DNA of 64,000 bases from Beijerinckiaceae bacterium (GTDB lineage: Bacteria > Bacteroidota > Bacteroidia > Chitinophagales > Chitinophagaceae), in assembly GCA_903970475.1 (NCBI GenBank), contig CAJCIQ010000136.1, positions 1-64,000 on the forward strand, given 5' to 3'. Positions within the stretch are counted from its first letter, which is position 1, and each line of letters opens with the position of its first letter. Both the position numbers and the translations under genes were made by a program. The notes under the pieces are model-generated. The model made no database searches, was not told the DNA's origin, and was given only the letters and a program-made list of their open reading frames with translations. This document shows positions 1 through 64,000 of the stretch, piece after piece.

Positions 1-539
1 TTTACCGGCATAGCTATAATGGTTCCTATGGGGATGCCTGAATAATAGTTATTCGTGCGCCCCATGGTCACCACCCACACACCGGCCATACAAAGAAATA
101 GTAGTGTGTCACCTGGATAAAGAAAGTAAGAGGTTAACCCCGCTTGCAAGCCGTCCGTTATGGTATCAGTTCCCTGAACTTGAATGGTACATTTTCCATA
201 GGTGGAGGCCGCATATTGAAAACCTACAAACATACCCGTCGTTAACCCGGTTACGGTAGACATGGAAGAAGAGAGCGGTAACGTGTAAGCATTACCAGCG
301 GTTGAGCATTGACATAAAGTCCCTATGTAAGTTGGGTCTAACGTGGTGTTTGCTGAGAGAGACACGACCTTATTAAGCCTTGCGCCTTGCTGCAAGGCGG
401 TTAATAGGTAGTTGGTTCTATTGGCTAGGCTTTGCCCCTGGGCGTTGGAAACGCCCCCCGGTCCACCCTGCACCGCATCGGTGACAGCAATTTGATAAAT
501 AGCCGGGTCGTACTGTGTTACTTCCGTAATGTTAGCCAT
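1..539 (-). CDS. phage-tail-fibre-like protein, 3' end cut by window edge
   Basis: The minus-strand frame is open from an ATG at 539 to the window edge (179 codons, no stop). The N-terminus (about residues 15-45: VTDAVQGGPGGVSNAQGQSL followed by an RTNYLL stretch) has the look of the start of many prophage tail-fibre proteins. The last visible residues GIPIGTIIAMPV resemble the beginning of a phage tail-collar domain, where a short P-x-G-x-I-I motif is usual. It begins 2 nt after the stop of the preceding gene, so it is the distal gene of a tightly packed module. The role as a fibre or host-contact protein of a prophage or tail-derived particle is inferred from this resemblance; the receptor-binding part lies outside the window. 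Confidence 0.65.
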   Translation of the reverse strand, partial: MANITEVTQYDPAIYQIAVTDAVQGGPGGVSNAQGQSLANRTNYLLTALQQGARLNKVVSLSANTTLDPTYIGTLCQCSTAGNAYTLPLSSSMSTVTGLTTGMFVGFQYAASTYGKCTIQVQGTDTITDGLQAGLTSYFLYPGDTLLFLCMAGVWVVTMGRTNNYYSGIPIGTIIAMPV

Positions 540-541
540 GC

Positions 542-973
542 TTAAAAGTTGAGGGTCCAGGTTCCAGACAAAGAATTGGCAGAAGTTTTTTGAATACCGG
601 TATTTACTGCACGGTTGAATAGTGTATTGTCCCCTGTCAGTAGGCCCATTTCGTAAATGGTAATTCCATTATATTCATTATCTCCAAGGGACCAGTTAAC
701 CACCACTTGGCTACTATTCACCGTCACAGAATCAATAGCCTTTATATAAGATCCTGTCAGGGTTGTGTCTCCTGTGGTGGGTGCTGTGCTGTTCGTCCCA
801 AAGCCGATTTGATTAATGAAATTGTTGTTAAGGGACCCTGAGGTTAAAAGGGCCAGTTTGGAAAGGCCAGCATTAACGATAAGGTTTTTAAAGTGGTAGT
901 GCGTTTCTTCTCTTGTGACCCTGTTCAAAAGAACAAAGTCCAGGTGACCCGTCAGGGTAATTTTATCGATCAT
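542..973 (-). CDS. small phage-tail-module protein (hypothetical)
   Basis: A 143-residue protein read from an ATG at 973; a longer reading from a TTG at 1000 would overlap the upstream gene and is less likely. The start lies 1 nt after the upstream stop and the stop lies 2 nt before the fibre-like gene, as in a translationally coupled operon. The sequence is rich in Asn, Thr, Ser and Gly and looks all-beta, with a GFGTNSTAPTTGDTTL turn region near the middle, a pattern common in small tail or baseplate-associated proteins of Bacteroidota prophages. No catalytic motif is visible. Function is inferred only from composition and neighbours. Confidence 0.5.
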   Translation of the reverse strand: MIDKITLTGHLDFVLLNRVTREETHYHFKNLIVNAGLSKLALLTSGSLNNNFINQIGFGTNSTAPTTGDTTLTGSYIKAIDSVTVNSSQVVVNWSLGDNEYNGITIYEMGLLTGDNTLFNRAVNTGIQKTSANSLSGTWTLNF

Positions 974-974
974 G

Positions 975-1306
975 TTAGCTTTGCGTGATATTGATAACAA
1001 GGGAGTCTATAGGATCGGAATAAACTTTTGCGCCGTTGTAGGTGTATTTTCCATTGTAATAAAATGGGGTGTAACTCAATGAATCCGAATAGCCATTACT
1101 GCCTTCGTTAATGGTAAGGATATCCGTAAAGGCGCTACTATTGATGTTATCCGTCAGAGATAATAAGTAGGTGACACCTCCAATTAACCAGGACCGTACA
1201 TTTTTATATCGTTCAATCAGGTTTATCAGATTTTGGGACGCATCAACGTTTAGCCCTTGACCATCAACTTTGCCTTCCCGGGGTACATGTCAATGACTTT
1301 GGCCAT
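975..1306 (-). pseudogene. tail-module protein needing a -1 frameshift
   Basis: Two frames together look like one 110-residue protein. Frame A starts at the ATG at 1306 (MAKVIDMYPGKAK) and stops after 18 residues at 1250. Frame C, offset by -1 and with no usable start codon, runs from about 1268 to the TAA at 975 (starts VDGQGLNVDASQNL). Joining them at GCAAAG (1273-1268) gives a smooth protein; the A-AAG tetramer there is a known slippery sequence. It could be a frameshift mutation, a sequencing error or programmed slippage. The product would be a small structural protein of the tail-like module, but no family is recognised. Confidence 0.45.
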
Positions 1307-1319
1307 AACGCTCGCCTAT

Positions 1320-1465
1320 TTACTTTTCAAATATCCGCTCCCAAAAACCTCTTTTATCAGTATGGAGAAGATTGTGGAAGGAATTTTTAAAAGTATCCAC
1401 CTCGTTAATACTCCTTCCTACCTTTATTTCTCCAGATCACTTCCCCATAAGGCCACTTCCTCCAT
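1320..1465 (-). pseudogene. possible 48-aa gene split by a -1 frameshift
   Basis: An ATG at 1465, 17 nt after the preceding stop, opens a 13-residue frame (MEEVALWGSDLEK) that ends at a TAA at 1424. In the -1 frame translation would continue from about 1427 (IKVGRSINEVDTFKNSF...) to a TAA at 1320, giving 48 residues in total. An alternative is a separate 26-residue peptide from a GTG at 1400, which has an AGGAAGGAG ribosome-binding site 10 nt upstream. Function is unknown. The call rests on frame continuity and position between two genes of one operon, so it is weak. Confidence 0.25.
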
Positions 1466-1482
1466 TTTAAACGCTAGTAGGG

Positions 1483-1710
1483 TCACAGGCCACCAGCCAG
1501 CAACAGCACGATACCCGCCATAATCATCAGCGTTGCCACCAGTCTTGCCAGTCCTTCCACCACGCGGGTTATGATGGCCGCCCCATAGGACGGAAAATAT
1601 TCCAGGCCCGTCATAGAGCGGCGCAAAAACTTACGCTTAGCAATCCTATAGCGGATGGCAAGCCCTAAAGCCATCAGGGCCGGACCAGTAAAAATGGACA
1701 GTAGGTGCAT
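1483..1710 (-). CDS. small two-helix membrane protein of the tail-like module
   Basis: A 75-residue protein starting at the ATG at 1710. It has a hydrophobic N-terminal helix (about residues 2-20), a basic loop (YRIAKRKFLRRSMTGLEYF), and a second hydrophobic helix at the C-terminus (VATLMIMAGIVLLLAGGL). It resembles short Bacteroidota proteins that databases often label, probably wrongly, as molybdenum ABC transporter permease (from memory). A longer reading upstream to 1914 has no membrane or domain logic and would cover the promoter box at 1764-1803, so the short form was chosen. It is the first gene of the minus-strand module. A holin-like or envelope role is possible but unproven. Confidence 0.5.
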   Translation of the reverse strand: MHLLSIFTGPALMALGLAIRYRIAKRKFLRRSMTGLEYFPSYGAAIITRVVEGLARLVATLMIMAGIVLLLAGGL

Positions 1711-1742
1711 GGGATGAATTTGCTGGTAATAAAAGTGGTTAC

Positions 1743-1758
1743 CGACCACTGGTGGTCG
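1743..1758. promoter_or_regulatory. 16-bp palindrome in the leader of the tail-like module
   Basis: CGACCAC-TG-GTGGTCG is a perfect 7-bp inverted repeat with a 2-bp centre. It lies between the shared promoter box and the ATG at 1710, just downstream of the -7-like element. The position suits an operator or a leader hairpin; nothing else identifies the factor. Confidence 0.35.
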
Positions 1759-1763
1759 TTTCA

Positions 1764-1803
1764 CAAATATGGCGTCCGGCCAGGGGGATCTGTCAGAATG
1801 CAG
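1764..1803 (-). promoter_or_regulatory. shared-box promoter, copy 1 (tail-like module)
   Basis: Read on the minus strand: CTGCATTCTGACAG at 1803-1790, exactly 18 nt, then CATATTTG at 1771-1764, which matches the Bacteroidota -7 element TAnnTTTG except for the first base. The same box with the same 18-nt spacing stands before the helix-turn-helix genes at 2766-3137 and 7999-8334. The box occupies the -33 region, so it may be an activator site or an unusual -33 element. Confidence 0.55.
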
Positions 1804-1927
1804 AACCGGGGGGAAAGAAGGTTTTGTGAAAAATATTTGAGCAAACCAAAGTAGCCCTGATTGCCTTTGACAGGCCACCAGGCAGCTGGTCTCGATTAAT
1901 AAACTTATATCCAAACATTTATCAACT

Positions 1928-2257
1928 ATGCATGCCTTTTTAATCGTCCCTCACGAGCACAGAATTATAAAAATCAGATTCCCAGAAGCTAAGGGTATTC
2001 CTGTAGGAGATGTCAAGCACATGTTGAGATATTCGGACTTTGTTGAGGAGCCAGCATTTGCAAGTGGAGATATCTGGTGTTTGCCGGAAGGATACAAGGA
2101 AAGGTATTGGTTGACCTCTTTTCAGGTCAGATGGGGAGTGGCCATTCCTACTTTTCGGGGAAGGGCCTTACTAGTAGGACCGTATAAAGAAGGCAGTTAT
2201 ACCAGCCCCCAGACAACAGAGGTTTTTTTAGTAAAAACGATTTATTATCCGCTGTAA
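1928..2257 (+). CDS. hypothetical protein, 109 aa
   Basis: An open frame from an ATG at 1928 to a TAA at 2257, transcribed away from the tail-like module. The product is soluble, mixed alpha/beta, rich in aromatic residues (WCLPEGYKERYWLTSFQVRW in the middle), with no signal peptide and no recognised motif. I do not recognise the family. Its divergent position next to the boxed promoter and the absence of any competing frame support a real accessory gene, but nothing points to a function. Confidence 0.45.
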   Translation: MHAFLIVPHEHRIIKIRFPEAKGIPVGDVKHMLRYSDFVEEPAFASGDIWCLPEGYKERYWLTSFQVRWGVAIPTFRGRALLVGPYKEGSYTSPQTTEVFLVKTIYYPL

Positions 2258-2339
2258 TTATTGCATCACCAGCGCTACAGCTAGCCTGCATAACCATTGG
2301 AAGTTCTACCAGGGTGAGTATCGCTGCTTAGAGGATTTT

Positions 2340-2639
2340 CTACGCAAGTCCATATTTTCTAAGTACACGCTTGATCTGCCCCAGACCCCTGGGTCCCATT
2401 CCATTGATTCTTTTAAGCACCTCTGCGTCCGATCCCGCCAGATCTTTCATTTTGATGATGCGGCGAGATTTCAAGAGGTGAACAACCCTTGTGTCCACTT
2501 CCCTTAAGACCCGGATATCGGAGAGGTCCATGTTTAAAATTTCCTCTTTTTCGATTTTGTCAAACTTTAGTTTCAGGAACTGATAGAGGTGGTGTAGTTC
2601 ACCTTCGTCAATTAAGTTGAGGTCAATGGAAATATGCAT
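2340..2639 (-). CDS. stand-alone RNA polymerase alpha-CTD-like protein
   Basis: A 99-residue protein. Residues about 35-99 follow the pattern of the C-terminal domain of RNA polymerase alpha (RpoA): a hydrophobic Leu-Arg-Glu-Val-Asp-Thr-Arg helix, a paired helix ending KMKDLAG, then ADAEVLKR-like helix and the helix-hairpin-helix turn NGMGPRGLGQIKRVL that in RpoA contacts UP-element DNA. The first 35 residues (acidic, DEGELHHLYQFLKLKFDKIEKEE) replace the alpha N-terminal domain, so it cannot assemble into polymerase as RpoA does. It may bind DNA or a polymerase partner and act as a regulator; that role is inference. It stands alone between mobile-element genes. Confidence 0.6.
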   Translation of the reverse strand: MHISIDLNLIDEGELHHLYQFLKLKFDKIEKEEILNMDLSDIRVLREVDTRVVHLLKSRRIIKMKDLAGSDAEVLKRINGMGPRGLGQIKRVLRKYGLA

Positions 2640-2765
2640 AGCCTGGTTGATTTATTGGTTTTGAAAGTATTGTTCTATATGAGTACCCATGGCTCCAAGC
2701 ATATTACTTTTTCGCACTGCCCCTATCCTTGAGGGTTTGGAGACCATTAACAGCCACGCCCCTGG

Positions 2766-3137
2766 TCACCTTTTAAGCGGAATGAACTGTCCCGAGCGGT
2801 TTCGCCCAAGGCTTTTGCGCCTTTCTATCTCCCGCTCAATATCTGCCGGATCATAATAAAAAAGACCGCCCACCTTGGAAAAGGGTATGGTCCCATTGTC
2901 CCTCAGGGTCTGAAGCGTGCCGTGGGAGAGGCCCAAGAGCTTTTTGACTTCCCAGGACTTCAGCCATTTTTTTTCAGCCGGCTTTACCAGATCTGCCAGG
3001 ACTAATTTGAGTTCCGCCAGTAGTTCCACTTTAAGTTCTGTTTTCAGCTGCGCTTTAAAGTCCTGGAGATCGTCCAGCGTGATAAGCCGGTTACGCGTCC
3101 GTTGGCCAGATTCGTCAGGCCTGTTGGTAATGACCAT
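2766..3137 (-). CDS. helix-turn-helix DNA-binding protein (excisionase/MerR-like fold)
   Basis: A 123-residue protein. Residues about 20-55 form an amphipathic, probably coiled, segment (LDDLQDFKAQLKTELKVELL). Residues about 57-105 hold a winged helix-turn-helix of the excisionase/HTH_17 type (WEVKKLLGLSHGTLQTLRDN, then GTIPFSKVGG and a YYDPADIEREIE helix). Such proteins are frequent in Bacteroidota conjugative and integrative elements, where they act as excisionases or local regulators. It is a paralogue of the gene at 7999-8334, and both have the same promoter box. Start chosen at the ATG at 3137, 37 nt downstream of that box. Confidence 0.75.
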   Translation of the reverse strand: MVITNRPDESGQRTRNRLITLDDLQDFKAQLKTELKVELLAELKLVLADLVKPAEKKWLKSWEVKKLLGLSHGTLQTLRDNGTIPFSKVGGLFYYDPADIEREIERRKSLGRNRSGQFIPLKR

Positions 3138-3148
3138 AGATTTTTGCC

Positions 3149-3188
3149 GGAAGGTATACGCGAGAGAAAGGCACCTGTCAGAGTGCAG
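3149..3188 (-). promoter_or_regulatory. shared-box promoter, copy 2 (HTH gene)
   Basis: Minus strand: CTGCACTCTGACAG at 3188-3175, 18 nt, then TACCTTCC at 3156-3149 (a poor TAnnTTTG). The bases just after the box (GTGC) also agree with copy 3. The ATG of the HTH gene follows at 3137. Confidence 0.5.
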
Positions 3189-3323
3189 GAAAAAGGGGAA
3201 GCCATCAAAGTGTTAAAACGGTAGACCGATCGGTGCGACCAAAGCGCGAGCATTGGCAAGCCTCGGGCAGCCTTTAGATGAAGCCCCGCCTATCCAGCCT
3301 TAAGCTAAATGACTTTCCGCTCC

Positions 3324-4139
3324 TCAAGCCTCAAGCATGGAGGCGTCCGGATTTGAAAAATTTCGCTGACCAGTAGTCCCGCTTTCTAAAACGTAACGTC
3401 TTTTAAACATCACAATTAAATAGCCTGCACTTACTGCTGCTGCCAAATGTTTTAATGTATGACCACTCACAAAACCCGTCCAATGGAAGATTTGAACATC
3501 GAGCGCCTCCAAGCCTTTGGCAACTGCATACCAAAGGACCACCCAAACAAGTGCCGTCACCCCTTGCAAGTTATCCCACCGCCCAAATAAAATCAGGATC
3601 AGCGGAATGCCCACCATTGGAAAGAATTGTACCCACCAATATAATCTGAGATCACCCACCCCGAGCAATTCGGTGTGATACCACCAAAGAACGCTTGCAA
3701 TCCCCAGCCCAACTAAAGGACCCAAAAGCCATGACGAAGCGCGTTGATCCACCCACTGGCCAATCGAAACCACCAGGGCAGACATAAAAACCACGGTCAT
3801 AGGCATTCTGTCGAAGATCAATCGGTCATTATTGGGTGCCCAGTGATAATAGGCAGACCCAAATCCCGTTAATAAAATCCCACTAAACAACACCGCAAAG
3901 GAAACCCAGACGCTTTTGGGTAGTCCTCTACTTTGCAACTCAATAAAACCCCAGGCTCCTATAGCCAAAAAGGGGAGGTTACTCATCACATTTCCGAAAT
4001 TTTGAATACCCAACCAATGCCGGCTATCTGCAAACTGGTGGAAAGCGGGGTCCTGACCATTTCTGGGAATCATTGCCGCTATTAGTCCCGAAACCAATAC
4101 CACGGCCACCAAAATGGATATTTTCGTGATTTTACGCAT
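3324..4139 (-). CDS. ceramidase-like (CREST superfamily) membrane hydrolase
   Basis: A 271-residue, very hydrophobic protein with about seven predicted membrane helices. Conserved polar residues sit inside membrane context as in alkaline ceramidases and the CREST superfamily: GSAYYHWAPNND followed by RLIFDRMPM (His and Asp near residues 98-112) and a C-terminal GHTLKHLAAA pair of His residues (about 230). In that superfamily Ser, His and Asp residues bind zinc and hydrolyse amide bonds of ceramide-type lipids. A role in sphingolipid turnover is plausible since Bacteroidota make sphingolipids, but substrate is not shown by the sequence. Divergent from the Crp-like gene; the two share a 183-bp promoter region. 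Confidence 0.75.
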   Translation of the reverse strand: MRKITKISILVAVVLVSGLIAAMIPRNGQDPAFHQFADSRHWLGIQNFGNVMSNLPFLAIGAWGFIELQSRGLPKSVWVSFAVLFSGILLTGFGSAYYHWAPNNDRLIFDRMPMTVVFMSALVVSIGQWVDQRASSWLLGPLVGLGIASVLWWYHTELLGVGDLRLYWWVQFFPMVGIPLILILFGRWDNLQGVTALVWVVLWYAVAKGLEALDVQIFHWTGFVSGHTLKHLAAAVSAGYLIVMFKRRYVLESGTTGQRNFSNPDASMLEA

Positions 4140-4322
4140 AAGAAGTTTCCTAGTGTGATAAAAACACCCCAGACAAGGCCAGGTGATTCAAGAGGTATTA
4201 TTATATGTTATCCATAAGATGTTATATTTGTTTGTACCTTATTGGCTATCTCATGGCTAACTAAAACACCTCCTCTTATCCGGAACAACCTAATGATTCT
4301 TTGGTAAGAAAAATTTCTCGAA

Positions 4323-4916
4323 ATGAACAACTTTCTCGATTTTTTGGATAGCATCCACCCAATAAGCGACGATTGCAAAACTTATCTCTCGTCCGTTCTC
4401 AGAACCAAGGTGATCAAAAAAAGAGAGTACATTCTACGGGAGGGAGAAATTTGTAACAAAATCGGATTCATCGAGGCTGGCTGCCTTAAATCCTATTCAT
4501 CCAAGTCTGAGCGGGATAGTAATATCTGGTTTTGGTTCTCAGGTGAAGTATTTACTTCTACTTCAAGTTTTTTTGAACAATCACCTTCGAGAAACTACAT
4601 CCAGGCCGTTACCCAAACCCAATTTTACTACCTTACCCATGATGCATTAGAACACGTCTACAAAACTTATCCCGAAACCAACATCGTCGCCCGGATACTG
4701 CTTCAAAAGTACTACGCCATGGAGGTCAGTCGCATGGAATTAATGAAAGGATTACCCGCGCTTCAGCGATACAAATTCCTTATAGATAAACATCCGGAAG
4801 TCCTGGAAAATCTAAATAATACAGAAATAGCTTCCTATCTGGACATATCCAGGTTTCGCTTAAGCCAAATCCGCCACGAATTAACGAAAAGCCATCTATG
4901 TCCCAATATTGAGTAA
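4323..4916 (+). CDS. Crp/Fnr-family transcriptional regulator
   Basis: A 197-residue protein with an N-terminal cyclic-nucleotide-binding-like beta-roll (residues about 10-125; IKKREYILREGEICNKIGFI is the typical first strand and turn) and a short C-terminal helix-turn-helix (NNTEIASYLDISRFRLSQIR, about 165-185). The cNMP phosphate-binding cassette is not conserved, as in most Bacteroidota members, so cAMP response is unlikely. A TATATTTG -7 element at 4223-4230 may serve its promoter, but no clear TTG lies at the right distance. It may control the divergent ceramidase-like gene; that is inference from position. Confidence 0.8.
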   Translation: MNNFLDFLDSIHPISDDCKTYLSSVLRTKVIKKREYILREGEICNKIGFIEAGCLKSYSSKSERDSNIWFWFSGEVFTSTSSFFEQSPSRNYIQAVTQTQFYYLTHDALEHVYKTYPETNIVARILLQKYYAMEVSRMELMKGLPALQRYKFLIDKHPEVLENLNNTEIASYLDISRFRLSQIRHELTKSHLCPNIE

Positions 4917-5009
4917 TTAATTCATCATAAAAGTTGCAATAGCTAAACAAATCGAAAAATAAACGGCACTAATTTTCAGGCAAATTGATTGAAACCTCAA
5001 AATTATTTT

Positions 5010-6515
5010 ATGAAACTAGCTAGCCGTATTTCTAAGATCAAGAGACTTTTCCTTCCATCATTTATTGCGTCCCTGTTCCTTTTTCTTTTACTCATTTCCT
5101 GTCACAAGACAACTTTGACTACAAACAAACAGGATAGCGATCTCATCTCAGCGGATCGAACCTACTTTGAGGCGTTCGTGCTTCCACAGCACAATGCGGA
5201 CACCTCAGTTGATTTACAGCACTTTCGAATGGCCTTACATAAATGGCCTGATTGGTCCAAGGCCTATGTGGACAACTTGGGGGCATTTGGACCAACCGTT
5301 ACCGTTCCTGTCCGCTTTAAAGAACAACTACATCTTTCGGGTGCGTACAAATCCATGTCGATCAATGAAATGACCTACCTACTCATTTATCAGGATGCTG
5401 CGGGCCAAAAACATTGTGAAGTGGTTACCAAGACGCCCGACCTAGCCTACGCGCAAAACACGTCGCCCTCCAAGACCTTCTCCGGAAATGTGACGGTAGA
5501 AGATTGGGCCGGCCATTTTCTCAAAGGATATAACTTTGTAAACGGGGCTATTGAACCAAGTGGTTTTTCAGTCGTGAAAACCGAAACAAAAAATGGGAAC
5601 ATGGCTCAAAAATCCAATGTCCAGGCCAACACTTCCATATCAACCGACGATTGTCCCACCGTCGATTGGTATGCATGCCTCAAAGATGAAAGTGGCGAAC
5701 TCTACGACTGTGATTACATATCTTCCACTATTACCTGCGAGATCAGCTGGATAAATACCACCGGTAGCGCCGAAGGCGTACTTTATAACTATTCCGGTTC
5801 CGGTTCTGGTGGAGGTGGCGGCACATCGGCCGGTCCGTCTTATACCGATGCAGCAAACCAATATATTCAGATCGGCCCACAGATACCTATTGCAGATATA
5901 GCTGGGTATCTGTCCTGCTTTGGCAGTGGTGGACAATCTTATTCAGTAACCTTGTATGTCGATCAACCCGTAAACAATTCATCGGCCCCCTATAGCGTTG
6001 GCGGTAGTGGGTCAATTGGCACCTCTGGCGGCAGTGGTAGTGGCAGTTCCTCCATTGATGGGGCTTTCGATGTAGGCCATACCTTTTTAGCGTTGACCGA
6101 GGTACTGGCCAGTGGAGCTGTTATTACACGATATATGGGCTTCTATCCCAAAACGAGCGCAAACCCCTCCTCTCCTACAGCGCCAGGCGTGATAGGAGAT
6201 GACGAAAATCATAACGCCAATATTTCGCTCACCATAAATGTTTTGTCAAGCCAATTTAACGCAATCATGTATTACATGTCTCAGGCTAGTGTGCAAACAT
6301 ATAGTTTGAACCAGAATAATTGTACCACCTACGCTTTAGCTGCCTTAGGAAATGGCGGCATTTCAATGGACCCGCCAAGAGGAAGCTGGCCCATGGGGGG
6401 TGGCGATGATCCAGGGGATCTTGGACAGTATCTCAGGACGATGCCGCTCGGATCTAATATGACACTCAATACAAATCAGACACAGGCTGGCTATAATATC
6501 GGAACTTGTAACTAA
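5010..6515 (+). CDS. exported lipoprotein with permuted papain-like (NlpC/P60-type) C-terminal domain
   Basis: Start taken at the ATG at 5010 (501 residues); a TTG at 4989 would only lengthen the cytoplasmic head. A basic start, a hydrophobic stretch and LLLISC form a lipoprotein signal peptide. Residues about 40-200 are a module seen at the N-terminus of many Bacteroidota surface lipoproteins (ends FSGNVTVEDWAGHFLKGY). A Gly/Ser-rich linker (about 255-350) leads to a C-terminal domain with VGHTFLAL and, about 90 residues later, NNCTTYALAALGN. A His before a Cys in this order is that of circularly permuted NlpC/P60 and LRAT-like enzymes. A peptidase, amidase or acyltransferase role, perhaps as a toxin, is inference. 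Confidence 0.55.
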   Translation: MKLASRISKIKRLFLPSFIASLFLFLLLISCHKTTLTTNKQDSDLISADRTYFEAFVLPQHNADTSVDLQHFRMALHKWPDWSKAYVDNLGAFGPTVTVPVRFKEQLHLSGAYKSMSINEMTYLLIYQDAAGQKHCEVVTKTPDLAYAQNTSPSKTFSGNVTVEDWAGHFLKGYNFVNGAIEPSGFSVVKTETKNGNMAQKSNVQANTSISTDDCPTVDWYACLKDESGELYDCDYISSTITCEISWINTTGSAEGVLYNYSGSGSGGGGGTSAGPSYTDAANQYIQIGPQIPIADIAGYLSCFGSGGQSYSVTLYVDQPVNNSSAPYSVGGSGSIGTSGGSGSGSSSIDGAFDVGHTFLALTEVLASGAVITRYMGFYPKTSANPSSPTAPGVIGDDENHNANISLTINVLSSQFNAIMYYMSQASVQTYSLNQNNCTTYALAALGNGGISMDPPRGSWPMGGGDDPGDLGQYLRTMPLGSNMTLNTNQTQAGYNIGTCN

Positions 6516-6541
6516 TAAGGCAATAAAACACCCCAGTGCAA

Positions 6542-6922
6542 ATGACTATTAAGAGAAATCGCTGGCATGCAGCACGTATCGCAGGACTTTGCTTCGGTGC
6601 CCTAGTGGTGCTACTCAATTTGTTTCCCATTTTCTCGGCCTTTGATGTTTACGAGTACTCCAATTCAGATGGGACGTTTCAATTTAGGGAATATCCCATG
6701 AAGGGTACCGATTTGAAAATGATGGAAGAGCAATGGAAATCATTTAGGGACACTACACATCAGGATACGGTTCTGTACCGGACATTTGCCATCCATCCTC
6801 TCTACTTTTGGATGTGGGGCAGTTATATTTTCAATAAACGATATAGATACCCCTACTTAAATCCTGAAGTCCTCCAAGCGAACGAAAAAAAAATACCCAT
6901 CCACCTTTATAAACCTCATTAG
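6542..6922 (+). CDS. membrane-anchored hypothetical protein, 126 aa
   Basis: Start placed at the ATG at 6542; a GTG two codons earlier is possible. A basic N-terminus is followed by one strong membrane helix (about residues 14-34, GLCFGALVVLLNLFPIFSAF) and a roughly 90-residue hydrophilic domain with many aromatic residues (YRTFAIHPLYFWMWGSYIF). I do not recognise the family. It lies 26 nt after the papain-like lipoprotein gene and 11 nt before the next small exported protein, so the three are probably co-transcribed. An accessory or immunity role is possible from position only. Confidence 0.5.
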   Translation: MTIKRNRWHAARIAGLCFGALVVLLNLFPIFSAFDVYEYSNSDGTFQFREYPMKGTDLKMMEEQWKSFRDTTHQDTVLYRTFAIHPLYFWMWGSYIFNKRYRYPYLNPEVLQANEKKIPIHLYKPH

Positions 6923-6933
6923 TCCCTCTTGCC

Positions 6934-7350
6934 ATGCGCATATGCTTAATTTTAATTCTTTTCGGCTTAAAGACTGCCTCCGGTCAGTCCTTGAAACTAA
7001 GTGAAGGCACCCATTGGATGATGTATGACCCCCATTTAAAAATGTATGCGTTTTCTATGGATAGTCTAAGCCACTACAAGCATATGGCTTTAGACGATGA
7101 TACACTCTCCAGGTATCTATCGAGCGTGCAAGTTTGGCCAAAAGATAAATGGTCCGTTTGGCAAGGCTACTACTTTTGCAGCGCAGATTTCCCAGATAGT
7201 GGAACCACGGTCATCATTTTCAGTAGTCATGGAGGCTTCTTTTATGACATTAAACACAAACAATACTACTGCGTAACAGATGACCTCCGGGATAGCTTCA
7301 CGGCTTACTTTATTAATAAGCTCAAAGCGTATTACGGAAAAGGAAATTAA
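6934..7350 (+). CDS. small exported hypothetical protein, 138 aa
   Basis: Begins with a Sec signal peptide (MRICLILILFGLKTASG, cleavage near residue 17). The mature part of about 120 residues is rich in Tyr, Trp and Phe with an IIFSSHGGFFYDIKHKQYYC segment. No family recognised. Third gene of a likely operon with the papain-like lipoprotein; a perfect GC-rich hairpin follows its stop at 7363-7389. A periplasmic small protein encoded behind a lytic-type lipoprotein would suit an immunity protein, but the sequence does not prove it. Confidence 0.5.
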   Translation: MRICLILILFGLKTASGQSLKLSEGTHWMMYDPHLKMYAFSMDSLSHYKHMALDDDTLSRYLSSVQVWPKDKWSVWQGYYFCSADFPDSGTTVIIFSSHGGFFYDIKHKQYYCVTDDLRDSFTAYFINKLKAYYGKGN

Positions 7351-7362
7351 TTCGTTTTCTTG

Positions 7363-7389
7363 GGGGCGGCGGCAGTCTCCAGCCGCCCC
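7363..7389. terminator. GC-rich hairpin between convergent genes
   Basis: GGGGCGGC and GCCGCCCC form a perfect 8-bp stem with an 11-nt loop, between the end of the plus-strand operon (7350) and the end of the minus-strand FecR fragment (7396). No long U-run is present on either side. Confidence 0.5.
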
Positions 7390-7395
7390 TATATC

Positions 7396-7692
7396 TTACA
7401 TTCTTCGGGCTGGGCAAAACAGCTCAGTGCTTGAGGTCCTCACGCCGGTTATAGCATCAAAGGCCGCAAAAACCTTTTGATCCAAACTATCCCAGGATGG
7501 TAAAGTGCCCTTTTCCCCGTGGCTGGCCGTGCTATCAGGACCAGCCAGTTTGTCCATCAAAGCTGCAATTTCCGGACAGCCGTGTATATATGCTTCCAAT
7601 TGGTCATTCTCTTTTTTAGAGATCGTGCCTAGCATGCGCTTTAATAGCCACTGTATTTGGTCAGGGAACCCGTCCATAGCCATATCATCCAT
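7396..7692 (-). pseudogene. orphan FecR-type anti-sigma N-terminal fragment
   Basis: A 98-residue frame from an ATG at 7692. Residues about 10-50 (QWLLKRMLGTISKKENDQLE, then AYIHGCPEIAALMDKL) match the N-terminal sigma-binding region of FecR-family anti-sigma factors in Chitinophagaceae, where a short helix pair with Glu-x-x-x-Leu and a W/Y-I-x-x-x-P-E pattern is usual. Full-length FecR proteins have about 320-400 residues with a membrane helix and a periplasmic FecR domain; both are missing here. No sigma factor or TonB receptor lies beside it. It looks like a relic, though a free anti-sigma domain could still be active. Confidence 0.4.
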
Positions 7693-7998
7693 ATAACCAT
7701 TTTTTAAGTATTGAAATGAAATACCTATGTATATAAACCGGATAAATCGCCAACATCTATAAAGAAAAGGAACATTTATTTTTCGGATAGGGACATTGGT
7801 CAGCCGCTCTCGTCCGGGTGGCAAAGGTTCCGGCACATCCCTGAAGGTGCGTGTCCGGCTCAGATATGCGTTTGTCCATAAAAAAAAGGAGCCAAGGCGC
7901 TTGAACCTTGCACTCCTATTCATATTTACTTTACGCCTTATCTCCCTATAGAAATCACCGATGCCGTGCCGAACTTGAAAAAGTGCATGATAGAATGA
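7693..7998. other. 306-bp stretch without a recognisable gene
   Basis: An open minus-strand frame upstream of the FecR fragment continues to 7923 but its composition (many Arg, Pro and no domain logic) argues against coding. No strong hairpin or promoter was found. Confidence 0.4.
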
Positions 7999-8334
7999 TC
8001 AAACAGCCTTCTTCAATGGCTTCATTTTAATGAGGCGACCTTTACTAAATACTCCGGGGGAACGGTTTTCTGTTACAAACTCCATGACTTCTGAGCGTAG
8101 GAAATAAACCCTACCCCCTTGTTTATGGTGGGGAAGGCCCTGGTTCATCCATGCATGGAGGGTGACGGTAGAAATACTTAAAATGCCAGCCACCTGCTTC
8201 CGGCTAAGCAATGGTTCTGGGCCGAAACCCTCCTCTTGGCTGATCTGAATGGTCTGCTCGTTAAAAAATGCCTCTAAGACTTCCAGCACCCACTTTTTAA
8301 TGTCTGCTTCTGTTGGAATATGAAAGGTTTCCAT
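7999..8334 (-). CDS. helix-turn-helix DNA-binding protein, paralogue of 2766-3137
   Basis: A 111-residue protein. The start at 8334 is favoured over an upstream frame to 8394 because GGAGGT lies 8 nt before it and the promoter box would otherwise be inside the gene. N-terminal helical segment (about residues 5-35), then an excisionase/HTH_17-type winged helix: LLSRKQVAGILSISTVTLHA, MNQGLPHHKQGGRVYFLRSE. The tail is basic (KGRLIKMKPLKK). Likely a mobile-element regulator or recombination directionality factor; it lies 0.6 kb from the integrase end but on the other side of the tRNA. Carries the shared-box promoter in its best form. Confidence 0.75.
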   Translation of the reverse strand: METFHIPTEADIKKWVLEVLEAFFNEQTIQISQEEGFGPEPLLSRKQVAGILSISTVTLHAWMNQGLPHHKQGGRVYFLRSEVMEFVTENRSPGVFSKGRLIKMKPLKKAV

Positions 8335-8351
8335 GAAAATTACCTCCACCT

Positions 8352-8391
8352 CAAATGTAGCCTTCAGAAGATGCCACCTGTCAGTATGCAG
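8352..8391 (-). promoter_or_regulatory. shared-box promoter, copy 3 (second HTH gene)
   Basis: Minus strand: CTGCATACTGACAG at 8391-8378, 18 nt, then a perfect TACATTTG (TAnnTTTG) at 8359-8352. The start codon follows 17 nt later at 8334. This copy anchors the interpretation of the box as a -33-region element. Confidence 0.65.
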
Positions 8392-8502
8392 CATGGGACG
8401 GGTATTAAACCTTAAAAAAAAATGACAGACCAGAGATCGCCCCTTCTGAATAGTTGGACGGTTGATTTTGCAATGCCAGGTTCACCTCGATAACAGCAAA
8501 TT

Positions 8503-8525
8503 GTTTACAAAAATTTGCACAAGAC
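8503..8525. repeat. 23-bp recombinase-type repeat, left copy
   Basis: GTTTACAAAAATTTGCACAAGAC matches the copy at 10375-10397 upstream of the integrase in 17 of 23 positions. Each copy is itself a near-tandem of TTGCACAAAA-like units, a layout often seen at tyrosine-recombinase binding sites. It lies in the 378-bp stretch 8335-8712, which holds no gene besides this and the HTH promoter. Confidence 0.4.
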
Positions 8526-8712
8526 GGCAGGTTCGTGCTTCCTGGGTTAAGTCGGATATTTTGTTAAAATAAATTTCATATTTGACCTACCTACCATTAT
8601 TTTTGCAACTCAAATATTTCACATTTAATACATAAGGTATACTAATAAAGACTTAGTCAGGTCGCAATTTGAAGGTCTAATAAGATAGTAAATATTTGAA
8701 AATCAAATAATT

Positions 8713-8787
8713 GGGAGTTTAGCTCAGCTGGTTCAGAGCAATTGCCTTACAAGCAATGGGTCGGCGGTTCGAACCCGTCAACTCCCA
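8713..8787 (+). tRNA. tRNA-Val (anticodon TAC)
   Basis: A full cloverleaf can be folded by eye: acceptor GGGAGTT / AACTCCC with discriminator A at 8787, D-arm GCTC...GAGC, anticodon stem ATTGC / GCAAT around loop CTTACAA (anticodon TAC), and T-arm GGCGG-TTCGAAC-CCGTC. The CCA end is not encoded. It is followed at once by a strong intrinsic terminator. Its anticodon-loop sequence CCTTACAAGCA recurs in a truncated tRNA copy at 10523-10533 on the other side of an integrase gene, so it is the likely attachment site of an integrative element. Confidence 0.95.
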
Positions 8788-8792
8788 CAAAA

Positions 8793-8817
8793 GCCCTCGA
8801 TTGATCGAGGGCTTTTT
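8793..8817 (+). terminator. intrinsic terminator of tRNA-Val
   Basis: GCCCTCGA-TTGA-TCGAGGGC (perfect 8-bp stem, 8793-8812) followed by TTTTT. Confidence 0.85.
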
Positions 8818-8822
8818 ATTGC

Positions 8823-8859
8823 CCCTTTGAGCATCTTTTTAAAGCAGATGCTCAAAGGG
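8823..8859. repeat. 13-bp perfect inverted repeat beside tRNA-Val
   Basis: CCCTTTGAGCATC (8823-8835) and its exact reverse complement (8847-8859) flank an 11-nt AT-rich centre. No U-run follows in either direction, so it is not an obvious terminator. Position between tRNA and integrase suggests a recombination-related or regulatory palindrome. Confidence 0.45.
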
Positions 8860-8904
8860 TGCTATTATATAAGATTTGTAAGGAGGTTGACCATGGAATA
8901 GCCG

Positions 8905-8931
8905 TAAAAAAAGCCGCCGATTTCTCGGCGG
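8905..8931 (-). terminator. intrinsic terminator of the integrase gene
   Basis: On the minus strand CCGCCGA-GAAA-TCGGCGG (8931-8914) is followed by a run of T residues (8912-8906), 25 nt beyond the integrase stop. Confidence 0.8.
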
Positions 8932-8955
8932 TCGGTAAAAAATGAGGCAACGGCA

Positions 8956-10335
8956 TCAGGCAGCCTGATCGTCCTTTTTCTTTCTTTTAAAGGCATCGAG
9001 TTGAGCGGCATTTTCTTTTTTACGTTCGGATGGCAAGCCGCCTACATATCTTCTGGTAGTCCTGGGGTCCGAATGTCCGAGTTCGTCACCGATATCGTTG
9101 AGATCAGCCCCACCCAGACGCCGAACGGTTGCATAACTGTGTCTGGCGACTTGGCAACCGGCTTTCTTTTCGATGCCCAAGGCATCCAGGACGCGTTGCA
9201 TCCATTTATTAATGAATTGCACGAACTGCTCCCCCACCTTATATTGTCTAAGAGGGGTCATCCCGTGCTCAAAAATGGGGAAGATGTAATTCTCAGGACT
9301 TTTATCCTTATTGCCATATTCCGCAATGGTCTGCAGTAGGTCTTCATTTAAGAAAACGGAGATCTTGGGAGGGTCCTGGGCCGTTTCTTCCGTCTTGGCT
9401 CTTTCAAATTCAAAAAAATCTCCGGTGATATGCTTATACTGTAGTAAGGCGATGTCTTTAGGGTTCAAGCCTTGCCCAAAATACATAAAAAGCCAAAATG
9501 CTTTAGCTTTCTTCATTGATGGTTCCTTGGGGTCGCAAGCGTAATAATAGATTTGCTCAATCTCATCTAGGGTGAACGCTTTTTTGAGATTACTGGAAGC
9601 AGGTATGCCAAACTGACCTTTGCCGAAGGGATAGCAATTCTCCTTTTTTATTCTCTTAAGTCGAATGGCTTCGTTAAAGACGGCCCGCAGCTTTCGGGTG
9701 TAAATTCCAACGGTTGTCTTTCCGCAAGTTGTTTTCTTATCGTCCGTATTGTATTTCAGCCAATCGCTATAATACTGTACATACTCGGCTGTAATGGTCT
9801 TGAATTTGACATTACCGCCAAACTTTAATAGCGAAGAATAGGCGGTTCGATATCCAACAGCTGTTTTAATCGAACCAGATGTCCCCTTAGATATTTTCTT
9901 TTCAATAATCAATTTAAAGATTTCCCCGATCGAGCCAGGCTCAGGGTTTTCCAGTAGAACGGGAAAATTCTTATAATATGGCCCGAAATCAAACTTCTTG
10001 AGTGCTGCGGGAAGGGGCTGAAACTTAATGCGTGCTTGTTCAAAACCTGGATGGTCTTTAATAAAGTCTCTTTCAAAAATGTCGAAAGAGAACGGGTCCA
10101 TGTTCTTGATGAATGCCAGGGCTGTGTCCTCAATTTCTTTGAGTTTATCCCGGACGTCTTGTAAGTTATCGCGCAAGTTTTTGGCCTTGAGCTTGTCGTT
10201 GTCTTTTATCGACAGACCAAAGATCGTGGGGTATAATTTGGATTTCCCTGCATATATCCGGAGCTTGTAGGGGTAGTCCTCCGTCTTTTTCCGGAGGGTT
10301 CGGGTGTCAAAATAAATGTCTACTTTCACTGACAT
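8956..10335 (-). CDS. tyrosine recombinase / site-specific integrase
   Basis: A 459-residue protein with an N-terminal arm-binding-like beta region (about 1-90), a SAM-like core-binding domain (about 150-240, ending ETC YFGK-type basic segment) and a C-terminal catalytic domain (about 255-440). Box II ARHSYAT, LGHSDPRTT and the nucleophile Tyr in RRYV are present, as is a Lys in the ERAKTEE beta-hairpin. The first catalytic Arg is replaced: where GLR is usual this protein has GLN (FGQGLNPKDIALLQ), a deviation known among Bacteroidota integrases. It sits between tRNA-Val and a tRNA-Val fragment and is oriented toward the tRNA. Likely drives integration or excision of the element. Confidence 0.9.
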   Translation of the reverse strand: MSVKVDIYFDTRTLRKKTEDYPYKLRIYAGKSKLYPTIFGLSIKDNDKLKAKNLRDNLQDVRDKLKEIEDTALAFIKNMDPFSFDIFERDFIKDHPGFEQARIKFQPLPAALKKFDFGPYYKNFPVLLENPEPGSIGEIFKLIIEKKISKGTSGSIKTAVGYRTAYSSLLKFGGNVKFKTITAEYVQYYSDWLKYNTDDKKTTCGKTTVGIYTRKLRAVFNEAIRLKRIKKENCYPFGKGQFGIPASSNLKKAFTLDEIEQIYYYACDPKEPSMKKAKAFWLFMYFGQGLNPKDIALLQYKHITGDFFEFERAKTEETAQDPPKISVFLNEDLLQTIAEYGNKDKSPENYIFPIFEHGMTPLRQYKVGEQFVQFINKWMQRVLDALGIEKKAGCQVARHSYATVRRLGGADLNDIGDELGHSDPRTTRRYVGGLPSERKKENAAQLDAFKRKKKDDQAA

Positions 10336-10374
10336 AAATGCTACTTTTACTTGGGTAATTAATCTTTCCGGTTA

Positions 10375-10397
10375 GTTGCACAAAATCTGCACAAAAC
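10375..10397. repeat. 23-bp recombinase-type repeat, right copy
   Basis: GTTGCACAAAATCTGCACAAAAC, 39 nt upstream of the integrase start, is a tandem of two TGCACAAAA units and matches the left copy at 8503-8525 in 17 of 23 positions. Probably a binding site for the recombinase or its regulator. Confidence 0.45.
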
Positions 10398-10471
10398 CTT
10401 CGCTTAAAGGGGTTTTAGGCACCAAAAAGCGAAAATAGTAAAAGAGCGCTTAACTATTGATAACGAAACAG

Positions 10472-10500
10472 TTAAGTTAAAATAGGTTCGCTTAAGTTAA
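10472..10500. repeat. two TTAAGTTAA direct repeats with 20-bp period
   Basis: TTAAGTTAA at 10472-10480 and again at 10492-10500, each followed by a purine-rich TAG sequence. The 20-bp period puts both on the same DNA face. They lie between the integrase promoter and the tRNA fragment, where arm-type recombinase sites or iteron-like sites would be expected. Confidence 0.4.
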
Positions 10501-10521
10501 GGTAGAATAGGTATCTAATCG

Positions 10522-10565
10522 CCCTTACAAGCAGAGGGTCCTTGGTTCGATCCCGAGTGCTCCCA
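10522..10565 (+). pseudogene. 3' half of a tRNA-Val (attachment-site remnant)
   Basis: Sequence from the anticodon loop onward is tRNA-like: CCCTTACAAGCAGAGGG, T-arm CTTGG-TTCGATC-CCGAG, acceptor 3' strand TGCTCCC and discriminator A. The 5' half (D-arm and 5' acceptor strand) is absent. It shares CCTTACAAGCA with the intact tRNA-Val at 8745-8755, the likely crossover core. Its anticodon and acceptor strands would not pair well with the 5' half of the neighbouring tRNA, so it may come from a different tRNA-Val gene or an older integration. Confidence 0.7.
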
Positions 10566-10570
10566 CAGAA

Positions 10571-10604
10571 AAAGCCTCAACGAAAGTTGGGGCTTTGTTT
10601 TTTT
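10571..10604 (+). terminator. intrinsic terminator after the tRNA fragment
   Basis: AAAGCCTCAAC-GAAA-GTTGGGGCTTT (11-bp stem with one G-U pair) followed by GTTTTTTT. Its survival shows that the fragment is the genuine 3' end of a former tRNA unit. Confidence 0.85.
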
Positions 10605-10668
10605 GCCTCAGCGCGCATTTACTGGATCAGGTTGAAAAGTTTTCCATTTTATTTATTATCTTACGATT

Positions 10669-10848
10669 ATGAAAACCCGTATGCTCCCCCTCCTCATTTT
10701 AGGAATACTCGCCATCGCAGGCGCTATTATAGCCAAACATTATTCACCCAAACTGGAAGACTTCCTTTATGGGGCTGCGATAGGCTTGGGGATAGGGATG
10801 CTGGTCAGCTTTGTACTAATTCAGAGGAAGCGTTTTGCAAAGAAATGA
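10669..10848 (+). CDS. small two-helix membrane protein, 59 aa
   Basis: ATG at 10669, stop TGA at 10846-10848. The product begins MKTRMLPLLILGILAIAGAI (helix 1), has a short polar loop (KHYSPKLEDF), a second glycine-rich helix (LYGAAIGLGIGMLVSFVLI) and a basic end (QRKRFAKK). Such compact proteins are common in Bacteroidota. It lies just right of the tRNA fragment, so it probably belongs to the resident chromosome rather than to the element. No specific function can be read. Confidence 0.55.
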   Translation: MKTRMLPLLILGILAIAGAIIAKHYSPKLEDFLYGAAIGLGIGMLVSFVLIQRKRFAKK

Positions 10849-11051
10849 AACACCTGTCCCGGTTCTAAAAAGATCTATCCATGTCTTGCGATGCCTTGGT
10901 AATTATCTTACTCCCAAGTGAGTAATGTAACCAAATGAACGATATTAAACCCGAAACAGCGGGCTTCCTCTTTACACTTCTTCATCTATTAATATTCAAC
11001 GCTGGTAAAAAGTCCATCTCTTCCTTTGGCATAAAAACCCCTGGATACAGG

Positions 11052-11186
11052 TTAAGTTGCGGACACAAATTTGAACATGGCTCTTTGCAAACAGCGCAGA
11101 CCCTTCAAATGCAACAGCGCATTACGCACCGAGGCTTCACAACCGTGGAAGCCCAGGATCAAATTCGGCTTAATATCATATATAAA
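11052..11186 (-). pseudogene. truncated toxin-like gene (FHGC family remnant)
   Basis: Directly after the stop of the 55-aa gene, and in the same frame, 44 codons read FIYDIKPNLILGFHGCEASV followed by RNALLHLKG before homology seems to end; a TAA closes the frame at 11052. From memory, Bacteroidota proteins that begin with FHGCD and continue with a YDWLGHGIYFWE motif are ADP-ribosyltransferase-like toxins that follow a small partner gene. Here the second motif and the rest are missing and no clear start codon exists. I read it as the N-terminal relic of such a toxin. Confidence 0.4.
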
Positions 11187-11354
11187 CTATTGGGGAGTGC
11201 CAATAGCGAGGTCTTTGTATGGTTCAGTTAGGTTACCTTTTTCATCAAGGATACCTGCATTCGCTAAGGAGCGAAGCGCTTCCTCTTTGGTAACCTCTTG
11301 ATGTAACTTCTTCTCGGCGAGATCCATCAGTAGTTTGAAGTCTTTTTCGGTCAT
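11187..11354 (-). CDS. 55-aa probable antitoxin-type small protein
   Basis: ATG at 11354, stop TAG at 11187-11189. The product is helical and charged (MTEKDFKLLMDLAEKKLHQE then VTKEEALRSLANAGILDEKG, ending NLTEPYKDLAIG). The pattern of two helices, an AGILDxxG turn and a YK/YR segment is that of short proteins encoded just upstream of FHGC-type toxin-like genes in Bacteroidota (from memory), and a broken copy of such a gene follows immediately. A TATCTTTG -7 element lies 25 nt upstream. It is likely an antitoxin left without its toxin. Confidence 0.5.
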   Translation of the reverse strand: MTEKDFKLLMDLAEKKLHQEVTKEEALRSLANAGILDEKGNLTEPYKDLAIGTPQ

Positions 11355-11378
11355 ATATATAAATCCAACTTAGTTAAA

Positions 11379-11386
11379 CAAAGATA
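11379..11386 (-). promoter_or_regulatory. -7 promoter element of the 55-aa gene
   Basis: TATCTTTG on the minus strand is an exact TAnnTTTG, 25 nt before the ATG at 11354. No clear TTG is seen at the -33 position. The rest of 11355-11561 is AT-rich and shows no gene. Confidence 0.4.
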
Positions 11387-11561
11387 AATAGTATAAACCC
11401 GCTATTTCGGTCCTGTTTTTATCTCCCATGTAAATGTAAGATTTCTTAAAAGAAAATTCAAAATTATATCGATATAAATTATTGCTATTCAATTATTTAG
11501 CAACATATAGTATCATGACGTAAAATATAAACGACACGGATCTTTTCCCCAATATAATCTC

Positions 11562-12161
11562 ATGGCCCTCGTTGTTGAAAATCATGCTTGACACACTGTA
11601 GATACATTATCGATTGATTCAGCCTCTGACGCTAATGAAGATTTTTTAACTGTATTGGACATAACAGATAGCCTCCATTTTCATCCACTACTGTTTGAGG
11701 TCATAACCAGTGGATCCAGCGACTTCGAAAAGAGTACATTTCGCGGGTATAAAAATGGTAAACTTAGTTATCTTTTTTACGTGGGTGGTTATGGGGAAGC
11801 AAGTTTAAAAAGGAAGGATTACCACACACTGGTTGGCCATGCAAAAAATAGAGATAATTTGGTTTATAATTTTGAGGACTTTCCCTTTTAAGTTTCCTTA
11901 CCTGATTATTCTGTGAGCTATCCAACCCCTGAAAAATTGTATATAAGATATGATAGTGAAGTATTAACAACCTTCAAAGTCACCTCCCAGTCTATTTCAA
12001 GGAATGGAAAAACATTTCTTTTGAAAAAAGGAACCAAGATCGAGATCGACATCCTCTATAATACTACACACCTGGTTCGAATCATCATCCCCAAAAAGGA
12101 TACTGTCCTGGCTAATGAGGATGATGTAAAAAACAACATCCAGGAATCTACCGAGGGTTAA
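11562..12161 (+). pseudogene. one 200-codon gene broken by two in-frame stops
   Basis: A single frame runs from the ATG at 11562 to the TAA at 12159-12161, interrupted by TGA at 11589-11591 and TAA at 11889-11891. All three segments look coding: MALVVENHA, a middle part with FRGYKNGKLSYLFYVGGYGE, and an end part with TFLLKKGTKIEIDILYNTTH. No start codon of quality precedes the middle segment (only a TTG at 11655), and the last segment would need a GTG at 11913. A frame kept intact over 600 bp with two substitutions-type stops is best explained as a recent pseudogene. I do not recognise the family; the product would be beta-rich. Confidence 0.5.
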
Positions 12162-12184
12162 GCCTGATTTAAAGGATCTTCTTG

Positions 12185-12523
12185 TTACACGTACTTCCCA
12201 ATAACCTCTATCACCCCCACAATATGGCTATTGAATTCTCCCAGTTCTTCAGCAGGAACCCAAAGCTCATTATGTAATCCAGCACCAACGTTCTCCACGT
12301 TGAACTTGGATAGGTAGTCTGTGTCTACCCCAAACTTTGTCACGTATCCCACCCCATAAGCTGGGACATTCCATTCTACGGCTATCTGAACAGCATATTC
12401 CTCATTCATCACCGGATAGAAGATAGGCTGATCTGGAAGCCGGGGCGGAAAGGCTTTCCAGAAAGATGCTTCGATCAGATCCAGTTCCTTTTGATTGACG
12501 GGTCTATATAGATAGGTGATCAT
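12185..12523 (-). CDS. conserved Bacteroidota protein (often labelled ADP-ribosylation/crystallin J1)
   Basis: A 112-residue soluble protein from an ATG at 12523. It begins MITYLYRPVNQKELDLIEAS and contains a PPRLPDQPIFYPVMNEEYA segment and an ELWVPAEELGEFNSHIVGVI end. I recognise it as a widely distributed short protein that is commonly annotated as ADP-ribosylation/crystallin J1, although it is much shorter than the true ADP-ribosylglycohydrolases and shows none of their acidic metal-binding motifs. Function unknown. The ATG follows the stop of a PDZ-like fragment by 1 nt. Confidence 0.6.
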   Translation of the reverse strand: MITYLYRPVNQKELDLIEASFWKAFPPRLPDQPIFYPVMNEEYAVQIAVEWNVPAYGVGYVTKFGVDTDYLSKFNVENVGAGLHNELWVPAEELGEFNSHIVGVIEVIGKYV

Positions 12524-12524
12524 A

Positions 12525-12665
12525 TTAAAGCTTTGGCATAACCTGTTTTAACTGTTGATTCCTCATGATCGTAACCGTCACCGTATCCGATGCAGATAAC
12601 TGAATTTTTTTCTCCAGATCCGCCGTTGTCTTAATCGATTGATGATTGACCATTCTTACATCCAT
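12525..12665 (-). pseudogene. C-terminal scrap of a PDZ domain
   Basis: A 46-residue frame from an ATG at 12665 reads VNHQSIKTTADLEKKIQLSA followed by SDTVTVTIMRNQQL. This follows the last helix and two strands of PDZ domains of HtrA-type proteases (N-x-x-x-I-K-T-x-x-D-L then D-T-V-x-V-T-I-x-R). The first half of the domain and any protease are missing. It is therefore a relic or a very small stand-alone peptide. Confidence 0.4.
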
Positions 12666-12697
12666 TTACAAGCCAGAAAAACGCCGAAGGATGCATC

Positions 12698-14176
12698 TTA
12701 AAATTTAGCCGGGTCCCGGCATTCTGAACATGGGGTCTTTGTAATATCGTCACCCAGCTTTACTCTGTATTGACTCACAATCTCCTGAAGTGAATCAACG
12801 ATGTCCGGATGTTGAGCAGCCACGTCATGGGTTTCCCCAGGGTCAATGGCCAAATTATACAGTGCAATGGGCACATCCGCTTCAGCATACCCTCCCGGAT
12901 ATCCTCCGTGACCTGGAGCATAAGTCATGTAAGTTTGGCTTCTATGCGGAAGTACGAGCTTCCATTCACCCTTACGTACCCCTTCCAGGCTGTTGGTATG
13001 ATAATAGTACACCAATATTTCGCGGGGGTTTGCAGCCGGTTGGTTGGTCAACAAGGAGCTGATATCAACGCCATCAATCTTATTGGAAGGCAGCGATGCA
13101 CCACAATACCTGGCGATGGTCGGTAACAGATCCAGGGTTACAGCAAGCTGAGAACATACAGTGCCCGATGGAATAACACCCGGCCAGTGCATAATACATG
13201 GCTCTCTTTGTCCACCTTCCCAACTGGTTCCCTTTCCTTCTCTGAGGCCGCCCGTATTTCCTGCATGATCCCCAAAGGTTAACCAGGGTCCGTTATCGCT
13301 GGTAAAAATGACCAGGGTATTTTTATCCAACCCTTCCTGTTTCAAGGTCTGCATGATCTCCCCTACAGACCAATCCACTTCCATCATCACGTCACCGAAT
13401 AACCCCCGTTTAGACTTACCCAAAAAAGCAGGCGAAGCATAAATGGGTACGTGCACCATAGAATGAGCCAGGTATAAAAAGAAGGGTCTGTTTTTATTCT
13501 CCTTTATAAACTTACATGCCCTGCGCGTATAGATCCCCGTGAGCGTGCCCTGGTCTTCCAAAGTCCTGATATAACCCACCGTAGAATCCCCTTCCAGCAA
13601 AGGAAGGGTCGGGTATTTAATTCGCCTGTCCGTGGAATCGGTAATAGGTTTCCCATCATACCCCACTGGCCACATATCATTGGAATAAGGCAAACCCAAA
13701 TACTCGTCAAATCCATAGTGGATCGGAAGATAAGGTGCTTTGGCCCCCAAATGCCATTTCCCGATCATGCCCGTATGGTATCCAACGGCTTTGAGCATAG
13801 AGGCAATGGTTACCTCCTTGGGATTTAAAGCCGTCTTATCCCAGGGCATTAGCGCTCCATGTATGCCCAAACGATTCGGATAACAACCTGTAAGTAAAGC
13901 AGCCCGGGAGGCAGAACAGACAGCCTGGGCCGCATAGAAATTGGTAAACCGCATGCCTTCAGCGGCCAATTGGTTGATATGGGGCGTATGATAACCCAAT
14001 CCATTGTAACATTCCGGATCACCATAACCCATGTCGTCCATGAAAATAATAATCACATTGGGCTTGGACGGCCCGGAGCGACCAGGAGCAAAGGCCACAT
14101 GTCTGAGGCGACCAGCCGAGCCAGCTAGCGTGGTGCCCCCGATAAAAGCACACAACAATAAGGAGATCCATTTCAT
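12698..14176 (-). CDS. exported sulfatase (arylsulfatase family)
   Basis: A 492-residue protein from the ATG at 14176 with a Sec signal peptide (MKWISLLLCAFIGGTTLAG). The N-terminal alkaline-phosphatase-fold domain has the metal ligands Asp47-Asp48 (VIIIFMDDMGYGD) and the formylglycine site C87-S-A-S-R in VCSASRAALLTG. The usual Pro of C-x-P-x-R is Ala here, a variant still accepted by the maturase FGE. GKWHLG (about 140), HVP and TSDNGPW with GDHAGNTGG complete the active site. It hydrolyses sulfate esters, in this phylum usually on polysaccharides. No maturase gene is nearby. Divergent from nth with 45 bp between starts. Confidence 0.93.
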   Translation of the reverse strand: MKWISLLLCAFIGGTTLAGSAGRLRHVAFAPGRSGPSKPNVIIIFMDDMGYGDPECYNGLGYHTPHINQLAAEGMRFTNFYAAQAVCSASRAALLTGCYPNRLGIHGALMPWDKTALNPKEVTIASMLKAVGYHTGMIGKWHLGAKAPYLPIHYGFDEYLGLPYSNDMWPVGYDGKPITDSTDRRIKYPTLPLLEGDSTVGYIRTLEDQGTLTGIYTRRACKFIKENKNRPFFLYLAHSMVHVPIYASPAFLGKSKRGLFGDVMMEVDWSVGEIMQTLKQEGLDKNTLVIFTSDNGPWLTFGDHAGNTGGLREGKGTSWEGGQREPCIMHWPGVIPSGTVCSQLAVTLDLLPTIARYCGASLPSNKIDGVDISSLLTNQPAANPREILVYYYHTNSLEGVRKGEWKLVLPHRSQTYMTYAPGHGGYPGGYAEADVPIALYNLAIDPGETHDVAAQHPDIVDSLQEIVSQYRVKLGDDITKTPCSECRDPAKF

Positions 14177-14221
14177 GCCCACCAAGTTACTATCTTTATA
14201 TAAGAGAAAAACACCTGCAAC

Positions 14222-14875
14222 ATGTCAGCCACCACTACCGTAAACTGGTCCCAAGCCATTAAGCCCCTGTTGAAAAAATATAAGGACACCCCTTCCGTTC
14301 TGCATTACCATAACCTATACGAAGCCGTTGTGATGGTCGTTCTATCCGCTCAAACCACCGATGCCATGATCAATCAACTGGCGCCGGAATTATTCAAAGC
14401 CTATCCCCATATGGAGGATCTGGCCAAAGCCACAGATAAGGACCTCTTTCCCTACATAAAATCAGTACGCAGTTTCGGTCAAAAAGCAAAATACCTCACC
14501 GAAATGGCCACAACCATCAAAAAAGACAAAGCCATTCCCAAGACCATGGAAGCACTAACGGCCCTTCCTGGCATCGGCAGAAAATCCGCCAATGTCATCA
14601 TGGAAGCCGCAGGGCTGAAACCAGAAGGCGTCATCGTCGATCTGCATGTACTGCGGGTGGCGCCACGCTTAGGGATAGCTCAGGGGACCGATCCAAAGAA
14701 GGTAGAACAACAGCTCATGGCAGCATTACCCCAAACCGAGTGGAGTGTCGGCAGGGCCATGTCCATGCTCGGCCGGGAGATTTGCCGGCCCAAACCCCTG
14801 TGCGACGAGTGTTTGATGAATAAAGTTTGCCATTATTTCCAGGCGCTAAAGGCCGCCCAAAAGAAAGGCTCATAA
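14222..14875 (+). CDS. nth: endonuclease III (DNA glycosylase/AP lyase)
   Basis: A 217-residue protein with the full HhH-GPD fold: SAQTTDAMIN (helix B), the hairpin LPGIGRKSANVIM with the catalytic Lys, and the catalytic Asp in VIVDLHVLRV. A C-terminal 4Fe-4S loop is present as C-x5-C-x2-C-x5-C (CRPKPLCDECLMNKVC), one residue shorter in the first gap than in Escherichia coli Nth. It removes oxidised pyrimidines and cuts the abasic site in base-excision repair. Its 3' end overlaps the convergent FAD oxidoreductase gene by 6 bp. Confidence 0.95.
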   Translation: MSATTTVNWSQAIKPLLKKYKDTPSVLHYHNLYEAVVMVVLSAQTTDAMINQLAPELFKAYPHMEDLAKATDKDLFPYIKSVRSFGQKAKYLTEMATTIKKDKAIPKTMEALTALPGIGRKSANVIMEAAGLKPEGVIVDLHVLRVAPRLGIAQGTDPKKVEQQLMAALPQTEWSVGRAMSMLGREICRPKPLCDECLMNKVCHYFQALKAAQKKGS

Positions 14876-16309
14876 GAATAAATCTTTGATCGCCCGCGTA
14901 GCTGCATGGTATCCACACATACCATGTACCCCCCCACCGGGAGGTGTAGCCGAGGAACATATATAAATCCCTTTTGCAGAGGTCCTGTAGGGAGAAGTCC
15001 GCAAGGCCGGTCTGGTGAATAGTTGACTCAGCTTCATAGAACCCCCACCTATGTCTCCACCCACGTAATTGGGATTGTAGGCTTCCATCTCCATAGCATC
15101 CATGGTATGCCTGGCCAGTATCCGCTCCCTGAACCCCGGGGCAAAACGCTCTATTTGATTTTCGATGACTGCGGTTCTGTCTACCGTGCAACCATTGGGC
15201 ACATGGCAATAAGCCCAGGCCGTATGCTTTCCTTCAGGAGCGCGGGTTGGATCAAACAAACTCTGCTGGGCCACCAGTACGAAAGGCTTCTCAGACAGCT
15301 TACCTTTGGCGGTCTGAGCCTCTGCATAAGCTACCTCTTCAAAGGTTCCACCTATATGTATCGTACCAGCAGAACGACAGGATACCGAATCAAAAGGTAT
15401 TGGCGCATCCAAGGCCCAATCAACCTTGAATATGCCCATACCATATTGATAGTTTTTCAATTGACGGCTATATAACCCAGACCAGCTTTCCGGAGCCAGG
15501 GCCAGTAATTGCCTTGGTGTAAGGTCCAGTAAAACGGCTTTGGCCGAAGGCAATTGTGATAGCGAGGTAATGCGCCTATCCGTTTCAATCCTGCCCCCTA
15601 AAATTTCAAAATAAGCCCCTAACGCATCGGCAATGCTGTCAGCCCCGCCTTTTGGAAGAGGCCATCCATACAAATGCCCTATAGTCATCAACACCAGGGC
15701 AATGGACGAGGTGCCAAGGTGGTTCAGCGCAAGCATAGAATGCGCAGCCATTCCTGATAAAAGCGCCTTCGCTTCCTTGGTCCGAAACCGCTCGCTAAGC
15801 GTAGCAGCAGAAGACAATGCTTTAAATCCAAAGGAGGCTAACTGCAATGGGTTTTTAGGAATATGGAAAGGAGACAATACCTCAGATTCCAGTGATGGCC
15901 ACCCGTTTACTATAGGATAAAATAAGCGACGGTAAGCATCCCCGTCTTCCCCAAGGGATTCAGCCGTGTCTTCCACGTCGCCAACCAGGAGCCCAACCCG
16001 CGAATCCCCAGGCGAACCCCCATCCAAAGGATGAGCTGCACTGATAGGAGGAACAATAAACTCCAGTCCAAATTCGTGCAAGGGTAGGCTGCGAAAAAAC
16101 GGAGACCCTACCGCCAAAGGATGAATAGCCGAACATACGTCATGCCTGAATCCAGGCAGGGTAAATTCTTCCGTTCGCATACCACCTCCAATCGTTGATT
16201 TGGCCTCTACCAGGAGTACGGAAAGACCTTCCCGCTGAAGGGTTATAGCAGCTGCCAACCCATTGGGTCCAGATCCGACGACCACTGCATCAAAATCGGT
16301 TGTAGGCAT
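14870..16309 (-). CDS. FAD-dependent oxidoreductase (phytoene-desaturase/amine-oxidase-like)
   Basis: A 479-residue protein read from the ATG at 16309. The N-terminal Rossmann motif VVVGSGPNGLAAAITLQREG binds FAD; IGGGMRTEEFTLPGFRHD (about 42-60) is the RxGG-like signature of the phytoene dehydrogenase/CrtI superfamily, and the C-terminal SSATPPGGGVHGMCGYHAA is its FAD-binding closure. Many Bacteroidota genomes carry this solitary paralogue away from carotenoid genes; its substrate is unknown. No carotenoid pathway genes are in the window. Confidence 0.85.
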   Translation of the reverse strand: MPTTDFDAVVVGSGPNGLAAAITLQREGLSVLLVEAKSTIGGGMRTEEFTLPGFRHDVCSAIHPLAVGSPFFRSLPLHEFGLEFIVPPISAAHPLDGGSPGDSRVGLLVGDVEDTAESLGEDGDAYRRLFYPIVNGWPSLESEVLSPFHIPKNPLQLASFGFKALSSAATLSERFRTKEAKALLSGMAAHSMLALNHLGTSSIALVLMTIGHLYGWPLPKGGADSIADALGAYFEILGGRIETDRRITSLSQLPSAKAVLLDLTPRQLLALAPESWSGLYSRQLKNYQYGMGIFKVDWALDAPIPFDSVSCRSAGTIHIGGTFEEVAYAEAQTAKGKLSEKPFVLVAQQSLFDPTRAPEGKHTAWAYCHVPNGCTVDRTAVIENQIERFAPGFRERILARHTMDAMEMEAYNPNYVGGDIGGGSMKLSQLFTRPALRTSPYRTSAKGIYICSSATPPGGGVHGMCGYHAATRAIKDLFL

Positions 16310-16378
16310 TCGTAACAAATGTAACCATTGGTTTCCAGGGGTTTAAAAAAATATGGAGAAAAAATTGCGTAGATAAAT

Positions 16379-16400
16379 GACTTCATATATATTTGAAGTC
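16379..16400. promoter_or_regulatory. 22-bp palindromic operator before the ArsR gene
   Basis: GACTTCA-TATATATT-TGAAGTC: perfect 7-bp arms around an 8-bp AT centre, ending 13 bp before the ATG at 16414. ArsR-family dimers bind this type of site and repress their own operon. Confidence 0.65.
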
Positions 16401-16413
16401 AAATAGCTACATA

Positions 16414-16737
16414 ATGAATTTGAGACGAGACGTATTTCAAGCGATCGCTGACCCGACCAGGAGAGCCATCCTGGTGTTGGTCGCCTCTCAATCAATGACT
16501 GCGGGTGCCATTGCAGCGAATTTTGATACAGCCAGGCCGACCGTTTCAAAACATTTACAAATACTCACTGAATGCGAATTGCTCAAGCCTGAGCAAAACG
16601 GCAGGGAGATTCATTATCATATCAATGCCATAAAAATGAAAGAGGTAGCAGATTTTATCGAGCTATTCCGCCAGATGTGGGATGAACGGTTCAACAAACT
16701 GGAAGCCATCATGAAAAATTATAAACCTAAAAAATAA
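16414..16737 (+). CDS. ArsR-family transcriptional regulator
   Basis: A 107-residue winged-helix protein; the ATG at 16414 is preferred over a TTG inside the palindrome. [20 protein letters not shown] is the family's N-terminal signature and [20 protein letters not shown] the recognition helix region; REIHYHINA forms the wing. No CxC metal site is present, so it belongs to the ArsR group that pairs with AHSA1/SRPBCC proteins rather than to metal sensors. It opens a run of four co-directional genes with gaps of 5 to 25 bp. Confidence 0.9.
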
Positions 16738-16743
16738 GCTGCT

Positions 16744-17211
16744 ATGGAAATGAAAACAAAGGTCCTTGCTGAAGAAGGCAAACAGGAAATACTGATCAAC
16801 AGGGAATTTGACCTCCCCTTGGAATTATTGTTCAAAGCCTATGAGGATCCCGAACTAGTAGAACAATGGATGGGCACTAAAGTACTGAGCCTGGAAAGCA
16901 AGCAAAATGGTTCTTACCAGTTTCAAACCAGTGATGCCAATGGAAACGTCATGTTCAAGGCCCGTGGCGTCATACACACCTTCATCCCCAACCAGAAGAT
17001 CATTAAGACCTTCGAAATGGAGAATGCGCCCGTAGGGATTCAGTTGGAAATTTATGCATTCGAAAGCCTGGGCGAAGGCAAAAGTAAACTTCAAATGCAC
17101 GTGTTATATGAATCCGTTGCCCTCAGAGATCAGGTAGTGAAGTATGGTATGGCCCCAGGGATCAATATGGCGCATAACCGGCTGGAAGAAGTCGTTGGTA
17201 AACTAAAATAA
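16744..17211 (+). CDS. SRPBCC (AHSA1-like) domain protein
   Basis: A 155-residue protein with the START/Bet v1-like helix-grip fold of activator-of-Hsp90-ATPase-homologue type: NREFDLPLELLFKAYEDPEL (strand and first helix), then FQTSDANGNVMFKARGVI and a long C-terminal helix ending in LEEVVGKLK. These small proteins bind hydrophobic ligands and are typically encoded right after an ArsR-type regulator, as here (6 bp gap). The ligand is unknown. Confidence 0.88.
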   Translation: MEMKTKVLAEEGKQEILINREFDLPLELLFKAYEDPELVEQWMGTKVLSLESKQNGSYQFQTSDANGNVMFKARGVIHTFIPNQKIIKTFEMENAPVGIQLEIYAFESLGEGKSKLQMHVLYESVALRDQVVKYGMAPGINMAHNRLEEVVGKLK

Positions 17212-17216
17212 CTAGC

Positions 17217-17621
17217 ATGAAAAAGGCGAATAAAATCATATATTGGATGGCAACGCTATGGCTTTCCCTCGGCATGTTTGCCACGGGGTTGGGACAAATT
17301 TTAAGGGTAAAAACAGGTCCCGCAGGTGTAGACAGCCTGACGCATTTGGGTTACCCCTTGTATTTTTTAACCTTGCTGGGCATTGCAAAAATATTGGGCG
17401 TAGTGGTGATCCTATCACCTAAACTCCCCTTGTTAAAAGAATGGTCCTATGCAGGTTTCACTTTTATGATGCTGGGGGCCCTATATTCACACCTTGCCAT
17501 CGATGCTTCTTTCGTTGCCATCATACCCGCTTTATGGTTACTAATACTGGCCCTGACTTCCTGGTGGCTAAGGCCTTCAAGCAGGCGGATTTCCTGGCAG
17601 CCGATGGCAGTACACGCATAA
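17217..17621 (+). CDS. DoxX-family membrane protein
   Basis: A 134-residue protein with four predicted membrane helices. It starts MKKANKIIYWMATLWLSLGM; the helix 2-3 part YFLTLLGIAKILGVVVILSP is the usual DoxX signature. Members are small inner-membrane proteins of unclear function, often in ArsR-SRPBCC-DoxX operons in Bacteroidota, exactly as found here (5 bp after the SRPBCC gene). Confidence 0.88.
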   Translation: MKKANKIIYWMATLWLSLGMFATGLGQILRVKTGPAGVDSLTHLGYPLYFLTLLGIAKILGVVVILSPKLPLLKEWSYAGFTFMMLGALYSHLAIDASFVAIIPALWLLILALTSWWLRPSSRRISWQPMAVHA

Positions 17622-17646
17622 TATTATTCACTCAAAATTGATCCAT

Positions 17647-18225
17647 ATGAATCCAAAAGTTGATGCATACATGAGCAAGTCCGATCAGTGGCAAAAAGAA
17701 ATCAAAGCACTCAGGAAAATCTTACTAGACTGTGGACTGAGCGAAGAGGTAAAATGGGGCAAGCCCTGCTACAGCAGTGAAGGCAAGAACATATGCGTCA
17801 TCCAGGATTTCAAGCAATACTTTGCCTTATTGTTTTTCAAGGGTTATCTATTGAGCGACCCGGAGAAGTTGCTGCTCAAAACCGGACAAAATACCGTAGT
17901 AGGCAGGCAATTCCGGTTTGACAATGCCAAACAAATCAACGAGATGGCTGCCATCATTAAATCCTATGTCTTTGAAGCCATTGAAGCGGAAAAGTCAGGC
18001 GCCGAGCTCCCAAAGGAAAAAAAGGCAGAAATACCCATGCCGGAAGAGTTGGAAAAAAAGTTAAAAAAGGACGCCAAACTCAAAAAAGCCTTTGCAGCAC
18101 TCACACCAGGGCGTCAAAAAGCCATCCTTATTCATATCAATCAAGCCAAACAAGCCGCCACACGCGAAAGCCGGGTGGAAAAAGTCATACCGCTCATTTT
18201 GGAGGGACAAGGGTTGAACGATTAA
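17647..18225 (+). CDS. YdeI/OmpD-associated family protein (DUF1801)
   Basis: A 192-residue protein from the ATG at 17647. The first 115 residues form a DUF1801/YdhG-like domain (WGKPCYSSEGKNICVIQDFK, ALLFFKGYLLSDPEKLL), followed by a charged helical linker and a C-terminal OmpD-associated segment (FAALTPGRQKAILIHINQAK, TRESRVEKV). Fourth gene of the ArsR-led operon. Biochemical role unknown; related proteins were reported to affect resistance to cationic peptides in enteric bacteria. Confidence 0.85.
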   Translation: MNPKVDAYMSKSDQWQKEIKALRKILLDCGLSEEVKWGKPCYSSEGKNICVIQDFKQYFALLFFKGYLLSDPEKLLLKTGQNTVVGRQFRFDNAKQINEMAAIIKSYVFEAIEAEKSGAELPKEKKAEIPMPEELEKKLKKDAKLKKAFAALTPGRQKAILIHINQAKQAATRESRVEKVIPLILEGQGLND

Positions 18226-18240
18226 CCGCCAACGTGTGAA

Positions 18241-18280
18241 CCGGCGTCAGCCAGCCGTGACCCAAGCGGCGTCAGCCGGC
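18241..18280. repeat. two copies of a CCGGCGTCAGC-type GC-rich repeat
   Basis: CCGGCGTCAGCC (18241-18252) and GCGGCGTCAGCCGGC (18266-18280) fill the gap between convergent genes. The inverted form occurs twice inside the Lrp-type gene (40002-40012 and 40053-40063). Confidence 0.5.
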
Positions 18281-19045
18281 CTAGTTCCTCCGCGCCTGCG
18301 CAGTTAGGCGCTCCTGTACCAGCCTTTCCATTTCCAGCGCCCGGGGAATGAGGACTTCATCTTCCATATGCGCGTGCACGCAAAGGTCCCTTTCGAAATT
18401 TTGAAGCTGGGAGAGTAAGATCCTGTACAAAGATGCATTAACGGATGGTGGAGCGTACTTGTTTATCGTCTGGCGGATATCCCGGAGTTCATCTTCGGTA
18501 TCCTCGTGGGATTCTACAAAGCCGGCAATGGAATACTTATCCATGGATAATAGGTAGGCGGCAAATTGCTGGGGGGAATCCGGGCATTTGTCCAGGAGGT
18601 CAATATGAGGCAGGAGCAAGGTTTCCTCCATTTCAATATGATGGGTGAGCTCGGCACAATATTGATGGAAGAAATTCTGAAGGCTCAATAATATGGGATG
18701 CTGCGCATCGTATAACCCCGATAACAAATAAATGCTTTGTTCTATTTCAGGAAGTTTTTTGTGCAGGTAATAAACGTGGGTCTTGCGTATGTAGTCCACA
18801 ATCAAAGCCAGGGGGAAGGCGTCAAAATCAGCGGCGCAAAAGGTCTTATCTTCAAAAGCCTTCAATAGGGTTGCAAGGAAGTCCTGGTTGATTCCCTGGA
18901 GCGGAGGATAAGCCTCATAGCGCTGCATTACTTGAGGAAAATAAGAACTGTTCTCTGGCATGAGGTCAAAATTATCAAAAAAATCATCCTTTTTCTTCCT
19001 GGCTTTTCCACCTTTTATCCCTTCCCTTTCCACTTTTCCACCCAT
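18281..19045 (-). CDS. hemerythrin-domain protein (di-iron, YtfE/ScdA-like)
   Basis: Up to 254 residues. The C-terminal 150 residues carry the His/Glu pattern of a four-helix di-iron domain: RKTHVYYLH, LTHHIEMEETLLLPHI, FVESHEDTEDEL and CVHAHMEDEVLIPRA. This is the arrangement in RIC/YtfE-type proteins that repair iron-sulfur clusters after nitrosative or oxidative stress, though the N-terminal ScdA Cys domain is missing. The first 28 residues are very basic and overlap the upstream gene by 31 bp; a start at the ATG at 18961 is equally possible. Confidence 0.8.
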   Translation of the reverse strand: MGGKVEREGIKGGKARKKKDDFFDNFDLMPENSSYFPQVMQRYEAYPPLQGINQDFLATLLKAFEDKTFCAADFDAFPLALIVDYIRKTHVYYLHKKLPEIEQSIYLLSGLYDAQHPILLSLQNFFHQYCAELTHHIEMEETLLLPHIDLLDKCPDSPQQFAAYLLSMDKYSIAGFVESHEDTEDELRDIRQTINKYAPPSVNASLYRILLSQLQNFERDLCVHAHMEDEVLIPRALEMERLVQERLTAQARRN

Positions 19046-19455
19046 ATGGGATGCCGGGTGCCCAAGGCCGGATCAAAGCTCCTTGCCTCCTCCATACTGG
19101 GTGTATGGAGTTTGAGGTGCAGGTTCAGGCCCAGGTCATGGGGGTGGTTTTTGAGGAAAAGATCCAGTTTCACTGGCTGGCATTTGACATGGGGTGCCGT
19201 CAACACCAGCGCATCATCATCATTATCGATCAACAGGGTCAATTTTATGGTTTCCAGGCTGATCCGGTCTATAATCAGGGCCTTTGCATAGGCGGTAAAC
19301 CTCAGCATGGTATTCCAAAACAAGACGGCATCCTCCAGGTGTGGGTCATGGTAAACCAGTCCAACACCCCCCTTTACTCCCTTGAATTTGGAGCCAGGGG
19401 AAAAGCTGACATGGTGTAGCTTGGAGAAAATGTTTTCCATCCTGATTTCGTCCAT
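19015..19455 (-). CDS. hypothetical protein, about 146 aa
   Basis: Read from the ATG at 19455; a start at 19491 is possible. The product is soluble with a KFKGVKGGVGLVYHDPHLED segment, several hydrophobic strands and a His-rich C-terminal half (NHPHDLGLNLHLKLHTPSME). I do not recognise the family. The 3' end overlaps the start of the hemerythrin-domain gene by 31 bp, which points to a shared transcript and perhaps a shared metal or stress function. Divergent from the DsbA-family gene. Confidence 0.55.
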   Translation of the reverse strand: MDEIRMENIFSKLHHVSFSPGSKFKGVKGGVGLVYHDPHLEDAVLFWNTMLRFTAYAKALIIDRISLETIKLTLLIDNDDDALVLTAPHVKCQPVKLDLFLKNHPHDLGLNLHLKLHTPSMEEARSFDPALGTRHPIWVEKWKGKG

Positions 19456-19538
19456 ATGGGGCCTTTTCCTAAAGATAATATACCTTACCATCAGGTCCGA
19501 TTTTTAGGCTTATTTTTGCTTAAAGTAAGCTTATCAAC

Positions 19539-20246
19539 ATGCAAGTGGAAATCTGGTCTGACGTTATGTGTCCCTTCTGCTATATTGGCAAACGCCGTTT
19601 TGAGCAGGCCCTGAATCAGTTTCCAAACCAGGAAAATATCCAAATTACCTGGAAAAGTTTTCAATTAGACCCGAATATCCAGCACCAAAAAGGGAAGGAT
19701 ATAGACCAATACCTGGCCGAAGCCAAAGGGATGCCCCTGGCTCAGGCCAAACAACTCAATGATCAGGTCACCAAAATGGCAGCAGAGGTAGGGCTGTTGT
19801 ATAGGTTTGACCTGGCCGTGGTGGCCAATTCGTTTGACGCTCATCGGTTTGCCCACCTGGCAGCTAAACATGGCCTGGGAGATGATGCAGAAGAAGCGCT
19901 ATTCAACGCTTATTTTACTGAAGGAAAAGACATATCCGATCATGAAACCCTGACCCGTTTAGGGCTGGACATTGGGTTAGATCCAATTGAGGTACAATCC
20001 GTACTGGAGGGAGACACCTATGCCGGGGAAGTGCACCAGGACATTGCAGAGGCGCAGCAACTGGGTATCAGAGGGGTGCCTTTCTTTGTATTGGACCGAA
20101 AATATGCCGTATCCGGCGCCCAACCCGCAGAAACATTTGCCAGCGCCCTGAAGCAGGCTTATGATCAGTGGAGTCAGAAAGAAGGAAAGCCGCTCATGGA
20201 TTTGGGCGAAGGACAGGTATGCACCCCCGGAGGAGATTGCGTTTAA
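19539..20246 (+). CDS. DsbA-family oxidoreductase (FrnE-like)
   Basis: A 235-residue protein without a signal peptide, so cytoplasmic. The thioredoxin-type site is C-P-F-C in WSDVMCPFCYIGKRRFEQAL, the helical insertion follows, and the cis-Pro loop is RGVPFFVLDRKYAVSGAQP. The C-terminal CTPGGDC pair is typical of FrnE proteins, which act as thiol oxidoreductases in redox stress. A TATTTTTG -7 element at 19511-19518 lies 20 bp before the ATG. Confidence 0.9.
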   Translation: MQVEIWSDVMCPFCYIGKRRFEQALNQFPNQENIQITWKSFQLDPNIQHQKGKDIDQYLAEAKGMPLAQAKQLNDQVTKMAAEVGLLYRFDLAVVANSFDAHRFAHLAAKHGLGDDAEEALFNAYFTEGKDISDHETLTRLGLDIGLDPIEVQSVLEGDTYAGEVHQDIAEAQQLGIRGVPFFVLDRKYAVSGAQPAETFASALKQAYDQWSQKEGKPLMDLGEGQVCTPGGDCV

Positions 20247-20256
20247 AACCCGGTCA

Positions 20257-21366
20257 ATGAATATGCCTAACCAAGTCAAGGCTGCCTTAACCATTTCAAA
20301 ATATAGCTTACTTGCGACCTTGCGGAGCTCTACTTCAGTGGTATTCTCTTTGCTCTTCCCCATCATTTTCATCATTGTATTCGGATCTATGGCAACGGAC
20401 AGGACCCCAACCCTGAAAGTAGCGCCAGCCCCCGACTGCGATACAGCCAACCCCATATATACGTCTTTAAAGGATATCCCCCACCTGTCCCTGATCCATA
20501 CCTTAACGCCTGCCGAACAGAAGGAAGCTTTACAAAAGGGCAAAGTAGACGCCCTGATCAGTATAAACTTCGATACATCCAGGCCCTTAATCCCGTTGCC
20601 TACCTACCTCGTTACACTTCATTATGCAGGCTCCGGCAATACCATGGTTGATCTGCTGAAGATCGAAATAGAAGAAACGATACGCAAGACCAACGAAAAA
20701 CTCTATCCCCATGATTTCACCATTGCAACGGTAGCTTCCGTTCAGGCACCAGGACGAACCTACGAGCAAATTGATTTCATCCTTCCGGGCCAATTGGGAT
20801 TTTCACTCCTCATGGCGGGTGTATTCGGTTCCTCCTTCCTATTGTTTAACCTACGCCAAAGTTTGGTGCTGAAACGGTTGAGGGCTGCACCCATCCGGAA
20901 AAGGACCATTATCGCGGGGGAAATGCTCAGTCGTCTGTTCTTCCATATCATAGGGTTCATGATCATGGTAGGACTGGGCTATTTCGCTTTCAACTTTACC
21001 CTGGTCAACGGTCTGGTCACCTTTGTGGAAATGATGATCTTCTCCTTATTTGGTTTAGGCATCTTCATGGGTATAGGCTTTGTCATCAGTGGGGTACTCC
21101 AAAATGAAAGCTCCATTTCTCCGGTAGCCAATACCATTGTACTTCCTCAGATATTGCTTTGTGGCTTGTTTTTCCCTATTGAAAGTTATCCGCACTGGCT
21201 ACAGGGATTCTGCAACTTGCTACCCCTCACCTTTTTTGTGGACGGACTACGGAAGATCGCCTTTGAAGGCGCCCATATATGGGAAATGCCCCTTCAAGTC
21301 ATTGGGCTGATCATATGGACCATAGTGATCAGTGTCTGGTCTGTCAAGGCATTCAAGTGGGAGTAA
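20257..21366 (+). CDS. ABC-2 type transporter permease
   Basis: A 369-residue protein from the ATG at 20257; in-frame sequence further upstream overlaps the previous gene. One N-terminal membrane helix (SVVFSLLFPIIFIIVFGSMA), a large extracytoplasmic domain (about 45-180), then five helices with QLGFSLLMAGVFGSSFLLFN and the conserved LCGLFFPIESYPHWLQ-FCNLLPLTFF region of DrrB-like permeases. It would export a drug, lipid or polysaccharide with an ATPase subunit, but none is encoded beside it. Ten bp after the FrnE-like gene. Confidence 0.85.
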   Translation: MNMPNQVKAALTISKYSLLATLRSSTSVVFSLLFPIIFIIVFGSMATDRTPTLKVAPAPDCDTANPIYTSLKDIPHLSLIHTLTPAEQKEALQKGKVDALISINFDTSRPLIPLPTYLVTLHYAGSGNTMVDLLKIEIEETIRKTNEKLYPHDFTIATVASVQAPGRTYEQIDFILPGQLGFSLLMAGVFGSSFLLFNLRQSLVLKRLRAAPIRKRTIIAGEMLSRLFFHIIGFMIMVGLGYFAFNFTLVNGLVTFVEMMIFSLFGLGIFMGIGFVISGVLQNESSISPVANTIVLPQILLCGLFFPIESYPHWLQGFCNLLPLTFFVDGLRKIAFEGAHIWEMPLQVIGLIIWTIVISVWSVKAFKWE

Positions 21367-21367
21367 C

Positions 21368-21942
21368 CTAAAAATTAAAACCGGCTCCTCCGCCAAAAAT
21401 ATTGGCTTTGGTCTCATCCAGCGCTTTCATGTACATGCCCCTGATTTCAATATTGTGCCTACCCTTCCCTACGGCTATACGCATACCAATATCTCCCAAA
21501 GGGCCATAATTGATAATGGTCCAGTTCACGCTAACGGCATCTGGACTATTGCTTAAAAAGTAATTATATGATCCGTACTGTTAGCCAAATCCCGCGCCCA
21601 GGAAAAAAACTGTCCGGTCTTTGGTGTCAGCAGAGGACCCGGCACCGGCGTTTAAATTTAACACCATGGGAATCTTTACAATATAGCTAAACTTGTGGTC
21701 TATATTTTGGTTACTGTTGGAAAACCAGGCTCCGAGCGTCAGGGGAAGGCCAATAGACCAGGCGTAATCTTTCTTTATCCCGAAATTGTACCTAGGCGAA
21801 TAAGTAAGGCCAGCTGAATTGCATTTGTCCACCCAGGGATAAAGGTGTCCAAATAAGTGAACCCTACACCCTGGGAAAATGTCTGGGCTTTGACAGAAGA
21901 AAGGCCGCATAGGGCTATGATACACATGATTAAGCGCTTCAT
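21368..21942 (-). pseudogene. decayed outer-membrane beta-barrel protein gene
   Basis: The first frame from the ATG at 21942 gives a signal peptide (MKRLIMCIIALCGLSSVKAQ) and FSQGVGFTYLDTF, then goes out of frame near 21815-21830. The next frame continues with AGLTYSPRYNFGIKKDYAWS and alternating beta-strand sequence to an in-frame TAA at 21581-21583, and the same frame goes on (NIEIRGMYMKALDETKANIF, ending GGGAGFNF) to a TAG at 21368. A terminal Phe after beta-strands is the signature of barrel proteins. One frameshift and one nonsense change make it a pseudogene. Confidence 0.75.
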
Positions 21943-22057
21943 ATAGGTAAGAGGTTGATATTGTGGCTAATACCCACCAAGATAAATAGGACAATGGAAT
22001 CCTATTATATCCAAAAATGAATTAACTTAATATTGTAAGAATCTGAATTGTTCCCTT

Positions 22058-22438
22058 ATGCTTACGCACGATAAGATTGCTTTGCCCGAAAAATTAACAC
22101 CCAAAGAAGAAGCGGCCATGAAAGCCATTTGGTTGGCTGGAGAAGGAAATATCCAGTCCTTTCTGGATGTGATGCCTCCTCCATCCCCACCCTATACGAC
22201 TTTAGCCTCCACCGTGAAGAATCTGGAAAAAAAACATTTTGTAAGAGGAAAGCTCATTGGCAAGGTGTACCTGTATTCCGCCATTGTGTCAGAGGAGACT
22301 TACAAAGGCGATAGTATACGCGCCGTTGTTCAGGATTTCTTCGGCCAGTCCTATACGGATATGCTGCGTTTCCTCTTGCAAAACAAAGAGATCACCGAAG
22401 GAGATTTGAAAGAAGTGGTGGCTACTTCTTCCCTTTAA
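22058..22438 (+). CDS. BlaI/MecI/CopY-family transcriptional regulator
   Basis: A 126-residue winged-helix repressor. The N-terminus KLTPKEEAAMKAIWLAGEGN and the recognition helix YTTLASTVKNLEKKHFVRGK are the family's marks; the C-terminal half is the dimerisation helix region. Members control beta-lactamase or copper genes and are usually followed by a BlaR1-type membrane peptidase, but none is here. Its end overlaps the convergent antiporter gene by 17 bp. Confidence 0.85.
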   Translation: MLTHDKIALPEKLTPKEEAAMKAIWLAGEGNIQSFLDVMPPPSPPYTTLASTVKNLEKKHFVRGKLIGKVYLYSAIVSEETYKGDSIRAVVQDFFGQSYTDMLRFLLQNKEITEGDLKEVVATSSL

Positions 22439-24575
22439 AGAAGCGTTTCACCACGCGGCCCAGGCGATTAAAATTATTGATCTGCTCCTGAATCGGCATG
22501 AGCATCAGATCCTCTGTGCTCATACCTGGCTCAGAGACCTCTGCTTCGTTTTGTTCCGGATAGATAACGATGATGTTGTTGGCTGGAAAATGTTTTAGCA
22601 GGCGAGCTGGTGCATTATCCATGTAGTGCTGATAAGATAAGGTCCCTTTGCGGGCGCTAATAAACACCAACAAGTCGCTTACGCCAGCCACCCCTGAGGT
22701 GACGGGAATGAGCTCCTCCGGCTCTACAAGTAAGCGGTGGCCATAGTCCAGGGCCAATTGGGTACCCTTGATAAAAGCCTCACATGCGGTATATGTTCGG
22801 GGAGAACAACAGAAAATCAAACTGGCTCCGGTTTCCTTGGACAACCTTAAGAGCTTATGCATCCAATGGGAGAAGCCGATTTCATATTCAGCATTCCTGG
22901 CCACTGCAACCAGGATTTTATCTGTTGTATTTAAAGGTCCCGGAAAATGGCAGGAGTAAATGGTTTCCCTTACAGAGGAAAGAATGTTTTCCCTGGTGGT
23001 ACCAAACAAGGTGGAGAACAACCGATCCGTTGTACTTCCCTTTTCTTCCCACTCCAACACAAGGTCCGTCACACCAAGCTCTTTTACGGTACGGCCTATC
23101 CCATCTTCTACGTTCAGGTCAATGCGGGTGATGGCCTGCACCTCGTTTTCCGTTACCGAAGCCCGGGCAATTGTTTTTTCCAACATCCTGTTGCTGAGTA
23201 TGATCTGCGTCCTGGCCTCATCATCATCTTTGACGACGGCCAAAGATACGATGGGCGTATCCACCATACTTTCTTTGATCATAACAGCGAAATCCAGCAG
23301 TCCATCCACCTGACTATGCGGAAACACAGGCAGGAGTATCTTCTCGGCGGCCACTTCCAAAGCAGGTTTTTCATCCGCTTCAGAGACAGCCAACCTGGTC
23401 CCCGCACTCGATGTCACAAAGGAGGCCGTCATACAGGTAATGAGGATAAGGATAATGGTCCCGTTGAGTACATGCTCATCTATGATATGCATTTGGTATC
23501 CGATCAGGATCACCGCTATGGTAGCAGCGGCGTGGGCGCTGCTCAGGCCAAACATTACGTTACGTTGTGTTCCTGTATACCTGAATAGGAGTTGGGTAAA
23601 CCAGGCTGCCAGCCATTTACCGCATAGCGCTACTGCTGTCAGGACGCCGGCAATAAACAGGGCATAGGGGCCCCTGAGCAATACATGCAGGTCCACCAGC
23701 ATACCCACGCTGATCAAAAAGAAGGGGATAAACAAAGCATTACCGACAAATTCAATACGGCTCATCAGGGGGGATGTCGGTGGTATTAACCGGTTGAGGG
23801 CTAATCCCGCCAGGAATGCCCCGATAATGGCATCCACCCCGGCCAGCTCGGCTAAAAAAGCAGCCAAAAAAACCAAGGCAAACACAAAAATATAATGGGT
23901 AACCTTATCGTCTTTGAATTTCTTAAAGAACCAACGGCCTAACAAGGGAAATCCCCACAATACGACGGCAGAGAAAGCCACGATAGAAAGCCCCAGCCTT
24001 ATCCAAAAGCCTTGTCCCAGTTCCCCCTTTCCATATCCCGTAATAACGGCAAGAATTAACAAGACCAGCGAATCAGTAATAATGGTTCCCCCCACCGTTA
24101 TAGTGACCGCTTCATTTTTTATGATGCCCAGCCTGCTGGCAATGGGATAGGCCACCAGCGTATGGGTAGAAAACATACTGGACACCAGCAATGCAGGCAA
24201 AAAGGTAAAATGCAACACATAGGTACACACCACCATCCCTATACTAAATGGCATCAGGAAAGTAAGCATTCCAAACAATCCACTCCTGTTCCTGTTCTTT
24301 CGGAACTCATTCATATCCAACTCCAACCCTGCCAGGAACATGATGTACAGCAATCCGGCCTTACCAAACAGGTCAATGCTTCCCTTCTCTATGAGGTCAA
24401 AACCATGGTCCCCAATGGCAACGCCGGCAATGATCAATCCGATAATACTGGGAATGCGCAATTTACGGAGCAAAATGGGCGCCAATAAGATGATAAACAG
24501 TACCAACGCAAAAATAGGAACAGGGTCCTTTAAAGGCAGGTGCAGGTTCATCGATAGGAGTAAGTGTTGCATCAT
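22422..24575 (-). CDS. Kef-type cation:proton antiporter with C-terminal USP-like domain
   Basis: A 717-residue protein from the ATG at 24575; an earlier ATG at 24641 gives an unlikely head. Residues about 1-400 are a CPA2-type exchanger with 12-13 helices (IPSIIGLIIAGVAIG at helix 2; LAELAGVDAIIGAFLAGLAL, whose GVDAIIGAF holds the ion-binding Asp of the family). The remaining 300 residues are soluble and contain two universal-stress-like alpha/beta halves (ILLPVFPHS, ILVAVARNAEYEIGF). It lacks the RCK/TrkA-N domain of Kef proteins, so nucleotide regulation may come through the USP-like part. Inner membrane; K+ or Na+ export against protons. Confidence 0.88.
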   Translation of the reverse strand: MMQHLLLSMNLHLPLKDPVPIFALVLFIILLAPILLRKLRIPSIIGLIIAGVAIGDHGFDLIEKGSIDLFGKAGLLYIMFLAGLELDMNEFRKNRNRSGLFGMLTFLMPFSIGMVVCTYVLHFTFLPALLVSSMFSTHTLVAYPIASRLGIIKNEAVTITVGGTIITDSLVLLILAVITGYGKGELGQGFWIRLGLSIVAFSAVVLWGFPLLGRWFFKKFKDDKVTHYIFVFALVFLAAFLAELAGVDAIIGAFLAGLALNRLIPPTSPLMSRIEFVGNALFIPFFLISVGMLVDLHVLLRGPYALFIAGVLTAVALCGKWLAAWFTQLLFRYTGTQRNVMFGLSSAHAAATIAVILIGYQMHIIDEHVLNGTIILILITCMTASFVTSSAGTRLAVSEADEKPALEVAAEKILLPVFPHSQVDGLLDFAVMIKESMVDTPIVSLAVVKDDDEARTQIILSNRMLEKTIARASVTENEVQAITRIDLNVEDGIGRTVKELGVTDLVLEWEEKGSTTDRLFSTLFGTTRENILSSVRETIYSCHFPGPLNTTDKILVAVARNAEYEIGFSHWMHKLLRLSKETGASLIFCCSPRTYTACEAFIKGTQLALDYGHRLLVEPEELIPVTSGVAGVSDLLVFISARKGTLSYQHYMDNAPARLLKHFPANNIIVIYPEQNEAEVSEPGMSTEDLMLMPIQEQINNFNRLGRVVKRFFKGKK

Positions 24576-24654
24576 GGGCCCGTAATTTAACGCAATTGTA
24601 AGCAGGAATGATGCCGGAAAAGCGTTAATTTTACAAATCATAAATGGACTTTTT

Positions 24655-24945
24655 ATGCCGGCATCCCGCCCCTGGGAACTCGAAGATCAAGACCTGGAAG
24701 TACTGGAGGATCAGCCCTGGAGCTTGATTGTGTGGAATGATGAGGTCAATTCCTTTGATTGGGTCATTGAAACCCTCATTGAAGTCTGCCATCACAGCAC
24801 CGAACAAGCGGAACAATGTGCTATGCTTATTCATTTTCAGGGGAAATACGCCGTAAAAAAAGGTTCTTACGAAGAATTGGAGCCCATGTGTACCGCCATT
24901 ACCGATCGGGGGATTGGGGCCACTGTTGAGGCTTCTGTTACATAG
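24655..24945 (+). CDS. clpS: ATP-dependent Clp protease adaptor ClpS
   Basis: A 96-residue protein with the ClpS core: SLIVWNDEVNSFDWVIETL (the N-x-x-x-x-x-x-V-I-x-x-L pocket that binds N-degron residues), HHSTEQAEQCAMLIHFQGKY and the final strand IGATVEAS. It delivers proteins with destabilising N-terminal residues to ClpAP/ClpCP. The next gene, 2 bp downstream, encodes the transferase that adds such residues, so both halves of the N-degron pathway are coupled in one operon. Confidence 0.95.
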   Translation: MPASRPWELEDQDLEVLEDQPWSLIVWNDEVNSFDWVIETLIEVCHHSTEQAEQCAMLIHFQGKYAVKKGSYEELEPMCTAITDRGIGATVEASVT

Positions 24946-24947
24946 AC

Positions 24948-25631
24948 ATGCCCCTTTTCGCACTGGATCATAATATCGTTTTTCCTCCTGTTGAGCTTGC
25001 TGAGCCCGATGGACTCCTGGCTATTGGAGGAGATCTCTCCACTCAAAGATTATTAACAGCCTACCAAAAAGGTATATTTCCCTGGTATGAAGGGGAAACC
25101 CCGCTCTGGTGGTGTCCTGATCCACGTTGCGTTGTATTTCCGGAAAAATTGAAAGTATCTAAGAGCATGAAGGTACTGGCTAAAAAGGGACAATTCTCCT
25201 TTCGGATTAACCAGGATTTTGCCGGCGTCATCTCCGCTTGCAAACAAATAGAAAGGAAGGGGCAGGATGGTACCTGGATCACGGATGCCGTGGAAAAAGC
25301 CTACACACGCTTGCACGATCTGGGCTATGCCCATAGTGCGGAGACCTACCACGATGGGCTATTGGTGGGGGGCTTGTACGGTATACGACTAGGGAAGGTA
25401 TTTTTCGGAGAAAGCATGTTCTCCACCCAAAGCAATGCCAGCAAATTCGCATTCATCTCTTATGTGGAGCAACTCACAAACGAAGGCGTACAATTGATCG
25501 ATTGCCAGGTCCATACACCTCACCTGGAAAGCATGGGAGCAGAGATGATACCCCGCTCCCAGTTTATTCAACTTTTACATCAGCTTATTTCCCAAACTTC
25601 TTCTTCAACAGCGCCAAAGCGTCTTCCATAG
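24948..25631 (+). CDS. aat: leucyl/phenylalanyl-tRNA--protein transferase
   Basis: A 227-residue protein with all family marks: LLAIGGDLSTQRLLTAYQKG, GIFPWYEGETPLWWCPDPRC near residue 42, and the GNAT-fold core ETYHDGLLVGGLYGIRLGKV followed by FFGESMFS. It transfers Leu or Phe from tRNA to N-terminal Lys or Arg, making N-degrons for ClpS. Its last 47 bp overlap the end of the convergent tex gene, so the C-terminal 15 residues (SSSTAPKRLP) are shaped by that overlap. Confidence 0.95.
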   Translation: MPLFALDHNIVFPPVELAEPDGLLAIGGDLSTQRLLTAYQKGIFPWYEGETPLWWCPDPRCVVFPEKLKVSKSMKVLAKKGQFSFRINQDFAGVISACKQIERKGQDGTWITDAVEKAYTRLHDLGYAHSAETYHDGLLVGGLYGIRLGKVFFGESMFSTQSNASKFAFISYVEQLTNEGVQLIDCQVHTPHLESMGAEMIPRSQFIQLLHQLISQTSSSTAPKRLP

Positions 25632-27975
25632 TTTCGGATGTGGGAACATCTGGACCTGCGGATTTGCCAGTGCCTGCACGGCCGCCGGAGTGGCCACCCC
25701 CGCGACTACCAGAATGATCACCACTACGTCCTCCGGATTGTTCGCCACCTCGGTTTGAACCGCCCGCGCGGCCAGAACCGCCGGGGGCACCCCCAGCCTT
25801 ACCTGAACGTCCAGGGCCCTCAGAACGGCGGCCCCCAGCGCCCGAGGCTTTGGCCCCTTCCGGATCGGCTTGCTTAATGGATAAGGAAATGCGCTTGCGT
25901 ACCTTGTCCACTTCCAGGACTTTTACCTGCACCTGCTGATTGAGCTTTAATGCTTCGGAAGGATCACTGATGTATTTATGAGCGACTTCCGAAACGTGCA
26001 CCAACCCATCCTGCTTCACCCCAATATCTACAAAGGCGCCGAATCGGGTGATATTGGTAACAATGCCGGGAAGGATCATACCCGGCTGCACTTCTTCTAT
26101 GGAATAGATTTCAGCGAAGGAGAACTGGGTAGCCTCGCTTCGGGGATCCAATCCGGGTTTCTTCAACTCAGTAAGGATATCCTTTATGGTGTGTTCCCCA
26201 AAAGTATCATTGACATACTGCTTCACCGGAATCTGACCGATCAGTTTTTCGTTGCCGATCAGGTCTTTTACCGTAGTCTGGAGGTCTCCCGCCATTCGTT
26301 CCACTACAGCGTATGCTTCCGGGTGAACGGAAGAAGCATCCAGGGGATATTCACTCTCTTTAACCCTGAGGAAGCCTGCGCATTGTTCAAATGCTTTTTC
26401 TCCCAAACGGGGTACTTTCAACAGCTCTTTACGGGTGTTGAATTTGCCGGCTTCACTGCGGTAACGGATGATGTTTTCCGCCAGGGAAGGACCTATGCCA
26501 CTCACGTAGCTCAATAGGTGCTTAGAGGCTGTATTAAGATTCACGCCTACCTGGTTTACGCAGGATACTACGGTTTGATCCAGCCTTTCTTTAAGACGGA
26601 CCTGATTGACGTCATGCTGGTATTGGCCGACACCGATGCTTTTGGGATCGATCTTTACCAGTTCTGCCAGGGGATCCATCAGCCTACGACCAATACTCAC
26701 CGCTCCTCTGACGGTAATGTCCTGTTCAGGGAACTCTTGCCTGGCTATTTCAGATGCACTATATATCGAAGCACCGTCCTCATTGACCAGGAAGATGGGT
26801 AATCCCAGGTCCAGCTTTTTAATAAACTGTTCTGTTTCCCTTCCCGCTGTTCCGTCACCTACCGCAATGGCCTCCATTTTATAATGACTGATCAAATGCC
26901 TTACTTTGGCAGCAGAAGCATCAGCCCTATTGGGTTCATGTACGTAGATCAGGTCATTGATCAACAGTTCCCCCTTTTCATCCAGGCAAACCACTTTACA
27001 ACCTGTGCGGTAACCAGGGTCAATGGCCATTGTCCTTTTACCGCCTAGTGGGCTGCTGAGGAGGAGCTGGCGTAGGTTCTCCGCAAATACGGTGATGGCT
27101 TCCTCGTCCCCTTTGGTCTTTAGCAGGGTCCTAAGCTCACTCTCCAGGCTAGGCTGCAACAGTCTCCGGTAGGATTCCTTGACAGCTTTTTTCACCTGCT
27201 CACCTGCCGGATTGCTGGATTTGACGTATTGATCCTCTATATACTGAAGAGCCAATTCTTCCTCAGGGCCAATGGCCACCCTGAGAAAACCTTCCAGGAA
27301 TCCACGCAGCACCGCCAAAATACGGTGGCTGGGAACATCCTTTACGGGCTCTGAATAATCAAAATAGTCCTTGTATTTGATGGCTTCCGCTTCCTTATCC
27401 GTGACCACCTTGCTTTGAAGGGTGGCTTTTTGCTCAAATAAGCGGCGCATGCCTGCACGTACCACGGCGTCTTCGTTGATCATTTCGGCAATGATATCCC
27501 TGGCGCCTTGGAGGGCCTCTTCAGCGGAGGCTACAGCATCATTGATAAAGCCTTCTGCGCTGCCGTTGACATCCATGTCTTTTTGTTCCAGCAATTGTAA
27601 TGCCAGCGGCTCCAATCCATTTTCCCGGGCTGTTTGGGCTTTTGTTTTGCGTTTGGGTTTAAAGGGCAGGTAAATGTCTTCCAGTTCTACTATGGTCGTT
27701 GCTTTATTCAATTTTTCCTGAATAGCCTCCGTCATTTTACCTTGCTCGGTAATGGTCTTTTCGATGAAAGCTTTTCGCTCCGCAAATTCCTGAAGGAATT
27801 TAGCCGTATCCTGAATCTGTTGAATCTGGACCTCGTCCAGGGCCCCCGTTTTATCCTTACGGTAACGGGCTATAAAGGGTATGGTGGCGCCTTCTTCAAA
27901 CAGGGCAAGTGTGGCTTCCACTTGCTGAATACGTAATTGAAGTCTTGAAGCAACTTCTGAAGCAAACTGTAACAT
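25585..27975 (-). CDS. tex: Tex family RNA-binding protein with RGG-like tail
   Basis: A 796-residue protein. Tex N-terminal helices (ATLALFEEGATIPFIARYRK is the signature), a YqgF/RNase H-like domain (TMAIDPGYRTGCKVVCLDEK), helix-hairpin-helix motifs (VSGIGPSLAENIIRYRSEAG) and an S1 RNA-binding domain near 640-710 (GIVTNITRFGAFVDIGVKQD). After the S1 domain comes a roughly 65-residue tail of Gly, Ser and Arg (GGRRSEGPGRSGKAGG and similar), ending in an ALALLKKKFGK helix. Tex acts on transcription and RNA; the tail resembles RGG boxes that promote RNA binding. Convergent with aat. Confidence 0.93.
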   Translation of the reverse strand: MLQFASEVASRLQLRIQQVEATLALFEEGATIPFIARYRKDKTGALDEVQIQQIQDTAKFLQEFAERKAFIEKTITEQGKMTEAIQEKLNKATTIVELEDIYLPFKPKRKTKAQTARENGLEPLALQLLEQKDMDVNGSAEGFINDAVASAEEALQGARDIIAEMINEDAVVRAGMRRLFEQKATLQSKVVTDKEAEAIKYKDYFDYSEPVKDVPSHRILAVLRGFLEGFLRVAIGPEEELALQYIEDQYVKSSNPAGEQVKKAVKESYRRLLQPSLESELRTLLKTKGDEEAITVFAENLRQLLLSSPLGGKRTMAIDPGYRTGCKVVCLDEKGELLINDLIYVHEPNRADASAAKVRHLISHYKMEAIAVGDGTAGRETEQFIKKLDLGLPIFLVNEDGASIYSASEIARQEFPEQDITVRGAVSIGRRLMDPLAELVKIDPKSIGVGQYQHDVNQVRLKERLDQTVVSCVNQVGVNLNTASKHLLSYVSGIGPSLAENIIRYRSEAGKFNTRKELLKVPRLGEKAFEQCAGFLRVKESEYPLDASSVHPEAYAVVERMAGDLQTTVKDLIGNEKLIGQIPVKQYVNDTFGEHTIKDILTELKKPGLDPRSEATQFSFAEIYSIEEVQPGMILPGIVTNITRFGAFVDIGVKQDGLVHVSEVAHKYISDPSEALKLNQQVQVKVLEVDKVRKRISLSIKQADPEGAKASGAGGRRSEGPGRSGKAGGAPGGSGRAGGSNRGGEQSGGRSGDHSGSRGGGHSGGRAGTGKSAGPDVPTSETMEDALALLKKKFGK

Positions 27976-28024
27976 GCCGCGAATGTAAAAGAGGAAAACG
28001 AAAGAAAAAATTTTGAGTTACACC

Positions 28025-29383
28025 CTAGCTTACTTCCGCGAATTCTACCTTTTTGGAAGGCCATCGCTGAATGTACTTGTATATAAGACCACGGACATAA
28101 TCGTGATCAGGATAGGGCGTGAGCAGGTTTTTCAGTTCCTTTACCTGGGTTAGCAAAGTTCCTTTGGGAAGGTAACCCATGCCATAAAACCTACCTTGCT
28201 CCATGAGTATACAGGAAGTCTCTGTTTTATCCCCGTCAGGCATTTCCACTACAGCAAAGGTGGGCAGGTTTTTCCGTAGAAAAGCTACGGCCTCCATTAC
28301 CCGTGAATTGTAGTCCTGGACGCCTTCTCCTTTCTGCTCCGGCAAATAAGGCCCCTGGGTCCTGTCCAGGAAACACATGCGGGGGCAAAGATCAAACTGC
28401 TGTATGAGCTTACGCAGCATTGACTGGCCCTCTATCAGCAGGTTAAAGGTATAGACCGGTTCCAGGTGTTTTTTCTTCCCATCTATGACCAGGCGCAAAT
28501 ACCCTCTTTGGTCCTCAAACACATACAGACTATAGGCTTCCACCGGATGCTTATGGGCATAATTAAATATGGGCCATAACCGGCGGATCTCCGCATGTTC
28601 CAGGATAAAGGCCATGAGTTCGGACCCGCACACCTGATAGGTAACCTGGTGTATATGCCCCAAAAAAGACTGGCGCCTTGATCCGGTATCGTTGCCGGTA
28701 AAATGACCCAGCACCCTCTTTTTGAGGTTATTGGCCTTTCCAACATACACCACTTTCCCATGGGCATCGTGAAAGTAATATACACCAGGGGCGGTAGGCA
28801 ACTTTTGGGTAAGGGTTTCCGAAAGATGAGGGGGAAGGTTCTGCTCCTGGTGCTTGCTCTTCAACATGGCCTCCACATGGCCTCCATTGTCTTCCGCCAG
28901 TATACGATGAAGTACCTCCGCTGTAGCGGTGGCGTCTGCGCCAGCCCTATGGTGCCTGTCCATTTTGACACCCAATTGCCTGGTCAATTTGCCCAGGCTG
29001 TATCCCAAGAGGTTAGGAAATACCTTTCTGGAGAGGCGGACAGTACAAAGCTTTTTGGCGCTTAAGCCAAACCCGGCGTGTTTGAGGTGATGCTGTACGA
29101 AAGAATAATCGAAGTTGACGTTATGGGCAACAAAAATCTTGTCCTGCAATAATTCAAATACCCTGGGCGCTACCTCTTCAAATAAGGGAGCAGTGCTTAC
29201 CATCTCATCCTTTATCCCTGTCAATACCTGAATGAAGGGTGGAATGGGCTGCTTGGGATTGAGCAGGGTCTCAAAGGATTCCACGACTTTTACGCCGTCT
29301 GTAATGACGATACCGATTTCCGTGATGCCGTGTTCGCTGGCATGACTTCCAGTAGTTTCAATATCTACAACTGCATATAGCAT
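28025..29383 (-). CDS. DnaQ-type 3'-5' exonuclease fused to GIY-YIG nuclease domain
   Basis: A 452-residue protein. Residues 1-165 are a DEDDh exonuclease: VVDIETTGSHASEHGITEIG (Asp and Glu), AHNVNFDYSFV (Asp) and HHRAGADATATAEV (His and Asp). Residues about 190-285 are a UvrC/Cho-like GIY-YIG domain (PGVYYFHDAHGKVVYVGKAN, catalytic Tyr, Lys and Arg; Glu in ILEHAEIRRLWP). The last 165 residues are specific to this family. Such fusions are standard in Bacteroidota and probably take part in repair of bulky lesions. No other repair gene is adjacent. Confidence 0.9.
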   Translation of the reverse strand: MLYAVVDIETTGSHASEHGITEIGIVITDGVKVVESFETLLNPKQPIPPFIQVLTGIKDEMVSTAPLFEEVAPRVFELLQDKIFVAHNVNFDYSFVQHHLKHAGFGLSAKKLCTVRLSRKVFPNLLGYSLGKLTRQLGVKMDRHHRAGADATATAEVLHRILAEDNGGHVEAMLKSKHQEQNLPPHLSETLTQKLPTAPGVYYFHDAHGKVVYVGKANNLKKRVLGHFTGNDTGSRRQSFLGHIHQVTYQVCGSELMAFILEHAEIRRLWPIFNYAHKHPVEAYSLYVFEDQRGYLRLVIDGKKKHLEPVYTFNLLIEGQSMLRKLIQQFDLCPRMCFLDRTQGPYLPEQKGEGVQDYNSRVMEAVAFLRKNLPTFAVVEMPDGDKTETSCILMEQGRFYGMGYLPKGTLLTQVKELKNLLTPYPDHDYVRGLIYKYIQRWPSKKVEFAEVS

Positions 29384-29498
29384 GATCTGATGGCAAATTT
29401 AACCTATTTAGGATTTACCAAGTATATCCTTTACCAAGGCTTAACTTTCAGTGCTTCGCACACGCACCAGACAGCACCAGCGCACCTGGCGGCTCTCT

Positions 29499-32177
29499 CT
29501 AAACTTTTCCTGTGGCCCCTGGATCTGGGTTACCTGGTGCCCCGGAATTGGGAAGTCCTTGTTGTGCTCCACCTGTTCCTATGGCTCCTGGATCTGCATT
29601 ACCCACGGGTTCTTCAGCATCGCGCGCGACCGATGAAGTGACGGGCCTGGACGACCCTCGGGGTGAATGACCCGACGACCTGTCGGCCACATAGGCATCC
29701 GCACTCGCCTCGTCCTGCGTTGGTTCACTGCGTATGTAAATATCCTGACCAGGATTGGCCAATATAACCCCTGCTTTATCCAGGGCATCGTTTAATTCCT
29801 GAATGACCGCATGGGTGAGGCCTCCCGTATTGGACAGGTCCTCTGCCCAAAACAATACCTGGTACTCCACCCAATTACCACCAAATCCAGTGATCAGTAC
29901 TGAAGGGCCCGGATTAGCCATGATGTCTTTATGGGCATCCAACACCCCTCTGATCACGTCGGTAATTTTACCCAATCCCGCATCCCTGTTGGTCCGAATG
30001 TTCAAAGTGACCCTCCTGTTGCGGTTGCTAAGGGTCCAATTGGTCAGGGTTTGAGAAAGCAAGTCCCCATTGGGTATGATGATATCGGCTCCGTCGAAGT
30101 TGGAAATTTTAGAGGCCCTTATGCCTATCTCCTTGACAATGCCGGATCTTCCATTGACTTCCACCTGATCCCCTACTTTTATTGGGCGCTCAAAAGTCAG
30201 GATGATCCCACTCACCAGGTTATTGACGATGGTTTGCAAACCGAAGCCAATACCGACGCCCAGAGCGCCTACGATAAAGGATATTTTGGTTAAGGGTATT
30301 CCTGCTGCCCCAATGGCAATGAAGAAACCCAAGGCCAGTATAGCCAACCGGGCCATCAGGGAAATGGCTGCCGTATTGAGCGAACTTTGTCCGGTAGATG
30401 TACCCGGAGGCGGCGTTTGATTACCAAATATAAATGTGACAAACTGAGATAGTATGGACGCTATCCAGATGATCAGTACAAAGATGCCTATACTACCCAG
30501 ACTGAAAGACAAACTGCCTATGGTCCGCGGCTTAGAGATGATGGCCGTTACCGCATCATAGAAGGGTTCATATATGCTTAGATTGCGGGTGAGCAGTATG
30601 AACCAGAAAATACCACATAGTATGCGCAACAATACCTGGAAGCGCTGCTGTAGTTCCTTAAAGTTTAAAAAAGCAGAAAAGCGCGTATTCTTATAGGCCT
30701 CAGATTGAATATAAATCACTTCAATGACTATATTGGAGGATACCCAAAGGGTTACGGCATACACAATACTGTGAATACCCGTGAGCCCGATCAGTTTGGA
30801 TAAGGTGATGCGCCCGCTGATGTTAAAAAGCAGGGATAAGAACGCAGCCAGAAAAGCAAAGGAGGCCAAGGGTTTGGTGACATTAGGAAAAGTAATGCCT
30901 TTGATCACCCGATGCTCATGCTGCAACAGGCGGAAGCAAAAATACATGGAGGCAATGGCGCCCGCAAGCAGCAACCAACGCTCACCATAAGTTGTTTCAC
31001 CCAACAAGTCATCGAGGGTATAGCCTACCCACAGCACAATCATCCAGATACCCAGCTGCTTTCCTTTGGGGGTCAGGTAAGGAGGCATCAATATAGCCAA
31101 CCCTATCATCTGTATAAGTCCCGTCAGGTGCAGGTAGGACATGGGTATATTGGTTTCCAGAAAGGTCGCAAAGGTGAGCACCAACAACAGGCAGGAAACA
31201 AAAACGGTATGGTTCACGAAATGAACCGGAGCCAGGGTTGTGATCGTATCTCCTCTTTTTTTGATCTTCCTCAGGTTGACCCAGGTCCAGGCTGTAATGA
31301 CGATCAGGGCCACCAAAGCTATGGTCCGGGTATCCCAGGTAGCTTCCATATAAATGCTGGTTACCCTGAGTCCCCTGGAAATAGCATCCATTAAGTCCTG
31401 CCAAAGGTTACCGGTATAATCCGAGGGTTTTGCACTCCAGATGGGATCCTCTTCCTGTTTCCAAATCTGGCGTTTGACAAATTTAATCCGGTAATTGATC
31501 TCATCCATCAAGCTAGTGGCCTGCAAATACGCCGCTTCTACCCTGTTCTGCAAAAGCCCTACACTGGTTAAACCTTGTCGCTCCAGCGTATCTACCTGCT
31601 TATATTTGGTATCGATGTCCTGGAGCTGCCCAACAGCCAGCCGGAATAGCGCCGTGTCCGCCGGCAGGCTTTTTACCGTTGAGTCGTCCACAATCCTTTC
31701 AACGGACGCTGTAATTTCATCCATCTGGGAAGAATAACCATTAAGGGTGGCCTGCCATTCCTTGAGGTTATCCAGGTATTGCTGTACCAGTACCATTGAG
31801 CTATTTAGACTGCGCAAATTCATGCGCCTCCCTCTGGTATCTATGATTCCCTTAAATCTTTTCAGATCAGATTCCACTTTCGGCAACTGAGCGCTGATAT
31901 CGATGGTATCCAGGCCATGGCGGTAAAATGAGCTGATTTTGGTAATGTCCATGCTCAGCCGCTCTTCTTTGTTGATCAGATAGGGAACGACTGTATCCGA
32001 GGACCCGGATACCTGCATGCTGGAATCATTTTTACTGATTTGATCCAGTATCCTTTGCTGGAGCGGGACTGCCTTTTGGTGCTGGGCCCAAGTGGTACCG
32101 GGCCCCGAAAGAAAAAAGACCATCAGGGCACTCATCCATAGGCTCAGCCGGATCTTTGTTCGACAGGTGTTCTCCAT
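29499..32177 (-). CDS. large mechanosensitive ion channel (MscS/MscK family)
   Basis: An 892-residue protein from the ATG at 32177; a signal peptide (LSLWMSALMVFFLSGPGTTWA) precedes a roughly 250-residue coiled-coil periplasmic part and about ten membrane helices. The MscS core is near residues 590-790: helix TM3 LSFIVGALGVGIGFGLQTIV-NNLVSGII with its glycine-alanine packing, then the beta domain (DQVEVNGRSGIVKEIGIRAS). The final 75 residues are low-complexity Gly, Pro and Ser. It gates under membrane tension to relieve osmotic stress. Divergent from valS with 50 bp between starts. Confidence 0.9.
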   Translation of the reverse strand: MENTCRTKIRLSLWMSALMVFFLSGPGTTWAQHQKAVPLQQRILDQISKNDSSMQVSGSSDTVVPYLINKEERLSMDITKISSFYRHGLDTIDISAQLPKVESDLKRFKGIIDTRGRRMNLRSLNSSMVLVQQYLDNLKEWQATLNGYSSQMDEITASVERIVDDSTVKSLPADTALFRLAVGQLQDIDTKYKQVDTLERQGLTSVGLLQNRVEAAYLQATSLMDEINYRIKFVKRQIWKQEEDPIWSAKPSDYTGNLWQDLMDAISRGLRVTSIYMEATWDTRTIALVALIVITAWTWVNLRKIKKRGDTITTLAPVHFVNHTVFVSCLLLVLTFATFLETNIPMSYLHLTGLIQMIGLAILMPPYLTPKGKQLGIWMIVLWVGYTLDDLLGETTYGERWLLLAGAIASMYFCFRLLQHEHRVIKGITFPNVTKPLASFAFLAAFLSLLFNISGRITLSKLIGLTGIHSIVYAVTLWVSSNIVIEVIYIQSEAYKNTRFSAFLNFKELQQRFQVLLRILCGIFWFILLTRNLSIYEPFYDAVTAIISKPRTIGSLSFSLGSIGIFVLIIWIASILSQFVTFIFGNQTPPPGTSTGQSSLNTAAISLMARLAILALGFFIAIGAAGIPLTKISFIVGALGVGIGFGLQTIVNNLVSGIILTFERPIKVGDQVEVNGRSGIVKEIGIRASKISNFDGADIIIPNGDLLSQTLTNWTLSNRNRRVTLNIRTNRDAGLGKITDVIRGVLDAHKDIMANPGPSVLITGFGGNWVEYQVLFWAEDLSNTGGLTHAVIQELNDALDKAGVILANPGQDIYIRSEPTQDEASADAYVADRSSGHSPRGSSRPVTSSVARDAEEPVGNADPGAIGTGGAQQGLPNSGAPGNPDPGATGKV

Positions 32178-32194
32178 TCCGCTAAAATACGCAC

Positions 32195-32221
32195 TTGACT
32201 TATATACAATTCGTATTTTTG
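32195..32221 (+). promoter_or_regulatory. candidate valS promoter, start-proximal
   Basis: TTG at 32195-32197, 16 bp, then TATTTTTG at 32214-32221, an exact TAnnTTTG. The valS ATG follows only 6 bp later, so transcription from here would give an almost leaderless mRNA. Confidence 0.4.
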
Positions 32222-32227
32222 CCGGCA

Positions 32228-34876
32228 ATGGAACTGAGCAAAAACTTTACCCCTGCCGAGGCAGAGGAAAAATGGTATCAACACTGGCTGGATCATAAGT
32301 ACTTCTCTAGCAAGCCCGACGGACGCAAACCCTTTACGGTGGTCATCCCCCCACCCAACGTTACCGGGGTATTGCACATGGGGCATACCCTCAATGAAAC
32401 GGTTCAGGATATTCTGGTCCGTAAGGCACGTATGAACGGCTTTAACGCCTGCTGGGTACCCGGTAGCGACCATGCTTCTATTGCTACAGAGGCCAGGGTG
32501 GTGAACATGCTCAAGGATAGAGGGATTGAGAAAAAGGACCTGTCGAGAGAGGCGTTCCTCAAATATGCTTTTGAGTGGAAAGAAAAATACGGAGGCATCA
32601 TCTATTCTCAGTTTAAAAAACTGGGCTGTTCCGTGGATTGGGACAGGGTTACCTTTACCATGGATGATCATTATTATAAGGCCGTCATCAAGGTATTCAT
32701 AGAATTATATCAAAAAGGACTGGTCTACAGGGGAGCCCGTATGATCAACTGGGACCCCAAAGCCAAAACGGCCCTCAGCGATGAGGAAGTGGAGTATAAG
32801 GAACTCACAGGCAAACTCTACCATATAAGGTATGCCCTAACCGATACGGAGGGCAACCCAAATGGGGAATACATCTACATAGCCACCCAAAGGCCTGAAA
32901 CCATTATGGGGGATACGGCTATATGCGTACATCCGGAAGATGAACGCTATACCCATTTGAAAGGATGTTCTGCCATTGTTCCCTTAGTGAACAGGAAGAT
33001 CCCCATCATCTTCGATACCTATGTGGATCCGACCTTCGGTACCGGAGCACTTAAAGTGACCCCTGCCCATGATATCAACGACTATAACCTGGGCCTAAAG
33101 CACAACCTGCCTGTTATTGACACCCTCAATGACGATGGCACCCTGAGCCCAGCTGCGGAAGTGTTTGTTGGGGAAGATAGGTTTAAGGCCAGAAAGCTGG
33201 TGATTGCTGCGCTCCAGGAACAAGGCTTGCTCCACAAAGAGGAAACCTATGCCACCCGCCTGGGTTATAGCCAGCGTAATCCGGATACCGTAGTAGAACC
33301 CAGGATATCGACCCAATGGTTTGTAAAGATGAAAGACCTGGCTGGCCCTGCCTTACAAGCCGTGGACAGTGGGGAAATACGCATTCACCCTGGGGATCGT
33401 TTCCTGGCTACTTATAAGTACTGGCTGGAAAATGTAGAAGACTGGTGTATCAGCCGCCAGCTTTGGTGGGGTCAGCAAATTCCCGCCTTTTATGCGCCGG
33501 ACGGAAGCTTTGAAGTGGCGACTACGGCCGAAGAGGCTTTGGCCAAATTCAAAGCGAAAGGAACCACACTAACCCCGGCTGACCTCCGGCAAGACCCGGA
33601 CGTACTGGATACCTGGTTCTCCAGTTGGTTATGGCCTATAGAAGTGTTCAACGGCATTTCTGAGCCGGGCAATGCCGATATTAAATATTACTATCCCTCT
33701 TCCGTACTCGTTACAGGCCAGGACATCATCTTTTTCTGGGTGGCCCGTATGATCATGGCTGGTATGGAGTTTGAGCACGTCAAACCCTTTGAAGACGTAT
33801 ACTTCACGGGAATGGTAAGGGATAAGCTGGGTCGCAAGATGAGCAAAAGTCTGGGCAATTCCCCGGATTTGCTGAACCTGATCAGCCAGTACGGAGCAGA
33901 CTCCGTGCGTTTCGGGATCATGATTGCAGCTCCGGCTGGAAACGACTTGCTCTTTGATGAATCCGCCCTGGAACAAGGTCGATTCTTTACCAATAAGCTT
34001 TGGAACGCCTTGAAGTTGGTGAAAATGTGGGAGGGCCGCCAGGCCGGCACCAACGCTGACTATCCCCCCTTTGCCGTTAAATGGTTTGATAACCGGCTCA
34101 AGCAAGTACGCGCAGAGATAGAAGGAATGTTTAAGGATTTCCGCCTTAGCGAAGCCTTGAAAACCATCTACTCCCTGATATGGGACGATTTCTGTAGCTG
34201 GTACCTGGAATGGATAAAGCCCGGATTTGAGCAACCCATTGATGCAGACGTATACCGTAAAACCCTGAATTTCTTCGATGAACTGCTGGAGATCCTGCAT
34301 CCCTTTATGCCCTTCATTACGGAAGAAATCTATCACCTGCTTTCCATACGCAACCCGGGAGATGACCTTTGTATAGCCCAGTGGGAGGCAACTTCAGCCC
34401 CAGATGCCCCCATACTGGAACAGGGGTCTTTCCTCAAAAACGCCATTTCCGCTATCAGGGATGTCCGCAATAAGCAACAAATCAAACCCAAAGACGTTAT
34501 AGAATGCTGGGCTCAAAGCCAGTCACAGCCTGCGTCTTATTTCCAGGAAATCCTTCCATTGCTGAAAAAGCAAGTAAATGCCGGAGACATTCGTTTTAAT
34601 GAAACGGCGCCGGCTGGGGCGATTACGGTTGTGGTGGGCACGGCAACTTTCCAGATCAAAGGGCCTCATGCTTTAGACACTGGTCTGCAAAAAGAAGAAC
34701 TGCAAAAAGACCTGGATTACCAACGTAAATTCCTGGAATCTGTGGAAAAGAAACTGGGAAACGAGCGTTTCGTTGCCAATGCCAGAGAAGAGGTCATCGC
34801 TTTGGAAAAGAAAAAACAACAGGACGCCCTGGCCAAAATAAAAACACTGGAAGAAAGCCTGGCAGCCTTAGCATAA
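32228..34876 (+). CDS. valS: valine--tRNA ligase
   Basis: An 882-residue class I synthetase of usual length. HMGH (residues 50-53, in PPPNVTGVLHMGHTLNETVQ) is the HIGH motif, and KMSKSLGNSPDLL holds KMSKS. The CP1 editing domain (TQRPETIMGDTAICVHPEDE, GTGALKVTPAHDINDYN) removes mischarged threonine. The anticodon-binding helical domain and a C-terminal coiled coil (LDYQRKFLESVEKKLGNERF) complete it. The ATG at 32228 is chosen since the family starts with a few residues before the FTPAEAEEKWYQ segment; an upstream start at 32195 would include the promoter. Confidence 0.97.
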   Translation: MELSKNFTPAEAEEKWYQHWLDHKYFSSKPDGRKPFTVVIPPPNVTGVLHMGHTLNETVQDILVRKARMNGFNACWVPGSDHASIATEARVVNMLKDRGIEKKDLSREAFLKYAFEWKEKYGGIIYSQFKKLGCSVDWDRVTFTMDDHYYKAVIKVFIELYQKGLVYRGARMINWDPKAKTALSDEEVEYKELTGKLYHIRYALTDTEGNPNGEYIYIATQRPETIMGDTAICVHPEDERYTHLKGCSAIVPLVNRKIPIIFDTYVDPTFGTGALKVTPAHDINDYNLGLKHNLPVIDTLNDDGTLSPAAEVFVGEDRFKARKLVIAALQEQGLLHKEETYATRLGYSQRNPDTVVEPRISTQWFVKMKDLAGPALQAVDSGEIRIHPGDRFLATYKYWLENVEDWCISRQLWWGQQIPAFYAPDGSFEVATTAEEALAKFKAKGTTLTPADLRQDPDVLDTWFSSWLWPIEVFNGISEPGNADIKYYYPSSVLVTGQDIIFFWVARMIMAGMEFEHVKPFEDVYFTGMVRDKLGRKMSKSLGNSPDLLNLISQYGADSVRFGIMIAAPAGNDLLFDESALEQGRFFTNKLWNALKLVKMWEGRQAGTNADYPPFAVKWFDNRLKQVRAEIEGMFKDFRLSEALKTIYSLIWDDFCSWYLEWIKPGFEQPIDADVYRKTLNFFDELLEILHPFMPFITEEIYHLLSIRNPGDDLCIAQWEATSAPDAPILEQGSFLKNAISAIRDVRNKQQIKPKDVIECWAQSQSQPASYFQEILPLLKKQVNAGDIRFNETAPAGAITVVVGTATFQIKGPHALDTGLQKEELQKDLDYQRKFLESVEKKLGNERFVANAREEVIALEKKKQQDALAKIKTLEESLAALA

Positions 34877-34880
34877 GCGC

Positions 34881-34899
34881 TGCCGGCCTTATGCCGGCA
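34881..34899. terminator. GC-rich hairpin after valS
   Basis: TGCCGGC-CTTAT-GCCGGCA, a perfect 7-bp stem 4 bp after the valS stop, without a U-run; it also precedes the next ATG by 21 bp. It may be a weak terminator or an mRNA-stabilising hairpin. Confidence 0.4.
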
Positions 34900-34920
34900 A
34901 AGACAACCATAAACCATCCT

Positions 34921-35409
34921 ATGATACGTTTTGCTTTGTTTTTCCCCTTCCTCATCGCATCCATGTCATGGAGCGCTCGCCCCATGCAGTCCGGTATTAA
35001 CGAGGGTGACGTCACTTCTGCCGACACAGCCAAGCCCTATGACCCAGGGCTGCAATCCTATTGGGCTTCGCATTCCAGTGGGAGTACCCTTACGCCAGAA
35101 GCAGCCCGAACCATGCTGGATTCTCCGCTAATTGTTTTGGGAAAAACAGGCGCTTATACCATTACCCGCTTTCAATTTAGCTATAAGGAGCGGACCCAAT
35201 TCAAGGATGATTCAACCGGTGAAATAAAGGAGACTTACCACCTCTACTCCAGGGATTATTTCAATACAGCCTCCATCGATTCCTTATGGAAGAGCAATAT
35301 AGATTCCAGCCTTCAGTCAGGAGAAACGATTTATGTAAACCATATCATTGTAAAAGATGCCCAGGGCAAAAAGACCATGGCCCCCAACCTGGAATTAACC
35401 ATTCAATAG
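34921..35409 (+). CDS. exported hypothetical protein, 162 aa
   Basis: Start set at the ATG at 34921, giving a signal peptide (MIRFALFFPFLIASMSWSA). The mature part contains a DSPLIVLGKTGAYTITRFQF segment, alternating beta strands (TGEIKETYHLYSRDYF) and ends with MAPNLELTIQ. I do not recognise the family, though the layout suggests a small all-beta periplasmic protein. It follows valS by 44 bp in the same direction, with a hairpin in between. Confidence 0.6.
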   Translation: MIRFALFFPFLIASMSWSARPMQSGINEGDVTSADTAKPYDPGLQSYWASHSSGSTLTPEAARTMLDSPLIVLGKTGAYTITRFQFSYKERTQFKDDSTGEIKETYHLYSRDYFNTASIDSLWKSNIDSSLQSGETIYVNHIIVKDAQGKKTMAPNLELTIQ

Positions 35410-35466
35410 GCGCGGCCCGGAATCCAGACCAAGGAGCCCACACCCGCTACCGGCAGCATGGTGCCC

Positions 35467-38334
35467 TTAAAATAAGATCGGTAACAATATCTGCCATTGA
35501 TTGGGTGAGGTACCCACCAGGTTATTATCCAATAGCCGGTAATAACCGATCCCAAAGGTTACCGGGTACTGGTTCCACCAATTCGTATCGAAGTAGATTT
35601 CCAGACCTGTAGACCTCAGGTGATATTGGGAATGGGGCTTCAATCCCTCCAGCATCGTTTGATCATAGAGCACATTGGCCCTGATCCGGTAGAAGTAAAT
35701 AACACTGGCCGCTCCCCAATCTGGATAGACAAGGGGAAAATGGTAGTTGGCACTGGCCTTCCACATCTCCGGGAAATTAATCCCAGGATATCCCCTGGAA
35801 CCAGGGAAATCATTGGTATAACTATAATTCCCCAATGTATCCCTTCTTTGAAAAGCACCGTCGAGGACCAGACTATGACTATTAAACAAGCCGGGTAGGT
35901 AGACAGATCCGGTGATCAGGAGCTGCCAGGCTTTGGGGTCACCGAAGGTGCTTTTATCCAACGATGCGCTAAGGGAATGCGCCCAGTGTGGGAAAATCTG
36001 TTTGGTAGCTTGTTGGATCTGGGAGCTCCATGTAAGACCGTATTGGAAATATTCAATATGATCGGTGGCAAAATATTTCTTTGAATCCTGGGGTATGGAC
36101 AATTGATCTTCCTGCAAAGTAACCGAAGGCGTCAGGTATTGATAGAAACGTCCATGGGAGAAATCAAAAGGCACACTGGTTCCAAGTCCCGCCTGTAATT
36201 CATCCCAGTGTACCGCCAAACCCTGTGAGGTATAAGCCGTCCTGTGCAAGGTATAACCCACAGAACCACTGATCCAGGGATACCAGCCCGCATAAGTTCC
36301 ACCTGCTGAGAAATTACTGCTTTGCTCATTTTGGTTGTAATCATAACCGACCTGGGACTGGAAGGTATTGAGTACATTTTGCCCATAAAGGGTAAAGGAC
36401 CAATCAGGGTTACTATAATAAGGTCTGAAACTGTGAAAATTGAAAAAATGGGAGGCCTTATGATAAGGGGAAGACTGATAATTTTTAAAGGTATCCACAC
36501 GCCCAAGCGCACCTGAGGCAGAATCCTCCACAAAACCTTGCCTCAACAAAGGATATGCCTTCATGGTAAAAGCTTCTGGCGTTACCGGGGTCCAGGGAAA
36601 AGCATTTACCCGGTTACTGTACAAAGCCCATCCATCCGCAGCGGGTGTTGACCAGGAGATGGTCCCCTTATCTACGGAGGGCATATAGTATGACCGGACT
36701 CCATCGGTCAGTTGAAACAAGGCTCCGCCGGCCACCCCTTGAGACCCACCGGAGGCTAGCTCCGGGCCACCTGCGGCGCCGCGCACATAAGCCATGAGCT
36801 GATTCCCGTGTCCTTGCTGGGCACTGAAATAAATCGTATCTCCCGAGGCATAAGGAAAGGAGACCAGGTGAAAAGAAAAAGGCAGTAGAATATCGTATTG
36901 ATGCGCTTCCATATCCACCCTCACCAAAGACATCATACCCTGCCCATTCCGGATGCCCGCCACTATATGTTTGCCATCGGCTTCCCAGCGGGGCATGACA
37001 TAATAATAGCGCAGCGGATTTGGTAAGGAATCCACTACCTCACCCGTTTTTACGTCTATGATATGCAAGGCTGCCTTACCTCCTGCTTGTATAGAAACAG
37101 CCACTACCCTACACCCATCCGGGCTGATATCCGGAGAGAAGTACTTGCTTCCATGGGTAATGGAGCGCTGCCGCCCCGTATGTACGTCCAATATCCGCAA
37201 ATCATTATACTGACGCAGCCCCCAACGATGGTCCGGTTGGTAGGCCGCATATACCACCTTTCCATTTTTGTAAGAAAAATAACTGTCCTGGGCTATGTCC
37301 CAGGTCCTTAGCTTATGCCATCCGGAAGCATCCCTGATATAAAAGGCCGGCACCTTACTATAGCTCCCCCTGGCTACAATCATCCCTCCATCACCCATCA
37401 GGTACCCTTGTTGATAATTCACAACATCATGCCTGAGCAAAGGCGTCAATAAATGACCTGCGACAACCGTGTCCAAGCGGAGCAGGGAATCCTTATAAGT
37501 GGTCATAGCTGCTTCCCTGAAAACTTTAAAAGATTCACCTGTATAATGTTGAACGGCTTTTTGGAAGGGGTACAAACCCCTCTTTCCTGCCGCGGCATCT
37601 CCGGCAATATTCTTCCAGATATCCGGTCCAAACTGAGCCCTTCCATAGGACACCAGCATATATCCCAATGGATACCAGTCCGGAACCAGTGAACGGTAGG
37701 ATCCGTTCCTCCAGGTCTGCCAACTATAGTCTCTGTTTGAAGTCCACAATGCCGTGAAATCGTCCAGGAAAGAGGGCAACCTGCCCCTTCCCTCCTGGCT
37801 CACCAGGGTTTCCTGAAAAACGGCATCGCCTTCGAAGAACCAATTCGGAACAGTCATGGCATTACCCAGGTCCTGTCCCTGTTCACCCAAAATGAATGAA
37901 AGGATCTTTGAAAAACCTCTATCAAAATTCATATATTGCTGAACATGGCGATATTCGTGTATGGCGAGGTTTTCGTAAGGAGGTAAGGACCCCAAGCTGA
38001 AAACATCCTGGGGAGGATTGAGGTAAAACTCGCTCCGGAAGGGGCCCAAGGCTACAAAGCCGTTTTCGTATGTAACGTCCTTTTGAAAAACAATATTGAT
38101 TTTACGTTGCTTGACCCCAATAGAATGACCCGTAGATTTATTCAGATAGTGTACAATTTGTGCGACACGCAACGCCTCGCTATCCATACCGACTGGATAG
38201 ATTACCCTGGCGGTATCGGAATTATATTGCCTCCAGCGGATGGAAGAAGGATTTCCACCAAAAACATCCTGGGCATACAAGAATTGATTAAATTGAAGCA
38301 GCAGCAAAACTGTGGTGGCGATTAAACCCTTCAT
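35467..38334 (-). CDS. peptidase-MA-like / beta-propeller / outer-membrane beta-barrel fusion
   Basis: A 955-residue exported protein (signal peptide MKGLIATTVLLLLQFNQFLYA). Residues about 95-290 look like a gluzincin metallopeptidase: ENLAIHEYRHVQQYMNFDRG carries HExxH, and NWFFEGDAVFQE supplies the downstream Glu. Residues about 290-590 have TolB-like beta-propeller repeats (YFSPDISPDGCRVVAVSIQA, YYVMPRWEADGKHIVAGI). The last 330 residues are amphipathic strands ending in a terminal Phe (QILLPILF), as in an outer-membrane barrel. It is probably anchored in the outer membrane with a protease and propeller head; which side the head faces is not shown. Confidence 0.75.
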   Translation of the reverse strand: MKGLIATTVLLLLQFNQFLYAQDVFGGNPSSIRWRQYNSDTARVIYPVGMDSEALRVAQIVHYLNKSTGHSIGVKQRKINIVFQKDVTYENGFVALGPFRSEFYLNPPQDVFSLGSLPPYENLAIHEYRHVQQYMNFDRGFSKILSFILGEQGQDLGNAMTVPNWFFEGDAVFQETLVSQEGRGRLPSFLDDFTALWTSNRDYSWQTWRNGSYRSLVPDWYPLGYMLVSYGRAQFGPDIWKNIAGDAAAGKRGLYPFQKAVQHYTGESFKVFREAAMTTYKDSLLRLDTVVAGHLLTPLLRHDVVNYQQGYLMGDGGMIVARGSYSKVPAFYIRDASGWHKLRTWDIAQDSYFSYKNGKVVYAAYQPDHRWGLRQYNDLRILDVHTGRQRSITHGSKYFSPDISPDGCRVVAVSIQAGGKAALHIIDVKTGEVVDSLPNPLRYYYVMPRWEADGKHIVAGIRNGQGMMSLVRVDMEAHQYDILLPFSFHLVSFPYASGDTIYFSAQQGHGNQLMAYVRGAAGGPELASGGSQGVAGGALFQLTDGVRSYYMPSVDKGTISWSTPAADGWALYSNRVNAFPWTPVTPEAFTMKAYPLLRQGFVEDSASGALGRVDTFKNYQSSPYHKASHFFNFHSFRPYYSNPDWSFTLYGQNVLNTFQSQVGYDYNQNEQSSNFSAGGTYAGWYPWISGSVGYTLHRTAYTSQGLAVHWDELQAGLGTSVPFDFSHGRFYQYLTPSVTLQEDQLSIPQDSKKYFATDHIEYFQYGLTWSSQIQQATKQIFPHWAHSLSASLDKSTFGDPKAWQLLITGSVYLPGLFNSHSLVLDGAFQRRDTLGNYSYTNDFPGSRGYPGINFPEMWKASANYHFPLVYPDWGAASVIYFYRIRANVLYDQTMLEGLKPHSQYHLRSTGLEIYFDTNWWNQYPVTFGIGYYRLLDNNLVGTSPNQWQILLPILF

Positions 38335-38373
38335 AGGTCCAATATACAATTGTTTTCATATATTCCTTTTCAC

Positions 38374-38958
38374 ATGACAACTACCCAAAACCAACCCACT
38401 AAGATCACCCATCGCTTTGCTTTCAAGGTCATGGCCAGTGCTTTTTGCGGAATCCATATTCCCCTGATCGGAATGCTTGTTTACCTATACTTCATTTCCG
38501 GCACCCCCAACACCATGCGCGTTTTATTGGCCATTTTTCTATTCACCCTGGCCGGGGCCGCCGCCACTATGCTTATCCTCAACAGGATGCTACGTCCTTT
38601 GAAAACAGGCAGGATAGCATTACAGCAATTTATCACTACCCGCCAGACCCAGCCGATGCCCAAACATTCCAATGATGAATTGGGCGTCCTATTTCAACAG
38701 GTGGAATACCTGATGTTCATTTTACAAAAAACAGTTTCGGAACGAAACCATATCCTCGAAGTAGCCATTACTTCCAACGAGGAATTCCAAAACTCCATCA
38801 AGCAGTTCGTGCAAGCCAAGGAAGCCGCTTTTGACAAAAGTGATCCTGAGATCATGAAGAATGCCATGGAAGAAGCACTACGCACCGCTAGTGCCAAAAT
38901 CCAGGCAGCCAATGGAATTCTACATAACTTTGGACAGTCTGTTTCCCAAGCAGTTTAA
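38374..38958 (+). CDS. membrane protein with HAMP-like linker, no kinase domain
   Basis: A 194-residue protein from the ATG at 38374. Two membrane helices (about 20-45 IPLIGMLVYLYFISG and 55-75 VLLAIFLFTLAGAAATMLIL) enclose a very short outer loop. A HAMP-like segment follows (NRMLRPLKTGRIALQQFI, then SNDELGVLFQQVEYLMFIL) and a long helical C-terminus. No histidine kinase, cyclase or chemoreceptor signalling tip is present. It may pass a signal to a separate partner or be a shortened sensor. The GNAT gene follows by 16 bp. Confidence 0.6.
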   Translation: MTTTQNQPTKITHRFAFKVMASAFCGIHIPLIGMLVYLYFISGTPNTMRVLLAIFLFTLAGAAATMLILNRMLRPLKTGRIALQQFITTRQTQPMPKHSNDELGVLFQQVEYLMFILQKTVSERNHILEVAITSNEEFQNSIKQFVQAKEAAFDKSDPEIMKNAMEEALRTASAKIQAANGILHNFGQSVSQAV

Positions 38959-38974
38959 TGAACAGCCCACGAAC

Positions 38975-39478
38975 ATGATCATCATAAGAGACGCCATTAC
39001 AGACGATATTCCGCTCATTCGCAGATTGGCACTGGACATCTGGCCTGACGCCTACCAGGAAATCATCCCCAAAGAGCAATTGGATTATATGCTGGATTTG
39101 ATCTATAGCACGAACGCCCTCGATCACCAAATGCGTATGGGTCAGCGCTTTCTCCTTATAGAAGAAAACGGGACGCCTAAAGGTTTTGCCGGCTTCGGCG
39201 AAGTAGATCCTCCTGGAACCTATAAGTTACATAAGCTGTATGTATTGCCTGCCAAGCAAGGTAGCGGACTTGGACGTCAACTGATTACCCACGTGATGAA
39301 CCTGGTTCAGGCCCTGGAAGGAAAGGCGCTGGTATTGAACGTTAACCGGCACAATAAAGCAAAATCCTTCTATGAGAAAATGGGTTTCAGGGTGGTCAGG
39401 GAGGAAGACATAGATATCGGTAGGGGATATTACATGAACGACTACGTTATGCAATACGCCCTCAACGATCAGGCCTAG
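38975..39478 (+). CDS. GNAT-family N-acetyltransferase
   Basis: A 167-residue protein read from the ATG at 38975; upstream in-frame sequence overlaps the previous gene. The acetyl-CoA site is YKLHKLYVLPAKQGSGLGRQ (Q-x-x-G-x-G/A type) and the C-terminal motif NVNRHNKAKSFYEKMGFRVV is typical of N-acetyltransferases acting on small molecules or peptides. The substrate is not evident. Likely co-transcribed with the HAMP-like protein. Confidence 0.9.
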   Translation: MIIIRDAITDDIPLIRRLALDIWPDAYQEIIPKEQLDYMLDLIYSTNALDHQMRMGQRFLLIEENGTPKGFAGFGEVDPPGTYKLHKLYVLPAKQGSGLGRQLITHVMNLVQALEGKALVLNVNRHNKAKSFYEKMGFRVVREEDIDIGRGYYMNDYVMQYALNDQA

Positions 39479-39533
39479 CCGCCGGTATCCCAGGCGGATG
39501 TTCCTACCTCGGTCAGCGTTTCTGTGGCCGGGC

Positions 39534-40124
39534 TCAATACACCAACTGGTGCGTTTGTTTAATGATCCCCATGACAAATACACTTTGGAGGTGCCCTATG
39601 TCCTCGATTTCACTGAGTCTGTGCACGTGAAATTGATAGTAGGCATCCATGTTTTCAACCACCACCTTGAGCATGAAGTCAAACTCTCCGGAGATGTTGT
39701 AACATTCTATGACTTCATCAATGGCAGCTATCGCCTCTATAAACATGGCACCCGATTTCTTATTGTGCTGCTTAAGCGACACATAGCAAATCACCATTAA
39801 TCCCTTCTTGACCTTGGTATGATCTACCAGGGCCACGTATTGACGGATAACCCCTGTCTCTTCCAACCTACGGATACGTTCATGTACCGGTGTTGTACTC
39901 AAGTGTACCTGAGCCGCTATTTCCCTGACCGTCATCCGGGCATTTTCCTGTAACAGCCTAAGGATCATCAGGTCTTTGGTGTCCAGGGAAGGACTGCCGG
40001 CGCTGACGCCGGGACCCGCTGTGCCATTGGCGACGACGGGCCTCTTCGTGCCGCTGACGCCGGTGTCGGGCCTTTTTTCTAAGGCCTTCCCAGCCAAATC
40101 TGCTGTTTGGAGCCTCTTTTTCAT
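39534..40124 (-). CDS. Lrp/AsnC-family regulator with repeat-derived N-terminal extension
   Basis: A 196-residue protein. Residues about 47-110 are the AsnC helix-turn-helix (DTKDLMILRLLQENARMTVR, HLSTTPVHERIRRLEETGVI) and the rest is the RAM ligand-binding domain. The usual family member is about 150 residues; here 46 extra residues of low complexity (TGVSGTKRPVVANGTAGPGV) precede it. In the DNA this stretch contains two inverted copies of the GC-rich CCGGCGTCAGC repeat. Divergent from ahcY, so it may sense an amino acid and regulate methionine-cycle genes; that link is inference. Confidence 0.88.
   Translation of the reverse strand: MKKRLQTADLAGKALEKRPDTGVSGTKRPVVANGTAGPGVSAGSPSLDTKDLMILRLLQENARMTVREIAAQVHLSTTPVHERIRRLEETGVIRQYVALVDHTKVKKGLMVICYVSLKQHNKKSGAMFIEAIAAIDEVIECYNISGEFDFMLKVVVENMDAYYQFHVHRLSEIEDIGHLQSVFVMGIIKQTHQLVY
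40002..40063. repeat. two inverted CCGGCGTCAGC repeats inside the Lrp-type gene
   Basis: GCTGACGCCGG at 40002-40012 and at 40053-40063. Both encode Val-Ser within Gly/Pro/Thr-rich sequence of the N-terminal extension. The same element, in the other orientation, occurs at 18241-18280. Confidence 0.5.
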
Positions 40125-40190
40125 GGCGATAGCAGTATTTATCCTATAAAACTAGCACAAAACATTATTTTATACCAAATTTTAATCAAG

Positions 40191-40223
40191 TTGCTAATAT
40201 TTTATTCTACAAACTTAGCTTTG
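40191..40223 (+). promoter_or_regulatory. ahcY promoter
   Basis: TTG at 40191-40193, 22 bp, then TAGCTTTG at 40216-40223, an exact TAnnTTTG, 20 bp before the ATG. This is the clearest housekeeping-type promoter in the window. No SAM- or SAH-riboswitch fold is visible in the short leader. Confidence 0.7.
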
Positions 40224-40243
40224 CTTAAAATAATCTAAGAATT

Positions 40244-41575
40244 ATGTCCACCACGTACACAAAAGCAAAAATCGACCTAAGTCTGCCATATAAGGTGAAA
40301 GATATGAGCCTGGCCGCCTGGGGGCGTAAAGAAATTGAGCTCGCCGAAGCCGAAATGCCTGGTCTGATGTCTCTGCGTAAGGAATACGGGGCCGATCAAC
40401 CCCTGAAAGGGGCCCGCATCGCCGGATGTTTGCATATGACCATCCAAACGGCTGTGCTCATCGAAACCTTGGTAGCTTTGGGTGCTGAAGTGCGCTGGAG
40501 CTCCTGCAATATCTTCTCCACCCAGGATCATGCCGCCGCTGCCATTGCCGCTGCCGGCGTGCCTGTGTTTGCATGGAAAGGACTCAATGAGGAAGATTTT
40601 AACTGGTGTATCGAGCAGACCTTGTTCTTTGGTAGCACCGATCGCCCCCTCAACATGATCCTGGATGACGGTGGTGACCTGACCAATATGGTGTTCGATG
40701 TATATCCCGAGCTGATCCATCATATCAAAGGATTGAGCGAAGAAACGACTACAGGCGTACACCGCCTCTATGAAAGGATGCAAAAAGGCACCCTTCCTAT
40801 GCCCGCCATCAACATCAACGATTCCGTTACCAAATCCAAATTTGACAACAAATACGGTTGTCGTGAAAGTTGTGTAGACGCTATTCGTCGCGCCACAGAC
40901 GTGATGATTGCAGGTAAAGTTGCCGTTGTTGCCGGATTCGGAGACGTAGGTAAAGGTTCTGCCGAATCTCTTTCTGGTGCCGGTGCCCGTGTGATTGTTA
41001 CCGAAATCGACCCTATCTGCGCATTGCAGGCCGCCATGGAAGGTTACGAAGTGAAGAAAATGGCCAACGCCGTAAAAGAAGCCGATATCATCGTGACCAC
41101 TACTGGTTGCCGCGACATCATTACCGGCGAGCATTTCAAAGCCATGAAGGACAAAGCCATTGTTTGTAACATCGGCCACTTCGATATTGAAATCGACGTA
41201 GCCTGGTTGAATCACAACTATGGTAAAACCAAAGTGGAAATCAAACCACAGGTGGATAAATACACCATCGACGGTAAGGACATCATCTTGCTGGCGGAAG
41301 GTCGTCTGGTAAACCTCGGTTGTGCCACTGGTCACCCTTCTTTCGTGATGAGTAACTCCTTCACCAACCAGACCCTGGCTCAGCTGGAACTGTGGATCAA
41401 CCACGACAAGTACGAGAATAAAGTATATGTACTGCCCAAACACCTGGACGAAAAAGTTGCCCGTCTGCACCTGGCTAAAATCGGTGTGGAACTGGATGAA
41501 CTTTCAACCGTTCAAAGTGATTACCTGGGTATCCCCAAAGAAGGCCCTTACAAGCCTGATTATTACAGGTATTAA
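40244..41575 (+). CDS. ahcY: adenosylhomocysteinase
   Basis: A 443-residue cytosolic enzyme of normal length. Substrate-domain motifs [14 protein letters not shown] and [17 protein letters not shown] are present, the NAD-binding domain has [20 protein letters not shown], and the C-terminus KPDYYRY closes the NAD pocket of the neighbouring subunit. It hydrolyses S-adenosylhomocysteine to adenosine and homocysteine, pulling methylation reactions forward. GC-rich, well-biased codons fit high expression; two hairpins follow the gene. Confidence 0.98.
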
Positions 41576-41628
41576 AAATAGCGGCGCACAGCTCCTCTGC
41601 CCATAAGGGCCATCATAAGCCGTTTTGT

Positions 41629-41694
41629 GGAGGACCTAAATTTCCAGATAGGTCCTCCTCAAAAAACGAAGGCCCCGGTTTCCCGGAGCCTTTT
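41629..41694 (+). terminator. two hairpins ending the ahcY transcript
   Basis: First: GGAGGACCTA and TAGGTCCTCC, perfect 10-bp stem (41629-41658), followed by TCAAAAAA. Second: GGCCCCGG-TTTC-CCGGAGCC (41671-41690, one mismatch) followed by TTTT, a standard intrinsic terminator. Confidence 0.75.
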
Positions 41695-41746
41695 CACTCT
41701 TCAACACTTGCCCACAGATTGTATAGTTTAGTCGTGAAAGCATTTC

Positions 41747-42067
41747 TTACCACCTGCGGTAACCATATTCCCTACGGGCGATGTAAGGTCTGTGGTAATA
41801 TCCTCCAATAACAACTGGAGCAGGAGCCACTACTACAGGAGCAGGTGCGCAAACCGGAGCAGGAGCGCAAACCGGAGCAACCACTACAGGAGGTGCAGGA
41901 ATAATAATCCGGGGCGCGAAAATGGGAGGAGCAGGGAAACCAATCCGGGCGTGTGCAACAAACCTAACCGGAGGATAAGCCTCAGCTTTAGCTGTAACAG
42001 CAGCACCGGTAAGTATTACAGCAGCAATAGCGGTCATCAGGGTTAATTTCGTTTTACGAACTTTCAT
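41747..42067 (-). CDS. exported Pro/Val/Ala-rich protein, 106 aa
   Basis: Start at the ATG at 42067; a signal peptide (KLTLMTAIAAVILTGAAVTA) is cut near residue 25. The mature part is low-complexity: repeated PAPV and CAPAPV units (APVCAPAPVCAPAPVVVAPA) and an aromatic, basic end (YHRPYIARREYGYRRW). Short proteins of this type are frequent in Chitinophagaceae and are assumed to be envelope or matrix components; no activity is known. Two Cys within the repeats could cross-link. Confidence 0.6.
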   Translation of the reverse strand: MKVRKTKLTLMTAIAAVILTGAAVTAKAEAYPPVRFVAHARIGFPAPPIFAPRIIIPAPPVVVAPVCAPAPVCAPAPVVVAPAPVVIGGYYHRPYIARREYGYRRW

Positions 42068-42227
42068 AAAGATATTTTTATGGTATTCGTGAACCTTCGG
42101 TTTCATAAAATAAGTTTTAAAAGGTTTCTAAATCTTATGTTCTGTATATAAGACCCATACACAAGATTTCTGTTTAACCGTCCACCGTTAGGGCTGTGTT
42201 AAAACGAAACCGATCCCATATAACGAA

Positions 42228-42254
42228 GAAACCGCCCAATGGGCGGTTTCTTTT
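42228..42254. terminator. intrinsic terminator hairpin
   Basis: GAAACCGCCC-AAT-GGGCGGTTTC, perfect 10-bp stem, followed by TTTT on the plus strand. On the minus strand it lies 75 bp beyond the susD-like stop and probably ends the susCD transcript although its U-run there is poor. Confidence 0.6.
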
Positions 42255-42325
42255 CTAACTATCACCTTAACCAAATTAATATGCTCATGTCATTATAATA
42301 TGTATCCTCATGTTGGTGGGTTGTT

Positions 42326-43948
42326 TTAAGGTTGCCACCAGACCTTAGTAGTATTCACATCTGCGCCCCCCATCTTTGCTAATTGGGCGTCATAATTCAA
42401 TGTATTGTTATTGACCTCATCTAGTGGATACACCAACCTGAAGTAAGAGGTATATTCTGAACTAGGATTGCTGGCCGGATCCTTTGGCGTCGCAAAACTA
42501 GTTCTTCTCCATAAGTTCCAGGCCAACCACGGTTGACGATAGAAGCTCAACCATTCCTGCGCATAAATCTTGGAAAGTGCATCTGTCTGGGTCCCTGTAA
42601 AAGCAACCTTATGGTTGCTGAACATAACCTGCATCTGCGAAGCTGTAGGCGCAGCGGGGGCATTGCCTTCCCAGGTTTCCGTAGCATCGCTGGTATTGGC
42701 TGCTATATTGTACCAAAAATTAACGGAGGAAGAAATACCAGCCATATATTCTGTTTGGGCATTGGGAATGCTTTGCGCTACCCCTATTCCCCTGGTATAA
42801 GCTTCAGCTTTCAGGAAATGCACCTCAGCGGCTGTCATGATTAACTCGGGTATATACCACTCATCCCTGATCAGGTACCAATTGAAGGGAGAAAATACAC
42901 AACCATTCTTTACAGTTGGGTCTGTGGGAGAGCCATAAGCATTAACAACATCACCCGTACTGGTACCAATAATGAAGGGATTGTATTTTCCCGCCTGGTT
43001 GGTAGTGACGAACAGAAAAGCCCTGGGATCAAATACAGATGGAGTGTCCAACCCGTCTGCCATCAGATTCCAAGTAGTACTGCTTACACGGACAAAACCA
43101 GTACCTCCTGAACTAAAGCTCCACCACCTCGATTGCAGATCAAATTTGCCCAGATTGGCAGGCCACATGCAAAAGTCATTACCAGAATCAATCAGTGGAT
43201 AGGTCCCGCTTAATACATCCTGAATTACAGGCGTAGCATCTGTAGGATCCTTTTCATACATCTGCATGGCATACCTCAGCCTAAGGGAATTGGCAATCTT
43301 CAGCCATGGAGTCATATTACCTGAAAATAGCACGTCATAGGCACCTAGTGTTTGGTAGGGATCCCCGGCTGCACTCACCGGATTAGCAGCAGTGTTAATA
43401 TTGTCTACTGCCCATTTCAGATTAGACAATAAAGAATCATAAATCACTTGTTGAGCATCATAGGGCGGATGGACCGACGAGGAATCTTCCGTACTAAATA
43501 ACAAACCAGCTTTAAAGTAGGGTATATCCCCAAACTGATCAGTAATTCTGAATGTCTTGTAGGCCCTGAGGATATAGAGGATTGCCTGAATATTGGCATA
43601 GGCCTGTTGATCCTTTTCTCCATTAATGATTGCCTGCACAGCATTCATGTTCTGAAGCGCATTATAGTAGTCAGACCAGATGCTATTAATGCCAGAAGGG
43701 GCTAAATATCCGGACAAGCTGGTTTCTCCCGCCAATTGGGATACTTCATAATAATAATCGTTGTGCAAAGAGGCCTGCTCGTCCCATTGAAGGAAGAGGG
43801 TGCTCAAGAGATTATTCATTTCAGGCCCTATTGATGTAGAAGTAGGAGCGTTCTGGGTTTTATTTGCATTGACAAAACCCTTGGTGCATCCGTTCAGTAT
43901 CACCACCCCTGACAACAAATAAAGCCATATATATTTTGAAAGATTCAT
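42326..43948 (-). CDS. SusD/RagB-family nutrient-binding outer-membrane lipoprotein
   Basis: A 540-residue lipoprotein (signal peptide ending GVVILNGC). The TPR-like helical framework (IWSDYYNALQNMNAVQAIIN, QAILYILRAYKTFRITDQFG) and the LTAAEVHFLKAEA-like helix (IMTAAEVHFLKAEAYTRGIG) place it in the SusD-like group that uses the PF12771-type architecture. It sits on the cell surface as the lid of the SusC-like channel encoded 33 bp upstream, binding the ligand. The ligand class, often a glycan or peptide, cannot be read from the sequence. Confidence 0.93.
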   Translation of the reverse strand: MNLSKYIWLYLLSGVVILNGCTKGFVNANKTQNAPTSTSIGPEMNNLLSTLFLQWDEQASLHNDYYYEVSQLAGETSLSGYLAPSGINSIWSDYYNALQNMNAVQAIINGEKDQQAYANIQAILYILRAYKTFRITDQFGDIPYFKAGLLFSTEDSSSVHPPYDAQQVIYDSLLSNLKWAVDNINTAANPVSAAGDPYQTLGAYDVLFSGNMTPWLKIANSLRLRYAMQMYEKDPTDATPVIQDVLSGTYPLIDSGNDFCMWPANLGKFDLQSRWWSFSSGGTGFVRVSSTTWNLMADGLDTPSVFDPRAFLFVTTNQAGKYNPFIIGTSTGDVVNAYGSPTDPTVKNGCVFSPFNWYLIRDEWYIPELIMTAAEVHFLKAEAYTRGIGVAQSIPNAQTEYMAGISSSVNFWYNIAANTSDATETWEGNAPAAPTASQMQVMFSNHKVAFTGTQTDALSKIYAQEWLSFYRQPWLAWNLWRRTSFATPKDPASNPSSEYTSYFRLVYPLDEVNNNTLNYDAQLAKMGGADVNTTKVWWQP

Positions 43949-43981
43949 ATCACAATGTTTTTTGAATAGAGGATAATGAAA

Positions 43982-46900
43982 TTAAAAGCCCAACCTTACC
44001 ATTACACCGACAGAACGCACACCGGGTAAAGAGGCAAACTCAATACCCTGCGCATTGCCGGCACCATTCACCCCTTCTGGGTTCACATTATCCGGCAAAG
44101 AACTGTGAATGTAAAATAGATCCCTACCTACCAGTGATACGCTTATGGTCTGGAAAGCATGGGTATGCTTTACAATCTTGTCAGGGATAGCGTAGTTGAT
44201 ATCAAATTCTCTTAACTTATACCAGGTGTCATTCATCACAGCCGTGCTATGGATCCATTGGCTGTTATTTGGACCGCTGCTCCATACGCCGTAGGTCATG
44301 TATTTATAATAGTAGTGAACCACAGTGGTATTGGGTGTGCTTTTTCCATCATCATACACACCAGGTAAAATGACACCCCATTTGGTGGCGGTACCGTCAG
44401 GAGTTGTATAGGCCAATCCTCCACCATTCCTTTCCTTCAAGGTTTCCGGAGCAAGCCCCTGTTGCATCATGGATGCCCAGCTTCCTGCCCAAATTTGGCC
44501 GCCTATCTTTGCATCGATCAGGAAACTTACAGAGAACCCTCCCTTAAAGGAGAAGGTATTGGTCATACCTCCCCTGAATTTAGGTGTCGAATTACCTATC
44601 GGCACCATGGAAGTGGTAGCTTTATAGACAGTACCTACCATTGACTGTGCTGTACCTCCATCTACACCGAAGTTATTAGCAATTTCTGTGGCGGTTTGCA
44701 ATAGTGGCTTTTTCGTAGCAGGGTCCCTGGCATAATCATAGCTCATAATTTCACCATACTCATGTCCTACTAAAGCTGATATGTATACCCCACTAGCGCC
44801 CCAAATATTATTCATATTCAATTGATTAACATACTGATTCAAGCTCAACAGCTTGTTGTAGTTGTTAAATCCATTAATACTGACCTCCCACCTGAAATTT
44901 TTCCTCTCCACCACTTTGACACTCACCATGGCTTCTAGTCCAGAGTTTTGCAGCACACCAGTATTAACACTCAAGCTTGTTACACCTGTAGATTGAGCAG
45001 TCGGAGGATTAGCTACCTGGTTTATTGACTTACCATTGTAATAACGGAAGTCTAAGTTGATCCGGTTTTTAAGGAATCCTAAGGTGACTCCGAAATCAGC
45101 CGTTTTGTTCTCCTGTGGTTTATAATTTGAAGAGTTTAAGAAGGTAGCCAATTGGAGGGTAGGCTGGCCCGCAAATGTACCTGTGCCATAAGTATTGTTG
45201 AACAATGCATATGGAATACCTACAGCAGCTTCTGCCCAGGCTGCCCTCAATTTGCCAAAGCTCAGCCAGGAGGAGTTCAGGTGCAACGCATCGGTAAATA
45301 CCCAACTGGCAGAAATAGAGGGGAAGAAATAAGACCAGTTACCAGGCTGAAGTGTGGACGACCAGTCGTTTCTGCCTGTGATATCCAGGTATAACCAATT
45401 TTTATAGGAGAGGTTGATAAAACTGTACAGTGAATTGCGTTTCTCCCTGTACCACTGTTCACTGGGAACCTGACCTGCCTGTGGGGTACCCACATAGTTT
45501 CCGAAGAAGGTTAATCCCGGTTGTGCCATGGTTGTACCATTGGTGGTACCGGCAATATTGTACATATTCCTTGAATAAGCCGTCCCGCCTACTGCCCACT
45601 TCGCACTGATATCCTTGAATAAGTTATCCTTATGTAGGCTGACAAGCCAATCATAGTTGTTGGCATTGTCCTTAGTAAGCCCATTGGCATAATTACCACC
45701 AACAGTTTGGGTAGCATCGGTCGGAGCGTTGATGGCTTCATCCTGATTCGTGTTGGCATCAATGCTAGCCCTGAACATGAAATTCAGCCACGAAGTGGCA
45801 TCATAGTTGATCTGAGCAGCCCCCAACAGTTTGTCCCTAGTCACATACTCATTATTCATGTACGTATTCCAATAGATATATTGGGCATTTCCGTTGCCTG
45901 TCCAGGGAAAAGCTGTTCCAGTAGTTGCATCGGTGAATTTATTCTGAGAACCGTCATAATTCAGGTAGTTGCCATTATCCGCCTTCCCTCTATAGTCCCG
46001 GCTATAGGCATAGACCAGGTTGGATTGGATACTTCCGGCTTCGTTGTTCCCTAGTTGGGGAGCGTTATGATAAGTATTGTTGAAATAGGAAGCGGTAACC
46101 TGGATATTAACCTTTTGGGTAAGCTTCATGTTCCCACCGATGTTAAAGGTATTCTGGTTGTAATCAGAATTGGGGATAATGGACTCATTATCCAGGCGAG
46201 TATAAGATGCCCTGAGGGATCCAAACTCGTTGCCGCCTGAAACAGAAACGTTATGGGTGAGTTGATACCCATCCCTGAAATAGGATTTGACGTTATTGGG
46301 TTGAGGTATATCAGGCCTGGTTACACCATCCCACCAAATCAGGTTTGTACCATCCATCTTATGCCCCCAGCTTACTCCTGTGCCTGGCCAGCTGACTTGA
46401 TTCCAGGTAGCAATGCCATAAGGACCTGTACCGGTTGCCTGGTCAACAAACATATTGGTCCATCCATCGGTCAAAATAGGTTGACCCGCTGAGTTGGTTT
46501 GGTATTGAGGAGCATTAAGGGATACCATACCCCCTGCACCATATTCGTTTTGCATTTTCAAAAAACGGTATGGGTCATTCACCTTTCCCTGGAAAGTATA
46601 ATCCACCCCAAGGCCACTCCTTCTTCCACCCTTTTTGGTGGTAATCAGGATTACCCCGTTGGCGCCCCAACCTCCATATAATGCGGCGGCGGCAGGCCCT
46701 TTCAAAACAGAGATGTTTTCAATATCCGCTGGGTTAATCAAGTTGATAGGACTGCCCCAATCCTTTGGAGCTGTTACATCCTGCGCGGCAGAAGGAATGG
46801 TATTGTCCATAGGCATACCATCAACAATAATCAGTGGCTGAGTAGCTCCTTGTATGGAATTATTGCCGCCTATTATGATTCTGGTACTACCCCCATCTAC

Positions 46901-47710
46901 GCCATTTGGTTGAGTAACGGCGACCCCGGCCATTTTCCCTTCCAGGGCATTGACCACATTGGGGGCATTACTTTCCTGTACCTCTGTCCCCTTCACCTGC
47001 TCTTCAGAATAACCCAGCGCTCTTGTACTCCTCTTAATTCCCAAAGCCGTTACCACCACTTCGCCTAGTTCGCTTTTGCCTTCCTCCATTTTAAAGGACA
47101 GGGTATTGTTTTTTCCTACCGCTTGTCTAAGCGTTGCATATCCAACGACGGAAATGACAATCACCTCTCCTTCATTTGCCTGGATTTCAAAATGACCATT
47201 GGCATCCGTCATTACCCCTTTTCTCGTACCCTGAACAGTCACACTGGCTCCAGCAATAGGAGCACCATCTTTGGTTGTCACGTTTCCTTTAACCGTATTT
47301 CCAGGTTGTACATATTCTGTGGCTACCGGATCCGAATTTCCAGCCTTGAAGACCTTCTTAAGGATGATTTGGTCGTTTACCACCTCGTACTGAATACTTA
47401 ATGGATTTAGCAACTTGTCCAATACCATTTTCAGGTCCTCGTTCTTAGCGTCCAGGTTCACTTCTCCCTTGGAAGCCACGAGGCGACTATCATACGTGAA
47501 TTTTACATCGGCGACCTTTTCGATGTTGTGCAATACCTTCTTGAGGTTTTGCCCGGTCTCCGACAAAGAAATTCTACGATCCAGGACTCCCTGGCCCTTC
47601 AGCGTCCCCGCGGAGGCGCTAATAGCCAGTGCCCCTGTCAGTAAGAGCTGAAACAGCGTAATTCTCATAAGCAATCTTAGTGTTAGATTGTGCGTAACGC
47701 ATTTGTTCAT
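43982..47710 (-). CDS. SusC/RagA-family TonB-dependent receptor with N-terminal STN signalling domain
   Basis: A 1242-residue outer-membrane protein from the ATG at 47710. After the signal peptide comes an STN domain (about 45-115: VKFTYDSRLVASKGEVNLDA), which in FecA-type receptors contacts the anti-sigma factor. Next a carboxypeptidase-regulatory-like domain (GNVTTKDGAPIAGASVTVQG), a TonB-box-like EVVVTALGIKR, the plug (PLIIVDGMPMDN, ENISVLKGPAAAALYGGWGA) and a 22-strand barrel ending MVRLGF. It imports a ligand captured by the SusD-like lid. The ECF sigma and FecR genes upstream make it a self-regulated trans-envelope signalling system. Confidence 0.95.
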   Translation of the reverse strand: MNKCVTHNLTLRLLMRITLFQLLLTGALAISASAGTLKGQGVLDRRISLSETGQNLKKVLHNIEKVADVKFTYDSRLVASKGEVNLDAKNEDLKMVLDKLLNPLSIQYEVVNDQIILKKVFKAGNSDPVATEYVQPGNTVKGNVTTKDGAPIAGASVTVQGTRKGVMTDANGHFEIQANEGEVIVISVVGYATLRQAVGKNNTLSFKMEEGKSELGEVVVTALGIKRSTRALGYSEEQVKGTEVQESNAPNVVNALEGKMAGVAVTQPNGVDGGSTRIIIGGNNSIQGATQPLIIVDGMPMDNTIPSAAQDVTAPKDWGSPINLINPADIENISVLKGPAAAALYGGWGANGVILITTKKGGRRSGLGVDYTFQGKVNDPYRFLKMQNEYGAGGMVSLNAPQYQTNSAGQPILTDGWTNMFVDQATGTGPYGIATWNQVSWPGTGVSWGHKMDGTNLIWWDGVTRPDIPQPNNVKSYFRDGYQLTHNVSVSGGNEFGSLRASYTRLDNESIIPNSDYNQNTFNIGGNMKLTQKVNIQVTASYFNNTYHNAPQLGNNEAGSIQSNLVYAYSRDYRGKADNGNYLNYDGSQNKFTDATTGTAFPWTGNGNAQYIYWNTYMNNEYVTRDKLLGAAQINYDATSWLNFMFRASIDANTNQDEAINAPTDATQTVGGNYANGLTKDNANNYDWLVSLHKDNLFKDISAKWAVGGTAYSRNMYNIAGTTNGTTMAQPGLTFFGNYVGTPQAGQVPSEQWYREKRNSLYSFINLSYKNWLYLDITGRNDWSSTLQPGNWSYFFPSISASWVFTDALHLNSSWLSFGKLRAAWAEAAVGIPYALFNNTYGTGTFAGQPTLQLATFLNSSNYKPQENKTADFGVTLGFLKNRINLDFRYYNGKSINQVANPPTAQSTGVTSLSVNTGVLQNSGLEAMVSVKVVERKNFRWEVSINGFNNYNKLLSLNQYVNQLNMNNIWGASGVYISALVGHEYGEIMSYDYARDPATKKPLLQTATEIANNFGVDGGTAQSMVGTVYKATTSMVPIGNSTPKFRGGMTNTFSFKGGFSVSFLIDAKIGGQIWAGSWASMMQQGLAPETLKERNGGGLAYTTPDGTATKWGVILPGVYDDGKSTPNTTVVHYYYKYMTYGVWSSGPNNSQWIHSTAVMNDTWYKLREFDINYAIPDKIVKHTHAFQTISVSLVGRDLFYIHSSLPDNVNPEGVNGAGNAQGIEFASLPGVRSVGVMVRLGF

Positions 47711-47813
47711 AACTTTAAAAGGGTTGTTGTAATGACGAATAGGAATACAATGGCCTTCTCCCCTGTTCATGCCTTCCGGGGTCCAATTCGTCGGGCACAA
47801 GGGGAGTTAAGCT

Positions 47814-47840
47814 GGTGGCGGGTTTCCGCCATCAGTTTTT
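47814..47840 (+). terminator. hairpin between FecR and SusC genes
   Basis: GGTGGCGG-GTTT-CCGCCATC (8 bp, one G-U pair) followed by AGTTTTT on the plus strand; no plus-strand gene precedes it. On the minus strand it could modulate read-through from fecR into susC. Confidence 0.3.
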
Positions 47841-47926
47841 GATCATATCAGGTGTATATTAAGCAGCTTTGATGGGTTGTTGGCATAAGCATCTCGATTT
47901 TTGATTAGTAGTATGTTTTGGCAATG

Positions 47927-48997
47927 TTATTGGCAGTGACCGCCTTTGATCCAAACTGTATCGCCCTTCATTTCATATCCCGCATTTACCGCCTTACATA
48001 TAATACTGAGCTGATCCGTCAACTTTTCATTTTGCAGGGAAGTCGTCAACCTGCAACCAGAAAGACTATCCCTATTGCTCACTATATGGATATGATACAT
48101 TTTGCCTAACTGATCCAGAATAGCATTGACAGGCTGGTCTTCAAAATTCAGGAATACAATCTCTGCGGAGGGCGGAGTCAGAAGTTGGGCAGGGGCATTG
48201 GATTGGAAGACCAGGTTTTGTTCTTTTTTATAATAGACTACTTCCTGATGAGGAAGCACATAAACCGTTTGTGCAGTGCCAGGATACCCATCCCTGTAAA
48301 CGGATACCTTTCCAGAACGTACGGCAACATGGATATCATTCATCTTGGGGTCTGCTTTGACTTCAAAGCTGGTACCCAACACCTTGGTGACTATAACACC
48401 CGTATGTACCATAAAGGGCCTGCCGGCATCTTTTGCTATGTCAAAGAATGCATTCCCCTCCAGGCTAACCTCCCTGGTTTTATCATTTAAGCTTGGTTGG
48501 TAGATCAGGGTGGCACCCTTTTCTAAAATGACCGTACTGCCATCGATGAGATAAATACGCTCTGGTTTGGGGGAACTATTGTGGCGATGCAGTAAAGCCC
48601 GTGCCGGTTCCGGGGAAGCTGCCACCGTAGCTGCGTAAGAAGCAACCTTTTGAGGATGTGCCTTCCAAAAAAAGGCGGTAGCACCTAACCCCAAGGCCAG
48701 GGCGGCAGCAGTATACCAATAGCCCCTCCAATTTTTTGAAATGGACAGAGGTGCTGATTCCTGTATTTGCAGTTGTACCCCATCCCAGATCTCCTTGGAA
48801 AGCCTATAAGTATCAGATTCCGGTGGATGTTGTTGTAATTGGGAAAGCAGTTCCATTGCCTCTCTTACCATTTCTTGATGACGAGGATCCCGGCTAAGCC
48901 AGGATTCCCAGTAGGCATCCGTGGATGCCCCTGGATGAAGCACCCAACGAACGAATGAATCGTCTTCCAGTAGCGTCCAACTATTAGTTTCTTTCAT
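47927..48997 (-). CDS. FecR-family anti-sigma factor
   Basis: A 356-residue inner-membrane protein. Cytoplasmic sigma-binding part (1-90: WTLLEDDSFVRWVLHPGAST), one membrane helix (about 92-112, YTAAALALGLGATAFFW), and a periplasmic FecR domain (IYLIDGSTVILEKGATLIYQ, REVSLEGNAFFDIAKDAGRP, VKVLGTSFEV-like) with a C-terminal STN-like DUF4974 region. It holds the ECF sigma factor until the ligand-loaded SusC-type receptor signals. Lies between sigma factor and receptor. Confidence 0.93.
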   Translation of the reverse strand: MKETNSWTLLEDDSFVRWVLHPGASTDAYWESWLSRDPRHQEMVREAMELLSQLQQHPPESDTYRLSKEIWDGVQLQIQESAPLSISKNWRGYWYTAAALALGLGATAFFWKAHPQKVASYAATVAASPEPARALLHRHNSSPKPERIYLIDGSTVILEKGATLIYQPSLNDKTREVSLEGNAFFDIAKDAGRPFMVHTGVIVTKVLGTSFEVKADPKMNDIHVAVRSGKVSVYRDGYPGTAQTVYVLPHQEVVYYKKEQNLVFQSNAPAQLLTPPSAEIVFLNFEDQPVNAILDQLGKMYHIHIVSNRDSLSGCRLTTSLQNEKLTDQLSIICKAVNAGYEMKGDTVWIKGGHCQ

Positions 48998-49118
48998 GTC
49001 TATATATACATGACAAGAATGCTCATTTTATACTCAGTAAAATGAAACTTTTTTTAAGAAAATTTTAATAAATGGGAGAATTACAAAAATGGTCAGGGCA
49101 GGTCTGTCCGTCGGACGC

Positions 49119-49682
49119 CTACATCGAAACCATGGGGGATTGAAGATATTGCCTCATGGATTGAAGGCTCCTATGGATCAGGTTAGTGGCAGACTGGTAC
49201 TGCATGTTCAAAAGATCAGCAATTTCCTGATTGGAGAAACCCTGGAAAAATCGAAGGTGAATGATTTCCTGCTGGCGTTTGGGAAGTTTTTCCATGGCCT
49301 TTAATAAATGATTGGCCATCAGCCCTTCTTGTTCAGCCACCAATAACCTGGATTCTACTGACTCCTCCGTTTGGGGCCATTCTTCGTCCAGCGGGATGGC
49401 CTGATTGGATCGCTGGTGGTAACGTATCATTTTGTACCTCAATGCCTTAAATAGGTAAAATTTGACGTTATCGGTAGGGGTAACCCGGGTTCTGCTTTTC
49501 CAGATCTCTACAAAAAGATCCTGTACCTGATCCTTAAGTACCTCTTCTTGCAATCCCATACGCTCCCCATATTGCAATAGGGCTCCTATATACTTCCTGT
49601 ACAAGACCTCAAAGGCCGTGGCATCACCCTCCATCAACTGGCGCCAAAGCAGGGCATCGTCCTGGGAAACAATCGGAGACAT
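49119..49682 (-). CDS. ECF-type RNA polymerase sigma factor
   Basis: A 187-residue sigma-70 family protein with only regions 2 and 4. Region 2: DATAFEVLYRKYIGALLQYG, DQVQDLFVEIWKSR and FKALRYKMIRYHQR. Region 4: LPKRQQEIIHLRFFQGFSNQ, EIADLLNMQYQSATNLIHR. The pattern matches the Bacteroidota ECF group that works with FecR anti-sigma factors. It likely transcribes the susC-susD genes and perhaps itself. 121 bp separate it from fecR. Confidence 0.93.
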   Translation of the reverse strand: MSPIVSQDDALLWRQLMEGDATAFEVLYRKYIGALLQYGERMGLQEEVLKDQVQDLFVEIWKSRTRVTPTDNVKFYLFKALRYKMIRYHQRSNQAIPLDEEWPQTEESVESRLLVAEQEGLMANHLLKAMEKLPKRQQEIIHLRFFQGFSNQEIADLLNMQYQSATNLIHRSLQSMRQYLQSPMVSM

Positions 49683-49760
49683 GCAGTTAATTTACTAAAC
49701 TTTGGTGCAATATCAGATTATTCTTGGCTTAAGGGTAATAAAATATTGCCCTCGTATTCA

Positions 49761-49783
49761 TAAGATAAAGGAATTTTATCTTA
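49761..49783. promoter_or_regulatory. 23-bp perfect inverted repeat upstream of the ECF sigma gene
   Basis: TAAGATAAA-GGAAT-TTTATCTTA (9-bp arms). It lies in the 235-bp divergent region between the sigma gene (start 49682) and pdxJ (start 49918) and could be an operator. Confidence 0.4.
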
Positions 49784-49864
49784 TATTAAATTAATTGTTA
49801 TGTAATATGATAATCAAGCCATTATTTATACCGAAGTTTACCGCTCTGCTCGCCACTCTGTAAA

Positions 49865-49892
49865 GATTCATCTCCGATTTTGAAGATGAATC
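49865..49892 (+). other. leader hairpin before pdxJ
   Basis: GATTCATCT and AGATGAATC form a 9-bp stem with a 10-nt loop, 25 bp before the pdxJ start. There is no U-run; it may affect translation or be incidental. Confidence 0.3.
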
Positions 49893-49917
49893 AGGACCTT
49901 TGCCCAAATTTTTTCCT

Positions 49918-50637
49918 ATGACTCATCTCTCCGTAAATATCAACAAGATCGCTACCCTTCGGAATAGCCGTGGAGGCAATAATCCTGACCTCATCAAAGT
50001 TGCCCTGGACTGCGAGCAATTTGGCGCTCAGGGCATCACCGTACACCCCCGCCCGGATGAACGCCACATCCGGTATGCCGATGTCAGGGAACTGAAAAAA
50101 GTATTAAAGACCGAGTTCAACATAGAAGGTAATTGCAGAGAACAGAAATTTGTGGACCTGGTATTGGAAGTGAAACCTCATCAGGTAACCCTGGTACCTG
50201 ATGCAGAAGGGCAACTGACCTCCGACCACGGATGGGATACCATACGCAATAAGGAATACCTCATAGACATCATCCGGGTTTTTAAAAAGGCCGGCATTCG
50301 CACCTCCATCTTCGTGGACCCTGATACGGCAATGGTTCAAGGCGCTGCTCTGACAGGAACGGATCGTATAGAACTATATACGGAAGGCTATGCCAGGCAT
50401 TTTCCCCAGGATAAAGAAGCCGCCATTGCTCCCTATGTGAGCGCAGCTAAAGTGGCAGTGGAACTGGGATTGGGCTTAAATGCAGGGCACGACCTGGATT
50501 TACACAACCTGAAGTATTTCGCTGAACATATCCCCCAACTAACAGAAGTATCCATTGGACATGCCCTCATCAGCGACGCGTTGTATTATGGGTTAGAAAA
50601 CACGATACAACTGTACCGCCGTCAATTGAACTTTTAA
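49918..50637 (+). CDS. pdxJ: pyridoxine 5'-phosphate synthase
   Basis: A 239-residue TIM-barrel enzyme from the ATG at 49918 (TTGs upstream are less fitting). It starts [20 protein letters not shown], and [37 protein letters not shown] and [14 protein letters not shown] carry the phosphate- and substrate-binding residues (His, Arg, Glu, His). It condenses 1-deoxyxylulose 5-phosphate and aminoacetone 3-phosphate in the DXP-dependent vitamin B6 route. The LysR gene begins 1 bp after its stop. Confidence 0.97.
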
Positions 50638-50638
50638 T

Positions 50639-51532
50639 ATGTCTGACTTCCGGCTCAAAGTATTCTTAACCGTATCGGATCTCGGCAGCTTTACAAAAGC
50701 TGCCGAAGCGTTATACATTAGCCAGCCAGCTGTCACCAAACATATAAGGGAACTGGAGCAGGAATATGGATTACCCCTGTTCGAGCGAAACCGAAACAGT
50801 ATCCTCCTCACCGAAGCAGGGGGTATAGTCAGGCAATACGCTGAACATATTTTTGAATCTTACCGGTCTTTGGAATTTGACTTAAGTACCCTTAAACAAC
50901 ATTTATCCGGCAGATTACGATTGGGCGCCAGTACCACCATTGCCCAATATGTACTTCCCCCCATGCTGGCCGCTTTTAATCAACGCTTCTCAGATATCAG
51001 GGTATCGCTGATCAATGAAAACAGCCGCATTATTGAAAAAGCTTTGTTGGATAAGGAAATAGACCTGGGATTGGTAGAAAACGCTTCCAGGAATAAGGCA
51101 CTCAAATACGCTTCCTTCCTGGACGATGAATTGGTCCTGCTCACCTCAACCCATCACCAACAATACAAAAAGGAACCCATCACCTTAAAAACCCTGACTC
51201 AAATTCCCCTGGTTCTCCGGGAAAAAGGCAGTGGCACCCTGGAAATATTGGAAAAATATCTCCGCACGGAGGGCTATGGCCTAAAAGACCTGAACGTACG
51301 CATGTACCTGGGCAGCAGCGAAGGCATCAAATCCTATATGATGGCTTCCACTTGTTGCAGCATCGTTTCTATAAGAACCGTTGAAAAAGAAATAACAACT
51401 GGTCAACTAAGGGCATTGCCCGTGGAAGGCGTGCGGTTACCACGCACTTTAAGCTTTGCGTATCTGCAAGGCCAACCTGAGCCATTATCGGCCCTGTTTA
51501 TGAAGTTCGTGGTCAAGCAGGCCGGCGTTTGA
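50639..51532 (+). CDS. LysR-family transcriptional regulator (CysL/YeiE-like)
   Basis: A 297-residue protein. The N-terminal winged helix is typical (FLTVSDLGSFTKAAEALYIS, QPAVTKHIRELEQEYGLPLF), and the rest is a periplasmic-binding-protein-like effector domain (LRLGASTTIAQYVLPPMLAA). The following gene encodes a YeiH-type transporter; LysR regulators of the CysL/YeiE group next to YeiH are known to respond to sulfite or related sulfur compounds. Starts 1 bp after pdxJ, so it may be co-transcribed with it. Confidence 0.92.
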   Translation: MSDFRLKVFLTVSDLGSFTKAAEALYISQPAVTKHIRELEQEYGLPLFERNRNSILLTEAGGIVRQYAEHIFESYRSLEFDLSTLKQHLSGRLRLGASTTIAQYVLPPMLAAFNQRFSDIRVSLINENSRIIEKALLDKEIDLGLVENASRNKALKYASFLDDELVLLTSTHHQQYKKEPITLKTLTQIPLVLREKGSGTLEILEKYLRTEGYGLKDLNVRMYLGSSEGIKSYMMASTCCSIVSIRTVEKEITTGQLRALPVEGVRLPRTLSFAYLQGQPEPLSALFMKFVVKQAGV

Positions 51533-51677
51533 GCCCGGCTGGCGCAAGCCTGAACTCCGACGCCACGAACCTGAGCCTGGCCGGCCCATAACTTAAAGTT
51601 ATACTGCATCATCTTTTCGAATGAGCGCCCCCCAGATTTCGAGGGTAATTTTGCTCTTCGAGAAAATGCGCATAGTT

Positions 51678-52700
51678 ATGAAAAAAGTTCATCCCATTTA
51701 CACCTTCCTTTTTCTCGGATGCGCATTGGTTTGTTTACTCCCCTTCATGGACGCAGGGCTGGCGTTGCTTATGGGATTTGTCCTAGCACTTACCATGCCC
51801 CACCCCTTTGCTGCCCAACATAAAAAATGGGCCCATATCCTCTTACAGGTTTCCGTCGTCGGCCTGGGATTCGGTATGAATATCCACGCCGCCGTTGAAG
51901 CAGGTAAATCCGGTCTATGGCTCACCATTGCCTCCATAACGGTGGCTATATTCGTAGGTTTATACCTGGGCAGGAGTTTGCACCTGGGTAAAAAAGTAGC
52001 CTACCTGATTTCTGCGGGGACGGCCATCTGCGGCGGTAGCGCCATTGCAGCCATAGCCCCCCTGATCAACGCAAAGGATGCCGATATTTCCGTAGCCATG
52101 GGGGCTGTGTTTCTACTCAATGCCGTAGCGCTTTTCTTATTTCCCTGGGTTGGACACCTGTTGCAAATGAGCAACGCTCAATTCGGTTTATGGGCTGCGA
52201 TAGCCATTCACGATACGAGCAGCGTCATAGGAGCCGCCGGCAGGTATAGCCCCCAGTCCCTGGAACTGGCCACCACGGTGAAACTAGCCAGGGCCTTATG
52301 GATAATACCAGTAAGTTTGATTACGCTGGTAGTACTACAGGTAAGTAGCCGCGTCAATGCGAAGCATGCGCTGTCAGCAAAGACTGTAAGCGCCGACACT
52401 GCCGACAAAGCCAATCAGGCCCCCGAAAGCCCAAAAGTAACCATCCCCTGGTTTATTTTCCTGTTCGTGGCCGCCGTACTGATCAATACTTATGTTCCCT
52501 TTATTCATCCCCTGGCTCCTAGCTTACTTACCCTATCTAAAAGAGGACTGATCCTGACCCTATTTTTAATCGGAACAGGTTTGTCACCAAAGATGATACG
52601 GCAGACGGGTCCCAAGCCCTTATTATTAGGGGTAAGCGTATGGGCCATCATTGCTACTGGCTCTTTGTGGGTGATATTGCATACCCACCTGATGAAATAA
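51678..52700 (+). CDS. YeiH-family putative sulfate/sulfite exporter
   Basis: A 340-residue protein (ATG at 51678; 51666 also possible) with about ten membrane helices. Family marks: HILLQVSVVGLGFGMNIHAA, the re-entrant SAGTAICGGSAIAAIAPLIN, and AIHDTSSVIGAAGRYSPQSL. A polar loop (about 235-255) is rich in Ala, Asp and Lys. YeiH proteins are thought to move sulfate, sulfite or taurine-derived anions out of the cell; direct evidence is limited. Probably controlled by the LysR protein encoded just upstream. Confidence 0.9.
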   Translation: MKKVHPIYTFLFLGCALVCLLPFMDAGLALLMGFVLALTMPHPFAAQHKKWAHILLQVSVVGLGFGMNIHAAVEAGKSGLWLTIASITVAIFVGLYLGRSLHLGKKVAYLISAGTAICGGSAIAAIAPLINAKDADISVAMGAVFLLNAVALFLFPWVGHLLQMSNAQFGLWAAIAIHDTSSVIGAAGRYSPQSLELATTVKLARALWIIPVSLITLVVLQVSSRVNAKHALSAKTVSADTADKANQAPESPKVTIPWFIFLFVAAVLINTYVPFIHPLAPSLLTLSKRGLILTLFLIGTGLSPKMIRQTGPKPLLLGVSVWAIIATGSLWVILHTHLMK

Positions 52701-52709
52701 ATAAAAGCC

Positions 52710-53753
52710 CTACCGATTCTTTGCAAAAGGAATATTGATACCAATCTGGTTGTATCCCGTATTATTCTGATAACCGGTACGTGCGTACCTGAAGGAAAAA
52801 GGTGGTAGCAATAATCCTACGCCGAAGGACATGCCCGTGAGGCCATTGGATACACTGGTAAGCGAGAGCTCTTCTCTGAGCAGATAATTATACCCCAGTG
52901 ATACCTCTATATATTTACTGGCATATAATTGAGCACCAAAAACCATATGCTCCAGCAATTGATGCGCAAACCCTGAACCCGAAGACGCACCTGTTGCCTG
53001 GTTGTAGGCCGTATCCGCATATGTCAGGTTCCACTCGTGTATATGATCGAAGGTCAGGGAAAATTGAAAAGGTGCTTTCAACAACCGCTTTGAAATACCC
53101 AACTTCAGGTCAAATGGCAACTCTTCCTTATCCGCCCCATCATAGGTCTTTAACTGGGTTCCCATATTGGAGGCCACTATACCGAATTGCCAACCCTTTC
53201 CAGGGATCTGGTAATTCAATCCAACGTCGGCGGCAATCCCATTACTGGAGTACATGCCTAGATCAGAACCGATATATTTAAAGGTAAACCCGTAATACCA
53301 GCGCTCCAGGTATTTGCCGGATACCGTTCCTTGCAGGTCATAGTCACGGGGTCTGAATTGTCCCAGGATATTTCCGGATGGATCCGTCTGAGTAATACTA
53401 CCATAATCCACAAAAACTAAGCCTATGGCCAGGTTTAGATCCGACCCTTCCAGGTGATGCGCCAGCATCCAATTGTAATCATCAATGCCGGCATATTGGC
53501 TGTTAAAATTGGCCACCATTTGCCAATTCATGGAATCCCTGAGCAACGCCGGTTGCATATAGGCCATGCTCAAATCATTGCCTTCATTACTTACGTTGAC
53601 GCCTCCCAAAGCACTTAGTTGGGGACCATTGGATGCGCTGAGGAAATTAAATATGGTTTGTCCGCCCAAGGTCTGGGCTTGGATGGAAGCGCAAAACCAA
53701 AACAAGGCAAGGGCGCCCAGGAAACACGTTTTATTTGCCGGCCTTCTTCTCAA
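52710..53753 (-). CDS. porQ: type IX secretion system protein PorQ
   Basis: A 347-residue exported beta-barrel protein of the PorV/PorQ type: signal peptide (FLGALALFWFCASIQAQ), then GGQTIFNFLSASNGPQLSAL with LGGVNVSNEGNDLSMAYMQP, the PorQ signature, and barrel strands to the end. PorQ works with PorZ and PorU in the attachment complex that links secreted CTD-proteins to A-LPS. The only in-frame start is a TTG at 53753; an ATG 1 codon plus 1 base upstream (53757) is out of frame and would need a 1-base change. A TACATTTG -7 element lies just upstream. Confidence 0.88.
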   Translation of the reverse strand: MRRRPANKTCFLGALALFWFCASIQAQTLGGQTIFNFLSASNGPQLSALGGVNVSNEGNDLSMAYMQPALLRDSMNWQMVANFNSQYAGIDDYNWMLAHHLEGSDLNLAIGLVFVDYGSITQTDPSGNILGQFRPRDYDLQGTVSGKYLERWYYGFTFKYIGSDLGMYSSNGIAADVGLNYQIPGKGWQFGIVASNMGTQLKTYDGADKEELPFDLKLGISKRLLKAPFQFSLTFDHIHEWNLTYADTAYNQATGASSGSGFAHQLLEHMVFGAQLYASKYIEVSLGYNYLLREELSLTSVSNGLTGMSFGVGLLLPPFSFRYARTGYQNNTGYNQIGINIPFAKNR

Positions 53754-53769
53754 GCATGTTGTTTGTGGC

Positions 53770-53777
53770 CAAATGTA
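53770..53777 (-). promoter_or_regulatory. -7 promoter element of porQ
   Basis: TACATTTG on the minus strand, an exact TAnnTTTG, 13-17 bp before the start codon region of porQ. It directly follows the lon terminator, so porQ is transcribed on its own. Confidence 0.5.
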
Positions 53778-53782
53778 TTAAA

Positions 53783-53811
53783 AAAATATTCCCCCATAGA
53801 AATGGGGGAAT
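53783..53811 (-). terminator. intrinsic terminator of lon
   Basis: On the minus strand ATTCCCCCAT-TTCT-ATGGGGGAAT (perfect 10-bp stem, 53811-53788) is followed by ATTTTTTT. It separates lon from porQ. Confidence 0.85.
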
Positions 53812-53934
53812 CTCTTTAACCCTTAAAACAACCAACATGAAAAATTTATATACTACAATATTAACAACAATCAATTCAATTAACGATATTTCTTTTGTTA
53901 TATTTTCCCAAATAATCGGACTTCTAATGCTATT

Positions 53935-56337
53935 CTAATGAATGGCTATATCCAGTACCTGCTGCATGTTTCGCACATAATGAAACTCCATTCCTTCGAT
54001 AAAATCTGCGTTAATTTCTGTCACATCCCTTTCATTAGCCCAACATAAAATTACTTCCTTTATACCAGCCCTTTTTGCCGCTAGTACCTTTTCTTTAATA
54101 CCTCCTACGGGAAGTACTTGTCCCCTGAGCGTGATTTCACCCGTCATGGCCAGGAAAGGTTTAATTTTTTTCCCTGTAGCCGCGCTAACAATAGAGGTCA
54201 TCATCGTTATGCCTGCACTGGGCCCGTCCTTTGGTACAGCGCCTTCGGGTACATGGACGTGAACATTCCGCTTATTGAGCGTATCCAGATCCACGCCCAA
54301 TTTTTTAGCATTCGCCTGAATATAGGTAAGGGCCGTAACGGCACTCTCTTTCATCACATTTCCCAGGTTGCCTGTTAATTTCAGTTCACCCTTGCCTTCA
54401 CTGAGTAAGGTCTCAATGAATAGGATATCACCGCCTACATAGGTCCAGGCCAACCCTACAGCCACACCCGGCATATGAGCTGTTTTATATAACTCATTAC
54501 TATACCTGGATTTTCCGAGAATACGGGTAATATCCGGCAGGGAAAGGGCAGATTTCAACTTCCCTGTCATGGCATAGGTTTTGGCCAACGAACGCATAAG
54601 GGCAGCCAGTTGCCTGTCCAGATCTCTAACCCCACTCTCCCGGGTATATTCCTCTATGACTTTTTCCAATACCTTGTCTCCCATTTTTAATGGCAGACTC
54701 TTCAATCCATGCGCCTCTTTCTCCTTGGGGAATAAATGGCGTTTGGCTATTTCAATCTTTTCCTCCACAGCATAACCACTGAGTTCTATGATCTCCAACC
54801 GATCCCTGAGGGCTGGTTGTATGTCCCCTATGCTGTTAGCCGTAGCTATAAATAAAACCTTAGACAGATCATACTCCAGTTCCAGATAATTATCATAAAA
54901 AGTATGATTCTGTTCAGGATCCAGCACTTCCAGCAGGGCAGAACTAGGATCACCTCTAAAATCCTTACCAATCTTGTCAATTTCATCAAGGATCATGACC
55001 GGGTTGGAGGATTGCATCTTTCGGATAGCCTGAATAATTCTCCCCGGCATAGCCCCTATGTAAGTCTTCCTATGCCCTCTGATTTCGCTTTCATCATGCA
55101 GTCCACCAAAACTCAACCGCGCATACTTCCGTCCAATGGCACTGGCAATGGACCTTCCCAGAGAGGTCTTACCAATACCCGGAGGGCCAACGAAACAAAG
55201 GATGGGGCTTTTCATATCCCCTTTCAATTTTAATACGGCCAGGTATTCCAGAATGCGTTCTTTAATTTTTGCCATTCCGTAATGATCCGTGTCCAATACC
55301 TTTTGTGCCTTCTTCAAATCGTAAGCATCTTCCGTGTGCTCATTCCAGGGCAAATCCAGTATCAGATCCAGGTGATTGAACACCACTGAGTAGTCTGGGG
55401 TACTGGGATGCATCCTTTCCAATCGTTCAATACCTTTGCGGAAAGCATCCTTTGCTGCCTGAGGCATTAATTTGGCCTCTGCCCGCTTTTGCATTTCTTT
55501 TATCTCCCGCTCATTATTGTCTCCGCCCAACTCGTCTTTGATGCTCTTCATCTGCTGCTGCAAGAAGTATTCCCGCTGCTGCTTATCTAGTTCTGCTTTG
55601 GTCTTGTTGGTTACCTGATTTTTCAGTTCTGCAAACTGCAATTCCCGATTCAGGTAGCTGATGAGCAATGCTGCCCTTTCTCTCAAATCATTGACTTCCA
55701 ACAATTTTTGCTTCTCGGTCACCTCATTGTTCAGGTTTGAACTGACAAAGTGGACCAAAAAAGAAGGGTTCTCTATATTTCTCAGTACCACCGTAGCCTC
55801 TGAAGGCAGATTGGGGGATAACTGAATGATTTGCCCTGCCAGGTCCTTGATGGAACTTACTGTTGCCTCAAAATGTGCATCACCGGCAATGGTTTGTTCC
55901 TCCAGGCCATCAACGGATGCTTTGAAATAAGGTTCTTCACTCGTGAATGCTTTTACTGCAAAACGCTTTTTGCCCTGAATAATGACGGTGGTCCCCCCAT
56001 CCGGCATCTTGATTAGTTTAAGAATTTTGGCTACCGTCCCTATCTTTTCCAGATCCAGTACACCAGGATCCTCCACGTTACTGTCTTTTTGCGCTAGTAC
56101 GCCTACCAATTTGTCAGACCTATAAGCATCATTGACGGCCTTAATGCTTTTATCCCTACCTACGGTAATGGGGAGCACTACCCCTGGAAACAATACCGTA
56201 TTCCGCAATGGCAATAACGGGAGCTCGGCCGGAATCTCTTGATCCTCGCCACTTTCCCCATCATTTTCATTGAGGGGGATAATAGGCATAAACTCCATTT
56301 CATCGTCCGGTTTCAGAAAAAAATTTGAAAAACTCAT
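53935..56337 (-). CDS. lon: ATP-dependent Lon protease
   Basis: An 800-residue LonA-type protease. N-terminal substrate-binding domain (LLPLRNTVLFPGVVLPITVG, residues 41-60), coiled-coil linker (QREYFLQQQMKSIKDELGGD), AAA+ module with Walker A GPPGIGKT (384-391) and Walker B VMILDEIDK (447-455), and the protease domain with the Ser707/Lys750 dyad (PKDGPSAGITM; GGIKEKVLAAK). It degrades misfolded and regulatory proteins. Monocistronic, closed by a strong terminator. Confidence 0.98.
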   Translation of the reverse strand: MSFSNFFLKPDDEMEFMPIIPLNENDGESGEDQEIPAELPLLPLRNTVLFPGVVLPITVGRDKSIKAVNDAYRSDKLVGVLAQKDSNVEDPGVLDLEKIGTVAKILKLIKMPDGGTTVIIQGKKRFAVKAFTSEEPYFKASVDGLEEQTIAGDAHFEATVSSIKDLAGQIIQLSPNLPSEATVVLRNIENPSFLVHFVSSNLNNEVTEKQKLLEVNDLRERAALLISYLNRELQFAELKNQVTNKTKAELDKQQREYFLQQQMKSIKDELGGDNNEREIKEMQKRAEAKLMPQAAKDAFRKGIERLERMHPSTPDYSVVFNHLDLILDLPWNEHTEDAYDLKKAQKVLDTDHYGMAKIKERILEYLAVLKLKGDMKSPILCFVGPPGIGKTSLGRSIASAIGRKYARLSFGGLHDESEIRGHRKTYIGAMPGRIIQAIRKMQSSNPVMILDEIDKIGKDFRGDPSSALLEVLDPEQNHTFYDNYLELEYDLSKVLFIATANSIGDIQPALRDRLEIIELSGYAVEEKIEIAKRHLFPKEKEAHGLKSLPLKMGDKVLEKVIEEYTRESGVRDLDRQLAALMRSLAKTYAMTGKLKSALSLPDITRILGKSRYSNELYKTAHMPGVAVGLAWTYVGGDILFIETLLSEGKGELKLTGNLGNVMKESAVTALTYIQANAKKLGVDLDTLNKRNVHVHVPEGAVPKDGPSAGITMMTSIVSAATGKKIKPFLAMTGEITLRGQVLPVGGIKEKVLAAKRAGIKEVILCWANERDVTEINADFIEGMEFHYVRNMQQVLDIAIH

Positions 56338-56440
56338 AATTCAATGTTAGACAATATGTCACAAATCTCCTGCACCTTTATTCATACAGCGCGGAATCTT
56401 ATATAGGGTCAAGATTAATGCCAAGCCGTCTAACAAAGAA

Positions 56441-56461
56441 GGGCACCTTTTTAAGGTACCC
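56441..56461 (-). terminator. terminator after the barrel-protein gene
   Basis: GGGTACCTT and AGGTGCCC pair with one wobble or mismatch and are followed on the minus strand by TTCTTTGTT, 51 bp beyond the stop at 56512. Confidence 0.5.
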
Positions 56462-56511
56462 TATCTTCAAATACGTTAACCCGGTTATTTTGTTGGGGAA
56501 AATGATAAACA

Positions 56512-57123
56512 TTAAAGAATATTAATCCCAACACCTAATTGAATACATTGTTGCTTCCAGGTATCGGAACTGGTTAATTTGGCGGTGTTCATGTTATTGA
56601 TATCACCCAAAGCCCAACCATAGCGTGCATAGGCTCTCAATCTCAAAATATGCACCTCTGCACCGGTGAGCAGGGTAAAGGCACCGGTTTTAAAAGCATT
56701 TTGCCCATTTTCCAGCAGGGAATTGTTCTTGTTAAGCAGCACCCCAAACTGAGGCCCAGCCTGCAAATCTATAATACCCAATATGCGATAGGTGAGTAGC
56801 ACAGGGATATCCAGATAATTCAGGTTGAGATGGGTCAGGTTATGCGCATTTGTTAACTGGCTTCCATAAAGCTCATTGAAGTTGGAATCTGTGGTTGTCT
56901 GGCTTTGGACAAACAATAATTCCGGTTGTATCCCCCAATGCTTACCGAAACGCAGTTGGGCATAAGCTCCGGCAAGATACCCAGCCTTAAATGCGGTGTT
57001 AAAAGAGGTACTGTTGATTTTACTGAGGTTAGCTCCAAGGGTGGCCCCCAGGCTGAAGCTTTGGGCATTTCCGCTGGAATACACGCCTGCACACAATAAA
57101 AAGACAACGAATAGTTTCTTCAT
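56512..57123 (-). CDS. porin-family outer-membrane beta-barrel protein
   Basis: A 203-residue protein with a signal peptide (MKKLFVVFLLCAGVYSSGNA) and about eight amphipathic strands. FSLGATLGANLSKINSTSFN and FGKHWGIQPELLFVQSQTTT are typical of the small PorT-like/outer-membrane-protein-beta-barrel family (PF13568) of Bacteroidota. Functions in this family vary, and PorT itself is a secretion-system part; nothing here proves such a role. It has its own terminator. Confidence 0.82.
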   Translation of the reverse strand: MKKLFVVFLLCAGVYSSGNAQSFSLGATLGANLSKINSTSFNTAFKAGYLAGAYAQLRFGKHWGIQPELLFVQSQTTTDSNFNELYGSQLTNAHNLTHLNLNYLDIPVLLTYRILGIIDLQAGPQFGVLLNKNNSLLENGQNAFKTGAFTLLTGAEVHILRLRAYARYGWALGDINNMNTAKLTSSDTWKQQCIQLGVGINIL

Positions 57124-57195
57124 CAGATCAGTTTTAATAGTTTACGAATAATCGGGCCTTAAGTAACGAACAATTTCTGAAAAAAGTACATGCAA

Positions 57196-58215
57196 TTAAA
57201 ATACCAATCCCACGTTTATGAGGTAGGAGATTCTGAATGAGGAAACACCGGGGCTGGTATTGATAAAATAATTCCCTAGAATCTGGGGATCTATGAGAAA
57301 GTGTTTGTAACTATAGACAGCATCCATTAAAGCCCCCAAAGACTCCACGGAGAATGCAGTACCACTGCTGTTCTTTTGAAAATCATTATTGGCAAAGCGT
57401 CTCATACTCCCTCCCTTTACAATCTTAATGACGGATATGTCATAGTTGGCAGAATTGGCGAGTACAAAGAGGGTAGGCGTGAAGGCTATGTGATCATTTC
57501 TATTAAACAGAGAGAACCACTCATAGTCGTGTTGAAGGGTTACAATGCCGGCAAAGGTATGCGCGTGAATATTGAACGTGTCCTGAACAGCTCCGCCATT
57601 GGGCGATTCAGGATTATAAATACCTCCCGGAGTGAGAAGACTCTGTTTCACCAGGTAGGAGTCGAAGGAAAAGTCAAAGGCTACTCCAGGTTCCAACCAA
57701 TACTTTTTCCAGGTAAAATACGCATAGATGTCATTGCGCATAGGATTGACCGCAAAACTGGTGGAGTCCTTATTAATATAGCGGGAGTAGGTAATGCCGG
57801 CCGTCCAGTCCCTACGGGAAATCTGGTAAGAGGGGGTAATCACTCCCTGGTAAACCGTAAAAGAACCTAAATCCTGGGTCATATAGGCTGAGGCGGAAAG
57901 GCCAAAGCCACTTTTGTGCAGATAGGATACGGTAGGTGTTAAGAACGTTTTTTCGGAATAGCCGGTAGCCGCAGTGGCGTTTTTAGAGGTAAAGAACCCA
58001 TTTCCAAATCCCAATTCTACAGCAAACAAAGATTTTGGCTTTTCAGAAGAGTCTATAAACGCAGAAAGGTCCCTGACCAGGCTGTCGTTATTGACCAGGG
58101 AATCTACATAAGAAAGGGTGAGCTTTCTGTTGGTATCACCTATTTGGGCCTTAACGAGTGGCAGACTGAACAGAAAAAAGACCGGAAATAATATAGTGAT
58201 CCTTAACGATCTCAT
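57196..58215 (-). CDS. exported outer-membrane protein of unknown function, 339 aa
   Basis: A signal peptide (MRSLRITILFPVFFLFSLPL) precedes a short helical segment and then a run of alternating strands (SYLHKSGFGLSASAYMTQDL, DWTAGITYSRYINKDSTSFA) ending in an F (INVGLVF), as in outer-membrane barrels. No named family recognised. Its ATG overlaps the stop of the metallophosphoesterase gene by 4 bp (ATGA), so the two are translationally coupled. Confidence 0.7.
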   Translation of the reverse strand: MRSLRITILFPVFFLFSLPLVKAQIGDTNRKLTLSYVDSLVNNDSLVRDLSAFIDSSEKPKSLFAVELGFGNGFFTSKNATAATGYSEKTFLTPTVSYLHKSGFGLSASAYMTQDLGSFTVYQGVITPSYQISRRDWTAGITYSRYINKDSTSFAVNPMRNDIYAYFTWKKYWLEPGVAFDFSFDSYLVKQSLLTPGGIYNPESPNGGAVQDTFNIHAHTFAGIVTLQHDYEWFSLFNRNDHIAFTPTLFVLANSANYDISVIKIVKGGSMRRFANNDFQKNSSGTAFSVESLGALMDAVYSYKHFLIDPQILGNYFINTSPGVSSFRISYLINVGLVF

Positions 58216-59453
58216 GTCGCTTTTTGAAATTCAAATACCGTGATCTCGGGCATTATCCCTACCCTACCAGGGTATCCTAAAAATCCATATCCTCTATTGA
58301 CATATAATTTTTGCTTCCCTACTTCGTATAATCCTGCCCATTGTTTATATACATATTCCACCGGACTCCATTTAAACCCTGGTATTTCCACCCCAAACTG
58401 CATACCATGTGTATGGCCTGCCAGCATCAGGTCAACTTCGGGATAGTGAGGGCGGATCTGTGCATCCCAATGGGATGGATCGTGGCTCATGAGTAGCTTA
58501 AACGCGTAATCCTCCGTTCCGGGATAAGCCAGGTCCATCCGTCCATGCTTAGGAAATCTAGCCTTGGCACTCCAATTTTCCACACCCAACAAAGCGATCT
58601 TATCCCCTTTCCTTTCCAACGCCACGTGCTCATTCATCAACAAGCGCCAGCCCATTTCCTGCTGAATGTTTTTTAATCTTTCCAGGTTGTCTGCCTTGGC
58701 CTGATCCGAAGGCCACCAGGCATAATCGCCATAATCATGATTTCCTAGGGTAGAGAATACCCCCATGGGGGCATTTAATCGACCGAACAAGTCTTTGTAC
58801 CCATCCATTTCTATGGATTGATCATTAACCAGGTCCCCTGTAAACAAAATACACTCAGGCTTCTCCTGAAGAATCATATCTACCCCTTTGGCCACAGCCT
58901 CTTTATTGGTAAAGCTTCCGGAATGAATATCCGATAGCTGCACCACTTTCCATCCATGAAAACCTTCAGGAAGGTTGGGGAAAGACAAAGTTACTTTACG
59001 AATATGATAATTATACTTATTCTTAAGACCCCAAAGTAGCGTACCAAAAAATCCTGTCCCTATGGCAATCCCTACCCAGCTCAGAAATACGGACCTGCTT
59101 ACGTGGTCACCTACAACCTCTTCTCCTTCATTTTGGTGAAAAAACAAGCGCCCAACCATCCATTGTATGAGCCTCCTGAAGTCGTCTGTCAGGAAAAAGA
59201 GGCAAGCCAGGAGCTGGGCAATGAAAAAACCCAGTACCATCACGACAACGGTATTTTTAATAATGGTGGAATGAATGGTGGGAACAATGGACAAACAAAA
59301 CAGGATACCCAGGGTAAGGGCCCAATAACCAACGCCTACCCCCATCCTCATCCTGGGACCATATCCATGGGTTAGAAACTTAACCACTTGAAAAACATAG
59401 AGATTCAAAACCAGGATGAGGGCTATGAGGATCCAGATATTCCGTCCGTGCAT
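58212..59453 (-). CDS. membrane-bound metallophosphoesterase
   Basis: A 413-residue protein from the ATG at 59453; longer readings enter the upstream gene. Four or five membrane helices fill the first 160 residues; then a calcineurin-like phosphoesterase domain has all metal motifs: QLSDIHSG, FTGDLVNDQS, LGNHDYGDYA, LMSHDPSHW and AGHTHGMQFG. This is the YkuE/YaeI-like layout whose members act on phospho-lipids or cyclic nucleotides. The membrane anchor argues for a lipid-linked substrate, which is inference. Ten bp after the FMN reductase gene. Confidence 0.9.
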   Translation of the reverse strand: MHGRNIWILIALILVLNLYVFQVVKFLTHGYGPRMRMGVGVGYWALTLGILFCLSIVPTIHSTIIKNTVVVMVLGFFIAQLLACLFFLTDDFRRLIQWMVGRLFFHQNEGEEVVGDHVSRSVFLSWVGIAIGTGFFGTLLWGLKNKYNYHIRKVTLSFPNLPEGFHGWKVVQLSDIHSGSFTNKEAVAKGVDMILQEKPECILFTGDLVNDQSIEMDGYKDLFGRLNAPMGVFSTLGNHDYGDYAWWPSDQAKADNLERLKNIQQEMGWRLLMNEHVALERKGDKIALLGVENWSAKARFPKHGRMDLAYPGTEDYAFKLLMSHDPSHWDAQIRPHYPEVDLMLAGHTHGMQFGVEIPGFKWSPVEYVYKQWAGLYEVGKQKLYVNRGYGFLGYPGRVGIMPEITVFEFQKAT

Positions 59454-59463
59454 ATCCAAAGAT

Positions 59464-59967
59464 TTAAAAAGAGATGAATTCTTCCAGTTGTTTTTTAACT
59501 GCCATAACAGTGGGCTCATCCGAAAGGTGCCCCTGTTGGTCAAGTAGCTTATCTACCACAGAAATCGGTAGTTTATTATGATGTACCGATACTTTCAGGT
59601 AATGAAGTACCCCGGTCAGGTGTTCCATCCCCCTTAAGTTACCCGCTCTGCCTACAGATACGCCGGTCAAAAGGGCTTTTTTCCCCCACCAGGCGGAACG
59701 AATGTCGGAATTATCCATGAGTGCCTTCAGTATTCCTGGATAGCTTCCGTTATATTCCGGAAGAATAAATATGAATTTTGAGGCAGGAATCAGGTACTTT
59801 TTTTCCACTTTTTCCAACTCCGGGTTTCTGTCCAATACATTGAGACCTTCCAGATTGAGCAATTGGGATTCAATTCCCTTATCTTTCAATATATCCTGGT
59901 AGGCCCTGGCAATTTTGAGGGTGTTGCTATCCTTTCGGTTGGTAGCGGAAATAATCGTGTATTCCAT
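59464..59967 (-). CDS. NADPH-dependent FMN reductase
   Basis: A 167-residue flavodoxin-like protein read from the ATG at 59967. The phosphate loop SATNRKDSNTLKIARAYQDI and the PEYNGSYPGILKALMDN segment are the family signature (FMN ring and phosphate binding). Such enzymes reduce FMN or small electrophiles with NADPH. Likely the first gene of an operon with the metallophosphoesterase and the barrel protein downstream. Confidence 0.92.
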   Translation of the reverse strand: MEYTIISATNRKDSNTLKIARAYQDILKDKGIESQLLNLEGLNVLDRNPELEKVEKKYLIPASKFIFILPEYNGSYPGILKALMDNSDIRSAWWGKKALLTGVSVGRAGNLRGMEHLTGVLHYLKVSVHHNKLPISVVDKLLDQQGHLSDEPTVMAVKKQLEEFISF

Positions 59968-60112
59968 ATAAGTCACCGCAAATTACGCACATACTGGAGA
60001 ATTGTTCCTGAATTTTGTCTACAAAACGTATTTTTGGCACTCGGCAAAGCCCTGAAAAATCAGGACATATCGGGTCATTGTCCTTACATAAATAAATATT
60101 ATACGATACAGC

Positions 60113-60937
60113 ATGGGTCGAATTATAGGAATTGCTAATCAAAAAGGGGGAGTGGGAAAAACCACCACGGCCATTAACCTGGCTGCCAGCTTTGCGGTCC
60201 TGGAGTACAGAACCTTGCTGGTAGACGCAGACCCTCAGGCCAATAGTACCACCGGGGTGGGATTTGACCTGCACAACATCACCCATAGTCTCTACGATTG
60301 CATGGTCAACGACACCAGGGTAAAAGATGTGATCCTCAAAAGCGACATCCCCTACCTGGACGTTGTTCCTTCCCATATTGACCTGGTTGGTGCCGAAATA
60401 GAAATGATCAACCATCCCCAAAGGGAAACGGTACTCAAATCCATTTTGGATCCCATCAAAGACGAGTACGATATCATAATTATAGACTGTTCTCCTTCCT
60501 TAGGGTTGATCACCGTCAATGCGCTTACCGCTTCAGACAGTGTGATCGTGCCCGTGCAATGCGAGTTCTTTGCTTTGGAGGGATTGGGAAAATTGTTGAA
60601 TACCATTAAAATAGTCCAAAACAGGTTAAATCCTGAACTGGCCATTGAAGGTATCCTGATGACCATGTATGATGGGCGCCTGCGTTTGTGTAATCAGGTA
60701 GTCAGTGAAGTCAGAAGGCATTTTGAAGAACTCGTATTCGAGTCCATTGTCCACCGTAACACCCGTTTGAGTGAAGCTCCCAGCTTTGGAAAGCCTGTCA
60801 TACTTTATGATGCGGAAAGCAAAGGGACCCTTAATTATCTGAATCTGGCAAAGGAAATCCTCCAGAAGAACAACCTCACAAAAATTAAACAGGAGGACAG
60901 GATCCTCAGTACTGCACACCATGACAAGTCCGAATAA
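60113..60937 (+). CDS. parA: chromosome-partitioning ATPase ParA (Soj)
   Basis: A 274-residue deviant-Walker ATPase: KGGVGKTTTAINLAASFAVL (deviant Walker A with signature Lys), LLVDADPQANSTTG (Walker A') and DIIIIDCSPSLGLITVNALT (Walker B). It lacks the N-terminal helix-turn-helix of plasmid type Ia ParA, so it is the chromosomal type. It binds DNA non-specifically and moves ParB-parS complexes. A TATTTTTG element at 60029-60036 with TTG at 60002-60004 is a possible promoter. Overlaps parB by 17 bp. Confidence 0.96.
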   Translation: MGRIIGIANQKGGVGKTTTAINLAASFAVLEYRTLLVDADPQANSTTGVGFDLHNITHSLYDCMVNDTRVKDVILKSDIPYLDVVPSHIDLVGAEIEMINHPQRETVLKSILDPIKDEYDIIIIDCSPSLGLITVNALTASDSVIVPVQCEFFALEGLGKLLNTIKIVQNRLNPELAIEGILMTMYDGRLRLCNQVVSEVRRHFEELVFESIVHRNTRLSEAPSFGKPVILYDAESKGTLNYLNLAKEILQKNNLTKIKQEDRILSTAHHDKSE

Positions 60938-61835
60938 GAAAGATGCACTGGGAAAAGGCATACGGTCTCTATTGCAGAATATCGATGCCGATCTGAAAAC
61001 AACAGAGGGAACTTTAAAGACGAATGTAGTGGAGACGGCAACGACGAGTTTACGTCTTGCCCTGGATCAGATCTCTGTCAATCCCAAGCAACCCCGTCGT
61101 GACTTCGATGAGCAGGCCATGGCTGAACTGGCTTCCAGCATCCGGCTACATGACATCATTCAACCCATTACCGTTTCCAGGCTTTCCGATGGAAAGTACC
61201 GGTTAATAGCGGGAGAACGGAGGTTCCGTGCCGCTAAGATGGCCGGATTAACCGACATCCCCGCTTATATACGTCAGGCTAACGATACAGAACTGCTGGA
61301 ATTGGCCTTGTTGGAAAACTTACAGCGGGAAAACCTCAACGCCATAGAAATAGCCTTGAGCTATAAGCGGTTGATGGAAGAACTGGAACATACCCAAGAG
61401 CAGGTAGCAGAAAGAATGGGTAAGGAGCGTAGTACGGTCACCAACTACCTCCGTTTGCTCAGGTTGCCCCCGGACATACAGGTGGCCGTGCGCAACGGTA
61501 CATTGACCATGGGCCATGCAAGAGCCCTGATCAATGTGGACGAAGTAGAAAAACAGCTCTTTATTTTTAATGAGATCAAGGAAAAACACCTTTCGGTAAG
61601 GCAAACGGAAGAACTAGTCCGTAAGCTGTACAGGCCTGGTATAGGTGCTGTTAAATCTGCTACAAAAAATGTATTACCCACTGCATTTAAAAAGATAGAG
61701 GATAATTTAGCTTCCCATTTTGGGACTAAAACCAAACTCAATCATAATAAAAAAGGGCATGGCTCCATTACCCTGGAATATTACTCCATTCAGGAACTTA
61801 ATGCCATTCTGGAGAAGATGCATGTTACGGTGTAA
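60921..61835 (+). CDS. parB: chromosome-partitioning protein ParB
   Basis: A 304-residue protein with a CTP-binding N-terminal domain (PKQPRRDFDEQAMAELASSI, RLIAGERRFRAAKMAGL), a central helix-turn-helix (TQEQVAERMGKERSTVTNYL) and a C-terminal dimerisation region. It loads at parS and spreads as a CTP-dependent clamp for chromosome segregation. No parS-like 14-16-bp palindrome was noticed in the window. Overlaps parA upstream and the DUF5683 gene downstream. Confidence 0.96.
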   Translation: MTSPNKKDALGKGIRSLLQNIDADLKTTEGTLKTNVVETATTSLRLALDQISVNPKQPRRDFDEQAMAELASSIRLHDIIQPITVSRLSDGKYRLIAGERRFRAAKMAGLTDIPAYIRQANDTELLELALLENLQRENLNAIEIALSYKRLMEELEHTQEQVAERMGKERSTVTNYLRLLRLPPDIQVAVRNGTLTMGHARALINVDEVEKQLFIFNEIKEKHLSVRQTEELVRKLYRPGIGAVKSATKNVLPTAFKKIEDNLASHFGTKTKLNHNKKGHGSITLEYYSIQELNAILEKMHVTV

Positions 61836-62478
61836 AACATTCGTTTTTTCCCTGGTGGTTTTGTTTTTTTCTACCCATACGTATGCCCAAATCGTACGTA
61901 TTGATAGCGTAGCCGTCCCCAAACCCATTTCTACCCTTTCGGATACTTCCGATTACTACACCAAACATCATAGGGATCCCCATAAAGCAACCGTGCGTTC
62001 CGCCATTATTCCCGGTTGGGGACAATGGTATAACCATAAATACTGGAAGGTGCCCATTGTGGTAGGCGCCCTGGTAACCACAGGCATCATCTTCAACTAT
62101 TGGTTGGGGGAATATAAGATGTACCGTCAGGCTTACTTAGCAGTAATAGATGCATCTAACGGGGATTCGACCCTATACAAGAAAATAGATACGGCCTTTT
62201 ATACCTGGAGTCCGCCGGATATTCAGTATGCCCGTAATGAATCCAGGCAATATGTGGACTATTCCGCCCTGGCCTTCATACTGATTTGGGGGTTGAACGT
62301 CGTAGATGCTACCGTGGATGCGCATCTGCATGAGTTCGATGTAACCGATAACCTGAGCATGAATTTGACGCCTAGTGGCGGTTGGCTGACGGGAGGGGCA
62401 TTAGGCGTCAGCCTCATTGTAGACATCCATAAGGCAAAACATAAGCCTTATCTCCTGTTGACACATCCTTTGTATTAG
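61822..62478 (+). CDS. DUF5683 domain-containing exported protein
   Basis: A 218-residue protein from the ATG at 61822, overlapping the parB end by 14 bp. A signal peptide (TFVFSLVVLFFSTHTYA) is followed by SAIIPGWGQWYNHKYWKVPI, the hallmark of the DUF5683 family, and further hydrophobic helices (VVGALVTTGIIFNYWL, ALAFILIWGLNVVDATVDAH). In Bacteroidota it is regularly found between parB and dapB, as here; its function is unknown and the envelope location is predicted. Confidence 0.88.
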   Translation: MLRCKTFVFSLVVLFFSTHTYAQIVRIDSVAVPKPISTLSDTSDYYTKHHRDPHKATVRSAIIPGWGQWYNHKYWKVPIVVGALVTTGIIFNYWLGEYKMYRQAYLAVIDASNGDSTLYKKIDTAFYTWSPPDIQYARNESRQYVDYSALAFILIWGLNVVDATVDAHLHEFDVTDNLSMNLTPSGGWLTGGALGVSLIVDIHKAKHKPYLLLTHPLY

Positions 62479-62485
62479 AACAGAT

Positions 62486-63202
62486 ATGAAAATTGCATTG
62501 CTCGGATATGGGAAGATGGGTAAGGCCATCGAAGGCCTCATGGCTCCCAGAGGACACGAGGCCATCCTGAAAATTGACGAAACAAATAGGGCTCAACTCA
62601 GCACTGAAACACTCCGTCAAGCGGACGTGGCCATCGAGTTTACCGGCCCCGAATCGGCGGTGGAGAACCTGATGCTTTGCCTTAAGGCTGGGGTTCCTGT
62701 CGTTTGTGGGTCCACTGGTTGGTTGCACCAATACGATGAGGTAGTCCAGGCCTTCCGCGCCCAACATGGCACCTTGCTTTACGCCAGCAATTTCAGTATT
62801 GGGGTTAACATCTTTTTTGCCCTCAACAAACGGCTGGCTGAGTTGATGAATCCCCATCCGGAATACCAGGTTTCCTTGACTGAAATTCATCATACCGCAA
62901 AAAAAGATGCCCCTTCCGGAACAGGAATCACCCTGGCAGAAGGTATTTTGAATACCATTGACCGTAAGAAAAACTGGGTCAATCATCCTACCAGCCAATC
63001 CGAAGAGCTGGCCATCATCAGCGAGCGGGTTGATCCGGCACCCGGTACCCACAAAGTCCTCTACAGTTCTCCCATAGACGACATTGAGATTATCCATACC
63101 GCCCATAACCGTATGGGGTTTGCCATGGGAGCCTTACTAGCCGCGGAGTATATAAAAGATAAGCAAGGAATATTCACTATGAAAGAAGTGTTGGGCCTAT
63201 AA
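62486..63202 (+). CDS. dapB: 4-hydroxy-tetrahydrodipicolinate reductase
   Basis: A 238-residue enzyme of the short Bacteroidota type. N-terminal Rossmann motif ALLGYGKMGKAIEG binds NAD(P)H; VVCGSTGWLHQYDEV and the catalytic EIHHTAKKDAPSGTGITLAE (His and Lys) are conserved. It reduces the product of DapA in lysine and diaminopimelate synthesis, needed for peptidoglycan. Eight bp after the DUF5683 gene; last gene of the par-dap operon. Confidence 0.96.
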   Translation: MKIALLGYGKMGKAIEGLMAPRGHEAILKIDETNRAQLSTETLRQADVAIEFTGPESAVENLMLCLKAGVPVVCGSTGWLHQYDEVVQAFRAQHGTLLYASNFSIGVNIFFALNKRLAELMNPHPEYQVSLTEIHHTAKKDAPSGTGITLAEGILNTIDRKKNWVNHPTSQSEELAIISERVDPAPGTHKVLYSSPIDDIEIIHTAHNRMGFAMGALLAAEYIKDKQGIFTMKEVLGL

Positions 63203-63273
63203 GCCCCTGAGAGTCTTCATCCGGATCCTAAATTTCCACGAACACCTGTTCGCTGGATGCAGTAAACTTTCCG

Positions 63274-63281
63274 TAACTTTG
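63274..63281 (+). promoter_or_regulatory. -7 promoter element of the Rrf2 gene
   Basis: TAACTTTG, an exact TAnnTTTG, 24 bp before the ATG at 63306. The -33 TTG is not evident. Confidence 0.45.
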
Positions 63282-63305
63282 CCTGTTATTTCCAAAAATT
63301 GCAGA

Positions 63306-63719
63306 ATGTTATCAAAGAAAACCCAATACGCATTCCAGGCTTTGATGTACCTGGCTCAAAAGGAGCCCAATGAACCCGTTCTGATTGCAGAGATCAGTAA
63401 GAAAAAGAAAATTCCCCTCAAATTTTTGGAAAACATCTTGCTGGAACTCAAAAATGCAGGGATACTTGAATCTAAGAAAGGCAAGGGCGGAGGTTATTAT
63501 TTTAAGGAGTCTCCCAAAAAGGTCAAATTGTCGGCAGTGATGCGCCTGCTGGATGGCCCCATCGCATTATTACCATGCGTAAGCCTTAATTTTTACGAGC
63601 GATGTAAGAACTGCGATGAGAAAAATTGTGGACTGAACTCAGTCATGTCTACCGTGAGAGATTCCGCATTGAAAATACTAGAAAAGAAAACCGTGGCCGA
63701 CATTGCCGCCGAAGGTTAG
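63306..63719 (+). CDS. Rrf2-family transcriptional regulator
   Basis: A 137-residue winged-helix protein from the ATG at 63306. The N-terminus LSKKTQYAFQALMYLAQKEP is the family mark, with recognition helix KFLENILLELKNAGILESKK and wing KGKGGGYYF. Three Cys in the dimerisation region (CVSLNFYERCKNCDEKNC, four in all) could hold a 2Fe-2S cluster as in IscR/NsrR-type sensors. The next gene, 59 bp downstream, is ohr, so it may regulate peroxide or redox stress genes; that link is inference. Confidence 0.92.
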   Translation: MLSKKTQYAFQALMYLAQKEPNEPVLIAEISKKKKIPLKFLENILLELKNAGILESKKGKGGGYYFKESPKKVKLSAVMRLLDGPIALLPCVSLNFYERCKNCDEKNCGLNSVMSTVRDSALKILEKKTVADIAAEG

Positions 63720-63744
63720 AAATAGCCCGAAATGTAAATATAAC

Positions 63745-63775
63745 TTGCGCTAATACGGACATCATAATATATTTA
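63745..63775 (+). promoter_or_regulatory. candidate ohr promoter
   Basis: TTG at 63745-63747, 20 bp, then TATATTTA at 63768-63775 (one base from TAnnTTTG), 3 bp before the ATG at 63779; a very short leader is implied. Confidence 0.4.
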
Positions 63776-63778
63776 ACT

Positions 63779-64000
63779 ATGCAAACACTATATACCGCTT
63801 ATGCCACCGCTACCGGTGGACGCAATGGACACGTTAAATCGGATAATGGCGTATTGGATTTCCAGGTCCGTTTCCCCAAAGGATTAGGGGGTGCCAACGA
63901 TGATTATCCCAACCCCGAAATGTTATTTGCCTGTGGTTACGCTGCCTGCTTTGACAGTGCACTGAATGTGATCATCAAGCAGGTCGGCGCAAAGACCGGC
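63779..64000 (+). CDS. ohr: organic hydroperoxide resistance protein (OsmC/Ohr), 3' end cut by window edge
   Basis: The frame is open from the ATG at 63779 to the window end (74 codons of about 140). MQTLYTAYATATGGRNGHVK, the PEMLFACGYAACFDSAL segment with the first peroxidatic Cys, and the preceding Arg/Glu positions match Ohr rather than OsmC. It reduces organic peroxides with lipoylated protein as electron donor. The resolving Cys lies beyond the window. Confidence 0.92.
   Translation, partial: MQTLYTAYATATGGRNGHVKSDNGVLDFQVRFPKGLGGANDDYPNPEMLFACGYAACFDSALNVIIKQVGAKTG

Follow-up and report, generated by a model that had tools for sequence, protein, structure and literature searches.

A displaced tRNA-Val half beside a tyrosine recombinase: probable right end of a larger tRNA-integrated element in a Chitinophagaceae genome

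Tycheposons, elements that combine a tyrosine recombinase with a tRNA gene, carry a complete tRNA. The locus described here shares this combination with them but, set against the account of Tycheposons in PMC10872708, differs in having a classical 3' fragment and a crossover at the anticodon loop. Closer still are the tRNA-integrated genomic islands as defined in the Islander account (PMC4383910), which the locus resembles in its tyrosine integrase and in the displacement, at the anticodon loop, of a 3' piece of tDNA; by the features given in that account it differs in that the regenerated tRNA of the other end is absent from the assembly and that the element probably encloses a complete extra tRNA of the target isoacceptor. 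The integrase itself is reminiscent of the IntCTnDOT subgroup, of which CTnDOT and NBU1 are examples and for which PMC8138268 describes a weakly conserved first Arg. For tRNA-targeting integrases, the anticodon stem is described in general terms as forming the arms of the core site (PMC8371274). In the literature searched, no paper was recognised that describes a complete tRNA carried as cargo by an element targeting that very isoacceptor. Taken as a whole, the locus is probably a tRNA-Val-integrated element of a known kind, larger than the 1.9 kb over which its most visible parts extend.

The stretch of DNA analysed, hereafter the window, comprises the first 64,000 nucleotides of the 66,860-bp contig C136, which belongs to a draft genome of 5.35 Mb in 263 contigs; its gene content suggests a Chitinophagaceae-type member of the Bacteroidota. 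The sole tRNA called by ARAGORN in the window is a complete tRNA-Val(TAC) on the forward strand at 8713–8788, of the GGGAGTT/AACTCCC acceptor type and with the anticodon stem ATTGC/GCAAT. It is followed on the reverse strand by the open frame of a tyrosine recombinase of 459 aa (8956–10335; Pfam Phage_int_SAM_5, 3.6e-14, and Phage_integrase, 3e-8), and beyond this lies the 3' half of a second tRNA-Val on the forward strand (10523–10567). Terminator-like hairpins with T runs can be seen by eye on the forward strand behind both the complete gene (8790–8817) and the fragment (10570–10604). The initial annotation had described just this arrangement, with the two tRNA pieces and their terminators flanking the recombinase, and it is borne out by ARAGORN, Pfam and reading by eye; that the interval holds almost only the integrase also agrees with our reading, in which the recombinase is the sole long gene noticed between the two tRNA pieces. 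The anticodon-loop sequence CCTTACAAGCA is common to the fragment and to the intact tRNA-Val (8745–8755 in the latter). When the whole 5.35-Mb draft genome was searched with the pattern CCTTACAAGCANNGGGTC, allowing up to two mismatches, matches were found at the two tRNA-Val sites only (the reversed pattern, as a control, gave one match), confirming the sharing that had been noted. The fragment does not pair with the adjacent 5' half, again as annotated: its acceptor strand reads TGCTCCC against GGGAGTT, and the 3' halves of the two genes differ at 10 of 45 bases.

A comparison with a congener gives the fragment a different partner. In G001, the one congener genome compared, a tRNA-Val(TAC) lies at C2:518.5 kb, the single match there to the tRNA-Val pattern, and its 3' half and the fragment agree in all but 1 of 45 bases. 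The right flank tells the same story, as the window from 14.2 to 64 kb is largely collinear with C2:504–429 kb of the congener, and the tRNA-Val there has the side and strand to be expected from this. Exceptions to this collinearity are the window's 16.4–18.2 kb, which corresponds to C2:364–365 kb, and a sulfatase-like gene at 12.7–14.2 kb, which corresponds to C2:750 kb. Judged by this comparison of sequences, the fragment stems from the host's native tRNA-Val(TAC), whose 3' half was displaced here, and is thus the attR (core plus host side) of an element at the native tRNA-Val locus. The possibility that the 11-base core is shared by chance was rejected, because the fragment spans 45 tRNA bases with a single difference from the congener. 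At the corresponding locus, G001 has one intact tRNA-Val, and that genome contains no integrase relative at E<=1e-30; it can be read as the empty site, with the nearest 10 kb of flank not collinear. The 3.6 kb adjoining the fragment are unmatched at the congener locus, where about 14 kb of other genes are found. A relative with both the tRNA and the fragment but no integrase, the arrangement named by the initial annotation as speaking against its idea, was not seen in this one congener with its single intact tRNA-Val. The marks of a tRNA-integrated genomic island that can be found here are a displaced, correctly oriented 3' fragment of the target tRNA at one end, a tyrosine integrase gene within the element, and a relative's intact tRNA-Val (subject to the break in collinearity just given) in place of an occupied site. 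Of the two ways in which the mismatch between tRNA and fragment had been explained, integration at another tRNA-Val gene comes close as far as the fragment is concerned; a deletion of cargo is not needed to account for it, and persists as a rival.

The layout of the locus can be placed within a larger group of integrases. Relatives at E<=1e-30 are present in 104 of 394 family genomes, the window's own genome counted. Among 39 of these relatives, chosen as the best-scoring loci and not as a random sample, 35 have a tRNA 3' half beside the start of the integrase gene and oriented as in the window, 27 of which were found by pattern and 7 by eye, with L143 in addition. The loci L142, L149, L036 and L041 lack such a fragment, and in L142, L149 and L036 the integrase frames are short; at L045 none was visible by eye, and L046–L052 were left out of this examination. 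The tRNA targets, as read from the anticodon loops, include Val, Asn, Arg, Met, Lys and probably Leu, the Leu calls being unsure and resting on a long variable arm. In a quick tree labelled by these isotypes, the integrase of the window falls together with those of G059 and G146, both of tRNA-Arg elements, so its target has probably changed. As far as sequence can tell, this is a tRNA-targeting group with a fixed layout, and the comparison supports what the initial annotation had seen, namely such an integrase next to a tRNA-Val 3' half that was displaced by a crossover in the anticodon loop. All 40 aligned integrases (the window's and the 39 relatives) have Asn at the position usual for the first catalytic Arg, while the second Arg is kept in 39 of 40, the His of LGH in 40 of 40 and the Tyr in 39 of 40, these being the residues that we take to be catalytic. 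A SAM-like core-binding domain, a catalytic domain with its Tyr and a weak first arginine are features of the IntCTnDOT subgroup as PMC8138268 presents it; the likeness is one of features, the Phage_int_SAM_5 domain and the Asn in all 40 integrases among them, in an alignment of these integrases only. No conjugation genes came to notice in the window. Searches for a close phage or plasmid relative gave matches to 24 phage and 39 plasmid records, all below 60% identity and none spanning 80% of the query in one place, and a scan of viral contigs with the integrase found no relative.

Elements in which both ends are visible can serve as a guide to what a complete element of this group looks like. 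Three such elements, in G016 (9.4 kb), G059 (9.6 kb) and G146 (30.4 kb), have a complete tRNA at the left end and a fragment beside the integrase at the right; the left tRNA is followed by arm repeats in two of them (G016, G146) and by an arm-like stretch in the third. The left tRNA and the fragment agree in their tRNA part in G016, G207, G055, G033 (where the two lie on different contigs) and G059. In G146, the left-end tRNA-Arg(ACG) (L258 9636–9710) and the displaced fragment (L260 from 65) differ at 8 of 44 bases, so a mismatch between tRNA and fragment is not by itself proof against the tRNA at 8713 as an attL. In G207 (L241 and L243), fragment and tRNA-Val are about 104 kb apart and a second integrase lies beside the tRNA, probably as a result of stacked elements. 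None of 30 relatives resembles the window in having a complete tRNA less than about 1.5 kb from the integrase. In addition, the window's own genome has on contig C157 (L020, about 1421–1575) a tRNA-Arg(ACG) that is intact in its 5' part and decayed in its 3' part, followed directly by an intact tRNA-Arg of another acceptor type; the decayed copy is possibly the scar of an older integration.

Arm-type repeats provide a second landmark. Tandem repeats of this type lie 147–153 bp from the core in five of nine elements scanned by pattern (those of G016, G059, G107, G146 and G207, with no match near the core in G345, G055, G033 and G357). In the window, tandem repeats of TGCACAAAATCTGCACAA on the forward strand at 10377–10394, about 148 bp from the core, are probable arm-binding sites of the integrase. 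This pair was missed by the relatives' arm pattern; it resembles TTGCACAGAATTTGCACA of G059, which lies 147 bp from the core there, and the surrounding 10367–10501 is 73% identical to the G059 element over 136 bp. The 167 bp behind the complete tRNA (8789–8955) match neither arm pattern. A second arm-like tandem, TTTACAAAAATTTGCACAA, occurs by pattern match on the forward strand at 8504–8522, between an excisionase-like gene and the complete tRNA, and is, with the pair at 10377, the only window match to a pattern drawn post hoc from these two sites. Neither end of an element would have such a tandem at this distance and on this side. Taken as arms for the tRNA at 8713 it was rejected: about 243 bp separate it from that core, against 147–153 bp at other right ends, and its side is wrong for a left end.

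How far the element extends to the left can be approached through its neighbouring genes. Downstream of the integrase and on the same strand lies a gene for an HTH_17, excisionase-like DNA-binding protein (7999–8394, reverse strand; Pfam HTH_17 1e-9; phrog_66 'excisionase and transcriptional regulator' 4.1e-8). Of 19 longer integrase regions, 5 (G029, G345, G207, G146 and G357) contain a homologue of this protein (43–49%), coded on the integrase's strand and 0.4–2.4 kb downstream of it, and every homologue found adjoined an integrase relative; the other 14 regions, that of the sister G059 included, have none at E 1e-3. Since these homologues accompany related integrases in this way, the tRNA at 8713 probably sits between two genes of one module. 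The probable left part of the element, at 1–7998, includes a phage-family protein (542–1000; PHROGs phrog_5417, 5e-25), an HTH_17 protein (2766–3137) and a ceramidase/Crp cluster (3324–7350). The protein at 542–1000 also has a weaker match to a tail-fibre family, and hypothetical proteins 43–47% identical to it occur in four phage records, of Bordetella and Pseudomonas phages. Scans of viral contigs with the excisionase-like and the phage-family proteins found no relative, and PADLOC gave weak mad1 matches only, to both HTH proteins (8.5e-6 and 5.3e-5). The left flank of the congener's tRNA-Val (FecR 40%, SusC 78% and SusD 75% identical) was found in the window's genome on another contig, C61, which begins about 2.6 kb short of the expected position of the tRNA. 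This would place the left end of the element in the assembly gap beside C61, a step that relies on the congener's gene order, and the element would probably reach at least to the start of the contig and measure at least about 10.5 kb. The native tRNA-Val 5' half (up to three mismatches) was not found in the assembly, in which mtaB has 28% paralogues only; with the tRNA at 8713 not cognate to the fragment, neither is a regenerated cognate tRNA at the other end. The initial annotation had taken 8713–10604 for a whole, very small element or its remains, a view that loses its footing once the fragment is matched to the native tRNA-Val with its largely collinear right flank. The tRNA at 8713, in turn, is probably not the partner end, given that it lies between the integrase and the excisionase-like gene while the congener's left flank is on another contig.

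On balance we therefore favour the view that the window holds the right end of a larger tRNA-Val island, with the tRNA-Val at 8713 as cargo and the left end beyond the start of the contig. The main competitor is a minimal or deleted element, in which the tRNA at 8713 would be the attL after all and the cargo and the arm sites behind the tRNA would have been lost, the mismatch having come from an element that bridged tandem, unlike tRNA-Val genes with its left end in the first and its right end in the second. Precedents for parts of this can be found: two tRNA-Val copies lie about 85–260 bp apart in several family genomes, the window's own genome has unlike neighbouring tRNA-Arg copies of which the first is decayed, and in G146 the tRNA at one end of the element does not match the fragment at the other. 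An intact attL would, however, be expected to carry a cognate 3' half with arm sites behind it, and the tRNA at 8713 has neither, its 3' half differing as given above and no arm-type repeat following 8788; the former mark can fail at a true left end, as G146 shows. It also counts against a deleted element that the excisionase-like gene, a companion of related integrases, lies to the left of the tRNA, that the congener has one tRNA-Val of the pattern searched, and that the congener's left flank is elsewhere in the window's own genome. For these reasons, we regard a deleted element as unlikely, though worth keeping in mind.

Alternatively, 1–8788 could be host chromosome with a second resident tRNA-Val, brought beside the remnant of the native tRNA-Val by an inversion or a deletion. 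This idea draws on the left flank itself, as the window's 3.3–7.35 kb is collinear with a gene cluster at C1:2.849–2.852 Mb of the congener, and could on that account be rearranged chromosome; no relative of these integrases was found in 100 kb around that cluster. A TIR-domain NTPase, possibly a defence gene, was seen beside the congener's ceramidase/Crp cluster (L129 1703–3217), and structural-looking genes near the cluster that had been taken for phage-like had no match in a PHROGs search. The rearrangement is made less attractive by the HTH_17 and excisionase-like genes and the phage-family protein in the left flank, by the company that the excisionase-like gene keeps with related integrases, and by the scarcity of tRNA genes at the proposed source: in the congener, ARAGORN called no tRNA within the 20 kb that enclose the cluster, and in the 80 kb around these it called two tRNA-Ser and no other tRNA. 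We hold it to be improbable, a little more so than a deletion. An artificial join would be a further way to bring unlike pieces together, and a fragmented draft (263 contigs, 91.7% complete) with a contig that starts at window base 1 offers some opportunity for a chimera. Yet the integrase is followed by the excisionase-like gene on one strand, an order known in relatives, and only the short core is common to the two tRNA pieces; an assembly error seems very improbable.

If the right end of a larger island is what the window contains, the complete tRNA-Val inside it calls for an origin of its own. Set against tRNA-Val genes of several other genera of the family it shows 4 differences, which make up two base pairs of the anticodon stem; against the congener's it shows 14. 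One exact pattern, which would miss other T-loop sequences, detects the variant anticodon stem in 1 of 394 genomes of the family, that of the window itself, and in 2 of 395 of the class. The second of these, G601, belongs to another family, and its tRNA-Val has the identical stem and differs from the window tRNA at 4 bases; the stem variant is thus not private to this locus. The neighbours of this tRNA-Val, from translations only, read as folC and a cobalamin adenosyltransferase, and no integrase of the window's kind lies within 19 kb of it (40 kb fetched). A viral source was set aside: 52 viral contigs share the TTGC...GCAA pattern of the anticodon stem, with a best alignment score of 50 against 68 for some other genera of the family. 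No special selection is needed to explain the sequence if its origin is foreign, and the intact tRNA-Val is probably a foreign-type cargo carried inside the element.

With the anticodon stem serving as the arms of the core site, a protective effect of the stem variant can also be considered. The variant may shield the tRNA from the integrase, a putative effect that would fit an element bringing a replacement for the isoacceptor it attacks: with anticodon-stem arms that the integrase does not recognise, the host would keep a tRNA-Val(TAC) and the integrase gene would not be excised between like cores. With 5 of the 21 pairs in the anticodon stem, the two changed pairs would both land there by chance with a probability of about 0.05, which is weak evidence, and the reading loses weight because G601 has the stem variant without such an integrase nearby. 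We consider this scenario doubtful, and of lower probability than either a deletion or a rearrangement.

The course of events that would produce the right end of a larger island can be outlined as follows, where the left end and the cargo status and function of the tRNA are what we infer. An integrative element would have entered the native tRNA-Val(TAC) at the anticodon loop, its integrase joining the attP core to the tRNA gene and leaving the host's 3' half at 10523–10567, beside the arm sites and the integrase gene, as attR. From there the element would run to the left, past the excisionase-like gene at 7999–8394, to at least the start of the contig. At the attL, presumably in the assembly gap by C61, the native 5' half would be completed by a 3' half supplied by the element. 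The tRNA-Val at 8713 would have come as cargo from a lineage with a GGGAGTT-type tRNA-Val and would probably give the host an extra or reserve valine tRNA; it may also be a poor substrate for the integrase, since its anticodon stem, which supplies the arms of the core site, departs from the native target at two base pairs. For the search for such islands, the locus means that the rule by which a tRNA and a tRNA fragment mark the two ends of an island can mislead when a second, unlike tRNA of the same isoacceptor lies near the integrase. If the tRNA is cargo, the locus would provide a concrete, testable case of an element that insures its host against the loss of the very tRNA it targets.
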